Shown here: in pieces, positions 1 to 48,823 of the stretch
How the letters are laid out: every line of letters starts with the position of its first letter
Numbering within the stretch: position 1 is the stretch's first letter
From: Chloroflexaceae bacterium
Lineage (GTDB): Bacteria > Chloroflexota > Chloroflexia > Chloroflexales > Chloroflexaceae
NCBI GenBank assembly: GCA_028282325.1
Contig: JANQID010000039.1
Coordinates: 1 to 48,823, forward strand
DNA: 48,823 nucleotides
Reading direction: 5' to 3'
Notes under the pieces: model-generated
What the model was told of the DNA's origin: nothing
The model's input: only the letters and a program-made list of their open reading frames with translations
The model's database searches: none
Translations under genes and position numbers: made by a program

Positions 1-140
1 TACCAAACGATAATGAACAGGCCGCATGTCACCCTGACCCTGAGCGAAGCGAAGGGGAAGGGTCTCAGCGTCCCCGACAGCCGGGATTCTTCGCTGCGCT
101 CAGAATGACCGTTTGCGGTAGATCCAAATTCGTTTGGTAG
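1..140. repeat. MITE-like dispersed palindromic repeat, copy 1
   Basis: The element opens with TACCAAACGAT and closes with TTCGTTTGGTAG at 129-140, so its ends are inverted repeats of each other. Inside, GTCACCCTGA plus a GAGCGAAGCGAAG run is answered by CTTCGCTGCGCTCAGAATGAC, so the whole unit can fold into one long imperfect hairpin. The same unit recurs at 27210-27344 and, cut by the window edge, at 48725-48823. This copy has a small internal duplication of CCCTGA. No reading frame is conserved, so it is non-coding. The first base of the terminal repeat probably lies just outside the window. Confidence 0.8.
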
Positions 141-189
141 AGACATACGCACATTGCGGAGGAGTGGATGTACAGAAGGAGAAGATTTT

Positions 190-1908
190 TCAACGAACGA
201 TGGGAAATTCCAGCACAAAGCGTGCGCCATAGGGTTCGTTAGCGTCGACCCAGGCGCGCCCGCCGTGCGATTCCATAATCTCACGAACAATGGCCAGCCC
301 TAGACCGGAGCCGCCGTCATCTTCGCCGATCCCCAGTTCTACGCCGCGCACGCCGCGCTCCCAGATTCGTTCACGCAGTTCAGGCGGCACACCGGGGCCG
401 CTGTCTGCAACGACCAACCACACTGTTTCGCCGCTTGGTACGATATACGTTTCCACACTGCCGCCGGGCGGGGTAAAGCGCATTGCGTTGTCCAGCACAT
501 TAAGCAATGCCTGCTTCACCCGATCGCGATCACCAAGGATGACCGGCGCGAAATCGGCAGCGCGGCAGGTCAGGATGATGCCGGCGCGCCGGGCGCGACC
601 ATGCTGCAGAGCGCATAGTTGCTGCGCCAGTTGTCCGATGTCGATCCGGCGTCGCTCGACAAGCGCCAGCACGCCGGTCGCCGAGGCGTTGAGCAAGTCA
701 TTTACAAGGCGGCTCAAGCGGGCCGCCTCACCTTCAAGCGCCATCAATTTCGGCTGCTGATCAGGCGATGCCGTTTCGGCCAGATTTTCGAGCATCCCGC
801 GGATTGCGGTCAGCGGCGTGCGCAGATCGTGCGACACACTGCGTAAGAAACGTGTGCGGGCTTGTTCCAACGATTTCATGCGCGTCACATCGCGAAGGGC
901 CAGCACCGTAGACGGAGCGCCGGGCGCCGTCGCAGCCGCGCTTGCCGGGCTGATGGTAACAAGCAGTTGGCGTTCATCAACCTGTACCTCGAATTCACTC
1001 AGCTCGTATGCGGTGCGCGGAATATCCAACGCAGCAAGCCGTTGATCGAGCGTGGCGATTGATTCGGCGCCCAGCAAGGATATCGCTGCCGGGTTGGCAA
1101 AAATGATCGCCTGCGTGTCATCGAGCGCGATCACGCCTTCTGAAATTGTCGCGAGCACGGCATTCAGGCGGGCGCGTCCGCTATCGGCCTCGGTGATGCG
1201 CGCCTGCAATTGGCTTGCCATATGCTCCAGACTCTGGGTCAGCATCCCGATCTCATCGCCCGCGCGTCGAACTGAGCGCGACGCAACCGGTCTGGATGGC
1301 ATCGGCGCGTCGGCGGCAATCTCTTCGGCGCGGCGGGTCAATCCAATGATCGGTCGTGCGATAGACCGCGCCGTGAGCAGGCTGATCAGCGCCATCGCCA
1401 GCGCCGCAATACCGCTGGCTTGTAGCGTCATCACCATCAATTCGTGTCGCAGTTTGTCTTCTGACATAGTGGAGTGCGACAGTTCGACAATGCCAATTGG
1501 CGCCGCGGCAACGGAAATCGGTCGCGCCGTATAACGTCGTGAGGCGACCTGCGACACCGGTAGCGGCAGCGGATCGGCGATCAGTTCGCGCACCGGACGG
1601 CTGGGGAATGGCCCCAGGCCGGCGCTATCGCTGAGCAACACGCCGTTGCTCGCAAAGATCCGCACGGTTGTCTCGGCGGGTAACACTTGATCAGCGGCAA
1701 GGTTTGGAGCAAGCGCCTGAAGTTCGGCTGAGGTGCGAACGAGGGCGGTTACGTAGCCAACATACACATCCGCCTGAGCCGCCAATTCACGTTCACGCTG
1801 TTGGGCGGTATAACGACCGGCCAGTAGCACAATACCACTGCCGAGCAGAAGCAATCCGCCTAGCGTGACCAACAAATAGGTGAGGGTCAGACGCGGTGTA
1901 AGCGACAT
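190..1908 (-). CDS. Membrane-bound sensor histidine kinase (HAMP-PAS-HisKA-HATPase), orphan
   Basis: A 572-residue sensor kinase. An N-terminal membrane helix (about residues 8-32) is followed by an extracytoplasmic loop of about 125 residues and a second helix (about 158-181). A HAMP linker, a PAS-like segment (about 250-340) and the dimerisation domain follow, with the phospho-acceptor His360 in the motif SVSHDLRTPLTAI. The ATPase domain has an N-box (NVLDNAMRF) and glycine boxes (DSGPGVP, GSGLGLAIV). I chose the ATG at 1908 because the product then starts MSLTPRLTL right before the helix. An in-frame TTG at 1941 would add 11 residues; neither start has a good ribosome site. No response regulator adjoins it: citrate synthase lies 85 bp upstream and only a repeat lies downstream. 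The signal and partner are unknown. Confidence 0.88.
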   Translation of the reverse strand: MSLTPRLTLTYLLVTLGGLLLLGSGIVLLAGRYTAQQRERELAAQADVYVGYVTALVRTSAELQALAPNLAADQVLPAETTVRIFASNGVLLSDSAGLGPFPSRPVRELIADPLPLPVSQVASRRYTARPISVAAAPIGIVELSHSTMSEDKLRHELMVMTLQASGIAALAMALISLLTARSIARPIIGLTRRAEEIAADAPMPSRPVASRSVRRAGDEIGMLTQSLEHMASQLQARITEADSGRARLNAVLATISEGVIALDDTQAIIFANPAAISLLGAESIATLDQRLAALDIPRTAYELSEFEVQVDERQLLVTISPASAAATAPGAPSTVLALRDVTRMKSLEQARTRFLRSVSHDLRTPLTAIRGMLENLAETASPDQQPKLMALEGEAARLSRLVNDLLNASATGVLALVERRRIDIGQLAQQLCALQHGRARRAGIILTCRAADFAPVILGDRDRVKQALLNVLDNAMRFTPPGGSVETYIVPSGETVWLVVADSGPGVPPELRERIWERGVRGVELGIGEDDGGSGLGLAIVREIMESHGGRAWVDANEPYGARFVLEFPIVR

Positions 1909-2026
1909 AGACTCGATCGAGCGCAAGTGACGAAACGGCAAGACGACGTCGCAACCGTAGCTGCGTCATCGTCTCGCCGCCGGGACTACAGGGAAGACGC
2001 GTTTGCTCGCGCGTAACCGATACCGA

Positions 2027-3178
2027 CTACGTACGATCTTCTAGCGAAGTATAAGGCACATTCAGCGCACCAACATACTCCGATTCAGGGCGGATCAAAC
2101 GATTGTCACTGTACTGCTCGTAGACGTGAGCCGTCCAGCCGGAAACGCGGCTGATCGCGAAGATCGGCGTGAACATATCAATGGGAATACCCATAGAGTA
2201 GTACACCGATGCCGAGTAGAAGTCGACGTTAACCGGCAGGCTGCGCGTTTCCTGCATAATCTTGCGAATGCTTTCGCTGATGTCGTACCAGCGCGTTTTG
2301 CCCGTTGAGGTGGCCATCTCCTGCGAGAGCTTTTGCAGCCACATAGCGCGGGGGTCATCGGCTTTGTAGACGCGATGGCCAAAGCCCATAATCTTCTTCT
2401 TCGATGCAAGCGCCCCGCGCATATATTGCTCAACGCGATCGACATCGCCAACCTCTAACAGCATACGCATAACCTGTTCGTTGGCGCCGCCGTGTAGGGG
2501 GCCTTTTAGCGTGCCAATAGCCGACACGATAGAACTGTGCAAATTCGAGAGCGTGCTGGCGGTGATGCGGGCGGCGAATGTGCTGGCATTCAAACCGTGA
2601 TCGGCGTGGAGTATCAATGCGATATCCATTGCTCTCGCCGCTTCAGGGCTGGGCTCTTTACCCGTGAGCATATAGAGAAAGTTTGCGGCGTGACCCATTT
2701 CAGTACTGGGCGTTACGGGCCACAGACCGTTCCGGATGCGCTCCCAGGCGGCGATAACCGTGGGCATCGATGCGGTCAGGCGGATCGACTTGTTGACGTT
2801 GGCATCCAGAGAGTTATCGCCCGTTTCCGGGTCATATGGCGCCAGTGCGGAGACCGCCGTTCGCAGCATGCCCATTGGCGACGTATGCTTCGGCAGCCCG
2901 AGCAAAATAGCGATCACTTCGTTGGGTATCAGACGATTGTTGACAAATTTCTCGTTAAATCGTTCGAGTTGTGATTTTTTCGGCAATTTGCCATACCAGA
3001 GAAGCGCTGTAGTTTCCTCAAACGATGATCTCTCGGCCAATTCGTTAATATCAATACCGCGGTAGCTTAAACGCCCATTGACGCCATCAATGTAGCTGAT
3101 ACCCGTCTGTGCAGCGATCACACCTTCCAGGCCCTTGCTTCTGGTTGCTGCGTCTTTGTCAGTAGTCACTGTGGTCAT
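2027..3178 (-). CDS. gltA: Citrate synthase
   Basis: A 383-residue citrate synthase that condenses acetyl-CoA and oxaloacetate at the entry to the TCA cycle. The catalytic histidines sit in LHGGANEQV and GFGHRVYK, and the catalytic aspartate in NVDFYSASV. The length fits the compact bacterial form rather than the longer E. coli type. The ATG at 3178 follows AAAGGA at a normal distance; the frame stays open another 12 codons without a better site. The family includes 2-methylcitrate synthases, which these motifs do not exclude, but no propionate-pathway gene is nearby. A RAM-domain protein lies upstream, and a palindrome at 3206-3219 sits just before the start. Confidence 0.93.
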   Translation of the reverse strand: MTTVTTDKDAATRSKGLEGVIAAQTGISYIDGVNGRLSYRGIDINELAERSSFEETTALLWYGKLPKKSQLERFNEKFVNNRLIPNEVIAILLGLPKHTSPMGMLRTAVSALAPYDPETGDNSLDANVNKSIRLTASMPTVIAAWERIRNGLWPVTPSTEMGHAANFLYMLTGKEPSPEAARAMDIALILHADHGLNASTFAARITASTLSNLHSSIVSAIGTLKGPLHGGANEQVMRMLLEVGDVDRVEQYMRGALASKKKIMGFGHRVYKADDPRAMWLQKLSQEMATSTGKTRWYDISESIRKIMQETRSLPVNVDFYSASVYYSMGIPIDMFTPIFAISRVSGWTAHVYEQYSDNRLIRPESEYVGALNVPYTSLEDRT

Positions 3179-3205
3179 TGACAATGTTCCTTTCACACAC
3201 TCTAT

Positions 3206-3219
3206 TTGCATCAATGCAA
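3206..3219. promoter_or_regulatory. Palindrome upstream of citrate synthase
   Basis: TTGCAT-CA-ATGCAA is a perfect 6+6 inverted repeat, 27 bp ahead of the citrate synthase ATG. Its position would suit an operator or a site overlapping the transcript start. I see no convincing -35/-10 pair beside it and cannot name a regulator. Confidence 0.35.
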
Positions 3220-3300
3220 TGAAACCGTTTCCTTAACCGTGTAGCCGCTTATTCCGCGATGGAATGCGCACACACTTTTCGAGTGTCATCGTATGCCTGC

Positions 3301-3534
3301 CTAGCCGATTGACAAGCATGTAATGGTTCGTTTCACTCCTTCGACGCCGTGAATCTCATTCATTACCAGCCGTCCGACATTGTGCGGGTCGGGTGTTTGA
3401 ATAACGGCGATGATATCGTAAGGCCCGGTAACGGCATCAACCGCTGTAATGCCCGTGATGTCGCGTAGATTCGTTATGACGCCGCCGACGCGCCCCGATT
3501 CGGCTTCGATTAGAACATACGCTCTTGCATCCAT
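3301..3534 (-). CDS. Stand-alone RAM (Lrp/AsnC ligand-binding) domain protein
   Basis: A 77-residue protein made only of the Lrp/AsnC C-terminal effector-binding domain (beta-alpha-beta-beta-alpha-beta). Recognisable pieces are the opening AYVLIEAE, the centre VTGPYDIIAVI and the end VKRTITCLSIG. There is no DNA-binding helix-turn-helix. The ATG at 3534 follows a strong AGGAGG; an upstream in-frame ATG at 3603 lacks one. Stand-alone RAM proteins form oligomers that bind amino acids or similar small molecules, and their partners are mostly unknown. It lies between trpA and citrate synthase, all on the minus strand, which may hint at an amino-acid or central-carbon sensing role. Confidence 0.88.
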   Translation of the reverse strand: MDARAYVLIEAESGRVGGVITNLRDITGITAVDAVTGPYDIIAVIQTPDPHNVGRLVMNEIHGVEGVKRTITCLSIG

Positions 3535-3607
3535 AGCATACACCTCCTCATTGAAGTTGTTTTGTTCAGTATGGATATGGGCCTGGGCAAATGAGATCTC
3601 CATTCAC

Positions 3608-3618
3608 AGTATAGTATA
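3608..3618 (-). promoter_or_regulatory. Overlapping -10 elements for the RAM-domain gene
   Basis: Read on the minus strand, TATACTATACT gives two overlapping TATACT boxes about 75 bp ahead of the chosen ATG. No good -35 is seen at 17 bp. The position supports the ATG at 3534 over the one at 3603, which would leave almost no leader. Confidence 0.45.
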
Positions 3619-3693
3619 ACCGGACGGGTAACTATGGTGCATGGCCGGGAGTCGTATGTGTCAAGATGCGGAATATTGGTGGGGAGTTTGCGT

Positions 3694-4482
3694 TTATGGG
3701 GCGCGCAGTCGGCGAACGAACGCTGCGGCGCCTTCGGTGATCTGGTTTGTTGGTAAGCCGCCGATGTGGTTGATCAATGCGCTGCCGACAATCGCGCCGT
3801 CGGCAAGGCTCCCGACGTGGGCTACGTGTTCGGCAGTGCTAATCCCGAAGCCGACGACCAGCGGCAGGCCGGTAAAGCGACGCACGTGCGCGAGGAAGTC
3901 GCCCAGGCCTTCGGACAGATCGCGCCGCACCCCGGTGACGCCGGTAAGCGAGACGCAGTAGATAAATCCGCTGGCGATACGAACGATCTGGGCGATACGT
4001 TCGTCGGTGGTAGTTGGGGCGACGAACATAATCAGGTCAAGTTGGTGCAGCCGGGCATAGTGCTGGAGCTCGGCGGCTTCTTCCGGCGGGAGATCGGGGA
4101 CGATCCATCCATCGCCGCCGGCTGTGGTCAGGTCGGCGCAGGCTCTCTCGACGCCATAGCGCAGCAACGGGTTGTAATAGCCCATTAGCAGCAACGGCGC
4201 CTGGACGCCGCGCCGGCGCAGAGCAGCCGTTTGTTCAAGGCAGACGCTCAATGTAACGCCGTTTTCCAATGCTCGCTGTCCGGCCTGTTGAATGGTCGCG
4301 CCGTCGGCGAGGGGATCGGAGAAGGGCGTTCCGAGTTCAAAGAGATCTGCCCCGGCGGCCTCCATCGCGGGCACGAGATCCAGCGCACTCTCACGCTCTG
4401 GGTAGCCAAGCATAATGTATGGCATCAGGGCGACCCGTCCGGCGATGCGCAAGCGTTCGAATGTGGCGGCGATTCGACTCAT
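3694..4482 (-). CDS. trpA: Tryptophan synthase alpha subunit
   Basis: A 262-residue TIM-barrel subunit that cleaves indole-3-glycerol phosphate to indole and glyceraldehyde 3-phosphate, passing indole to TrpB. The catalytic pair falls at the family's usual numbering: Glu49 in FELGTPFSD and Asp60 in PLADGATIQ. Later motifs ([24 protein letters not shown]) and the length also fit TrpA. It is unusual in standing alone: trpB is not adjacent and is not in the window. A minus-strand extended -10 lies at 4521-4529. The gene diverges from the phosphatase operon at 4691. Confidence 0.95.
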
Positions 4483-4520
4483 ACAGTTGTTGCTCTTTTT
4501 CGGCGGTTCGGTATATCTCT

Positions 4521-4529
4521 ATCATAGCA
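4521..4529 (-). promoter_or_regulatory. Extended -10 promoter for trpA
   Basis: On the minus strand TGC-TATGAT forms an extended -10 about 40 bp ahead of the trpA ATG. The -35 region is poor, as is common when TGn is present. No leader peptide or anti-TRAP/TRAP-like structure is evident in the short leader. Confidence 0.45.
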
Positions 4530-4650
4530 TAGTTAACGCGGAGTGTGGCTGGCAGCGATTCGCAGCGAAGCTCGTATGACGCTGTCTTGCAATGCTTCAG
4601 GACTGCCAGTCCTAAAATCGCATAAATGGCTGAATTCTCGCGAGGGATTA

Positions 4651-4659
4651 TGGTATCAT
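4651..4659 (+). promoter_or_regulatory. Extended -10 promoter of the phosphatase/DUF3090/kinase-like operon
   Basis: TGG-TATCAT is an extended -10. The first in-frame ATG of the downstream gene (4658) lies inside this box, so it cannot be the start of a transcript initiated here. The predicted start near 4666 leaves a short leader carrying AAAGGAGG (4677-4684) before the TTG at 4691. Confidence 0.5.
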
Positions 4660-4690
4660 GCCTGTACACCGTTCACCAAAGGAGGCGCTT

Positions 4691-5425
4691 TTGACGATAG
4701 TGCTTTTAATTCGCCACGGCGCAAATGATTGGGTTCATGGAAGGCTGGCTGGCTGGACGCCTGGAGTGCATTTGAACGACGAAGGCCGCCAGCAGGTGCG
4801 CGAGTTGAGCAAACGTCTGGGTGATTTGCCCATCGCGGCAGTCTATAGCAGCCCGCTTGAGCGCACTATCGAAACGGCGCAAGCGGTTGCGGCATCGCGT
4901 GATCTGCCTATCCGCGTTGTTGACGGCGTTGGCGAAGTGCGCTACGGCGAATGGCAGGGCGCTGAACTGAAGGAGCTATACAAACACCAACTCTGGCCAG
5001 GCGTGCAATTCTATCCCAGCGGAACGCGATTTCCATCCGGCGAGACGCTTGGCGAGGCTCAAACGCGGGCCGTCGCAGCTATCGATGCTCTGCGCGCCCA
5101 GCATCCCAATCAGATCATCGCTATAGTTTCGCATGCGGATATTATCAGGCTGGTTGTAGCATACTATATCGGTATGCACATCGATCTGTTTCAGCGATTG
5201 GCGATCAATACCGCTGCGGTGACCGTCGTCGCGTTTGAGGCAATGGGGCCGCGCCTGCTTGCCTATAACGATACCGGTTCGCTTGCGCACATACGGCTCA
5301 GGCCGGAACAATCGCCGCAATCCGAAACGGCGGCGGATGAACCAGAACCAGCGCCTTCGGATAATCATCACATAACGGACGCTGATCGTGTGATCTTGGA
5401 GGGAGAGCCGCAGGACGTTACGTGA
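4691..5425 (+). CDS. Histidine phosphatase of the MSMEG_4193 type (phosphoglycerate-mutase superfamily)
   Basis: A 244-residue histidine phosphatase superfamily member. The phospho-accepting histidine is in the RHG motif (Arg8-His9-Gly10). Arg58 (SSPLERTIETA), Glu82 (GEVRYGEW) and His148 (VSHADIIR) complete the usual active site. The TTG at 4691 is chosen because AAAGGAGG lies 6 bp upstream; the ATG 33 bp earlier lies within a -10 box. The last 45 residues are an acidic, Pro/Glu-rich tail outside the fold. The gene heads a tight three-gene unit with a DUF3090 protein and a PI-kinase-like protein. In Actinobacteria this trio defines the MSMEG_4193 family, a probable phosphomutase or phosphatase of unknown substrate. 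It should not be read as glycolytic phosphoglycerate mutase. Confidence 0.88.
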   Translation: MTIVLLIRHGANDWVHGRLAGWTPGVHLNDEGRQQVRELSKRLGDLPIAAVYSSPLERTIETAQAVAASRDLPIRVVDGVGEVRYGEWQGAELKELYKHQLWPGVQFYPSGTRFPSGETLGEAQTRAVAAIDALRAQHPNQIIAIVSHADIIRLVVAYYIGMHIDLFQRLAINTAAVTVVAFEAMGPRLLAYNDTGSLAHIRLRPEQSPQSETAADEPEPAPSDNHHITDADRVILEGEPQDVT

Positions 5426-5461
5426 GAGTGCAAGCTGCAAGATAATGGTCAGGGGATACGC

Positions 5462-5998
5462 ATGTCAAAGTTCACCTTTGATCTCGATTTAGCTGATCGC
5501 ATCACTGCTGGAGCAATTGGTCAACCTGGTCAGCGCGTATTCTATATGCAAGCCCACCGTGGTACTCAACTGGTTACGATGTTGGCTGAAAAAGAACAGA
5601 TCGCGTCGCTGGCTACTGAGCTTATGCGCTTACTCGATGATCTCGCCGAGCGTGATCCCCGTCTCGCTTCTTCGGACGATCCGGTGATTATGAATATGGA
5701 GCTTGAGGAACCGCTGGAGCCGGTGTTTCGCATTGCCCAGATGGGTTTGGGCTACGATGAGCAGCGCGATATCGTGGTATTGCTTATTCAAGGAGCTTCA
5801 GAAGAAGAAGAATCAGAAGCCGAACCAATGACGACGCGCATATCCGGCTCGCGGCTGCAAATGCGCGCATTGAGCAATCACTCGCTGAACGTGGTTGCGG
5901 CTGGGCGCCCAATCTGCGGCAATTGCGGTCGCCCAATTGATGCGGGCGGGCACTTTTGCCCGCAGCGCAATGGCCACGGACCGATTAGCAATCCATAG
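5462..5998 (+). CDS. DUF3090 zinc-ribbon protein of the three-gene module
   Basis: A 178-residue protein of unknown function matching the DUF3090 family. It shows the family's opening (FDLDLADRITAGAIG, then QPGQRVFYMQA), the middle segment EPVFRIAQMGLGYDE, and a C-terminal knuckle with Cys152, Cys155, His164 and Cys166 (CGNCGRPID, then GHFCPQRNGH). These four residues probably bind zinc. Residues 113-122 are a Glu-rich linker. The ATG at 5462 follows AGGGG. It starts 36 bp after the phosphatase and ends 9 bp before the kinase-like gene, so all three are probably co-transcribed. The family is known mainly from Actinobacteria and always travels with the two neighbours. No enzymatic role is established. 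Confidence 0.9.
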   Translation: MSKFTFDLDLADRITAGAIGQPGQRVFYMQAHRGTQLVTMLAEKEQIASLATELMRLLDDLAERDPRLASSDDPVIMNMELEEPLEPVFRIAQMGLGYDEQRDIVVLLIQGASEEEESEAEPMTTRISGSRLQMRALSNHSLNVVAAGRPICGNCGRPIDAGGHFCPQRNGHGPISNP

Positions 5999-6007
5999 CA
6001 GGTACGT

Positions 6008-6763
6008 ATGGAAGAGATGGAGACGAACGAGCAGCCGATCGAAATTGGTGCGGCGCGCATTCTCGATCTGTTGCTCAACGGCGATGTAAGCGTTGAGGGG
6101 ATGCTGCCGTACAGTAGCAACTATACGCTTCTCGCCTCTGTCGAACACGCCGGTCTGCGGGCGTTGGCCGTATACAAGCCCCGTCGTGGCGAACGACCGC
6201 TCTGGGATTTTGCACGCGGAACGCTCTATCAACGTGAAGTCGCCGCCTATCTGACCAGCGAGGCGTTGGGTTTTTCGCTGGTTCCGCCCACGGTTGTACG
6301 TGACGGGCCGTATGGTGTCGGCGCTTTACAGTTTTATGTCCACAATGATGAGCAATCGCATCTCCTCACGATGCAGCAAGAAGGCCACTATACTACGGCC
6401 ATTATGCAAGTCGCGCTCTTCGATTGCGTGATAAATAACGCGGATCGCAAGAGCGGCCACTGCCTCAAAGGCATTGACGGGCGAATCTGGGCCATTGACC
6501 ACGGTCTGACGTTTCATCACGAGGATAAGCTGCGCACGGTATTGTGGGATTTCGTTGGTCAACCGCTGCCCCCCGATTTGCAGCGGGCGCTCTGTGCGTT
6601 CCGCGAATCCCTGGAAAAGCGCGATTCTGTGGCGCAGGCGCTTGAAGAATTGTTGTCCCGGTATGAAATGAATGCGCTGTGCCATCGTCTCGATGTGTTG
6701 ATCGCTACGAATGCCTATCCATCGCCGGGGCCTGGTCCCAATATTCCCTGGCCGCCAATATAG
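6008..6763 (+). CDS. SCO1664-family PI3/PI4-kinase-like protein
   Basis: A 251-residue protein related to the phosphatidylinositol 3/4-kinase fold. The N-terminal lobe has LNGDVSVEGMLPYSSNYTLL (a glycine-rich loop equivalent), Lys57 (AVYKPRRGE) as the likely ATP-binding lysine, and Glu77 (YQREVAAY). The C-lobe has a catalytic-loop-like NNADRKSGH (143-151) and DHG (164-166) in the DFG position, followed by the family hallmark KLRTVLWDF. Chemistry is inferred as phosphotransfer; the substrate is unknown and lipid kinase activity should not be assumed. It is the third gene of the module. Pairing a kinase-like protein with a histidine phosphatase suggests opposing or sequential phosphate transfers. 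Confidence 0.87.
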   Translation: MEEMETNEQPIEIGAARILDLLLNGDVSVEGMLPYSSNYTLLASVEHAGLRALAVYKPRRGERPLWDFARGTLYQREVAAYLTSEALGFSLVPPTVVRDGPYGVGALQFYVHNDEQSHLLTMQQEGHYTTAIMQVALFDCVINNADRKSGHCLKGIDGRIWAIDHGLTFHHEDKLRTVLWDFVGQPLPPDLQRALCAFRESLEKRDSVAQALEELLSRYEMNALCHRLDVLIATNAYPSPGPGPNIPWPPI

Positions 6764-6817
6764 CGGCGCGTTGTGTGAACGCAGTCGGGCATATGGCAGA
6801 ATTCCAGGCGCGATGAA

Positions 6818-6826
6818 TGGTACAAT
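6818..6826 (+). promoter_or_regulatory. Extended -10 promoter of moeA-aroB
   Basis: TGG-TACAAT forms an extended -10 thirty bp ahead of the moeA ATG. The in-frame ATG at 6817 overlaps this box, arguing against that start. The -35 region is weak. Confidence 0.45.
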
Positions 6827-6855
6827 GCACGCATACTATCCCCAGGCAGGAAATA

Positions 6856-8088
6856 ATGACCGAGTTTCGGAATGAATCGCCCTATCCGATGGTTTCCATT
6901 GAGGAGGCGCAGCGCTGCATCAATGCGCTGTGCGCGCCGCTGGGCGTAGAAAAAATCGCAAGCTTGTATGCTGCAGGCCGTGTACTGGGCGAATCGGTCT
7001 CGGCGTCTGAAGATGTCCCTGATTCGCCCAGATCGGCGATGGATGGCTATGCCGTGCGCGCCGATGATGGCGTAGCCGAACGCCGCGTGCAGGGAGCGAT
7101 CACCGCCGGAGGGGATGCTGCAATTGTCGTGACACCGGGAACCGCCGTGCGCATTATGACCGGCGCGCCGGTTCCGCCCGGCGCCGACGCGGTGATCATT
7201 GTCGAGCAGACCGAGGAGCGCGACGGTGTCTTGCGCGTGCATCAATCACCGTGGTCGGGCGACAATATTCACGTTGTCGGGCAGGACATCGCGCGGGGCG
7301 CCGAGGCGCTGGCAGCCGGCACGGTTCTCGGTGCGCCGGAGATCGGCCTGCTGGCAACGCTCGGCCAAACCCAGGCGCGCGTCTATCGCCGTCCGCGCGT
7401 GGCGGTGCTGGCGACCGGCGATGAGGTGGTCGAACCAGACGCGCCGCACGCATCGGGTGAGGTGCGCGACAGCAATCGCTATGCACTGCTCGCCGCCGTT
7501 CGCGAGGCCGGGTGCGATCCGATCTCGCTGGGCATCGTTCGCGACGACGTATCGCTCCAGCGCGCGGCAGTTCTGCGCGGGCTGGCCGAAGCCGATGTGT
7601 TGCTCACCAGCGGCGGCGTCTCGATGGGTTCGCACGACCTGATCAAACCGATTCTGGCGGAATTGGGCGATGTGCATTTTGGCCGGGTCGCGTTCAAGCC
7701 GGGCAAACCGACGACGTTTGCAACGGTGAACGGCAAGCTTGTCTTTGGTCTGCCAGGCTACCCGGTGTCGTCGCTGGTCTCGTTCGAGGTCTTTGTGCGC
7801 CCAGCGCTGCGGCGGCTCCAGGGTGACACAACCCCAGAACGGCCACGTGTACGCGTCGTGTTAGAAGAAATGATCCGCCCGTCGCGCGACCGACCGGAAT
7901 ATCAACGGGTGATCGTGTACTGGTGCGAAGGATGGCTCGTGGCGCGCAGCACGGGTGCGCAAGGCAGCAGCCGTCTGCTCTCATTGCGGGGCGCGAACGG
8001 GCTGCTGATCGCGCCGCCCAGCGAACAGCCCTACCCCAAAGGCGCGGAGCTGGAAGCGATGCTCACGGGAATGATCAAACCATGCTAG
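6856..8088 (+). CDS. moeA: Molybdopterin molybdenumtransferase
   Basis: A 410-residue MoeA, the last enzyme of molybdenum cofactor synthesis, which inserts molybdate into adenylylated molybdopterin. Family motifs in order: SPRSAMDGYAVR near residue 60, the VPPGADAVIIVEQ segment, ATGDEVV, the molybdate-site loop LTSGGVSMGSHD, GKPTTFA and FGLPGYPVSS. The ATG at 6856 follows AGGAAA. Length matches the family. The stop is 9 bp before aroB, so the two are probably one transcript despite unrelated pathways. The other Moco gene here, the MoaD-MoaE fusion, is 3 kb downstream on the same strand. Confidence 0.95.
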   Translation: MTEFRNESPYPMVSIEEAQRCINALCAPLGVEKIASLYAAGRVLGESVSASEDVPDSPRSAMDGYAVRADDGVAERRVQGAITAGGDAAIVVTPGTAVRIMTGAPVPPGADAVIIVEQTEERDGVLRVHQSPWSGDNIHVVGQDIARGAEALAAGTVLGAPEIGLLATLGQTQARVYRRPRVAVLATGDEVVEPDAPHASGEVRDSNRYALLAAVREAGCDPISLGIVRDDVSLQRAAVLRGLAEADVLLTSGGVSMGSHDLIKPILAELGDVHFGRVAFKPGKPTTFATVNGKLVFGLPGYPVSSLVSFEVFVRPALRRLQGDTTPERPRVRVVLEEMIRPSRDRPEYQRVIVYWCEGWLVARSTGAQGSSRLLSLRGANGLLIAPPSEQPYPKGAELEAMLTGMIKPC

Positions 8089-8097
8089 GGATGGGCA

Positions 8098-9213
8098 ATG
8101 AACAACAATCAGTTGCTGGTCACGACTGCTATGACGCAATATCCGGTGATCGTCGCCATCGGGGCGCTCGATACGCTACCCGAACGACTCGCAGGACTGG
8201 GACTTCGCGGCGCGCTCTGGTTGATCAGCGACAGCGCTGTGTATCCGCATTATGGCCCGGCGTTGGAGCAACAACTGCGCGCGGCGGACTATACGACGCA
8301 CAGCCTGACTATTCCGTCGGGTGAAGCGAGCAAAAGCCAGGAACAGCTCTGGCGCATTTTCGACTGGATGATCAGCGGCAATGTCGAGCGCCGCGATGCC
8401 GTTCTGGCGCTTGGCGGCGGCGTGGTCGGCGATCTGGCGGGATTTGTGGCAGCCAGCGTGTTGCGCGGAATCGCCGTGGTGCAATTGCCCACCACGTTGC
8501 TAGCGATGATCGACGCGGCGATCGGCGGCAAAACCGGCATTAATCATTCGCTTGGCAAAAACCTGATCGGCGCATTTCACCAGCCCCGTATGACGCTGGC
8601 CGACACATTGACGCTGCGCACGCTGCCGCCTCGCGAGCTACGCGCTGGCTGGGCCGAGGCGATCAAGCATGGCGTCATTCGCGACGCGGCGCTGTTTTCC
8701 GATCTGGAACGCTACGCCGACGACTTCCGCGACCCTGAGCGCGGCGTGTTGCATCCGGCGTTCAGCGATCTCGTGCGGCGCGCGGCGGCGGTGAAGGTGG
8801 CAGTAGTCAGCGCGGACGAGCGCGAGCAAGGCGAGCGCATCACCCTCAATTACGGCCACACGCTGGCCCACGCGTTGGAAGCGGCGACGGGCTATGGCAG
8901 ATTGCTGCACGGCGAGGCGGTCGCGATCGGGATGCACGCCGCCGCCCAGATCGCCGAACGTCTCGGCCTATTTGCTCTCGCGGACGTTGAACGTCAACGC
9001 CGACTGATCGCTGCCTATGGTCTGCCTACCGACTTTCTCGCTACGATCGATCCCGACGAGATTATGACGCTGATGATGCGCGACAAAAAAGTCCAGCGTA
9101 AGCGCATTCGCTGGGTGCTTCCCACCGCCATCGGCAGCGTCGTTGTGCGCGACGATGTGTCGGAAGTTATCGTGCGCGCCGTGGTGGAAGAGGCATGCGC
9201 CCCGAAAAGATGA
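8098..9213 (+). CDS. aroB: 3-dehydroquinate synthase
   Basis: A 371-residue NAD-dependent synthase that cyclises DAHP to 3-dehydroquinate, the second step of the shikimate pathway. The NAD-binding GGGVVGDLAGFVA, the substrate-site run LPTTLLAMIDAAIGGKTGIN and the metal-ligand motif NYGHTLAHALE are present, as is the conserved DKK (VQRKRIRWVLP) near the end. It is tightly spaced behind moeA. A palindromic segment follows at 9238-9288. No other shikimate gene is close; trpA is about 3.6 kb away on the other strand. Confidence 0.95.
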   Translation: MNNNQLLVTTAMTQYPVIVAIGALDTLPERLAGLGLRGALWLISDSAVYPHYGPALEQQLRAADYTTHSLTIPSGEASKSQEQLWRIFDWMISGNVERRDAVLALGGGVVGDLAGFVAASVLRGIAVVQLPTTLLAMIDAAIGGKTGINHSLGKNLIGAFHQPRMTLADTLTLRTLPPRELRAGWAEAIKHGVIRDAALFSDLERYADDFRDPERGVLHPAFSDLVRRAAAVKVAVVSADEREQGERITLNYGHTLAHALEAATGYGRLLHGEAVAIGMHAAAQIAERLGLFALADVERQRRLIAAYGLPTDFLATIDPDEIMTLMMRDKKVQRKRIRWVLPTAIGSVVVRDDVSEVIVRAVVEEACAPKR

Positions 9214-9237
9214 CCGCGTCGTGCGAGCGATTAGTAT

Positions 9238-9288
9238 CTCGATCCTTCGTCCTGGCTCAGGCCAGGGTAGCGCGTAGCGCGTATCGAG
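9238..9288. repeat. Hairpin-rich intergenic element after aroB
   Basis: CTCGAT (9238) and ATCGAG (9283) bracket the segment as inverted ends. Inside, CCTGG-CTCAGG-CCAGG is a perfect small hairpin, followed by the near-duplicate GCGCGTAGCGCG. There is no T-tract, so it is not a classical terminator. It may be a copy of a short dispersed palindromic repeat, but no second copy is in this window. Confidence 0.4.
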
Positions 9289-9347
9289 GGGCGCTCCTGC
9301 GTACGTATCCTGCGCAGCATAGTCCGTAGCCTGCGCCGATCACGCTG

Positions 9348-9356
9348 TGGTATACT
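9348..9356 (+). promoter_or_regulatory. Extended -10 promoter of the MoxR ATPase gene
   Basis: TGG-TATACT lies about 90 bp ahead of the chosen TTG start. The -35 is weak. The box lies outside aroB, giving the ATPase gene its own promoter. Confidence 0.5.
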
Positions 9357-9444
9357 GCCAACGGTGCATTCATAACGGATGCTTGTTGCTCGCTATTCGG
9401 CTTGCCAATGGCATTCCAGGCAAGACGATCATAGAGGAGTGAGA

Positions 9445-10431
9445 TTGGACACGATCAAACCGATCGCCGACCGGGTTATTCACAACGTCGAGCAGGTGAT
9501 CATCGGCAAACGCCAGGCCATCGAACTGGTTCTGGTCGCGCTTCTCTGCAAAGGGCACGTGCTGCTGGAAGACGTTCCCGGCACCGGCAAAACCGTGCTG
9601 GCGAAAAGCATCGCTCGGTCGGTTGGGTGCAAGTTCAAACGCATTCAGTTCACGCCCGATCTGCTCCCGGCGGATGTGACGGGCATTTCGATCTACAACC
9701 AACAAACGTGCGCATTCGAGTTTCGACCCGGTCCGGTTATGGCGCAAATCGTGCTGGCGGATGAAATCAACCGCGCCACGCCCAAAACGCAGAGCGCGTT
9801 GCTCGAAGCGATGGAAGAGCACCAGATTACCGTTGACGGTACGACATATGCCTTGCCCGCCCCGTTTATCGTGCTGGCCACCCAGAACCCGATCGAATAC
9901 GAAGGCACATACCCGCTCCCCGAAGCCCAGCTTGATCGCTTTCTGCTCCGTATCCATCTCGGCTATCCCGACAAATTCGACGAGATCGCCATTCTCAAGC
10001 GCCAGCGTCAGGCGCACCCGCTTGATGCGCTTGACACAGTGGTTGATGTTGACGATCTGTTGCAGTTGCAAGAAGTGATCAAGGCTGTACATGTCGATGA
10101 TCTGATCGAAGAATACATCGTCGCCCTGGCGACCGCCACGCGACACCACGAGGATGTGTACCTCGGCGCGAGCACCCGTGGCACGCTGGCGCTCTATCGC
10201 ACGGCGCAGGCGTGGGCGGCTCTGCGCGGGCGCGATTATGTCATCCCCGACGACATCAAAACGCTCGCGTCGCCGGTGCTGGGCCATCGCTTGATCATCA
10301 ACCCTGCCGCGCGTGTGCGCAATATGCTCGCCGACGATGTAATCGGCGACATCCTCGGCGCCGTACCGGTGCCCGGCGCGCGCGCCGGTCGGCGCTATGA
10401 CCGCGAAGCCGCGTCGGTCGGTCAGCGCTAG
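9445..10431 (+). CDS. MoxR-family AAA+ ATPase
   Basis: A 328-residue AAA+ chaperone-like ATPase. The Walker A motif VPGTGKT is at about residues 44-50. Walker B and the following MoxR signature read [23 protein letters not shown] (split as VLADEINRA and [11 protein letters not shown]). Sensor-region motifs [22 protein letters not shown] match the family. The TTG at 9445 follows GAGGAG and gives [10 protein letters not shown]; an ATG 66 bp upstream has no ribosome site. MoxR proteins usually act with a DUF58/vWA partner encoded next door. Here the next gene is a small membrane protein 224 bp away, so the partner is elsewhere or missing. Confidence 0.92.
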
Positions 10432-10485
10432 CATACACCATCGACGGGGTGATAACTTTCCCTGGTTTTCGGCGTCGTTTCTCGG

Positions 10486-10491
10486 TATACT
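10486..10491 (+). promoter_or_regulatory. Possible -10 element upstream of small membrane protein
   Basis: TATACT in the 224 bp gap after the MoxR gene, 165 bp before the next ATG. No good -35 is visible. Listed as a weak candidate. Confidence 0.25.
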
Positions 10492-10655
10492 ACATTGATA
10501 GACCGGGCGTTTGGCCAACGCAGGCTGCGCTCGCACACATGTCTTCACGCCCAAAGATCTGACAGGCTGCGGAGTGCGGCAGCTATTCCGCCGGAATCGC
10601 GGTATCTGTGCGCCATGCTCCGGCGTTTGTTTAAAATTGACATAAATGAGGATAT

Positions 10656-11072
10656 ATGCATACGGGTTTCGTGATACTTATCGCCGGTCTGGCTGCCTTG
10701 GCGCGGATGGTTTTGGTGCAGGCGTGGCTGCTGCTAAAACCGGCGCTCGGCTGGTTCTTTATCGCCGTGGGTCTGGTTGGCATGCCGATGCCGATAGTCA
10801 ACGGCCTGATCTTTCTGATCATCGGCATTGCGCTGGTCGGTCATCGCAACCGCATTATCCGCTGGTCGCGCGTATCTCTCAAACTCTGGCTGAAGCGCTG
10901 GTCGCTTGTAACGTCGCCGCTCGTCGGCTTGCCTGGCCGGTGGGCGCATCGCTCTGCGCAGGAGGTTTCGCGTCAGCATCGGCGGTTGCGCTGGCGGTTG
11001 TCGGAACGGCGTGCTCGACGCGCCGCGCAGGCATCGCGTCGACGCTATGACAAAGCCGTGGCGTCTGAATAG
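10656..11072 (+). CDS. Small membrane protein with basic C-terminal tail, PGPGW-like
   Basis: A 138-residue protein with two or three hydrophobic stretches at about residues 3-30 and 34-62. They have a turn GLVGMPMPIVNGL resembling the PGPGW-type transmembrane hairpin, in which a GLVLLPLPGPG-like turn joins two helices. The remaining 75 residues are strongly basic (Arg-rich) and should lie in the cytoplasm, perhaps on nucleic acid or the membrane surface. The ATG follows GAGGAT. I do not assign a function. It lies between a MoxR ATPase and the MoaD-MoaE fusion, with gaps of 224 and 33 bp, so it may be co-transcribed with the latter. Confidence 0.7.
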   Translation: MHTGFVILIAGLAALARMVLVQAWLLLKPALGWFFIAVGLVGMPMPIVNGLIFLIIGIALVGHRNRIIRWSRVSLKLWLKRWSLVTSPLVGLPGRWAHRSAQEVSRQHRRLRWRLSERRARRAAQASRRRYDKAVASE

Positions 11073-11105
11073 TTTTGCTGCGAATGCAATTGCTTGAGGG
11101 CAGCG

Positions 11106-11798
11106 ATGATACAGGTTCGAGTACGCTTTTTCGCCGGACATCGCGACATCATCGGTCATGCAGAGGTGACGCGAGAACTGGAGGCGGGCACAACCGTCGG
11201 AACGTTGTGGGAGCTTCTCACGGACGAGTATCCAGACCTAGCGCACTACGCCGGGCGTGTGCTCTTCGCGGTCAATCAGCAATTTTGCCAACCCGATGCC
11301 TTATTGCACGACGGCGACGAAGCGGCGTTTATTCCGCCCGTCAGCGGCGGGACGAACGCGCCCGTCGTCAATGACGCCTTCACGCCGTTTGCGATTACCG
11401 CCGCGCCGCTCGATCTCACTCCCCTGGTTGCGTGGGTGCAAACGCCCGGCGATGGGGCGGTGGTGACATTTGCCGGCGTCGTGCGCGATCAATTCGAGGA
11501 CCGGGCGACGGCGTTCCTAGTCTACGAGGCCTACGCCGAGATGGTCGTGCCGACGTTCTGCCAGATCGCCGACGAGGCGCGTGCGCGCTGGCTGGTCGGC
11601 AGAATCGCCGTTCATCATCGCGTCGGTCGGCTTGAGATCGGCGCGACGGCTGTGCTGGTAGTTGTAGCCGCGCCGCATCGCCAGCCAGCATTCGAGGCGG
11701 CGGCGTACATTATGGATCGTATCAAGGAGATCACGCCGATCTGGAAGCAGGAGCACTGGGCCGACGGCGACCGTGAATGGCGCGAACGAGTGGAGTAG
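11106..11798 (+). CDS. moaX: Fused molybdopterin synthase (MoaD-MoaE)
   Basis: A 230-residue fusion of both subunits of molybdopterin synthase, which adds two sulfurs to cyclic pyranopterin monophosphate. Residues 1-82 are a ubiquitin-like MoaD ending in PPVSGG (Gly81-Gly82). Residues 90-230 are MoaE, with GAVVTFAGVVRD, the central YEAYAEMV, HRVGRLEIG and the C-terminal KEITPIWKQEHW containing the active-site lysine region. In normal MoaD the terminal glycine must be free to carry the thiocarboxylate, so here it must be exposed by cleavage or used in an unusual way. The mycobacterial MoaX fusion is reported to be cut after Gly-Gly. The ATG at 11106 follows GAGGG. mutM begins 3 bp after the stop. 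Confidence 0.93.
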   Translation: MIQVRVRFFAGHRDIIGHAEVTRELEAGTTVGTLWELLTDEYPDLAHYAGRVLFAVNQQFCQPDALLHDGDEAAFIPPVSGGTNAPVVNDAFTPFAITAAPLDLTPLVAWVQTPGDGAVVTFAGVVRDQFEDRATAFLVYEAYAEMVVPTFCQIADEARARWLVGRIAVHHRVGRLEIGATAVLVVVAAPHRQPAFEAAAYIMDRIKEITPIWKQEHWADGDREWRERVE

Positions 11799-11801
11799 GC
11801 A

Positions 11802-12707
11802 ATGCCCGAACTGCCCGAAGTAGAAATTGTCGCGCGCAGCCTTGACGCCCAGGTGCGCGGGCGCGTCATCTCAGCCATCGAAAAGCTCGATTGGGAGCGA
11901 ATGGTCGAGACGCCCGACCTGTCGACATTGTACGATCTCCTGCCGGGCCGACAGATCCAGTCGGCGGGGCGTCGCGCGAAATGGGCGCTCATCACGCTGG
12001 ACGCCGGATGGACGCTGGCTATTCATCTGCGCATGTCGGGCAATCTCGTGGTGCAAGCCGCAGATGTCGAGCCGGATGTCTACACCCACCTCGTCCTGGC
12101 GCTTGACGATGGGCGGCGGATTTTCTTTCACGACCAGCGTAAGTTCGGTCGGGTGCGCTTGCTTGACCCGGCGGGGCTACAGGCGCTGGATCAGAGTCTT
12201 GGCCCGGAGCCGCTGGGATCGGCGTTTACGCCGGAAGTGTTGTCACTCCGCCTGGCCGGAAGGCGCACGAAGATCAAGCCGCTGTTGCTTGACCAAGCTG
12301 TGATCGCCGGTCTGGGCAACATCTACGCCAACGAAGCGCTCTGGATAGCCGGCATCCATCCGCTGCGCCCGGCGGCAAGCCTGAGCAACCACGATAGCGA
12401 ACGCCTGCACGCCGCTATCCGCGCCACACTGACGCAGGCGATCATTCACGAGGGCAGCACCCTGCGCAATTACCGCAACGGCTACGGGCAGCGCGGCTCC
12501 CACCAGGAACACTTCTTTGTTTATGATCGAGCGGGCCGGGCCTGTACCCGTTGCGGAACGCTGATCGAGCGCATTGTGACGGCTCAACGCAGCACGTTCT
12601 TTTGTCCGGCGTGCCAGCCGGAAACGTCCGGCGAACAGACTGAGCCCGTTGAAGACGAACACGCCGCAAGCTCGGAACAGCTTCAGGCGCGAACGCGCGG
12701 CTCGTAG
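11802..12707 (+). CDS. mutM: Formamidopyrimidine-DNA glycosylase
   Basis: A 301-residue bifunctional base-excision glycosylase/AP lyase that removes 8-oxoguanine and formamidopyrimidines. The catalytic N-terminus is PELPEVE (Pro2, Glu3 after Met removal), Lys60 corresponds to the conserved beta-hairpin lysine, and the intercalating Met lies in HLRMSGNL. The C-terminal zinc finger has Cys248, Cys251, Cys268 and Cys271 with Arg263 in AQRST. About 28 Glu/Ser-rich residues follow the finger, an extension beyond the usual length. It is only 3 bp from the MoaD-MoaE gene and so probably translationally coupled, although the functions are unrelated. Confidence 0.95.
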
Positions 12708-12750
12708 GCTGATTACACCTCGTGTCTCGGTTTGGACGCTGAACCGGTTA

Positions 12751-13335
12751 TCAATGCTTCGTTGCGCCATTCAATTTGCCGCGCGCCGCCATCAACTGGC
12801 TAGTCAGTGTTTCCAACAACGGAAACTCGGCATTGCGCACGGTGTCGATATCCGCCCAAAATTCTGCCGTCGCCTGGTTGCCAGCCTGCTCATACGCCAG
12901 GGCCTGCAACAACATCTCCAATCGATCCAGCGACTTCACCAGGCGCGCCTCGCGGCTGCTTCCTTCCGTATATTCGGTCCACAAATCCAGATACTCATTC
13001 GCCTGCGGCAAACCGGCAAACAACTCGATCATCGCCTGGCGTTCGGCGTCACGCTTGGCTTGCGCACCGAAGAGAAGTCGCGCCGAGGCCGGAAGATCGC
13101 CGGTCAACGCCTCAGCCATATCGTGAAGCAACGCGATGGCCAGCAATCGCCCCCGATCCAGATCGGGCTGCATATCGCCGATGATCAGCGCCAGCGATGC
13201 GACGCCAAAGCTGTGCTCGGCGATGCTTTCGACATTGGCAATTCCGCGTTGGAGCCAACCGGTGCGCGGTAACAGCTTGAGTGCAAGTAAACGATGATAC
13301 AGATGCAGAACCGTATGCTCACGTTGATTGTCCAT
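12751..13335 (-). CDS. HD-domain phosphohydrolase (YfbR/HDDC2-like)
   Basis: A 194-residue HD-superfamily hydrolase. The metal site is His41 (SIAEHSFG), His71-Asp72 (ALLHDMAEA) and Asp137 (VKSLDRLEM), the pattern of the HD_3 group that includes YfbR 5'-deoxynucleotidases and HDDC2. Likely chemistry is release of phosphate from a nucleotide, but the substrate cannot be read from the sequence. The gene is convergent with mutM across 43 bp. The region upstream (13336-13611) separates it from the divergent glycosyltransferase gene. Confidence 0.85.
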   Translation of the reverse strand: MDNQREHTVLHLYHRLLALKLLPRTGWLQRGIANVESIAEHSFGVASLALIIGDMQPDLDRGRLLAIALLHDMAEALTGDLPASARLLFGAQAKRDAERQAMIELFAGLPQANEYLDLWTEYTEGSSREARLVKSLDRLEMLLQALAYEQAGNQATAEFWADIDTVRNAEFPLLETLTSQLMAARGKLNGATKH

Positions 13336-13548
13336 ACGTTGTAATTACCTCGCGATTGTGTTGTTGAGGATGGGGCATGGATCGCGAGCAGGCTGTATAG
13401 TCTAAAAAGGCCCCATCGGTGATCAGTTTTATAGACTGTGTATGATGATACATAGTAAAGACTGGAGCAGCATTATCGCACGCTCGGCGGGTGGAGTCAA
13501 TATATGCTGCCCGATGAGCATATGCATAATGGCGGCGATGCTATACTC

Positions 13549-13576
13549 TTGAGGCCAAGGCGATTCATGTTATGAT
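13549..13576 (+). promoter_or_regulatory. Promoter of the glycosyltransferase gene
   Basis: TTGAGG, a 16 bp spacer and TATGAT, the last preceded by TGT (extended -10). It lies about 35 bp before the GTG start. Confidence 0.5.
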
Positions 13577-13611
13577 CTGGGCGGTGCATTGCTTGAAGAA
13601 GGTATTTTTAC

Positions 13612-14775
13612 GTGCATATACTCATCAATGGCATATTCTGGCATCAGCCAAATGTCGGCAGCGGTCAATATCTTCACAATCTCGTGCGTTGGCTGCCCCG
13701 CGTCGCGCCGGAGTATCGCTATACGCTGCTGGTGCCAGTGGCGGAAAAAGGAAGCGCCGTTGCGCCGCCCGAAGGCGTCGCTGTATGGGAGCTGCGCACC
13801 CCCTTCGACGGGCGAAACGAAAATCTGACCAAGCTCTGGTTCGAGCAGATTGGCGTTCCTATGGCTGCCCGGCTGATCATCGCGCATCACCCGACGCTGG
13901 TGCATATTCCCTATTTCGCGCCGCCGCTCCATAGTCCTGCGCCCGTGATAACGACCGTCGGTGATATTATTCCGCTGGCGCTGCCGGAATATCGCGGCAG
14001 CGCGAAGGTGCGCGCATATATGGCGCTCGTGCAGCGCGCGGTTCGCCAGAGCGCGCATCTTCTCACGTTCTCGGCGTTCAGCAAAGCCGATATTGTCGCC
14101 CGCCTGGAGTTTCCCGCCGCGCACGTCACACCGATCTTGCTCGCCACCGACGAGCGCTATCGACCCGGTGATGTCGTAACGGCGAGGAGCGCTGTCGCCG
14201 CGCGTTACGGGTTGCACGAGCCGTTCATTTACTATGTCGGCGGCCTGGATGCGCGCAAGAATCTCGAAGTGCTGGTTCGGGCATTTGCGCGCTTGCGCCG
14301 CCGTGGAGCAACGCAGGCAATTCTCGCCATCGCAGGGCGGGCGTTGGGCGATGATCAGCGTCTGTTCCCCAATCTCGACGCGCTGATCGCCGAGCTAGAC
14401 ATAGTTGATGCTGTGCGCCGCATCGATGTACCCCACGCCGATGGACCGTTGCTCTATCAGGCGTGTACGCTGTTTGCGTTTCCCAGCCGCTACGAGGGCT
14501 TTGGGCTGCCGCCCCTGGAGGCGATGGCATGCGGCGCGCCGGTCGTCGCGAGCAACGCCAGCAGCCTGCCCGAAGTTGTCGGCGACGCGGCGCTGGTTGT
14601 CGATCCCGACGACATCGAGGGCTGGGTGGAGGCGCTGGGGCGGGCGTTGCAGAATGAGGATCTACGGGCCAACTTGCGCGTGCGAAGTCTGGAGCAAGCC
14701 GCGCATTTTACGTGGCGGCAAACGGCGGCAGAGACTGTGCGCGTGTATGCGCGTGTTGCGGAAGAACAGACATAG
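13612..14775 (+). CDS. GT4-family glycosyltransferase
   Basis: A 387-residue retaining glycosyltransferase of the GT-B fold (GT4). The N-terminal domain opens MHILINGIFW with a glycine-rich acceptor loop NVGSGQYLHNL. The C-terminal nucleotide-sugar domain has YVGGLDARKNLEVLV and the E-x7-E motif in FPSRYEGFGLPPLEAMACG. The start is a GTG at 13612 behind AGAAGG. The donor is typically a GDP- or UDP-sugar and the acceptor cannot be told. It stands alone, between an HD hydrolase and the sdh operon, so it does not belong to a visible polysaccharide cluster. Confidence 0.9.
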   Translation: MHILINGIFWHQPNVGSGQYLHNLVRWLPRVAPEYRYTLLVPVAEKGSAVAPPEGVAVWELRTPFDGRNENLTKLWFEQIGVPMAARLIIAHHPTLVHIPYFAPPLHSPAPVITTVGDIIPLALPEYRGSAKVRAYMALVQRAVRQSAHLLTFSAFSKADIVARLEFPAAHVTPILLATDERYRPGDVVTARSAVAARYGLHEPFIYYVGGLDARKNLEVLVRAFARLRRRGATQAILAIAGRALGDDQRLFPNLDALIAELDIVDAVRRIDVPHADGPLLYQACTLFAFPSRYEGFGLPPLEAMACGAPVVASNASSLPEVVGDAALVVDPDDIEGWVEALGRALQNEDLRANLRVRSLEQAAHFTWRQTAAETVRVYARVAEEQT

Positions 14776-14824
14776 GGGCGACCAGACAGTCACTTTTGAA
14801 CTCTAACGATCCTACGCGACAGAG

Positions 14825-14895
14825 AAACCTGTCAGGTGCGCCAACCCGTGACTATATCTCTTCACGAAGCTCGTTACGCCGCACCTGACAGGTTT
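14825..14895. repeat. ACCTGTCAGGT hairpin repeat, copy 1 (bidirectional terminator position)
   Basis: AAACCTGTCAGGTGCG at 14825-14840 is matched perfectly by its reverse complement at 14880-14895, giving a 16 bp stem with a 39 nt loop. The core ACCTGTCAGGT is itself palindromic. It sits between the convergent glycosyltransferase and sdhB genes, so it could end both transcripts, although no long T-tract follows. Related hairpins occur at 27343-27375 and 48663-48694. Confidence 0.7.
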
Positions 14896-14928
14896 TGGAT
14901 TTTCACAAACCCGATAGGATTGCTATAT

Positions 14929-15702
14929 TTACTTCTTGCCGGCGACTTTCTTGCCGGCGATCTGCATAAAGCTCGCCTTGATCAGATCGCGGTTCATCCG
15001 CGCGATCACATCCAGACTGATCTCCTTCGGACACACCGCCGAACATTCACCGGCGTTCGTGCAATTGCCAAAGCCCTCTTCATCCATTTGCTGAACCATC
15101 GTCACCGCGCGCTCATAGCGTTCCACCTGACCCTGGGGCAGCACACCCAGATGCGAGATCTTCGCGCCGACGAAGAGCATCGCCGAAGCATTCGGGCAGG
15201 CTGCCACACACGCTCCGCAACCGATGCACGCGGCGGCGTCCATCGAAAAATCGGCGTCTTTCTTCGGCACCGGTATCGAGTTAGCATCGGGCGCGCTGCC
15301 AGTGGAAACCGAAATATAGCCGCCTGCCTGGATGACGCGTTCAAAAGCCGAGCGGTCAACGATCAAATCTTTCAAGATCGGGAACGCCCTTGCGCGCCAC
15401 GGCTCGATCGTGATTGTATCGCCATCCTTGAAGCTGCGCATATGCAACTGGCAGGCAGTCGTGCCGGCTTCAGGGCCGTGGGCGATGCCGTTGATCATCA
15501 AGCTGCACATGCCGCAAATACCCTCGCGGCAATCGTGATCGAACGCGATCGGCTCATCGCCCTTGGTAATCAACTCCTGGTTGATGACATCAAGCATTTC
15601 GAGGAACGACATATCCGGGCTGATATTCTTCGCCGGATGCGTAATAAATTGGCCCTGAGACGATACATTCTTCTGTCGCCAGACCTTCAGCGTAAGATCC
15701 AT
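14929..15702 (-). CDS. sdhB: Succinate dehydrogenase/fumarate reductase iron-sulfur subunit
   Basis: A 257-residue electron-transfer subunit carrying three clusters. Cys58, Cys63, Cys66 and Cys84 bind the [2Fe-2S] centre (CREGICGMC). Cys159, Cys162, Cys165 with Cys224 fit the [4Fe-4S] centre, and Cys169, Cys214 and Cys220 fit the [3Fe-4S] centre. It passes electrons from SdhA to the quinone site at SdhC. The C-terminus ends with an odd Lys-rich tandem (AGKKVAGKK). It is the last gene of sdhCAB, 35 bp after sdhA. Confidence 0.95.
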
Positions 15703-15737
15703 AGTCTATTACCCCCTCGTCGAGGTGTTGATCCTTC

Positions 15738-17708
<1,971 letters not shown>

Positions 17709-17727
17709 AGTCACCTGTCTCCGTAGT

Positions 17728-18450
17728 TTATTTGACAATGCCAGCCAGAACCGCGATCGGGAACGAGATATTGCCGATGATAATGACGGCAGTAATCACC
17801 ATAGCCAGACCCCGCAAGAAGCCATCGTAGTTCCCGTTATTCCAGCCGAGAGTTTGAAACATGCTCCAGATTCCGTGGAACAGATGCAACCCAAGGGCGC
17901 CCATCGCAATAATATAAAACGCGGAAACCGGCCAGACGCTGAAGCCGCGCACAACGTTGTTATACACTTGGTATTCGTCACCGTGCGCATGTTGGAATTC
18001 ATTTGACCCGTAGCCGACGACCCCAAACGTGAAGTGAAGCAAATGATAGATGATAAAAATTGCGATCAAAATGCCGCCCCAGCGCATCGTGCGCGCCGCA
18101 TATGAAGCGACGATCGTCTCTTTGCGGCCATACGGCGCCCTGGGCATCACTCCGCGCGCCATCGTACTTTTCCGGCTCGTCAGCGTTAACGACGTCGCCG
18201 ACCAGATATGCAGCGTAACCGAAGCAATCAGCACTATCCGGAAAAGCCAGAGAAAATGCTCGTGTCCAAGAACAGGATAGCCAAACTCGCGCAAACCGGC
18301 GGCATAAGCGTTAAACGCTTCCGGTCCCTGATACATTTTGGTGTTTCCATACATATGAATGGCGAGGAAACCAACCAAAATGAGTCCACTCACAGCCATA
18401 ATGGCTTTCTTGCCGATTGATGACCTGTAGAGAGTCATCACCCCTGTCAT
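17728..18450 (-). CDS. sdhC: Succinate dehydrogenase cytochrome b subunit
   Basis: A 240-residue membrane anchor with five predicted helices (about 14-36, 61-83, 105-128, 149-174, 190-230). This matches the fused, two-heme type-B cytochrome b. Candidate heme histidines are in [37 protein letters not shown] and LHLFHGIWS. The ATG at 18450 follows AAAGGAG. It opens the sdhCAB operon. Whether the enzyme works mainly as succinate:menaquinone oxidoreductase or fumarate reductase cannot be decided from sequence alone, although citrate synthase and CtaA nearby favour an aerobic TCA cycle. Confidence 0.93.
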
Positions 18451-19254
18451 AAGGTGTTCTCCTTTCGCGATCTCCATCGTGCGGCGCTGCCAACTACCGC
18501 ACCGCTGTTCTATTTTTCAGGCATACGCAACGTGCGGCGGCGTTATCTGGCGACAATATCTGGTTGCTTGATATCTAGAATCTGTCTGAAAAGTGATGGG
18601 CGATAGATTCGGATCTGTCTTCCATAACACAATATAATTGACCGGTTTCGAGACGAGACTGACCCGGTCTTTTCAAACAGTCTCTTACAGGAAAACCCAC
18701 CTAGCACAGCTTGCATTGCTTTATGCATGCTGTGGAAATCTGTTGCACTGCTACGCAGGCAGATCCGCAAGGGAATAATTGAATTAAGAGTGATAAGCGA
18801 TATGTTTGGGCAAAATTATATCTCAAAGTGCATACATTGTCTATCGGCTGAGTCTGTGCAAGTGGCGATCATCATGCGTGCATAAGCCGCGAATGAGCAG
18901 CGTTTCGGATGAATTGCCGCTCTACCTGGCGCGATCGGCGTCGTCGCCGTACGCTACTTTTACTATTTAGAATATAAGGATCTTGATAAAATAGCAGAGA
19001 AGTCTGTGCGCATGTTCGTATGTTATCGTCGGCGATGGCTTGAATTAGGACTCAGCCACGCTCTATCGCCGCTTCGAATAAGCGCTATCTGCGGAATTAA
19101 ACAGATGCTTGGTAGGCGTCGCGCCGAGTGGTCTTCGCCCTCTGATCGAGAATACTCCATGCGAATGAATGTTCGCTGCGATCTGCGTTGCGCAGGCTTT
19201 GTGATACTATATGCAAAGACTTGTGGAGCTGTGTAAGAAACCCTGGAGCCGTCT
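18451..19254. other. Long intergenic region between sdhC and ctaA
   Basis: About 800 bp without a gene I can support. It must hold the sdh promoter (minus) and the ctaA promoter (plus). I see a GACCGG/CCGGTC hairpin followed by TTTTC at 18640-18674, an AT-rich patch near 18955-18995, and a possible extended -10 TGT-GATACT at 19200-19208 ahead of ctaA. The longest frames here (up to 76 codons) lack ribosome sites and codon bias. Confidence 0.6.
18640..18674 (+). terminator. Terminator-like hairpin, related to one after ctaA
   Basis: GACCGG (18640) and CCGGTC (18664) pair across an 18 nt loop and are followed by TTTTC. A related sequence (TTTCGAGAC, CCCGGTCTTnTC, AGTnTCTT) occurs at 20338-20375. 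No plus-strand gene ends just upstream, so its role is unclear. Confidence 0.35.
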
Positions 19255-20232
19255 ATGGCTATAAATAAGCTGCATGCGTTTGCTCGATTCGCCTGGGGTG
19301 TCCTGGCGTACAATGTGCTGGTGGTTTTGTGGGGCGCGTTCGTGCGGGCAACCGGTTCTGGCGCCGGGTGCGGCAGTCACTGGCCGCTTTGCAATGGCGC
19401 AGTCGTGCCGCGGGCGCCGCAGGCCGAGACGATCATCGAGTTCACCCATCGCCTCTCCAGCGGCCTCGCGTTGTTCGCGACGGTCGGGTTGATCATCTGG
19501 GCGTTTCGGCGCTATCCGCGTGCGCATACCGTGCGTCGCGGCGCAGCCTTCGCGATGGGGTTTATGCTTGTCGAGACGCTAATCGGCGCCGGATTGGTGC
19601 TGTTTCAACTGGTCGCCTACAATACGTCGTTGACGCGTGCGGTATTTTCCGCAGTGCATCTGGTGAATACCTTTTTGCTGCTTGCCGCCCTGACTCTGAC
19701 CGCATGGTACGCTTCAGACGGTCGACCGATCCGGTTGCGCGGTCAGGGAATATTGCCCTGGCTGCTTGGACTGGGGGCTGCGGGTATGCTCTTATTGGGC
19801 GCGAGCGGCGGTGTAGCAGCGCTTGGAAACACGTTGTTCCCCTCGGGAACGCTTGCCGAGGGACTCCGCCAAGACATCAATCCGGCGGCCCATGTGCTCA
19901 TTCGGTTGCGTGTGCTGCATCCGGTGATTGCTATCCTGGTCGGCTTCTACGTGCTCGTCGTGGCGCGTTACATCAGCCGCGTACGTCCGACCGAACTCAA
20001 CCGCCGCCTTGCACTGATTGTCGTGGCGATCTTCGTGATTCAACTGGTGGCCGGCGCGATAAATGTCGCGTTGCTCGCTCCGGTCTGGATGCAGTTGCTG
20101 CATCTGCTGCTGGCCGACCTGCTGTGGATTGTGATGGTGATTCTGGCGGCGACCGCCCTCACAAGCCCTGAGCAGCGCGAGGTCTCCTCCGTCGCAACGA
20201 CTCGGACGCCGCAGACCAAATCGGCATCGTAA
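19255..20232 (+). CDS. ctaA: Heme A synthase (COX15/CtaA family)
   Basis: A 325-residue integral membrane monooxygenase-like enzyme that oxidises heme O to heme A for aa3-type cytochrome oxidases. About eight helices form two homologous four-helix halves. The N-terminal half has WGAFVRATGSGAGCGSHWPLC with the paired cysteines of the extracytoplasmic loop, and IIEFTHRLSSG with a heme-ligand histidine. VHLVNTFLL supplies another, and the second half has RLRVLHPVIA and QLLHLLLADLLW. The ATG follows GGAG. The oxidase and the heme O synthase (ctaB) are not in the window. Confidence 0.93.
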   Translation: MAINKLHAFARFAWGVLAYNVLVVLWGAFVRATGSGAGCGSHWPLCNGAVVPRAPQAETIIEFTHRLSSGLALFATVGLIIWAFRRYPRAHTVRRGAAFAMGFMLVETLIGAGLVLFQLVAYNTSLTRAVFSAVHLVNTFLLLAALTLTAWYASDGRPIRLRGQGILPWLLGLGAAGMLLLGASGGVAALGNTLFPSGTLAEGLRQDINPAAHVLIRLRVLHPVIAILVGFYVLVVARYISRVRPTELNRRLALIVVAIFVIQLVAGAINVALLAPVWMQLLHLLLADLLWIVMVILAATALTSPEQREVSSVATTRTPQTKSAS

Positions 20233-20342
20233 TTTTCTTCTGTACCTGCTGTTTTTGAGCAATGCGCCGCATCCGCCATAAAGCGACGGACGGCAGACTG
20301 AGCCAATCTTGTATGGCTCGGTTCGCGCAAGTTTCTGATTTC

Positions 20343-20362
20343 GAGACCGGCCCGGTCTTCTC
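20343..20362 (+). terminator. Palindromic hairpin after ctaA, in the leader of the next gene
   Basis: AGACCGG-C-CCGGTCT is a perfect palindrome followed by TCTC. It lies 110 bp after the ctaA stop and 26 bp before the next GTG start. It could be a ctaA terminator, an attenuator or an operator. A related hairpin lies upstream of ctaA at 18640-18674. Confidence 0.4.
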
Positions 20363-20387
20363 ACTCAGTTTCTTGAGAGGAGGGTCT

Positions 20388-21611
20388 GTGGCAACTCCTC
20401 GCGCTACCGTTGAATCTCATATACTTGCGCCGCTGACTATCGAACCGGCGGCCATTCAGGGGCGGGATCTTGACCGCTTTATCCGTTTTCCCTGGCAGGT
20501 ATATGAAGACAATGCGTGTTGGGTTCCGCCGCTACTGTTCGAGCGACGACGTTTTTTCAACCCTACACGCAACCCGTTTTTCCGCCACGCCGAAGTGCAA
20601 CTGTTCATTGCGCGCCGCGATCGGCGCGATGTCGGCACGATCGCTGCGTTCATCAACCATACGCACAATCGCGTGCATAATGAAGAGGCCGGCTTCTTCG
20701 GCTTCTTTGAAGTGCTTCCCGATGCAGAGGCTGCCTCCGGCTTGCTCGCCGCCGCCGAGCAGTGGGTGCGCGAGCGCGGTATGCAGGTCATCCGCGGCCC
20801 GGCCAATTTCGCCGTTGATAACGAGAGCGGCATTCTCATCGACGCCTTCGATCAGCCACCGGTGATGATGACCGTCTATAATCCGCCCTATTACCGCGAC
20901 TTCGTCGAGATGGCGGGATTTACCAAAGCGATTGATTGGTACGTCTACCATATTGATCGCAAGATGCTGGGCGGCGGCGATGCGCGCGATCTGCCGCCAA
21001 AGCTGTTGCGTACGCTCGACCTGGCGCGACGACGGAGCGGTGTCTCGTTTCGCAATGTGCGTATGCGCCGATTCGCCGAAGAACTGCGCCTGGTGCGCGA
21101 GGTCTACAACCATGCCTGGGAGCTGAATTGGGGTTTTGTGCCGCTCGATGACGCCGAGATCGATTATCTCGCCGACAGTCTGCGGCCCGTTATCGACCCC
21201 GATCTGGTGTTCCTGGCCGAAGTCGATGGGCGACCTGTGGGCATCTCGATCTCACTTCCAGATATGAACCAGCCGCTGTTGAAGATGAACGGGCGCTTGT
21301 GGCCATTCGGATGGATCCATCTCCTACGCGCCCGCTCGATCATCGATACATTACGTTTCTTCGCAATGGGCGTGATCCCGGAATATCGCCACCGCGGCAT
21401 CGAGGCGGTCTTTTACTACGAAACATTTCGCGCGGCGATCAAGCGTGGCTATCAGAAGGCGGAACTCTCGTTGATCGTTGAGAACAATATGCCTATGCGC
21501 CACAGTATCGAGTCTCTCGGCGCGCAAATCTCCAAAACCTATCGCGTCTACGAGAAGAGGAACTTGTATGTCGGGTACGAACATCGAAGCCGAACTACGC
21601 CGCCAGATTGA
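20388..21611 (+). CDS. GNAT-like N-acyltransferase family protein, substrate unknown
   Basis: A 407-residue protein of a widespread uncharacterised GNAT-like family. The diagnostic stretch is DLDRFIRFPWQVYEDN, CWVPPLLFERR, NPFFRHAEVQLFIARR and GTIAAFINHTHN, followed by GFFGFFEV and, in the C-terminal half, an acyl-CoA-site-like IPEYRHRGIEAVFYYETF. The start is a GTG at 20388 behind a strong GAGAGGAGG; the frame is open further upstream but lacks such a site. The last 44 bp overlap the hybrid kinase gene, so the two are probably co-translated. Homologues are sometimes mislabelled as dATP pyrophosphohydrolase. The acceptor is unknown. Confidence 0.8.
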   Translation: MATPRATVESHILAPLTIEPAAIQGRDLDRFIRFPWQVYEDNACWVPPLLFERRRFFNPTRNPFFRHAEVQLFIARRDRRDVGTIAAFINHTHNRVHNEEAGFFGFFEVLPDAEAASGLLAAAEQWVRERGMQVIRGPANFAVDNESGILIDAFDQPPVMMTVYNPPYYRDFVEMAGFTKAIDWYVYHIDRKMLGGGDARDLPPKLLRTLDLARRRSGVSFRNVRMRRFAEELRLVREVYNHAWELNWGFVPLDDAEIDYLADSLRPVIDPDLVFLAEVDGRPVGISISLPDMNQPLLKMNGRLWPFGWIHLLRARSIIDTLRFFAMGVIPEYRHRGIEAVFYYETFRAAIKRGYQKAELSLIVENNMPMRHSIESLGAQISKTYRVYEKRNLYVGYEHRSRTTPPD

Positions 21612-24516
21612 CTCGTTGCAGCAACGCGTCGCCGAACTGGAAACAGCGTTGCACGCATGCGAGCACGGCGCTATAGAACCGCATCACACCAAACCGCCGG
21701 CGCCCGATGAAGCCGAGTTGCGCGCCACGCTCTACAGCATCGGCGACGCGGTCATCGCGACAGATAGCGCCGGAAGGGTCGTGCGCATGAACCCGGTGGC
21801 CGAACGCCTGACCGACTGGGCTGAGGCCGAGGCGCTCGGTCAACCGCTGGACACGGTGTTTCGCATTGTCAACGAAACGACTCGCGTTCCGGCGGAGAAT
21901 CCGGTGGTGCGAGTGCTGCGCGAAGGCATCGTTGTCGGTCTGTCCAATCATACCCTGCTCCTCGCGAAAGATGGCCGCGCGACTCCCATTGCCGACAGCG
22001 CAGCGCCGATTCGCGATGTTCAGGGAAACAGCACCGGCGTAGTGCTGGTCTTCCGCGATCAGAGCGCGGAACGCCTGACCCGGCGCTTGATGGAAACGCG
22101 CCTTTCTTTGATCGAGTATGCCGCCAATCATACGCTCGATGAACTGTTGCCCCGAACGCTCGATGAGGTTGAGACAATTGTAGAGAGCTCGATCGGGTTC
22201 TATTACACCGTGGTGCCGGATCAACGAACGCTTTCGTTGCAACAGTGGCTCGCCCGCGGCTTGGAGTTGTCCGGTCAACATACAGACGCGGGGTTGTACG
22301 ACGACATCGATCAGACCGCGATCTGGCTGGACTGCGTGACCGCGAAACGACCGGTGATCCGCAATAATTCTGTGATGCTACCGTATATGAACGACACACC
22401 GGAAGGACGTGCAGTGGCGAGACGCGCGATGGCGGCGCCGGTGATGCATGAAGGCGAGGTGATAGCCATTCTGGGCGTGGCAAACAAACCGACGGATTAC
22501 ACCGAGCAGGATGCCGAAATAGTTGCGTACCTGGCCGACGTGAGCTGGCAGATCATACGCCAGAAGCAGGTTGAGGAAGCGTTGCGCGAGAGCGAGGAAC
22601 GTTTTCGACACGTGTATGAACATATGGCGGTCGGCGTGGCGCGGGTATCCCTGGATTTTCTCATCGAAGGCGCAAACGACGCCTATTGCCAAATGCTGGG
22701 TTACCGTGAAGAAGATCTGATCGGCAAACACCTGCGCGACATCACCCATCCGGAAATTTTGGAAGAAAACCTGCGCAAGCAAGCGCAACTGGCAACGGGC
22801 GCGATCGATCACTACCGTATGGAGAAGCAATTCATCCATAAAAGTGGGCGCGTCATCTATGGCATTCTCGATGCCAACCTCATTCGCGACGCCAACGGCG
22901 AGCCGGTCTATTTCCTCGGCAGCGTGCTAGACATCACCGAGCGCAAGCAGGCCGAAGAGGCGCTGCGCGAGAGCGAAGCGCGCTATCGAATGCTGTTTGA
23001 AGTAGCCAACGATTTCGTTTTGCTTCATCACTTCGATATTCCCGAATCGCCTGGATGCTTCATCGAGGTCAACCAATTGACGTGCCAGCGTCTGGGGTAC
23101 TCGCTTGAAGAGTTGCGACGGCTGCGCCCCACCGATATCGTCACTGCCGAAAATCTCAAAGATATTCCGGCGGAGGCGGCAATCCTCGCCAGTGATAAGG
23201 AACTAATATTCGAAAAACATCTGGTCGCGAAGGATGGCACGTCGATCCCGGTAGAATTGCATAGCCGCGTGTTTGAATATCAAGGCCAGACGCTGGCGCT
23301 TTCTATCGGGCGTGACATCAGCGAGCGCAAGCAGGCCGAGGCGGAGAAGGCGCGCCTCGAAGAGCAAGTCCGCCAGGCCCAGAAGATGGAGGCCATCGGT
23401 CGCCTGGCCGGCGGCGTGGCCCACGATTTCAACAACATGCTCGGCGTCATTCTCGGTCACACCGAGTTGGCGATGGAGGAGATCGACGCATCCCAACCTC
23501 TCTTCGCCGACCTGGAAGAGATCCGCAAGGCCGCCGAGCGCTCGGCCAGCCTCACCCGACAACTGCTGGCCTTCGCCCGCAAGCAGGCTATTGCTCCCAG
23601 AACGCTCGATCTGAACGAAACCGTCGAGGGAATGCTTATGATGCTCCGGCGCCTCATCGGTGAGGACATAAATCTGGTCTGGCAACCGAAAACCGGGCTG
23701 TGGCCGATCCGAATGGACCCCTCGCAGATTGATCAGCTTCTGGCCAACCTGTGTATCAACGCCCGCGACGCGATTGCCGGCGTCGGCGCAGTAACGATCA
23801 CCACGGACAGCGCGAGTTTCGACGAAGCTTACTGTGCGCGGCATACCAGCTTCGCGCCGGGCGAATTTGTCGTCCTGACAGTCAGCGACGATGGTCAGGG
23901 AATGAATCAGACGACTCTCGGCCATATCTTCGAACCCTTTTTCACGACCAAGGGTTTTGGACAGGGCACCGGATTGGGGCTGGCGACGGTCTACGGCATC
24001 GTGACGCAGAACCAGGGCTTTATTCACGTTGACAGCGCGCCGGGGCGCGGTGCGACGTTTACCATCTACTTGCCTCGACATCAAGCGCAGGACGAGCCGC
24101 AGCCAGCCGAAAGCTCAACGTCGATAGCAGTGTGCGGCGAAGAAACTATCCTGCTGGTCGAGGACGAACCGGCGATCCTGGACATCGGGCAGATGATGTT
24201 GGAACGGCTGGGGTATAAGGTGTTGGTCGCCGCGACGCCGCATGAAGCGATCAAGGCCGCCGAGGGGCATTCCGGCGTGATCGATCTGCTCATCACCGAT
24301 GTGATTATGCCGGGAATGAACGGGTACGATCTGGCTCAGCAAGTGCGGGACATCTACCCGGAAATACGTTGCCTGTTTATGTCGGGGTACACCGCCAACG
24401 TCGTAGCGAAGCACGGCGTGCTGGAAAAGGGCTTCTTCTTTATCCAAAAGCCGTTTTCGATGAAGGCGCTGGCGGCGCAGGTGCGGGAGGCATTAGATAG
24501 CGCATCGTCACCGTAG
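21568..24516 (+). CDS. Cytosolic hybrid sensor histidine kinase (PAS-GAF-PAS-PAS-HisKA-HATPase-REC)
   Basis: A 982-residue multi-sensor kinase without membrane helices. A short coiled coil (residues 5-35) leads to PAS-1 (about 45-165), a GAF domain (about 180-330), PAS-2 (about 345-460), PAS-3 (about 470-590), then HisKA with His619 in GGVAHDFNNMLGVI. The ATPase domain has NLCINARDAI, SDDGQGM and GTGLGLATVYG. A C-terminal receiver has Asp911 (LLITDVIMPGMNG). The HDFNNML box is typical of the NtrB-like/HWE-neighbouring hybrid kinases. The ATG at 21568 follows AAGAGG and overlaps the upstream gene by 44 bp. There is no output domain, so a phosphorelay partner must be elsewhere. The receiver may instead tune the kinase. 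Confidence 0.93.
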   Translation: MSGTNIEAELRRQIDSLQQRVAELETALHACEHGAIEPHHTKPPAPDEAELRATLYSIGDAVIATDSAGRVVRMNPVAERLTDWAEAEALGQPLDTVFRIVNETTRVPAENPVVRVLREGIVVGLSNHTLLLAKDGRATPIADSAAPIRDVQGNSTGVVLVFRDQSAERLTRRLMETRLSLIEYAANHTLDELLPRTLDEVETIVESSIGFYYTVVPDQRTLSLQQWLARGLELSGQHTDAGLYDDIDQTAIWLDCVTAKRPVIRNNSVMLPYMNDTPEGRAVARRAMAAPVMHEGEVIAILGVANKPTDYTEQDAEIVAYLADVSWQIIRQKQVEEALRESEERFRHVYEHMAVGVARVSLDFLIEGANDAYCQMLGYREEDLIGKHLRDITHPEILEENLRKQAQLATGAIDHYRMEKQFIHKSGRVIYGILDANLIRDANGEPVYFLGSVLDITERKQAEEALRESEARYRMLFEVANDFVLLHHFDIPESPGCFIEVNQLTCQRLGYSLEELRRLRPTDIVTAENLKDIPAEAAILASDKELIFEKHLVAKDGTSIPVELHSRVFEYQGQTLALSIGRDISERKQAEAEKARLEEQVRQAQKMEAIGRLAGGVAHDFNNMLGVILGHTELAMEEIDASQPLFADLEEIRKAAERSASLTRQLLAFARKQAIAPRTLDLNETVEGMLMMLRRLIGEDINLVWQPKTGLWPIRMDPSQIDQLLANLCINARDAIAGVGAVTITTDSASFDEAYCARHTSFAPGEFVVLTVSDDGQGMNQTTLGHIFEPFFTTKGFGQGTGLGLATVYGIVTQNQGFIHVDSAPGRGATFTIYLPRHQAQDEPQPAESSTSIAVCGEETILLVEDEPAILDIGQMMLERLGYKVLVAATPHEAIKAAEGHSGVIDLLITDVIMPGMNGYDLAQQVRDIYPEIRCLFMSGYTANVVAKHGVLEKGFFFIQKPFSMKALAAQVREALDSASSP

Positions 24517-24574
24517 CCGAGAGACTTCATAATTATATGACTTATGCGGTGGCGCTTTTTTCGACCCTGGCGCC

Positions 24575-24598
24575 AAAAAGAAAGCCGCTTGAGCTTTC
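24575..24598 (-). terminator. Rho-independent terminator of the M23/DUF2269 operon
   Basis: On the minus strand GAAAGC-TCAAGCG-GCTTTC is followed directly by TTTTT. It lies 47 bp past the stop of the DUF2269-like gene. Confidence 0.7.
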
Positions 24599-24645
24599 GG
24601 CAGAGTGGTACTTTGCGTACTTATCCTACAGCCACTGACGCTATG

Positions 24646-25158
24646 TCAGGCTTGCCGCGCATTGCCTTTGCTGCGGCCCCACGGCTTGAGCACCGAGATG
24701 ATGACCATAAACAGCAACACGATAAACTGCGGGCTGCTGAAGATGCTGAGCATCTGCCGGTAGTGCAGATAGGTCGGATTTTGCAGAGCTTGCCAGCGTT
24801 CGGCTGCGGAGATTTCCGCCATCCCGTTGACCCACGGTCCCAGCGCGAAGGTGCCGAACAGCATCACGCTGATCGTGAGCGCCCACTTCACGACGATCCA
24901 GCGCCACTTGAAGAATCCCCACGGGGTAAGCCAGCTTATCAGCAGCCCGGTGAGCAAACTGCCGATCGCCGCAGGGATGATCACAAAATCGTCGATTAGC
25001 TTGAGCGCCTCATTGATCGCGTACATTTCGTCGCCGCTGGTCGGTCGGCTGACAAAGTGCAGCAGAAGCATACACGTCGCCGCGCCAACCCATGCGCCGA
25101 TGAACACAATATGGATCCCTTTAAGCCACATCCGCGCGGTTGCATTCAGTTTAGGCAT
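24646..25158 (-). CDS. DUF2269-like integral membrane protein
   Basis: A 170-residue membrane protein with four hydrophobic helices (about 10-34, 56-78, 84-107, 139-160) and the conserved opening KGIHIVFIGAWVGAATCMLL. This is the look of the DUF2269 group, in which a helix-1 histidine is conserved. The ATG follows GGAGAA. It starts 17 bp after the M23 peptidase gene and ends in a clear terminator, so the two form an operon. The family's function is not established; a role in the cell envelope is inferred from its partner. Confidence 0.72.
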   Translation of the reverse strand: MPKLNATARMWLKGIHIVFIGAWVGAATCMLLLHFVSRPTSGDEMYAINEALKLIDDFVIIPAAIGSLLTGLLISWLTPWGFFKWRWIVVKWALTISVMLFGTFALGPWVNGMAEISAAERWQALQNPTYLHYRQMLSIFSSPQFIVLLFMVIISVLKPWGRSKGNARQA

Positions 25159-25175
25159 TGCGCTTCTCCGTTCGG

Positions 25176-27062
25176 CTATCGGTCGCCATCGGGTATTGCC
25201 AAAAAGGCGATCGCGTCGGCCCAGACGCCGCGGTCTCGATCTCCGGTCAGCGTGCTCACGCTGACCAGCGGGCGGCTGGCGGCGTCGAAGTTGTAGACGC
25301 CGAGATCGGCCCAGCCGTTCGCGTGCCGTTCCTGGTCGATGATCACCTCCGCTACGCCGTCGCGATGACGGATCTGGTAGCGCACCAGCCGTGATTCGTC
25401 ATAGCCGTTCAGCACATAGGGAATGTACGCCTGCACCCGATAACGCCCTTCTGGCAATTCGGCGGGTTGCCAGATCGCAACCAGCGGCGTGTCGAGCGCG
25501 GCCAGTCGCCAGGGCTGATCGGGGTCGGCGGCGGCGAGCGAGGTTCCGAAACTGGCTGTGCCGCCATAGCCGCGAGGGCTGGGCTGCCATTCGCCGCTGG
25601 CCGTAAAGCCGAGATCGGATTCATCGACAATGATAACATCCGCTGGGGGCGGGTCGCAGGGCGAGAGCATATCCATCCATAGCCAGTTGCTGGCCTGACC
25701 GGCGGGGCTGGCAGCCCAGGGATCGGAGCCGCTGCCGCACCAGCCATAGGGATCAACATCACGCCCCAGGTATTGAACCTGAAAATGCAGATGGGGGCCA
25801 AACGCGCAGCCGGTTTCGCCCGCCACGCCGACGGTATCGCCGCGCGCGACGGTTTGACCGGTTTCGACGCCGATCGAGTGCAGATGCCAGTAGAGCGTGC
25901 GATAGCCATTGCCGTGGTCGATGATCACCGCGCGGGCGAGCGTGGCGCACCCATCGTCCGAGTTGCCCGCAAAAACGACCGTGCCATCCGCTGCGGCCAG
26001 CACCGGATCGGGCGGGCGCATCGCGTAGTCGAAGCCGGTGTGTCCATCGTAGGAGATCGCGCTGGCGTTGCCCCAGTACGACACCAGCGAGCCATTTTCG
26101 CGCAGAAACGGCGTATCGTGGTCGAAGAACGAAGTGATGCGCATAGGCTGCTCCATCGGCAACGTTAGAAACGGCTCGGATGGCGGCGGCCAATCGGTCG
26201 GCGGCTGGCGCGGATCGTCGAACAGCCAGGCGTAGGTTTCAAAGAAGTCGTTGAGTCTGGCGAGCAGCCTTTCAGGCGTCGTGGTGCGCGCCAGCACACG
26301 CGCGATTGCATACTGCGCCAGTCCGATGTCGGGCGCTGCTTCCTGGCGCGAGTTGTTGGCGAAGACGAGCGGCGGTAGCCCATTCACCGCTTGCTCGGCA
26401 TAGTCGCGCGTCGCGTAGCGCAGTTCCCGTCCGGCCCAGCGCAACTGGGCCATAATGCCGCGCGGGTATCCGCCATTAATGGAAATGCCCAGCGCTTGAT
26501 TGATCTGATCAACCGAGGGATCGCCGTCGGACAACAGGCTGCTCTGCTGCTCGATCAACGCTAATAAGATTTGCGGGTTCAGGTTATAGAGTACACTCAT
26601 GCCCACCAGAACCTCGGCAAACGACTGCGAGCGGTCACCTATCTGAAAGCGCACGTTTTTCAGCGGGCCGGGATATGCATCGAGAAAGCTCTGGATCTGC
26701 GGCTGATAAAAATCCGGCGCGTAACTGAATCGCTGATCGTTGAAGAAATTCGCCGGCTGGATTGGCGTGGCGGTCGGTGTGAGCGGAGTCGGCGAGGGCT
26801 CGGTCGCGCCGATGCCGTCCGGGATATTAGCCGCTGTCGGCGACGGCGCGGGCGAAGTTGGCGTTGTGGTCAGTTCGGACTGAACGACCTGCGTAGGTTG
26901 AATGTCCTGGGGTGTGGTGCTGCGGAACAGGGTCGCGACGAGGATTGCGCCGAGCGCCAGAATAACCAGAACGCCAAGCAGCAACTGCTGACGGCGGTGC
27001 GCAGGCTCGTTGCGTCGCCGACGATGGAGGCGGTCGCGTCGGGCGGGTGGAACATGCTTCAC
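25176..27062 (-). CDS. Membrane-anchored M23 peptidase with Golvesin/Xly-like C-terminal domain
   Basis: A 628-residue secreted or membrane-tethered protein. A basic N-terminus and one helix (about 27-45) are followed by a Thr/Pro-rich linker (48-103). An alpha-helical domain (about 105-290) is followed by an M23 (LytM-type) metallopeptidase domain (about 305-440). Zinc ligands and catalytic residues are His341 and Asp345 (GHTGFDYAM), His393/His395 (YWHLHS) and His426 (GPHLHFQV), all intact. Residues 475-628 resemble the Golvesin/Xly carbohydrate-binding-like beta domain. The start is a GTG at 27062, with no strong ribosome site. A clear promoter precedes it. Probable role: peptidoglycan cleavage during growth or separation. 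Confidence 0.88.
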   Translation of the reverse strand: MKHVPPARRDRLHRRRRNEPAHRRQQLLLGVLVILALGAILVATLFRSTTPQDIQPTQVVQSELTTTPTSPAPSPTAANIPDGIGATEPSPTPLTPTATPIQPANFFNDQRFSYAPDFYQPQIQSFLDAYPGPLKNVRFQIGDRSQSFAEVLVGMSVLYNLNPQILLALIEQQSSLLSDGDPSVDQINQALGISINGGYPRGIMAQLRWAGRELRYATRDYAEQAVNGLPPLVFANNSRQEAAPDIGLAQYAIARVLARTTTPERLLARLNDFFETYAWLFDDPRQPPTDWPPPSEPFLTLPMEQPMRITSFFDHDTPFLRENGSLVSYWGNASAISYDGHTGFDYAMRPPDPVLAAADGTVVFAGNSDDGCATLARAVIIDHGNGYRTLYWHLHSIGVETGQTVARGDTVGVAGETGCAFGPHLHFQVQYLGRDVDPYGWCGSGSDPWAASPAGQASNWLWMDMLSPCDPPPADVIIVDESDLGFTASGEWQPSPRGYGGTASFGTSLAAADPDQPWRLAALDTPLVAIWQPAELPEGRYRVQAYIPYVLNGYDESRLVRYQIRHRDGVAEVIIDQERHANGWADLGVYNFDAASRPLVSVSTLTGDRDRGVWADAIAFLAIPDGDR

Positions 27063-27102
27063 GTTTGCGGTGATCTTTGCATCTGGGTCGATTGCTTCGG
27101 GC

Positions 27103-27131
27103 AGTATAGCTCAAGGTATGGGAACGTGCAA
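27103..27131 (-). promoter_or_regulatory. Promoter of the M23 peptidase operon
   Basis: On the minus strand TTGCAC, a 17 bp spacer and TATACT, about 40 bp ahead of the GTG start. Confidence 0.6.
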
Positions 27132-27209
27132 CCAATTTGTCATTGGCGGTGCAGGGTGCGGCTTGCACATATGCGTGATGCCAAATGTGGTTAGAGGCTT
27201 ACGCAAAGA

Positions 27210-27344
27210 CTACCAAACGATGATACCTATGCCGCATGTCACCCTGAGCGAAGCGAAGGGGAAGGGTCTCGGCGTTGTTGGAATCTGAGATTCTTCGCTG
27301 CGCTCAGAATGACCGCATGCGGTGCCTCCAATATTGTTTGGTAG
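27210..27344. repeat. MITE-like dispersed palindromic repeat, copy 2 (complete)
   Basis: The only complete copy in the window, 135 bp. Ends are CTACCAAACGAT and ATTGTTTGGTAG, an inverted pair with one mismatch. Inside, GTCACCCTGAGCGAAGCGAA pairs with TTCGCTGCGCTCAGAATGAC (17 of 20). It lies downstream of the exporter operon and upstream of the M23 operon. No transposase is nearby and no coding frame is conserved. Confidence 0.85.
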
Positions 27345-27375
27345 ACCTGACAGATTCCTGGAATCTGCCAGGTCT
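27343..27375. repeat. ACCTG(A)CAG hairpin repeat, copy 2
   Basis: AGACCTGACAGATTC and GAATCTGCCAGGTCT pair in 14 of 15 positions around a CTG loop. It directly abuts the right end of the MITE-like repeat, sharing its last two bases, and lies 30 bp past the stop of the minus-strand permease gene. It may act as that operon's terminator. Confidence 0.7.
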
Positions 27376-27405
27376 AACGATCCGACGCTTGATTCGAACT
27401 TGGTC

Positions 27406-28746
27406 TCACTCGTGCCGCAATGCTTCAATTGGGTCGAGCCGCGCGGCTTGTTGCGCCGGGTAGATGCCGAAGAACAATCCCACCATCAGCGCGAAGCCGA
27501 GCGCGATTAAAATCGCGCCGATGTCGATCGACGCCGTGATCAACCCGGTCAGCGTGACAATGACGGCGATCGAAACGCCGACCGCGACGCCAATGAGCCC
27601 GCCGGTCAGGCTGAGCGCCAGCGACTCGACGACGAACTGAAACAGGATGTCGCGCCCGCGCGCGCCCACGGCCTTGCGCAGCCCGATCTCGCGCGTGCGC
27701 TCGGTGACGCTCACCAGCATAATGTTCATAATGCCGATGCCGCCGACGAGCAGCGAGATGCCGGCGACCGCGCCCAGAAAGGCCGTGATCAACGATGTGA
27801 CGGTGGTCAGCGTGTCGAGGACTTCGGCCTGGTTGAAGAAGTTGAAGTCATCTTCACTGCCGTCCTGATCGAGCTGGTGCCGGTCGCGCAGCAGGATCGT
27901 GATCCGTGACTCGATGGCTTCGAGGTCGCTGCTATCCTCCGCCACGATGGCGATTGACGACACCCGATAGTCGTTGCCGTCGGGCGTGCGTGCGCCAAAC
28001 AGGCGTTGCTGCGCCAGGGTGATCGGCACGATCGCGTAGTCATCGACCGAACCGAAGGCGCTGCCGCCCTCTTCCGCCAGGACGCCGATCACGCGCAGGG
28101 ATTGCCCCTCGATACGTACGGTCTGGCCGATCACCTGACCGCTGCCGAACAGATCTTCGGCCAGCGTTGCGCCCAGCACGACGATATTCGACGCGCCGCT
28201 GACGTGGTTCTCGGTGATGAACGCGCCTTCGCTTACCGTCAACGTGTTGGCGACGGCATAATCGGGCGTCACGCCGACGATCGTGGCGCTGGCGTCGGCG
28301 GCGGGCGCGACCACCTGGGCCGACGACTGAAAACTAGGCGCCACTGCGGCGAACGGCAGCGGCAGATCGGCTATCGCCTCCGCATCCTTCAGGGTCAAGG
28401 TCTGCGCCGGTTCCGAACTCTGTCCCGGCCCGCGACTGTCGGGTGAGCCCGGAGACACCGTCAGGACGTTCGTTCCGATGGCTTCGATCTCGCCGGTGAT
28501 CGCATTGCTCGCTCCTGTGCCCAGCGCCAGCAGCGCAACAACCGAGCCGACGCCGATAATAATGCCGAGCATCGTGAGCAATGAGCGCATCTTGTTCGCC
28601 AGCAGACTGTCGAAGGCGATCCGCACAATCTCCCACAGGTCGGTGCTGCGGCCATCATGTTCCAGCGGCGGCAACAAGGCGGCGGGCGCTGCGTCCGGGC
28701 GTTCCGTTTGGGCTGTCGGCGCCGCCGGCAAAGCTTGCGTTGTCAT
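27406..28746 (-). CDS. MacB/FtsX-type ABC transporter permease
   Basis: A 446-residue permease. One helix near residues 55-77 (SLLTMLGIIIGVGSVVALLALG) precedes a large extracytoplasmic MacB-type domain (about 80-310). Three C-terminal helices of the FtsX domain follow (about 325-350, 377-402, 408-432), with the conserved TERTREIGLRKAVGARGRD just before helix three. It is the third gene of an adaptor/ATPase/permease operon and overlaps the ATPase gene by the 4 bp ATGA, showing translational coupling. Such MacAB-like systems export peptides, lipoproteins or drugs, or transmit mechanical force. The substrate is not evident. Confidence 0.92.
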   Translation of the reverse strand: MTTQALPAAPTAQTERPDAAPAALLPPLEHDGRSTDLWEIVRIAFDSLLANKMRSLLTMLGIIIGVGSVVALLALGTGASNAITGEIEAIGTNVLTVSPGSPDSRGPGQSSEPAQTLTLKDAEAIADLPLPFAAVAPSFQSSAQVVAPAADASATIVGVTPDYAVANTLTVSEGAFITENHVSGASNIVVLGATLAEDLFGSGQVIGQTVRIEGQSLRVIGVLAEEGGSAFGSVDDYAIVPITLAQQRLFGARTPDGNDYRVSSIAIVAEDSSDLEAIESRITILLRDRHQLDQDGSEDDFNFFNQAEVLDTLTTVTSLITAFLGAVAGISLLVGGIGIMNIMLVSVTERTREIGLRKAVGARGRDILFQFVVESLALSLTGGLIGVAVGVSIAVIVTLTGLITASIDIGAILIALGFALMVGLFFGIYPAQQAARLDPIEALRHE

Positions 28747-29435
28747 GCCGTTCTCCTATCTTCAATCAGCAGCCCGTCGCGCATCAGCAAGGTGCGACCG
28801 GCGTAGGCGGCAATGTCGGATTCGTGGGTGACGAGAATGATCGTCAGTCGCTGCTCGCGATTGAGGCGCTGGAGAATGTCCATAATCTCCGCGCTGGTGC
28901 GTGTATCGAGCGCGCCCGTCGGCTCATCGGCGAGCAAAACCGTCGGGCTGCCGACAAGCGCGCGGGCGATCGCGACGCGCTGTTGTTGCCCGCCGCTCAG
29001 CTCTTTCGGGCGGTGGTGCATACGCGGCCCCATCCCGACGATGTTCAGCGCAGTCGTCGCCCGCTGATGGCGTTCGGCGGCGGGTATGCCGCGATAGACT
29101 AGCGGCATCTCCACGTTGCGCAGCGCGGTCTGGCGTGCCAGCAAGTTGTACTGCTGGAAAACGAAACCCAGCTTGCGCGCCCGCACCTGCGCGAGGTCGT
29201 CGCCGCTGAGCGTGGCCACGGCCTCGCCGTCGAGGTCGTAGTCGCCGCTCGTCGGGCTATCGAGACAGCCGATCAGGTTCATCAATGTGCTCTTGCCGCT
29301 GCCGCTTGGGCCCATAATGGCGACAAATTCGCCTTGTTGGATCGTGAAACTGACCCCGGCCAGCGCTTCGACGCGTACATCGCCCATCTGGTAGATCTTG
29401 CGCAAATCGTGAATGTTGATAATAGAATTGTGCAT
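28743..29435 (-). CDS. MacB/LolD-type ABC transporter ATPase
   Basis: A 230-residue ATP-binding subunit. Walker A is GPSGSGKS at residues 42-49, the Q-loop is VFQQYNLL, the signature is LSGGQQQR from 146, Walker B is VLLADEPTGALD, and the switch histidine is in LVTHESD. The ATG at 29435 follows GGAGG, which overlaps the end of the adaptor gene (stop 29437). Its end overlaps the permease gene by 4 bp. With the permease it forms a dimeric transporter of the MacB/LolCDE superfamily. Confidence 0.94.
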   Translation of the reverse strand: MHNSIINIHDLRKIYQMGDVRVEALAGVSFTIQQGEFVAIMGPSGSGKSTLMNLIGCLDSPTSGDYDLDGEAVATLSGDDLAQVRARKLGFVFQQYNLLARQTALRNVEMPLVYRGIPAAERHQRATTALNIVGMGPRMHHRPKELSGGQQQRVAIARALVGSPTVLLADEPTGALDTRTSAEIMDILQRLNREQRLTIILVTHESDIAAYAGRTLLMRDGLLIEDRRTA

Positions 29436-29436
29436 C

Positions 29437-31191
29437 TTAGCCTCCAAACGGCACTTGCTGGCTCGGCGCCGAGATGTCGGATGTCGGCAGCGTAACCACC
29501 ACGTCGTCCTCATCTAGGCCGCTGATAATCTCGGTGAATTGCCCGTCGCTCAATCCCGTTTCAACCACAACCTCGCGCACCTGATCGCCCTCGTGCACCT
29601 GCACTATCTGGTCGGAGCCTTGTGGCAGCAATGCGGTGGAGGGAACCAGCAATGCGTCGTCTTTGTGGGCGGTCTCGATATCGATATTCGCCGTCATACC
29701 GATGCGTGCGCTATTATCGGTTCCGGGGAAGCTCACATACACATCGTAGGTGACGACGCCGGAGCTGTCTTCGGCCACGGGCGCGATGTAACTCACCACG
29801 CCCTCGGCTTGCCAGTCATTGATTGCGTCGATTTCAATTACCACCGGCTGATCGAGGGCAACCGTCGCCACATCGTTTTCGCTGAGCAGCAGCTCGACGT
29901 GCAACGGGTCGTGATCGACCAGGCTGGCCACTGCTGCGCCGCTGGCGACGACGCTGCCCGGCACTATATCAACGGCGCTGACGACGCCGTCAAACGGGGC
30001 GATCAATGTCGCGTAGCTCAGTTGCAACTCGGCCTGGGCCAGCGACTGTTCGGCTTGAGCGACCGACGCCTCGCGAATGCTCAGATCGGTCTCCGTCGCC
30101 GACGCGGTCAGTTGTTCGAGGCTGGCTTGCTGTTGATCCACCGTCGCTGCGGCGGCGGCAATATCGGCGGCGGTTCCGCCGGCCAGCAACTTGTCGAGAT
30201 CGGCCTGGCGCTGATCGACCGTGGCCTGGGCCTGGATAATCTCGGCTTCCGTCGCGCCGCGTTCGGTCGCCGCGAGTTGCGCCTCGGCGTCGCGCAGCTC
30301 GGCTTCGGCCTTCGCAAGTCCGGTGCGCTCATCCTCAACCGCCTGGTTGTAGGCGGTCTGGGCCTGAAGCAGGCTTTCTTCGCCGTCCTGCACCGTGCGC
30401 AAGGCGGCGGCTTCCTGGTCGATCTCGGCCTGGGTCAAATCGCGCGCCGAGTCCTCGATCTCGCGATTGTCCCAGTAGATCCGGCTATACTCATCCTGGG
30501 CGTCGCGCAAGGCATTGGCCGCCTGGTTGAGCTGTGATTCGGCGTTGGTTTTGGCGATCGAAAGCTTGGTACGCTGCGCTTCCAGATCAGCCTGCGCTTG
30601 TTCCACACGCGCCTGGGATGTAACCAGATCCTCCGGGTCGGCGCCATCCAAGAGATCGTTCAGTTGGGCTTGCGCCGAGCGCAGCGCCGCTTGCGCGCTT
30701 GCGATGTCGGCTTCGGTCACGTTGTTGGTGATGGTGCGGTCAAGCTGCGCCTCGGCATTGGCAAGGCTGGCTTCGGCGGCGGCGATCTCCGCATCGGTTG
30801 CGTTGCCCTCGCGCGCTTGCGCAAGCTGGGCCTGCGCCGTCGCCAGATCGGCTTCCGCTTGGGTCACCTGCAACTCAAGCTCGCGCGCGTCGAGTATGGC
30901 CAGCGGCTGACCGGCGACGACGCTGTCACCGACTTCCACCAGCACCTCGGTGACGACGCCGCCCGTTTGAAACGCGATATCGAGCGACTGATCGGCGGTG
31001 ATCGTCCCGCTGCCGCTCACTGTTGACGTGATCGCCCCCCGCGTGACTGGCGTTGTATCGATTTCCACATTCTGGGGTTGTCCGAACGAATTGAATCCTA
31101 CGGCGGCGATGATCGCCAACGCAATGATGACGATGCCGATCGTTATCCAGCGATTGCTTCCCTTGCGCAGGGGTAATGTCGTTGCTGCCAT
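29437..31191 (-). CDS. HlyD/MacA-type membrane fusion (adaptor) protein with very long coiled coil
   Basis: A 584-residue adaptor. One N-terminal helix (about 16-36) anchors it outside. A biotinyl-lipoyl half-motif (GGVVTEVLVEVGDSVVAGQP) is followed by an unusually long Ala/Gln/Glu-rich coiled coil (about 100-385). The second lipoyl half (LIAPFDGVVSAVDIVPGS), a beta-barrel and a membrane-proximal domain complete it. The coiled coil of about 280 residues is several times the usual MacA hairpin and contains repeated AEADLATAQAQL-like units. The ATG follows AGGAGG. In diderms such adaptors meet TolC; Chloroflexi are mostly thought to lack a true outer membrane, so here it may reach through thick wall or act alone. 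Confidence 0.9.
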   Translation of the reverse strand: MAATTLPLRKGSNRWITIGIVIIALAIIAAVGFNSFGQPQNVEIDTTPVTRGAITSTVSGSGTITADQSLDIAFQTGGVVTEVLVEVGDSVVAGQPLAILDARELELQVTQAEADLATAQAQLAQAREGNATDAEIAAAEASLANAEAQLDRTITNNVTEADIASAQAALRSAQAQLNDLLDGADPEDLVTSQARVEQAQADLEAQRTKLSIAKTNAESQLNQAANALRDAQDEYSRIYWDNREIEDSARDLTQAEIDQEAAALRTVQDGEESLLQAQTAYNQAVEDERTGLAKAEAELRDAEAQLAATERGATEAEIIQAQATVDQRQADLDKLLAGGTAADIAAAAATVDQQQASLEQLTASATETDLSIREASVAQAEQSLAQAELQLSYATLIAPFDGVVSAVDIVPGSVVASGAAVASLVDHDPLHVELLLSENDVATVALDQPVVIEIDAINDWQAEGVVSYIAPVAEDSSGVVTYDVYVSFPGTDNSARIGMTANIDIETAHKDDALLVPSTALLPQGSDQIVQVHEGDQVREVVVETGLSDGQFTEIISGLDEDDVVVTLPTSDISAPSQQVPFGG

Positions 31192-31367
31192 TTGAAATGC
31201 CTCCTGATAACTTCAGTTGATAACGTATGGTTCAGGATCGACTCGCTGCCGATCACTGCGCCGGTTTGCATACTCTTTTGCACTCGTGTTGAGCATAGCG
31301 CGCTGCACGCCGGGCGTCGCCACGCGGGTTGATGATCCGGCGTTCATCGCTCCAGATGATGCGGCGC

Positions 31368-31383
31368 TCACCCATATGGGTGA
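31368..31383. promoter_or_regulatory. Perfect 16 bp palindrome between exporter and two-component operons
   Basis: TCACCCATATGGGTGA reads the same on both strands. It lies in the 250 bp divergent gap, with its centre about 66 bp upstream of the predicted transcription start of the kinase/regulator operon. A position near -60 suits an activator site. The likely binder is the NarL-type regulator encoded at 32809, but this is inference. Confidence 0.55.
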
Positions 31384-31425
31384 ATGTCGATCGGGTCGGC
31401 GAGTGATGCGGTTCGGCGTCAGAGG

Positions 31426-31434
31426 TGGTAGAAT
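31426..31434 (+). promoter_or_regulatory. Extended -10 promoter giving a leaderless two-component transcript
   Basis: TGG-TAGAAT ends 7 bp before the kinase ATG at 31442, so transcription should begin at or next to the start codon. This predicts a leaderless mRNA. Confidence 0.45.
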
Positions 31435-31441
31435 CCAGGTG

Positions 31442-32812
31442 ATGAAGCGATACACGACAGCAGATGATCCGATTGCTCATGAAGAGGCGCAACGTCGCAG
31501 CAGGCTAGTATTGAGCACGCTGATGCTCTTTATCTTGCCGTTTCTCGTCGCGCTCATCGGCGGAACCATTGTGCATATGGCGTTGGGCGAAGCGCCGCCG
31601 CCGCGCGACGGCGGATGGCGAGTATTCATCGTCATAGCATTGCTCAGCATCTTCAGCGCGGCGACAATCGTCCTGGTTCGGCTGGGCAGGCCGACGCTGT
31701 CGGCGGTGCTGCTGATCGGCGTCTGGACCTTTATGACGACGCTGGCGGCGCTGCGTGGCGGCGTGACGACTTTTCTGCCCGCGTTGATGATTATCCCGAT
31801 CTGCGCGGCCGGCCTCCTGATCGACCGGATTGCGAGCGTAGTCCTGGCAGCGTTGGCGACAGGGCTGACTACTGTCACCGCGCTGCTCGAACTCAATGGC
31901 CACATGATCCCCTCGTCAGCGCCCGATCCGTTCATCAGCGCTGAGCCGCTCATATCGCTGGGATTCTGGGCGGTGCTCTTCTGGACGATCGCGGCGCTCA
32001 CCTCGCTGCTGGCTGGCGGCGCTCAACGCGCCCTGCAACAGAGCCGCGCGCGAGCTGAAGAACTGGCCCGCCTCAGCTCGCAGCTCGAAACCCGTGTAGC
32101 CGAGCAGACCGCCGAATTGCTGGCGCAGGCGCAGGCCAAAGCGGCGCTGGAGGAACGCGCCCGCCTGGCGCGCGAAATCCACGATACGCTGGCCCAGGGG
32201 TTGGCTGGCATCTCGGTGCAACTAGGCGCCGCCCAGCGCGCCGTGCGCGCGATGCCCGACCTGCCTGAGCATAAGCCGGGCGCGGCGCTCGCCACCAGTC
32301 TCGATCTGGCCCATCGCATGGCCCGCGAGACTCTGGCGGAAGCGCGACGGTCGGTGTGGAATCTGCGCAACCCGTCGCTTGAGCATGGCGGTCTCGCTGC
32401 TGCGCTGGAACGTCTCACGCAGCAGCCGCTGAGCCAGACGCTGGCGATCACGTTTTTCCTGCAAGGCGACGAATCGGCCTTGCCGCCGCGCGTCGAGACC
32501 GAGTTGCTGCGGGTTGCGCAAGAGGCGCTGGCGAACGCGAGCAAACACGCCCAGGCGACGCGCGCGGCGATGATTCTGCGCTATGGTCATGACGGCGTCG
32601 AACTCACGATTGAAGATAACGGCATCGGTTTTCCTGAAGCTGTTCTTTCACCAGAGCATAGGTTGACGAACAGTCCCTGGGAAGGCTTCGGACTGGTCGG
32701 CATGCGCGAACGCCTCTCGGCGCTCGGCGGTCGCCTGGAACTGAGCAATGACAGCGGCGCGCGGGTGCGCGCTTGTGTCACCCTGCCCGTCATTGAGGAG
32801 GCGGGAGCATGA
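31442..32812 (+). CDS. NarL-family sensor histidine kinase (HisKA_3), five or six TM helices
   Basis: A 456-residue membrane kinase. Residues 20-192 hold five to six hydrophobic helices without a sizeable extracytoplasmic domain, as in intramembrane or membrane-stress sensors. A coiled coil (about 200-238) leads to HisKA_3 with His247 in LAREIHDTLAQGLAGI. The HATPase_c domain has VAQEALANASKHAQ, EDNGIGF and GFGLVGMRERL. The ATG at 31442 lies just after a -10 box, suggesting leaderless translation. The stop overlaps the regulator gene by ATGA. Being divergent from the exporter operon, it probably senses the stress that the exporter relieves. Confidence 0.92.
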   Translation: MKRYTTADDPIAHEEAQRRSRLVLSTLMLFILPFLVALIGGTIVHMALGEAPPPRDGGWRVFIVIALLSIFSAATIVLVRLGRPTLSAVLLIGVWTFMTTLAALRGGVTTFLPALMIIPICAAGLLIDRIASVVLAALATGLTTVTALLELNGHMIPSSAPDPFISAEPLISLGFWAVLFWTIAALTSLLAGGAQRALQQSRARAEELARLSSQLETRVAEQTAELLAQAQAKAALEERARLAREIHDTLAQGLAGISVQLGAAQRAVRAMPDLPEHKPGAALATSLDLAHRMARETLAEARRSVWNLRNPSLEHGGLAAALERLTQQPLSQTLAITFFLQGDESALPPRVETELLRVAQEALANASKHAQATRAAMILRYGHDGVELTIEDNGIGFPEAVLSPEHRLTNSPWEGFGLVGMRERLSALGGRLELSNDSGARVRACVTLPVIEEAGA

Positions 32813-33426
32813 TTCGTGTGCTGGTCGTTGATGATCACCCGGTTGTACGCCACGGCCTGATTGCAATGCTGCGTTGGGAAAGCGACATCGAAATTGTCGG
32901 CCAGGCTGCCGATGGCGCGCAGGCTGTCGAACTGATCGCCGACCTCACGCCCGACGTGGTGCTGCTTGACCTGCGCATGCCCAAGCTGAACGGTGTTGAA
33001 GTAATGCGCCAGATCCGACCCGGCTATCCCTCGGTGCGTTTCCTGGTTCTGACAACCTATGACACCGACGAATACATCGGGCCAGCGCTGGCGGCCGGCG
33101 CCCAGGGATATCTGTTGAAAGACGCTATGCCGGAAGATCTCGCTCAATCGGTGCGCCTGATTGCAAGCGGCGGCGCAGCGTTGGAGCCAGGCGTAGCAGC
33201 ACGCATGCTTGAACGGCTCCAATCAGGCGGCGAAGAAACGTTATCCAATCGCGAACGCGACGTGCTACGACTCCTGGTTGAAGGCGCCAGCAACAAACAG
33301 ATCGCTGCACGCCTGCAACTTTCGGAGAATACCATCAAAACCCACCTCAGCAACATCTTCGGCAAGCTTGACGTACAGAGCCGCGCCGAAGCCGTCGCCG
33401 TTGCCCTCCAGCGCGGGCTCGTCTAA
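32809..33426 (+). CDS. NarL/FixJ-type response regulator
   Basis: A 205-residue regulator. The receiver domain (1-120) has the acidic pair Asp8-Asp9, phospho-acceptor Asp54 (VLLDLRMPKLNG) and a KDAMPEDL switch segment. A LuxR-type helix-turn-helix (about 142-205) has LSNRERDVLRLLVEGASNKQIA and LSENTIKTHLSNIFGKL. It overlaps the kinase gene by 4 bp and is its obvious partner. The palindrome at 31368-31383 is a candidate binding site. Confidence 0.95.
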   Translation: MIRVLVVDDHPVVRHGLIAMLRWESDIEIVGQAADGAQAVELIADLTPDVVLLDLRMPKLNGVEVMRQIRPGYPSVRFLVLTTYDTDEYIGPALAAGAQGYLLKDAMPEDLAQSVRLIASGGAALEPGVAARMLERLQSGGEETLSNRERDVLRLLVEGASNKQIAARLQLSENTIKTHLSNIFGKLDVQSRAEAVAVALQRGLV

Positions 33427-33483
33427 GTGATACAGACAGTCGAAACGCTCCGCTCGCGTTTTCGTAAACAACCTAAAAACTGC

Positions 33484-33512
33484 TTGACAAATTGCTTTAT
33501 GGGCCGTATACT
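33484..33512 (+). promoter_or_regulatory. Consensus promoter of the sigma factor gene
   Basis: TTGACA, a 17 bp spacer and TATACT: the best sigma-70 match in the window. It lies 192 bp ahead of the start codon, leaving a leader of about 185 nt. Confidence 0.8.
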
Positions 33513-33627
33513 CTTAGAGGCAGGATTTATACCCTCAGGTTATGATTTAAATCGCACCCTTTAGTAACGCGATGAGCGCTTAACCCCGATTTGTTGAGTG
33601 CAGTTTATATATACGAAAATAGTGAGG

Positions 33628-33656
33628 GCGCGGTTCCTTAATTACGGGGAGCCGCG
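33628..33656 (+). promoter_or_regulatory. Hairpin in the leader of the sigma factor gene
   Basis: GCGCGGTTCC and GGAGCCGCG pair (one G-U) around a 10 nt loop and are followed by TTGTATTCTT. It could be an attenuator or a structural leader element. The ribosome site and ATG follow 47 bp later. Confidence 0.45.
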
Positions 33657-33703
33657 TTGTATTCTTACAGTCTATAACATAGTAGTTTAGGAGCATAAGA
33701 CAG

Positions 33704-34747
33704 ATGCTCAAGCGAAGAGAGAACATATGGGGACTAAACGAGACTTCTGTCGTCGTTGAAGAGCCGGGGCTTGATCAGCTTGTTGAAGTAGAAGAACTGG
33801 CGAATGAAGCGATCGAAGATGCTCGCGCGAACAGTGAACCAACGCTCGACTCGGTTCAGCATTATTTGCAAGAGATCGGGCGGGTCGCGCTGCTTACGGC
33901 CAGTGAAGAAGTTGAGTTAGCCGAGCGTATAGAACGTGGCGATGCAGCTCGACGGCGGTTGGAGTCTGATGAAGAGCACACGTCACTATTGCATGAGGCT
34001 CTAGAGCGTGATGCTCAGAGCGGCAGCGATGCGCGGCGACATCTGATCCAGGCCAATCTACGCCTGGTTGTCAGCATTGCCAAAAAGTATGTCGGGCGCG
34101 GGTTGTCGCTGCTCGATCTGATTCAAGAAGGCAACATCGGTTTGATGCGCGCCGTCGAGAAGTTCGATTATCGCAAAGGCAATCGCTTCTCGACCTACGC
34201 GACGTGGTGGATTCGTCAGGCTGTGACGCGGGCGATTGCCGAGCAGGGCCGCACGATTCGGTTGCCGGTGCATATGAGTGAATCGGTCGGACAGGTGAAG
34301 CGAACGGCTGAAAAGTTGTCCCAGTCGCTTGAACGTCAGCCAACACCTGAAGAGATCGCAATTGCTCTGGGGCAATCAATCGAACGGGTTCGGCGCATCC
34401 TTGAAGCGGCGCGACGGCCTATCTCGCTTGAAATGCCCGTCGGCGACGATGGCGAACACACGCTGGGCGATTTTTTGCCCGACGACGAATTGCCGACGCC
34501 GACCGACTTCGCATCGCAGCAGCTTTTGCGTTACGACTTGTCCTGCGCGCTTGATCATTTGAGTGAGCGTGAGCGCAAGATCATCGATCTGCGCTACGGT
34601 CTGATTGATGGTCAACGCCGCACGCTCGAAGAGGTTGGGCGTGTTCTTGGGATGACTCGCGAACGTGCGCGCCAGATTGAAGCAGAGGCGCTGCGTCGTT
34701 TGCGGCACTCCGATGTCGGGCAACATTTGCGCGATTATCTAGAGTGA
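33704..34747 (+). CDS. RNA polymerase sigma-70 factor, group 1/2 (RpoD/SigA-like)
   Basis: A 347-residue sigma factor without the long acidic region 1.1 insertion. Region 1.2 (about 48-80, [17 protein letters not shown]), region 2 (about 110-180, including [22 protein letters not shown] and [17 protein letters not shown]), region 3 and region 4 (about 285-340, [17 protein letters not shown] and [18 protein letters not shown]) are all present. The region 2.4 and 4.2 residues are those of factors reading TATAAT/TTGACA. Length fits SigA of small-leader type or a group 2 paralogue; Chloroflexia often have several, so I do not name it. The start follows an AGGAG site. A terminator pair follows. 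Confidence 0.92.
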
Positions 34748-34767
34748 TCTGAACGCAGTATGACGGC

Positions 34768-34810
34768 AACACAACGGAGGCCGTCTGAAAAGGGCGGCCT
34801 CCGTTGTGTT
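34768..34810 (+). terminator. Strong hairpin terminator after the sigma factor gene
   Basis: AACACAACGGAGGCCG and its perfect reverse complement (34795-34810) form a 16 bp stem with an 11 nt loop, 20 bp past the stop. It is followed by a weak T-rich stretch. Confidence 0.75.
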
Positions 34811-34838
34811 TGCGCTTGCGTTTGGCGATGGGTATGCG

Positions 34839-34863
34839 AATGCGGGAGCATTGCTCCCGCATT
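34839..34863. terminator. Second palindromic hairpin between sigma factor and pyrG
   Basis: AATGCGGGAGCA and TGCTCCCGCATT form a perfect 12 bp inverted repeat around one base. It lies between two convergent genes, 26 bp from the pyrG stop, so it probably ends the pyrG transcript or both. Confidence 0.6.
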
Positions 34864-34888
34864 CCGGTAGTGGGGGCTTTATGCGTTG

Positions 34889-37119
<2,231 letters not shown>

Positions 37120-37794
37120 CTATTTGGCGTTGTTGATGGGACGCATAACAATGACCCGGGTTTCTTCGCCTTCAGCCAGCAAATTCGATGAAGAAAGAGA
37201 GAGCTTTTCCTCGGCCTGGATTTCTTTCATTCCTAATTCGTGGGTAAACTTCTCAAGCGGCGCGAGAGGGTATTCAAAGGAGAGTTGTGGCAGCGCATAG
37301 TGCATAGGAATGACGATACGCGGCTCGATCTGGCTGATCACACTCGCGGCTTCTGCCGGGCCAATCGTCTCGCCGCCGCCAACCGGCACGAACAGTACGT
37401 CAACATTGCCAATGTCTTCAAGCTGGCTCTGACTTAATTCATGTCCCAGATTGCCGAGGTGGCAAAGAACCATATCATCCATATGAATCGTGTAGACGGT
37501 GTTATAGCCGCGCTCGGCGCCCTTCGCTTTGTCATAGGCTGTACGTACGCCGGTGATCAAAATGCCGCCCACTTCATATTCGCCGGGGCCGTTGATGACA
37601 AAAAGCCGGTCACGCGTCGGGCGCACGGCTGCGGTATTGTTGTGATCGCGGTGGTTGTGGCTGACCGTGACGATATGTGCGGTGGGTTTCCCCAGATCGA
37701 GACCTATCGAGGCATCAAAGGGATCGCACACGACGATGCCATCGCGACCGCGCAAACGAAAGCACGAATGACCAAAGTATTGAATATCGGGCAC
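37120..37794 (-). CDS. Metallo-beta-lactamase-fold hydrolase (COG2220-like)
   Basis: A 224-residue MBL-fold protein of the UlaG/COG2220-like group. It opens IQYFGHSCFRLRG, the typical first strand. The metal motif HxHxDH is HNHRDH in VTVSHNHRDHNN. Further ligands come from GPGEYEVGGI, HLGNLGHEL and the C-terminal PMHY. These enzymes hydrolyse phosphodiester, lactone or related bonds. The substrate cannot be told. It stands 56 bp downstream of recX on the same strand, so it may share the recA-recX transcript. Confidence 0.88.
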   Translation of the reverse strand: MPDIQYFGHSCFRLRGRDGIVVCDPFDASIGLDLGKPTAHIVTVSHNHRDHNNTAAVRPTRDRLFVINGPGEYEVGGILITGVRTAYDKAKGAERGYNTVYTIHMDDMVLCHLGNLGHELSQSQLEDIGNVDVLFVPVGGGETIGPAEAASVISQIEPRIVIPMHYALPQLSFEYPLAPLEKFTHELGMKEIQAEEKLSLSSSNLLAEGEETRVIVMRPINNAK

Positions 37795-37850
37795 GAAACT
37801 CTCCTGGAATGTGACGCTGAATGCAGGAACAGTATAGACAGATTATAGCA

Positions 37851-38504
37851 TCAGGTTGGAGGTTGCACTTCGGACCAGAGCTGTTCAAGAATCGGTGCAA
37901 TAACATCGAACGAGAAGCCACGCCGTTGCAAATAACCTCCCAGACGCCGCTGGAAGGTCGCTCGGTCAGGAGCATCGGCGTAGCGTCGTAAAGCCCCGCG
38001 CGCCAGTGCGAGGGCGCGATCCGCCTCGGACTGGTTCAGTTGCTCGTCGCGCAATGTTGCCTCGACAGTTTCGCGTTCGACCCCTTTGCGGCGAAGTTCA
38101 TTGCGCAATGCTCGAACGCTGCGCGGGCGGCAGTTCTGGCGATTCTCGATCCAGAAACGACTGAATGCCGCATCATCGAGCAATCTCAGATCGATCAGGC
38201 GAGTTACCGCCGCGTCAATAGCAGCGGCGGAAAAATCTTTACGGCGCAATCGTTCACGGATCTCGGCAATCGAACGCGGGCGTGCATTGATCAGGCGCAG
38301 CGCTGCGTGGACGGCTTTATGAACGCTCTCGGCGGATTCGAGCCGCGCCCATTCGTTAGCGGCAATGGCTTTGCCCACAAAAAGTTCTTCGCGTGCGAGC
38401 GTGTCGAGGCTGACGCCGATGGCGAACTCGTCATCGATAAATACATTGACGCGCTCAGGAACGCAATCCTGAGCGCGAAGCGCCGTAATCGTTCCCACAG
38501 GCAT
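37851..38504 (-). CDS. recX: Regulatory protein RecX
   Basis: A 217-residue RecX, made of tandem three-helix repeats that bind the RecA filament and limit its activity. The signature region reads RPRSIAEIRERLRRKDF, then LDDAAFSRFWIENRQNCRPRS and ALRNELRRKGV. The N-terminal 60 residues form an extra beta-rich segment (VNVFIDDEFAIGVSLDTL), common outside Proteobacteria. The ATG follows GAGGAC. It lies 65 bp downstream of recA, the classical recA-recX order. Confidence 0.92.
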   Translation of the reverse strand: MPVGTITALRAQDCVPERVNVFIDDEFAIGVSLDTLAREELFVGKAIAANEWARLESAESVHKAVHAALRLINARPRSIAEIRERLRRKDFSAAAIDAAVTRLIDLRLLDDAAFSRFWIENRQNCRPRSVRALRNELRRKGVERETVEATLRDEQLNQSEADRALALARGALRRYADAPDRATFQRRLGGYLQRRGFSFDVIAPILEQLWSEVQPPT

Positions 38505-38569
38505 TGAAATGTCCTCGCTATGCGCCTGCCGAGCGAGCAGATCGTATCTCCAGATGTTGCAATCTACTG

Positions 38570-39634
38570 CTATTCCTCGAACAATCCTTCATCTTCGCCA
38601 TCGTTATCGGCGACGTCCCCAACCGGCAAAGCAGGAGAAGCATTGACTGCCTGCGCGCGAATGAGCTGCTCGATCTCGTTCGCCAGGGCCGGATTCTCGC
38701 GCAGGAAGGTTTTCGCGTTTTCGCGCCCCTGGCCCAGCCGATCTTCGCCGAGATAGAACCAGGCGCCACTTTTGCGAATAATGTTCATTTCTACGCCGAT
38801 GTCGAGCAGATTGCTCTCGCGAGAGATGCCGTCGTTAGCCATAATATCGAACTCGGCCTGACGAAACGGCGGTGCGACTTTGTTCTTGATCACTTTTACC
38901 CGCACCCGCGAGCCGATCGGATCAGAACCTTGCTTGAGTGTTTCAATGCGCCGAATATCGAGGCGCACCGATGCATAAAATTTGAGCGCCTGCCCGCCGG
39001 TAGTGGTCTCAGGTGAGCCGAACATCACCCCGATCCTCATGCGCAACTGATTGAGAAACAATACAATCGTACGACTCTTGCTGATTGCTCCAGACAGCTT
39101 GCGCAATGCCTGGCTCATCAGGCGCGCTTGCAACCCCGGCAGCGAGTCGCCCATGTCGCCCTCGATCTCGGCGCGTGGCACGAGCGCCGCCACCGAGTCG
39201 ATCACAACGACATCAGTGGCATTAGAACGCACGAGCATTTCGCAGATTTCCAACGCTTGCTCGCCGGTATCTGGTTGTGAGATGAGCAAATCATCGATGT
39301 TGATGCCGCAACGGGCGGCATAGACCGGATCGAAGGCGTGCTCGGCGTCGATGAACGCTGCGACGCCGCCGAGATTCTGGGCTGAAGCAACGATATGTTG
39401 CGCGAGTGTGGTTTTACCGCTGCTTTCCGGGCCGTAAATCTCGACAACTCTTCCACGTGGCAAGCCGCCCACGCCGAGGGCGATATCGAGCGTGAGCGCA
39501 CCTGTAGGGATAACTTCAATGGCAAGGCGGGCATTTGCCTCGCCCATCTTCATAATCGAGCCTTTGCCGAACTTCCGATCGATCTGGCTCATCGCCGCCG
39601 CCAGGGCCTTCTCTTTCTCTGGTGAGATAGCCAT
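38570..39634 (-). CDS. recA: Recombinase RecA
   Basis: A 354-residue recombinase that forms filaments on single-stranded DNA, drives strand exchange and triggers LexA self-cleavage. Walker A is GPESSGKT at residues 68-75; [10 protein letters not shown], the loop region [43 protein letters not shown] and [18 protein letters not shown] are all standard. The acidic C-terminus ([12 protein letters not shown]) is present. The ATG at 39634 follows GGAGGAG; a longer frame from 39664 lacks such a site. Two promoter candidates precede it, one containing an SOS-like box. Confidence 0.97.
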
Positions 39635-39745
39635 CGCGTGCGCTCCTCCGTTGGTTGTGTTCACTCGTGCTCTCCTTAATAGTTACTCTACTATACGGCA
39701 GGGACGCTGTCAACGCGGCCCGAACGGTATGACGGCACAAATCGA

Positions 39746-39774
39746 AGTATAGCACATATGTTCATTATCGACAA
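39746..39774 (-). promoter_or_regulatory. recA promoter with SOS-like operator in the spacer
   Basis: On the minus strand TTGTCG, a 17 bp spacer and TATACT. The spacer contains GAACATATGTGC (39752-39763), one base from the Gram-positive-type LexA site GAAC-n4-GTTC. A LexA dimer there would block RNA polymerase. A second possible promoter (TTGACA-17-TAGAGT) lies closer to the gene at about 39684-39712. Confidence 0.6.
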
Positions 39775-39797
39775 CACTGAAATCAGGCGCTCCGGCG

Positions 39798-39806
39798 TGG
39801 TATAAT
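39798..39806 (+). promoter_or_regulatory. Extended -10 promoter of fabF
   Basis: TGG-TATAAT, a perfect extended -10, about 123 bp before the fabF start. The -35 is weak. It is divergent from the recA promoter only about 25 bp away. Confidence 0.65.
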
Positions 39807-39928
39807 CTGGGCGTCGGATAAATGAAGCATTATAAGCAGGCTCTGCTGATTGCCGGTCTGGAGATCGGCTTTCGGTACAGATATGCTAGTTGGGTAGTTC
39901 AGATTTGCGAGGGCAAGGAGACAAACAT

Positions 39929-41170
39929 ATGGAGCGGCGAGTTGTGGTGACCGGTATGGGCGCGCTCAGTCCGCTTGGCCTGGATGTACCATCACTCTGG
40001 CAGGCGATTAACGAAGCTCGCAGCGGCATTGGTCCGATTACCTTGTTTGATCCTGTCGACTACGAAACACGTTTCGCCGGCGAGGTCAAAGGTTTTAACG
40101 CCGCCGATTATATGGATCGCAAGGAAGCTCGTCGTACAGATCGTTTTGTCCACTTCTCTATTGCCGCGTCGCAAGAGGCGCTACGCGCTGCGGAGCTAAC
40201 GATCACTCCCGAAAATAGCCACCACATCGGCGTGTTTCTCAGCAGCGGCATTGGCGGCATTGAAACGCTGGCAAACCAGATCGACGTATTGCGCGCTAAA
40301 GGCCCCGGACGGGTGAGCCCGTTCCTGGTTCCGGCGATGATCACTAATATGGCTGCGGGTCAGGTGTCGATATTGACCGGTGCGCGCGGTCCCAATCTTT
40401 GCACCACGTCTGCGTGCGCCAGCAGCGCCCATGCCATCGGCGAGGCTGCCGAGACTATTCGCCGCGGTTGGGCGAAAGCGATTATCGCCGGCGGTTCGGA
40501 AGCTCCGATTACGCCAATCGGCGTGGCTGCATTCAACAGCGCCCGCGCTATTTCAACTCGCAACGACAGCCCTGAGAGCGCATCGCGTCCATTCGACGCC
40601 ACCCGTGATGGGTTTGTGCTATCGGAGGGTGGCGCTGCGCTCATCCTGGAGGATCTTGAATTTGCGCAGGCGCGTGGTGCAACTATCCTCGCCGAAGTTG
40701 TGGGATATGGCGCTACTGCTGATGCCTACCATATTACTCAGCCGAGCGAAGGCGGCGAGGGCGCCGCGCGAGCGATGGAATTGGCGTTGCTCCATGGACA
40801 TATCTCGCCTGATGCTGTGAGCTATGTCAATGCGCATGGTACCAGCACTCCGGCCGGGGATATTGCCGAGACCGATGCGATTAAAAAGGTTTTCAGCGAG
40901 CGCGCTGCAACCTTGCCTGTGAGCTCCAGCAAGTCGCAATTCGGTCACCTGCTAGGAGCCGCCTGCGCACTTGAATCGATTGTGAGTATATTAGCGATCA
41001 AAGATAACGTGCTGCCGCCAACAATTAATCTGCATCATCCGGATCCGCGCTGCGATCTCGATTATGTTCCGAACGCGGCCCGTTTGGCCCCGGTTGATGT
41101 GGTGATGAATAACTCATTTGGGTTCGGCGGGCATAATGTGTCGCTTGTCTTCAAACGATTTGATGCGTAA
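39929..41170 (+). CDS. fabF: 3-oxoacyl-[ACP] synthase II
   Basis: A 413-residue condensing enzyme of fatty-acid elongation. The triad Cys163 (TTSACASSAHA), His303 (VNAHGTSTPAGD) and His340 (SQFGHLLGAA) lies at exactly the positions known for FabF of E. coli, which is also 413 residues. The C-terminal NNSFGFGGHN loop is intact. The ATG at 39929 follows AAGGAG; an ATG 39 bp earlier has no such site. The usual upstream acpP is missing: recA is divergent instead. rnc follows after 26 bp, preserving the common fabF-rnc pair. Confidence 0.95.
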   Translation: MERRVVVTGMGALSPLGLDVPSLWQAINEARSGIGPITLFDPVDYETRFAGEVKGFNAADYMDRKEARRTDRFVHFSIAASQEALRAAELTITPENSHHIGVFLSSGIGGIETLANQIDVLRAKGPGRVSPFLVPAMITNMAAGQVSILTGARGPNLCTTSACASSAHAIGEAAETIRRGWAKAIIAGGSEAPITPIGVAAFNSARAISTRNDSPESASRPFDATRDGFVLSEGGAALILEDLEFAQARGATILAEVVGYGATADAYHITQPSEGGEGAARAMELALLHGHISPDAVSYVNAHGTSTPAGDIAETDAIKKVFSERAATLPVSSSKSQFGHLLGAACALESIVSILAIKDNVLPPTINLHHPDPRCDLDYVPNAARLAPVDVVMNNSFGFGGHNVSLVFKRFDA

Positions 41171-41196
41171 TACCGTATGCGTGAGGCAATAAACAG

Positions 41197-41907
41197 ATGA
41201 GCGATGCAGATTTGCAGCAGGCGTTAGGTATGATGTTTAACGATACATGCCTGTTACAGAGCGCCTTCGTCCATCGCTCATTTCTGCATGAACATCCTGA
41301 ACGCGTTACTCCGCTGACATCGAATGAGCGCCTGGAATTTCTGGGGGATGCCGTGTTGAATTTTCTCACGGCGGCCTGGCTCTATGAGCAGTTTCCCGAA
41401 CACAGCGAAGGCGCATTGACCAACCTGCGCGCAGGGCTGGTCAAAACGACCACGCTCGCCCGTTTCGCGCGCACATTGAATCTGGGCGACTATGTGCGGA
41501 TGAGCCGAGGCGAGGATACGCCCGCCGGTCGCAACCGCGCTCCGCTGCTGGCCGATGTATTCGAGGCGGTTGTCGGCGCATTGTATCTCGATCAGGATCT
41601 GGAAGCCGTTCGCCGGTTTGTTTTGCCCTTTCTGCAGCAGGAATTGGAGCTGATAAAGTCCGGCAATGCTGATATTGACTATCGCACGCGCCTTCAGGAA
41701 CGGTTGCAGGCTCAGTATGGCATCACGCCGACGTATCAGATAGTGCGGGTGGATGGGCCGGATCACCAGCGCGAATTTACGACCGAAGTGCGAATGGGCG
41801 ATGATTGCCTTGGTGTTGGCAGTGGCCCTAGCAAGCAGGCGGCGGCCCAGGCGGCGGCGCGCGCCGCTCTTACGCTGCTTGACGATCGGGCGGCGGCGAC
41901 TGCCTGA
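41197..41907 (+). CDS. rnc: Ribonuclease III
   Basis: A 236-residue double-strand-specific endonuclease that processes rRNA and mRNA. The signature NERLEFLGDAVL is at residues 43-54, the second acidic cluster is ADVFEAVVGALYLD, and a C-terminal dsRNA-binding domain spans about 160-230 (DYRTRLQERLQAQ, GSGPSKQAAAQAAARAAL). All four metal-binding acidic residues appear present. The ATG follows GAGG. It is probably co-transcribed with fabF. Confidence 0.95.
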   Translation: MSDADLQQALGMMFNDTCLLQSAFVHRSFLHEHPERVTPLTSNERLEFLGDAVLNFLTAAWLYEQFPEHSEGALTNLRAGLVKTTTLARFARTLNLGDYVRMSRGEDTPAGRNRAPLLADVFEAVVGALYLDQDLEAVRRFVLPFLQQELELIKSGNADIDYRTRLQERLQAQYGITPTYQIVRVDGPDHQREFTTEVRMGDDCLGVGSGPSKQAAAQAAARAALTLLDDRAAATA

Positions 41908-41991
41908 TCTGCCAATCCGGCAGCCTGCAAAACGAGCGGCGTCTTTGTAGCAATGGCGGCGAGTGGTTATGGTTGTTGAGCCTCATATCAT

Positions 41992-42840
41992 ATGCAACGT
42001 TTGTTGATCACGGGCGGCACAGGCTATCTCGGCGGCGAATTGGTGCGCCAAGCGCGCGCCGCTGGCTGGCATATCGCCGCAACCTATCTGAACACACATC
42101 CGCCTGTGGACACGGATGTCACCTGGCTTGCAATGGATGTGCGCCAGGAGCAGAGCGTCCAGGATGTTTTTGCAGCCTTCCGTCCTGCGCTAGTCATTCA
42201 CACCGCGTTTCGACAATATGAACCTGATCTGTGGTCTATCACCGCTGAGGGCGCGCGATATGTTGCGCGATCGGCTTATGCTGCGGGGGCCCGATTGATA
42301 CATATGTCGAGCGATGTCATCTTTGATGGCGAACATGGCGCCCCCTACGCCGAGGATGCGCCACCCAATCCGATTACCGATTACGGGGCGGCAAAAGCAG
42401 CAGCGGAGTCGTTCGTCGCGGCTGAACACCTTCAGGCAGCTATAGTGCGCACATCACTGATTTACGGTTTCGAGCCAATGGATCGGCAGACGGCGTTTGT
42501 GTTGAGTATGATCGATGATGCGCGCGATACCGCACTGTTTAGCGACGAATACCGCTGCCCGATCTTCGTCGTCGATCTGGCCGCGGCGTTGCTGGAACTA
42601 GCCGCAAGTCCGTATCAAGGCATTATAAATATCGCCGGTCCGGAACGATTAAGCCGTTACGAATTCGGCGTGTCGCTGGCCAGATCGTATGACCGCGATC
42701 CTACACGTCTCAAATCCGGTCTGAGCCACAACAGCAGCGTCAGACGACCACGTGATTGCACACTCGATATTAGCCTGGCCCAGCGCACGCTACAAACGAC
42801 GCTCCACGCTACGAGCGAAGTGCTTGCGCGAAACACATAA
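41992..42840 (+). CDS. RmlD-like NAD(P)-dependent sugar reductase (extended SDR)
   Basis: A 282-residue extended short-chain dehydrogenase of the RmlD group. The Rossmann motif is ITGGTGYLGGELV at residues 6-18, followed by DVRQEQ, HTAFRQYEP, the catalytic Ser in HMSSDVIFDGE, and Tyr-x3-Lys in DYGAAKAAAE. RmlD reduces dTDP-4-dehydrorhamnose; relatives include MAT2B-like proteins and others. No rmlABC neighbour is present, so the substrate stays open. It starts 84 bp after rnc with no clear ribosome site. Confidence 0.83.
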   Translation: MQRLLITGGTGYLGGELVRQARAAGWHIAATYLNTHPPVDTDVTWLAMDVRQEQSVQDVFAAFRPALVIHTAFRQYEPDLWSITAEGARYVARSAYAAGARLIHMSSDVIFDGEHGAPYAEDAPPNPITDYGAAKAAAESFVAAEHLQAAIVRTSLIYGFEPMDRQTAFVLSMIDDARDTALFSDEYRCPIFVVDLAAALLELAASPYQGIINIAGPERLSRYEFGVSLARSYDRDPTRLKSGLSHNSSVRRPRDCTLDISLAQRTLQTTLHATSEVLARNT

Positions 42841-42911
42841 TTAGCCTTCGGTATGCTTGCTTGCAGAAACACTTCGCTTGTCGCTGGCTTCTGACGTGAG
42901 GAGGATTCTCG

Positions 42912-43568
42912 ATGACTAACCCATCCGAAGCGATATCCCGACTCGTCGATGATTTGCAAGGCTCAGACGAATTTGCTCGCGCTCAGGCAGCTTTCGCTTT
43001 GGGCGTTCTGGGTGAGCCGGCGGTTCAACCGCTGATTGACTTGCTCAGCAGCACGAAGTCAGAAATACGGATGCGGGCTGCATGGGCATTGGGAGTCATC
43101 GGCGCGCCCGCGCTTCCGGGATTGCTCGATCTGGCCGAGGGCGAAAACCAGGAATTGCGCATTGAGGCTATTCGGGTTCTAGGAGTTGTTGGCGAGGCGC
43201 GCGCGCTCCGCCAGTTGTTGACGGCCTTGACTGATCCTTCGCCGCGCATTGCGGCGCGTTCGGCGCGCGCGCTCGGCAAGGTGGGCGATCCGCGTGCATA
43301 TCATGCGCTGATCACGGCGCTTCAGCATCCCTCGCCCGATGTACGCTACGAGGCCTGTCGCGCTTTGAGCGATCTGCAAACGCCTGAAGCTATCGATGCG
43401 CTTCTGGCGCTAGCCGAACGCGATACTGAAAGCGCAAGCTGGGGAGCTTCGGTCGCGGAAACAGCTCAACGCGCGGTCGCCGAACTGCACAACGCCGATC
43501 AATCATTGCACCAGGCGGAGTTTGATCGCGTGCACCGGCTTTTGAAAGAATACGGCGATCAGGAGTAG
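42912..43568 (+). CDS. HEAT-repeat (PBS-lyase-type) protein
   Basis: A 218-residue alpha-solenoid with about five HEAT-like repeats between residues 15 and 170. The repeat core reads ARAQAAFALGVLGEPA, IRMRAAWALGVIGAPA, LRIEAIRVLGVVGEAR, IAARSARALGKVGDPR and VRYEACRALSDLQTPE. A short helical tail follows. Such proteins act as binding scaffolds; some with this repeat are phycobilin lyases, but no phycobiliprotein gene is present and no catalytic role is implied. The ATG follows GAGGAGG. Confidence 0.88.
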   Translation: MTNPSEAISRLVDDLQGSDEFARAQAAFALGVLGEPAVQPLIDLLSSTKSEIRMRAAWALGVIGAPALPGLLDLAEGENQELRIEAIRVLGVVGEARALRQLLTALTDPSPRIAARSARALGKVGDPRAYHALITALQHPSPDVRYEACRALSDLQTPEAIDALLALAERDTESASWGASVAETAQRAVAELHNADQSLHQAEFDRVHRLLKEYGDQE

Positions 43569-43614
43569 CGCCTGGTATTCTCTATCCTCTATGTATATGT
43601 GTTCGCCTGTAGCG

Positions 43615-44364
43615 CTATGACGACGATGGAGGGCTATCTTTCCCGCCATCCGGTTCCCTCGTATCGGCGGGCGTAGGAACCGGTGCGGCGTTTGGAATGC
43701 CTATTGGCTGGCGGGGTGTTCTATTTCCAGTTACGATAAAGTCTACATATTCGCCGATATTCGTGGCGCGGTCGGCGATGCGCTCGAAGTTATGCGCGAT
43801 CCAGAGTAGGTATGTCCCCGATGATACCAATTGCGGATCGCGGCGCATCTCCTCAAGCGTGGTGCGAAAAATGCGCTGGTAATAAGCATCGATCAAATCG
43901 TCTTGATCTTGAAGTTGCTGGTTAATGCTTGGATCACGCTGGACGAAGGCGTCGAGGGCGTCGCGCAACATCTCACGCGCCCCTCTGGACATATCGGCGA
44001 GTTCGGTTGGCAATGACAAATCGGGATGTTCGGCATTGCGAAGTATCAGCTTGGCAATGCCTTTGATATGGTCGCCTACCCGTTCCAGTTCTTTGCTGCA
44101 ATGAATAAACGAACTGACGGCTCGCAAGTCCCCCGCGACCGGCCCCTGAAGTGCGATAAAACAGAGTGCGTCATTTTCAAGATCGGCAGCAGCCTCGTCG
44201 ATCTGCTTATCGTCGCGAATGATTGCTCGCGCTTCCAGAAGCGCCTGGTTGCGCAGCGCCCAGAGTGCTCGCCCCATCGTTTCATCGACCATATGCCCCA
44301 AAGCCAACAGCGCCCGTTCAAGATCTTCCAGCGCATGCTGATAGTGTTCGCGCGGTCGAGTCAT
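43615..44364 (-). CDS. phoU: PhoU-family phosphate-signalling protein
   Basis: A 249-residue protein with two PhoU three-helix bundles. Metal-binding-type motifs are CSKELERVGDHIKGIAK in the first bundle and IAHNFERIADRATNIGEY in the second, both with the E/D-x3-D pattern. PhoU links the Pst phosphate transporter to the PhoR kinase and restrains uptake. The ATG at 44364 follows GAGAGGAC. A Pro-rich C-terminal tail of about 35 residues exceeds the usual length. Neither pst genes nor phoRB adjoin it. Confidence 0.9.
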   Translation of the reverse strand: MTRPREHYQHALEDLERALLALGHMVDETMGRALWALRNQALLEARAIIRDDKQIDEAAADLENDALCFIALQGPVAGDLRAVSSFIHCSKELERVGDHIKGIAKLILRNAEHPDLSLPTELADMSRGAREMLRDALDAFVQRDPSINQQLQDQDDLIDAYYQRIFRTTLEEMRRDPQLVSSGTYLLWIAHNFERIADRATNIGEYVDFIVTGNRTPRQPIGIPNAAPVPTPADTREPDGGKDSPPSSS

Positions 44365-44521
44365 AAGCGTTGTCCTCTCCCTCTCGCTTCGAAATAATCC
44401 GGCGCAGCAGCGATAAAACTCGGCGTCACACCGGGACAATGGCGCATTGTCCAAATGGCTTTCTTGTCGTCATCGCACCCAGAGTATAGCAGATGACAGA
44501 CCGGTTCCGGTTCGGCGACGC

Positions 44522-45427
44522 TCAACGTGTTTTGTCGCTCTGAGCCTTTGGCAAGCCATATTGCACCGGCTTGAGCATCCGTACGCTCAAGAAGATGAGC
44601 ATTGCGGTGAATGCGATCGCGATGAAGAGGTAGGCGATCCAGGGCGATGGGACAAGGATATCCATACCTTGAGCGGGGATTTCCAAAAAGAAAGCGCTCT
44701 CACCTTCCAAAAGCGCGGCTTCGGTTAAACCGAGCGCGATGAAGGGATGTAAGCACAGCAATGTTCCTATAGCATAGATAAAGAGCGGCCCAGGATCATC
44801 AATGGCTTGAGATCCTATTAGTGTGATAATAACGAATATAAATGGAATACCTAGCAGCTTCAGGATAATCGAACCCTGCGCCATAACCGTTGCGCCCAAC
44901 GTTGTGCGCATAATCGTTGACCAGAACATACCTACTGTCGCGTAAAAAATCGCTGTCATAATCAGTCCGACGATGCCGATCGCCAACTCAGTTCCGCTGA
45001 CGCCGCCAAACAGAAATGAGAGCGCGGCTAATGGCAACGCGCCGACGATCAGGAGCATAGCGAAGGCCAGCGCGGCAATGAGCTTGCCGATCGCGATCTG
45101 AAGCGGCGAGAGCATTGTGGTAATCAACAGGTCATACGATTGCCGTTCCTTCTCGCCGGAGATAGCCCCAGCGGTTAGTGATGGCGTGATAATCGCAACT
45201 TGAACCAACGCAGCAGTCATCACCGTAAGAAAGATCGCTTTGCCGATACGCGGTCCGGCGTCGAAGTCGTTAAAGCCATCTGAGATGGAAGCGGTCATAG
45301 CTAGATAAACCAGCAGCGTGATCATACTGGTCAGCACCAGGTAAATCGACAAAATAATTAATGCACGCGCGCCGCGAATGCGACTACGCAGCTCTTTCGC
45401 CAGCACTGGATTGGACAGAAGTGACAT
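44522..45427 (-). CDS. ABC-2-type transporter permease
   Basis: A 301-residue membrane protein with six helices and the ABC-2 hallmark: NPVLAKELRSRIRGARAL at the start and SGEKERQSYDLLITTMLSPLQIAIGKLIAAL after the second helix. Such permeases pair with an ATPase to export lipids, polysaccharides, antibiotics or proteins (gliding and Nos/Nat-type systems). The ATPase is not adjacent on either side, so it must be encoded elsewhere. Terminal segments and length are intact. The ribosome site is weak. Confidence 0.87.
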   Translation of the reverse strand: MSLLSNPVLAKELRSRIRGARALIILSIYLVLTSMITLLVYLAMTASISDGFNDFDAGPRIGKAIFLTVMTAALVQVAIITPSLTAGAISGEKERQSYDLLITTMLSPLQIAIGKLIAALAFAMLLIVGALPLAALSFLFGGVSGTELAIGIVGLIMTAIFYATVGMFWSTIMRTTLGATVMAQGSIILKLLGIPFIFVIITLIGSQAIDDPGPLFIYAIGTLLCLHPFIALGLTEAALLEGESAFFLEIPAQGMDILVPSPWIAYLFIAIAFTAMLIFLSVRMLKPVQYGLPKAQSDKTR

Positions 45428-45568
45428 AGATGTGTGGTCCCATTCATTCGCGCACTGAGCAACGATGCAGTTTCATACAATTCCGTCAATGTGATATAAG
45501 TATACCATTGATAGGACTTCTGCTACAAAGTGATACTCAGATATGGCATAATAAACGCTTCAAAAGAG

Positions 45569-45597
45569 TTGCGCCAGGATGCCACCCATGTTATAAT
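45569..45597 (+). promoter_or_regulatory. Promoter of rpsF
   Basis: TTGCGC, a 17 bp spacer and TATAAT preceded by TGT (extended -10). The predicted start near 45604 leaves a leader of about 133 nt. Confidence 0.7.
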
Positions 45598-45671
45598 TTC
45601 GCGATGTTGTAGTCATACGTCGCTTGAGAGCGACCCTGCTTTCTGCTCCGCCGCATTGCACGGCCCGCGCA

Positions 45672-45701
45672 GCCGCTTATGCATTCTTGTAGGAATGTGG
45701 C
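45672..45701 (+). promoter_or_regulatory. Hairpin in the rpsF leader, possible S6:S18 autoregulatory element
   Basis: CATTC and GAATG close a hexaloop (TTGTAG). An outer GCC/GGC pairing carries an unpaired segment starting CCG on the 5' side. The known S6:S18-binding leader motif also has a CCG bulge below a hairpin. The resemblance is by eye only. Confidence 0.3.
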
Positions 45702-45736
45702 AGTTTATCGAGCGGAGCTATTCCAGAGGAGGACAG

Positions 45737-46192
45737 ATGCGCGAGCGTCGGCGGAATTACGATTTTATGTTTATCATCAGTCCACTGCATGCAAAGGAAG
45801 AAGATCTGGCAGTGGTTATTGAGCGCGTTTCGCAAGCCGTACAGGCGGCTGGCGGCGAAGTTATGTCAATCAACCATAATCCGCCCTGGGGGCGTCGCAA
45901 GCTGGCGTATCCCATTCGTGACTATGCTGGCGGCGAGGCGAGCCGACGCAACTTCACTGAAGGATTTTATGTGTTGATGCATTTTGTTATGGCGTCAACC
46001 AAAGTTGTTGAGCTAGATCGTGCGATCAAGCTGATCGATCCGATTTTGCGTCACTTGATTACGGTTGTGGAGCGTAAACCTCAATTGCTCGATGCGGAGT
46101 CTTCAGAGTATGAAGAGGCGGAGGTTGATCAGGAAGCCGACGACTATATCGACGATGGCGAAGAGGAGTTGGTTGAGGAGAGTGACGAGTAA
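45737..46192 (+). CDS. rpsF: Ribosomal protein S6 with acidic C-terminal extension
   Basis: A 151-residue S6. Residues 1-112 hold the ferredoxin-like fold (RNYDFMFIISP at the start, WGRRKLAYPIRDY in the middle, FTEGFYVLMHF). The last 35-40 residues are an acidic tail (EYEEAEVDQEADDYIDDGEEE and onward) well beyond the usual 95-100 residue length. The ATG at 45737 follows AGAGGAGG. S6 binds 16S rRNA with S18. The gene is followed by ssb, but the usual rpsR and rplI are absent from the following 2 kb. Confidence 0.95.
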   Translation: MRERRRNYDFMFIISPLHAKEEDLAVVIERVSQAVQAAGGEVMSINHNPPWGRRKLAYPIRDYAGGEASRRNFTEGFYVLMHFVMASTKVVELDRAIKLIDPILRHLITVVERKPQLLDAESSEYEEAEVDQEADDYIDDGEEELVEESDE

Positions 46193-46341
46193 GACGGTTG
46201 TTTCCTGAAGCTCTCCAGAGTACAGTCGTGCAGATCGTTCAAGAGTGCATCCGAGAGGCCTTGTGATAGATAGAGCGTTGCTTACGATAATTTATAGATG
46301 CTGACTCGTATCGGGGTTAAGCAAAGCGAAGCGAGAACACA

Positions 46342-46806
46342 ATGGCGCGAGATCTCAATAAAGTGATGATTATTGGGCGTCTGGGGATCGATCCGGAGAT
46401 GCGTTATACGCCAAGCGGCAGTCCGGTGACAACCTTTCGCGTTGCTGCAGGCCGTCAGTGGAAAGATGCGAATGGCGAGACGCGCGAAGAGACGGAATGG
46501 TTCAGTATTGTCGCCTGGAATAAGCTGGCTGAGATTTGTAATCAGTATCTTACGAAGGGAACGCGCGTCTACCTGGAGGGGCGTTTGCAGACCCGTTCGT
46601 GGGAAGATCAACAGAGCGGCCAGACGCGCTATAAAACTGAGGTTATCGCTAATGATATGATCATTCTCGATAGCCGTGCGCAGCGTGAAGTCTCACCGTC
46701 AATTGATGACGATGATGCCGCATCCCGCGGCGGTTCACGATCTTCTCAGCGTGGAGGGAGCGGCTATCCGCCGCCCGACATTGGGGACGAGGATATTCCG
46801 TTTTAG
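46342..46806 (+). CDS. ssb: Single-stranded DNA-binding protein
   Basis: A 154-residue SSB. The OB-fold (1-110) has LNKVMIIGRLGIDPEMRYT, VTTFRVAAGRQW, EWFSIVAWNKLAEI and YLTKGTRVYLEGRLQTRSW. A short Ser/Gly/Arg-rich linker leads to the acidic tip DIGDEDIPF, which docks replication and repair proteins. It starts 149 bp after rpsF, a conserved neighbour. Confidence 0.96.
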   Translation: MARDLNKVMIIGRLGIDPEMRYTPSGSPVTTFRVAAGRQWKDANGETREETEWFSIVAWNKLAEICNQYLTKGTRVYLEGRLQTRSWEDQQSGQTRYKTEVIANDMIILDSRAQREVSPSIDDDDAASRGGSRSSQRGGSGYPPPDIGDEDIPF

Positions 46807-46916
46807 TTCGTAGCTCATCTGCGTTTTGTGGATCGCGATAACCATATCGTCTCCAGGCGGGTTCGCAGAAACGATACGTTTGCCGCCTCGTCAAGATGGC
46901 TTGAGTAGTATTACGG

Positions 46917-47008
46917 CAGTCAGCCGTCAGTTGTGATGTTGCCATAAACGGCCAATGCGGCTATTATTGGCCTGACATCATAGATTGTACTGACAGTTGA
47001 CTGTTTTT
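46917..47008 (+). terminator. Large nested inverted repeat with T-tract after ssb
   Basis: CAGTCAGCCGTCAGT (46917) pairs with ACTGACAGTTGACTG (46989) in 13 of 15 positions. Inside, GATGT pairs with ACATC and GGCCAAT with ATTGGCC around a 9 nt loop. TTTTT follows at 47004. It can end the rpsF-ssb transcript. It runs to within 19 bp of the next start codon, so it may also influence that gene. Confidence 0.65.
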
Positions 47009-47026
47009 GTATGCAATAAACACACT

Positions 47027-48631
47027 ATGGCTGACTCACCGAAAAATACATCATCAGGCGGTCGCAAAGCGCCGACGAAAGCGACATCCAGGAAACCGCA
47101 AACCACACGCCCGGAAGCGCCGACGCAGCGCCGAACGCTCTCAAAGCATCAGCGGGAAGAGCGGCAGCAGCGCCTGATCATCACAGCTACAGCGTCTGTG
47201 CTCGGCGTGGCTGCGCTGTTGGTTATCGGCACGCTGATCTATTTTCAATTCATTGTTCCGACTTTCGCGGTGGCTCGCGTCGGTGATACAACGCTATCAC
47301 AAGGCGATTATTGGGAAGAGCGTCGGCTAGCCTATGCCAACGAAATCGCCCAGAACCTGCAACTCCTGGCGTTCTTCGGCGGTGATCAGCAAATTAGCGG
47401 ACAGTTCGCCGGACGTTCGCCCGGCATCGATCAGCTTGTGCGTGATGTGCGTAAGAGCGACATCGAAGATCGTATCGTCGATGAATGGATTGATCGCCAG
47501 ATAATCGCTCGTGGCGCAGCAGAGCTCGGCGTTCAGGTGACCGATGCCGAGGTCGATCAGCAGATCGTCGCCGAACTGGGTATGGTGTTTTTGCCGTCGC
47601 CTCCCGTCACGTCAACCGAGGAGTTGACCGCAACGTCGGGAATCAGCGCAACTGCCGTTGTCGAAAATGTTGAAGCAGTTACTGGAACCGAGACGTTGAC
47701 GCCGACGGCGGAGGTGGCGCCGGAGCTGGAAGCGCTGACGCCGACGGTGGAATTAACTCCAACAGCAGCGGAAACCCCAACACCGCCGACGACGAGCACG
47801 GCTGCCCCAACGCCGGAACCGGCGGTTGCCGCCGATCAGGCCGAGCAAATTATCGAAGCGATCTATTTGCGTTATAAGCTTGAGCTCGATCAAGTGAACC
47901 AGAGCCCGGCTTTGTCTCAGGAAGATCTCCGGCTGGCTATGGCTCAAGATTACCGCGACCGTGCATTGCGTGAGCGCCTTCAGGAGCAGCTTGTGCCCGA
48001 AGCGGAGTTTACGCTGGATACCGAGCCGGATCGAGTTCAGGCCAGCCATATTTTAATCGCGGTGGATGCGTCTGAAGATATATCTGGAGACGAACGTGAA
48101 GCTTTGTACGATGAAGCTAAACGTGAGGCTGAGGAAATACGCCAGGAACTGCTGGATGGAGCGGATTTCGCCGAGTTGGCCGCCGAGCGATCGAATGATC
48201 CTGGCTCGGCGGAGGGCGGCGGCGATCTGGGGTATTTTGATGTCGATGGGCGAGCCAGTAACGGTTCGGTGTATGTCCCTGAGGTCGTCGCGGCGGCTTT
48301 CGCTCTTGAAAGCGATGAAATCAGCGAGCCGGTGCGCACGCAGTTTGGCTGGCATATCATCACGGTGACCGATCGCGAAACGGCGAGCCTGGAAGATCAG
48401 TTGCGCGAGGCGCGTTCGGAAGCGCTGGATTCATGGATCGGGGAAAAGCGTGTTGAATTTGTTGTACAGCGTTTCCCTGAGCCAACCGCAACTGTGGCAG
48501 CTCCAACGACGGTACCATTGCCAACTGAGGTCCCAACCTACCTGCCGGGTCCGCCGACGCCGTTACCGACAGTGACGCCAACTGCGACGATTGGATCCGA
48601 TGTTTTGACGCCTGAGCCCGATGCGCCATAA
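47027..48631 (+). CDS. Membrane-anchored PpiC/SurA-type peptidyl-prolyl isomerase
   Basis: A 534-residue extracytoplasmic foldase. A basic, Thr/Pro-rich cytoplasmic start (1-52) precedes one helix (about 53-77). A SurA_N-like chaperone domain follows (about 80-185, FAVARVGDTTLSQGDYW). It is split by a low-complexity Thr/Pro/Glu linker (about 190-265) before its second part. The parvulin domain (about 330-440) has VQASHILIAVD, FAELAAERSNDPGSAEGGGDLGYF and FGWHIITV. A Thr/Pro-rich tail ends the protein. The ATG at 47027 has no ribosome site; the nearest alternative is a TTG at 46997, inside the terminator. It resembles PrsA-like foldases that mature secreted proteins. Confidence 0.88.
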   Translation: MADSPKNTSSGGRKAPTKATSRKPQTTRPEAPTQRRTLSKHQREERQQRLIITATASVLGVAALLVIGTLIYFQFIVPTFAVARVGDTTLSQGDYWEERRLAYANEIAQNLQLLAFFGGDQQISGQFAGRSPGIDQLVRDVRKSDIEDRIVDEWIDRQIIARGAAELGVQVTDAEVDQQIVAELGMVFLPSPPVTSTEELTATSGISATAVVENVEAVTGTETLTPTAEVAPELEALTPTVELTPTAAETPTPPTTSTAAPTPEPAVAADQAEQIIEAIYLRYKLELDQVNQSPALSQEDLRLAMAQDYRDRALRERLQEQLVPEAEFTLDTEPDRVQASHILIAVDASEDISGDEREALYDEAKREAEEIRQELLDGADFAELAAERSNDPGSAEGGGDLGYFDVDGRASNGSVYVPEVVAAAFALESDEISEPVRTQFGWHIITVTDRETASLEDQLREARSEALDSWIGEKRVEFVVQRFPEPTATVAAPTTVPLPTEVPTYLPGPPTPLPTVTPTATIGSDVLTPEPDAP

Positions 48632-48662
48632 TCGTTTGATGCGGCTATGAAGATGCATACAA

Positions 48663-48694
48663 AGACCGGACAGGTTTCCAAACTTGTCTGGTCT
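48663..48694. repeat. ACCGGACAGGT hairpin repeat, copy 3
   Basis: AGACCGGACAGGTTT and AAACTTGTCTGGTCT pair in 13 of 15 positions around CC. It lies 32 bp past the foldase stop and 30 bp before the third MITE-like repeat. It may serve as the foldase terminator. Confidence 0.65.
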
Positions 48695-48724
48695 GATGAC
48701 CTAACTTTACAGGAGTTACGCGGT

Positions 48725-48823
48725 CTACCAAACGATGCTACCCATGCCGCATGGCACCCTGAACGGAGCCGCCGGCAGCGTGAAGGGTCTCGGCGTTGGG
48801 GGAATCTGAGTTTCTTCGCTGTG
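48725..48823. repeat. MITE-like dispersed palindromic repeat, copy 3 (cut by window end)
   Basis: It opens CTACCAAACGATG and shares CATGCCGCATG, AAGGGTCTCGGCG and TCTTCGCTG with the other copies. The central segment differs (CTGAACGGAGCCGCCGGCAG replaces the GAGCGAAGC run). The right inverted end lies outside the window. Confidence 0.75.

Follow-up and report, generated by a model that had tools for sequence, protein, structure and literature searches.

A three-gene unit encoding a histidine phosphatase, a DUF3090 protein and an SCO1664 family kinase-like protein lies in the 48,823-nucleotide stretch of Chloroflexaceae DNA analysed here (the window). Judged from its sequence, this trio probably works as a phosphorylation/dephosphorylation couple, and we tentatively suggest that phosphate may be put on and taken off an inositol lipid or a related inositol compound. 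The phosphate-transfer pathway proposed in the earlier note is plausible. The trio itself is the known TIGRFAM three-gene set (TIGR03848/TIGR03847/TIGR03843) and is not rare outside Actinobacteria. TIGRFAM notes on it also mention Chloroflexi, and we found no paper that names the three accessions together. New here are the predicted folds, the co-inheritance of the kinase and DUF3090, a swap of the phosphatase, an association of the kinase with Ino1, and Chloroflexota free of MshC; like the invariant catalytic residues and the gene order, the first four were observed or computed. The features of the locus are as follows.

4679-4685, + strand: Shine-Dalgarno-like AAGGAGG, five bases ahead of TTG 4691 (from sequence)

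4691-5425, + strand: branch-1 histidine phosphatase of the MSMEG_4193/Rv2135c family (TIGR03848), 244 aa (256 bits, curated NCBIfam cut-off 204; active-site residues)

5462-5998, + strand: DUF3090 protein (TIGR03847/PF11290), acidic, with a predicted PUR-like double sheet-and-helix domain and a C-terminal zinc knuckle (188 bits, curated NCBIfam cut-off 117; predicted model, conservation)

5915-5959, + strand: CxxC...HxC zinc knuckle of DUF3090, C152, C155, H164 and C166 (sequence, conservation)

6008-6763, + strand: SCO1664 family protein (TIGR03843), predicted minimal PI4K-type-II/Fam20-like kinase with the signature NNADRKxxH...DHG (280 bits, curated NCBIfam cut-off 172; predicted model, conservation)

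All three proteins scored above their curated cut-offs, so the match of the trio is far beyond chance, and these profile searches confirmed the family identities (MSMEG_4193, DUF3090 and SCO1664) given in the earlier note. The window shares the order, strand and tight spacing of the known trio, with the three genes adjacent and gaps of 36 bp (phosphatase to DUF3090) and 9 bp (DUF3090 to kinase), as previously given. It differs from the known trio in having no mshC or uppP neighbour, being flanked upstream by a divergent trpA and downstream on the same strand by moeA, then aroB. A frame downstream of moeA and aroB (11094-11798) resembles, by eye, a MoaD/ThiS-like then a MoaE-like domain, i.e., molybdopterin synthase parts in one protein. 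A sigma-70-type scan found no + strand promoter upstream of the trio, so control by one promoter, as claimed before, is read from the gene spacing. The window genome (4.6 Mb in 140 contigs) has one DUF3090 gene, and loci labelled Oscillochloris, Viridilinea (a member of Chloroflexales) and Chloroploca are among the nearest relatives of all three window proteins.

A minimal PI4K-type-II/Fam20 fold is predicted for the SCO1664 protein. Its model (68 relatives, mean pLDDT 92.3) matched PI4K-II alpha and beta best in VIA-align (Z 19.3, 3.6 Å over 227 residues), followed by Fam20 (Z 16.6), CtkA (14.0) and HipA (10.5). PI4K-II was also the top Foldseek match (1.5e-7), and a sequence profile matched PI4K-II beta at 4e-7; the Pfam PI3_PI4_kinase model (PF00454) remained below its gathering score for the window kinase (17.2 bits, cut-off 27.1). 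The window protein carries K57, NADRKSGH and DHG, and K57, E77, D146, R147, K148, H151 and D164 were invariant in 68/68 relatives. With PI4K type II and Fam20 it shares the predicted fold, the ATP-binding Lys, the helix-C Glu and the catalytic Asp, and the metal-binding Asp of PI4K type II is kept, as DHG for DNG. It differs from PI4K type II in its size of about 250 residues only, in DRKxxH for DRxxxN, and in the absence of the CCPCC palmitoylation motif. Five residues past the catalytic Asp, where PI4K-II usually has a metal-binding Asn, the family has His (H151) in 68/68, indicating that it is a separate branch of the PI4K fold. A defence-system reading of the kinase was set aside, PADLOC giving only a 20-bit match to PDC-M66A.

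Fam20 comes close behind PI4K-II, and protein and sugar kinases use this fold too, which argues against an inositol lipid as the substrate, as do H151 in place of the usual Asn and the absent CCPCC motif. The main rival is a protein phosphorylation switch, in which a Fam20/HipA/CtkA-like kinase would act on a protein (perhaps DUF3090, or a translation or cell-envelope factor), a His or Cys phosphatase would reverse the step, and DUF3090 would be substrate or adaptor. The fold held in common with Fam20, CtkA and HipA favours such a switch; against it, both fold and sequence profile come nearest to a lipid kinase, PI4K-II, and the switch does not predict the Ino1 association described below. On balance we regard the switch as somewhat unlikely, and further observations in its favour are given below.

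The most likely start of the phosphatase is TTG 4691 behind AAGGAGG, ATG 4658 merely giving the longest frame, and TTG 4691 reproduces the residue numbering of the earlier note exactly. Counted from this start, R8, H9, G10, R58, E82 and H148 are present, and every residue previously named for the other two proteins is likewise in place, so the claim of intact active sites in all three holds. PF00300 matched the phosphatase at 5e-50, and the RHG, second Arg, Glu and second His place it in branch 1 of the histidine phosphatase superfamily. From gene order, we take Rv2135c-Rv2134c-Rv2133c to be the trio of M. tuberculosis and Rv2135c to be its phosphatase. Rv2135c forms tetramers, occurs in membrane fractions and has weak acid phosphatase activity; it has no phosphoglycerate mutase activity and is poor on small phosphates, with a Km of about 10 mM (PMC3866925). 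The last property counts in favour of the protein switch. The lack of mutase activity speaks against a phosphomutase-type step in the metabolism of carbohydrates or thiols, which the TIGRFAM name "putative phosphomutase" in NCBIfam would suggest.

Such a step would also fit a link to thiol metabolism in Actinobacteria. A 412-residue cluster follows the trio in Actinomycetes loci, and from its size and position we presume it to be mshC. Chater's review notes the tight linkage of SCO1664 to mshC in Actinobacteria and its possible membership of an inositol/mycothiol network (PMC4255298). MshC was above cut-off in 0/131 Chloroflexota genomes, which shows that mycothiol is not required for the trio, rules out a mycothiol role for it in Chloroflexota, and also counts against the phosphomutase-type step, which we consider highly improbable. 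A 403-residue MshC-like protein, the best match in the window genome, was rejected as cysteinyl-tRNA synthetase, scoring 414 bits with the cysS model (cut-off 340) versus 376 with the mshC model (cut-off 485). The earlier view that the trio, having no mshC neighbour, has a role independent of mycothiol was thus upheld.

The distribution of the trio was surveyed in a phylum sample of 131 Chloroflexota genomes, unbiased towards full trios, and its surroundings in a separate set of loci; as these were picked for their resemblance to the window kinase, full trios are over-represented among them. The kinase family was found in 70/131 genomes and DUF3090 in 85/131. Comparing the two hit tables, with tests that ignore phylogeny, 66 genomes had both, four the kinase alone, 19 DUF3090 alone and 42 neither (odds ratio 36, Fisher p 5e-15); counted by family, the numbers were 26, 1, 5 and 16, respectively (p 1e-7). 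The kinase and DUF3090 genes were on different contigs or several kb apart in about 18/66 genomes, showing that their co-retention is independent of linkage. TIGR03848 was detected at E < 1e-40 in 39/131 genomes, and the histidine phosphatase stood beside the kinase and DUF3090 in only about 20 of the 66 having both. In several genomes of one family, it is located elsewhere, beside a rarA-like gene, and DUF3090 and the kinase stay together. The control genome of C. glutamicum gave the kinase and the phosphatase, with DUF3090 undetected. The idea that the three genes are inherited as a block is therefore right in part: it stands for the kinase and DUF3090 (66/70 kinase-bearing genomes, 26/27 families) and is weakened for the trio as a whole by the separated pairs, the frequently absent phosphatase neighbour and C. 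glutamicum.

The occurrence of the trio outside Actinobacteria was correctly noted before; as a surprise it did not stand, the trio being widespread in Chloroflexota and also present in Rokubacteria. The kinase was found in 38/79 genomes of a Rokubacteria sample taken around one Rokubacteria genome. For one Rokubacteria copy (L080), the closest relative of all three proteins was the same Acidimicrobiales locus (L057), which suggests transfer as a block. Pairwise distances are correlated among the three proteins (r 0.75-0.81), as a common species history would produce by itself, and the correlation was not counted as evidence.

Outside the trio, the gene-neighbourhood comparison of the loci found no neighbour gene common to different phyla. 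Recurrent neighbours, named by eye, look lineage-specific: rarA-like and homoserine-dehydrogenase-like genes in some Anaerolineae, a dnaK-like gene in one group, and tig-clpP-clpX-like genes beside one kinase. Conserved pathway neighbours were accordingly rejected as a functional clue. The portability of the trio, which keeps no constant metabolic neighbour from phylum to phylum, would again be in keeping with the protein switch. As separate observations, a rarA-like gene lies upstream of the full trio in L030, L042, L048, L055 and L069, and upstream of an unlinked trio phosphatase in several Chloroflexota genomes (L155-L160). Unlinked kinase genes in L096 (7084-7863) and L094 are divergent from a trigger-factor-like gene, with clpP-/clpX-like genes in L096. 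MSMEG_4192 is listed in a ClpC1 interactome (PMC10433963).

The phosphatase next to DUF3090 can be of another class. In six loci (L082-L086, L098), DUF3090 is directly followed by a Cys phosphatase of roughly 200 residues with a Cx5R motif, standing in for both the histidine phosphatase and the kinase, e.g., CMGGVGRTG, matching Pfam PTP-SAK at 4e-11 (L082:7580-8715, L083:6371-7506, L098:3583-4725). Five of these loci (L082-L086) represent five genomes of one Chloroflexota family, in which no kinase was detected, and L098 represents one further genome. In L034 and L038, one open frame runs from the phosphatase into DUF3090 without a stop, internal starts being possible. The swap and the read-through frames together indicate that DUF3090 is tied to a phosphatase partner. 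Dual-specificity-type Cys phosphatases (PTP-SAK) belong to a class often acting on phosphoproteins, and their replacing the histidine phosphatase beside DUF3090 is a further point for the protein switch. In L022 (6395-7450), the phosphatase frame runs into a partial second DUF3090-like domain, with a separate DUF3090 gene after it.

The DUF3090 model (pLDDT 89.6) is suggestive of a PUR-like fold plus a zinc knuckle. It matched PUR-alpha repeats I-II at Z 9.1 (3.4 Å over 112 residues; the best Z for unmatched models is usually 7-8) and the Whirly and MRP guide-RNA proteins at Z 5-6; the Foldseek E value was only 8e-3. The predicted likeness to PUR-alpha and Whirly lies in the double sheet-and-helix arrangement (Z about 9 over 110 residues), and the differences lie in the acidity of DUF3090, its zinc knuckle and an identity of 6-10% in the structural alignments. 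A likeness to PH/PTB domains was dismissed as too weak (Z 3-5 in the fold search). The three zinc cysteines were kept in 71/76 members and His164 in 66/76. These matches would allow a nucleic-acid modification unit, in which DUF3090, as a PUR/Whirly-like ssDNA/RNA binder with a zinc knuckle, presents nucleic acid to the kinase and the phosphatase. However, the family is acidic (pI < 6 in 72/76 members, median 5.0); its loops are negative and it lacks a strongly basic sheet. Nucleic-acid binding is therefore not the reading we prefer, and together with the weak Foldseek value and the small excess over the usual Z, the acidity makes such a unit improbable.

An inositol substrate was approached through Ino1, scored by PF01658; the associations follow lineages and genome size, both of which the tests ignore. 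Ino1 was found in 65/68 kinase-bearing versus 47/90 kinase-free Actinomycetota genomes (p 3e-10), many of the latter being small, and in 37/38 versus 31/41 genomes of the Rokubacteria sample (p 0.005). The corresponding values in Chloroflexota were 65/70 and 59/61, and since Ino1 is near-universal there (124/131), it does not discriminate between kinase-bearing and kinase-free genomes. An apparent rarity of Ino1 by PF07994 (4/131) was discarded as a false-negative result, since this model does not detect C. glutamicum Ino1 either. Ino1 of the window genome is encoded on contig C69.

One full-trio Chloroflexota genome of 1.1 Mb (G059), read nearly whole and in pieces, encodes homologues of PIP synthase and PimA, together with Ino1 and a PHP-type (CehA/McbA-like) hydrolase, on one strand of one contig (L254:5971-12055). 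The PIP synthase homologue, which adjoins Ino1, is the only ORF of G059 with a CDP-alcohol phosphotransferase motif; its best solved relatives are PIP synthases (3e-22 to 5d91), and its NCBIfam score is below cut-off (133 versus 170 bits). The PimA homologue matched at 4e-58. At least one trio-bearing Chloroflexota genome thus has genes apparently sufficient for PI phosphate and PI mannoside. The PIP phosphatase of bacterial PI synthesis is as yet unidentified (PMC4634129). Since genomes that carry Ino1 and lack the trio are common, the trio cannot fill this role in general; the PHP-type hydrolase of the G059 cluster is a candidate rival for it.

Bringing these lines together, we infer the catalytic activities, the substrate and the role of DUF3090 as follows. 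SCO1664 would be an ATP-dependent kinase of PI4K-II/Fam20 fold whose substrate contains inositol and is most likely phosphatidylinositol or a derived lipid; the histidine phosphatase would take this phosphate off again; and DUF3090, with its PUR-like domain and zinc knuckle, would be a scaffold or targeting subunit that keeps the phosphatase and the kinase together or tethers them to the substrate. In favour of this reading are PI4K-II as the best fold and profile match, the invariant catalytic residues, the kinase–Ino1 association, the PIP synthase/Ino1/PimA contig of G059, the co-occurrence of DUF3090 and the kinase even when unlinked, the frames shared by phosphatase and DUF3090, and the Cx5R swap. 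It also draws on Rv2135c as a phosphatase without mutase activity in membrane fractions, on the missing PIP phosphatase, and on PI3P, which is reportedly present in mycobacteria (Morita 2010). Against it stand, besides the kinase features named above, Ino1 at its ceiling in Chloroflexota, associations that follow lineage and genome size, no recognisable PI-synthesis gene next to the trio in any of the loci read, Ino1 genomes without the trio, and the rival PHP-type hydrolase. In its fullest form, a bacterial phosphoinositide cycle common to Actinomycetota, Chloroflexota and Rokubacteria, with SCO1664 as PI kinase, a His- or Cys-type phosphatase turning the product over and DUF3090 as zinc scaffold, the proposal is speculative and, in our estimate, unlikely to hold throughout.

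The trio is conserved across several phyla, mycobacteria and Streptomyces included. Should inositol lipids be its target, the trio would represent a kinase/phosphatase pair for phosphoinositides in bacteria and would provide candidates for enzymes missing in bacterial PI metabolism, and the mycothiol-free Chloroflexota copies offer a clean system for testing the inositol reading.
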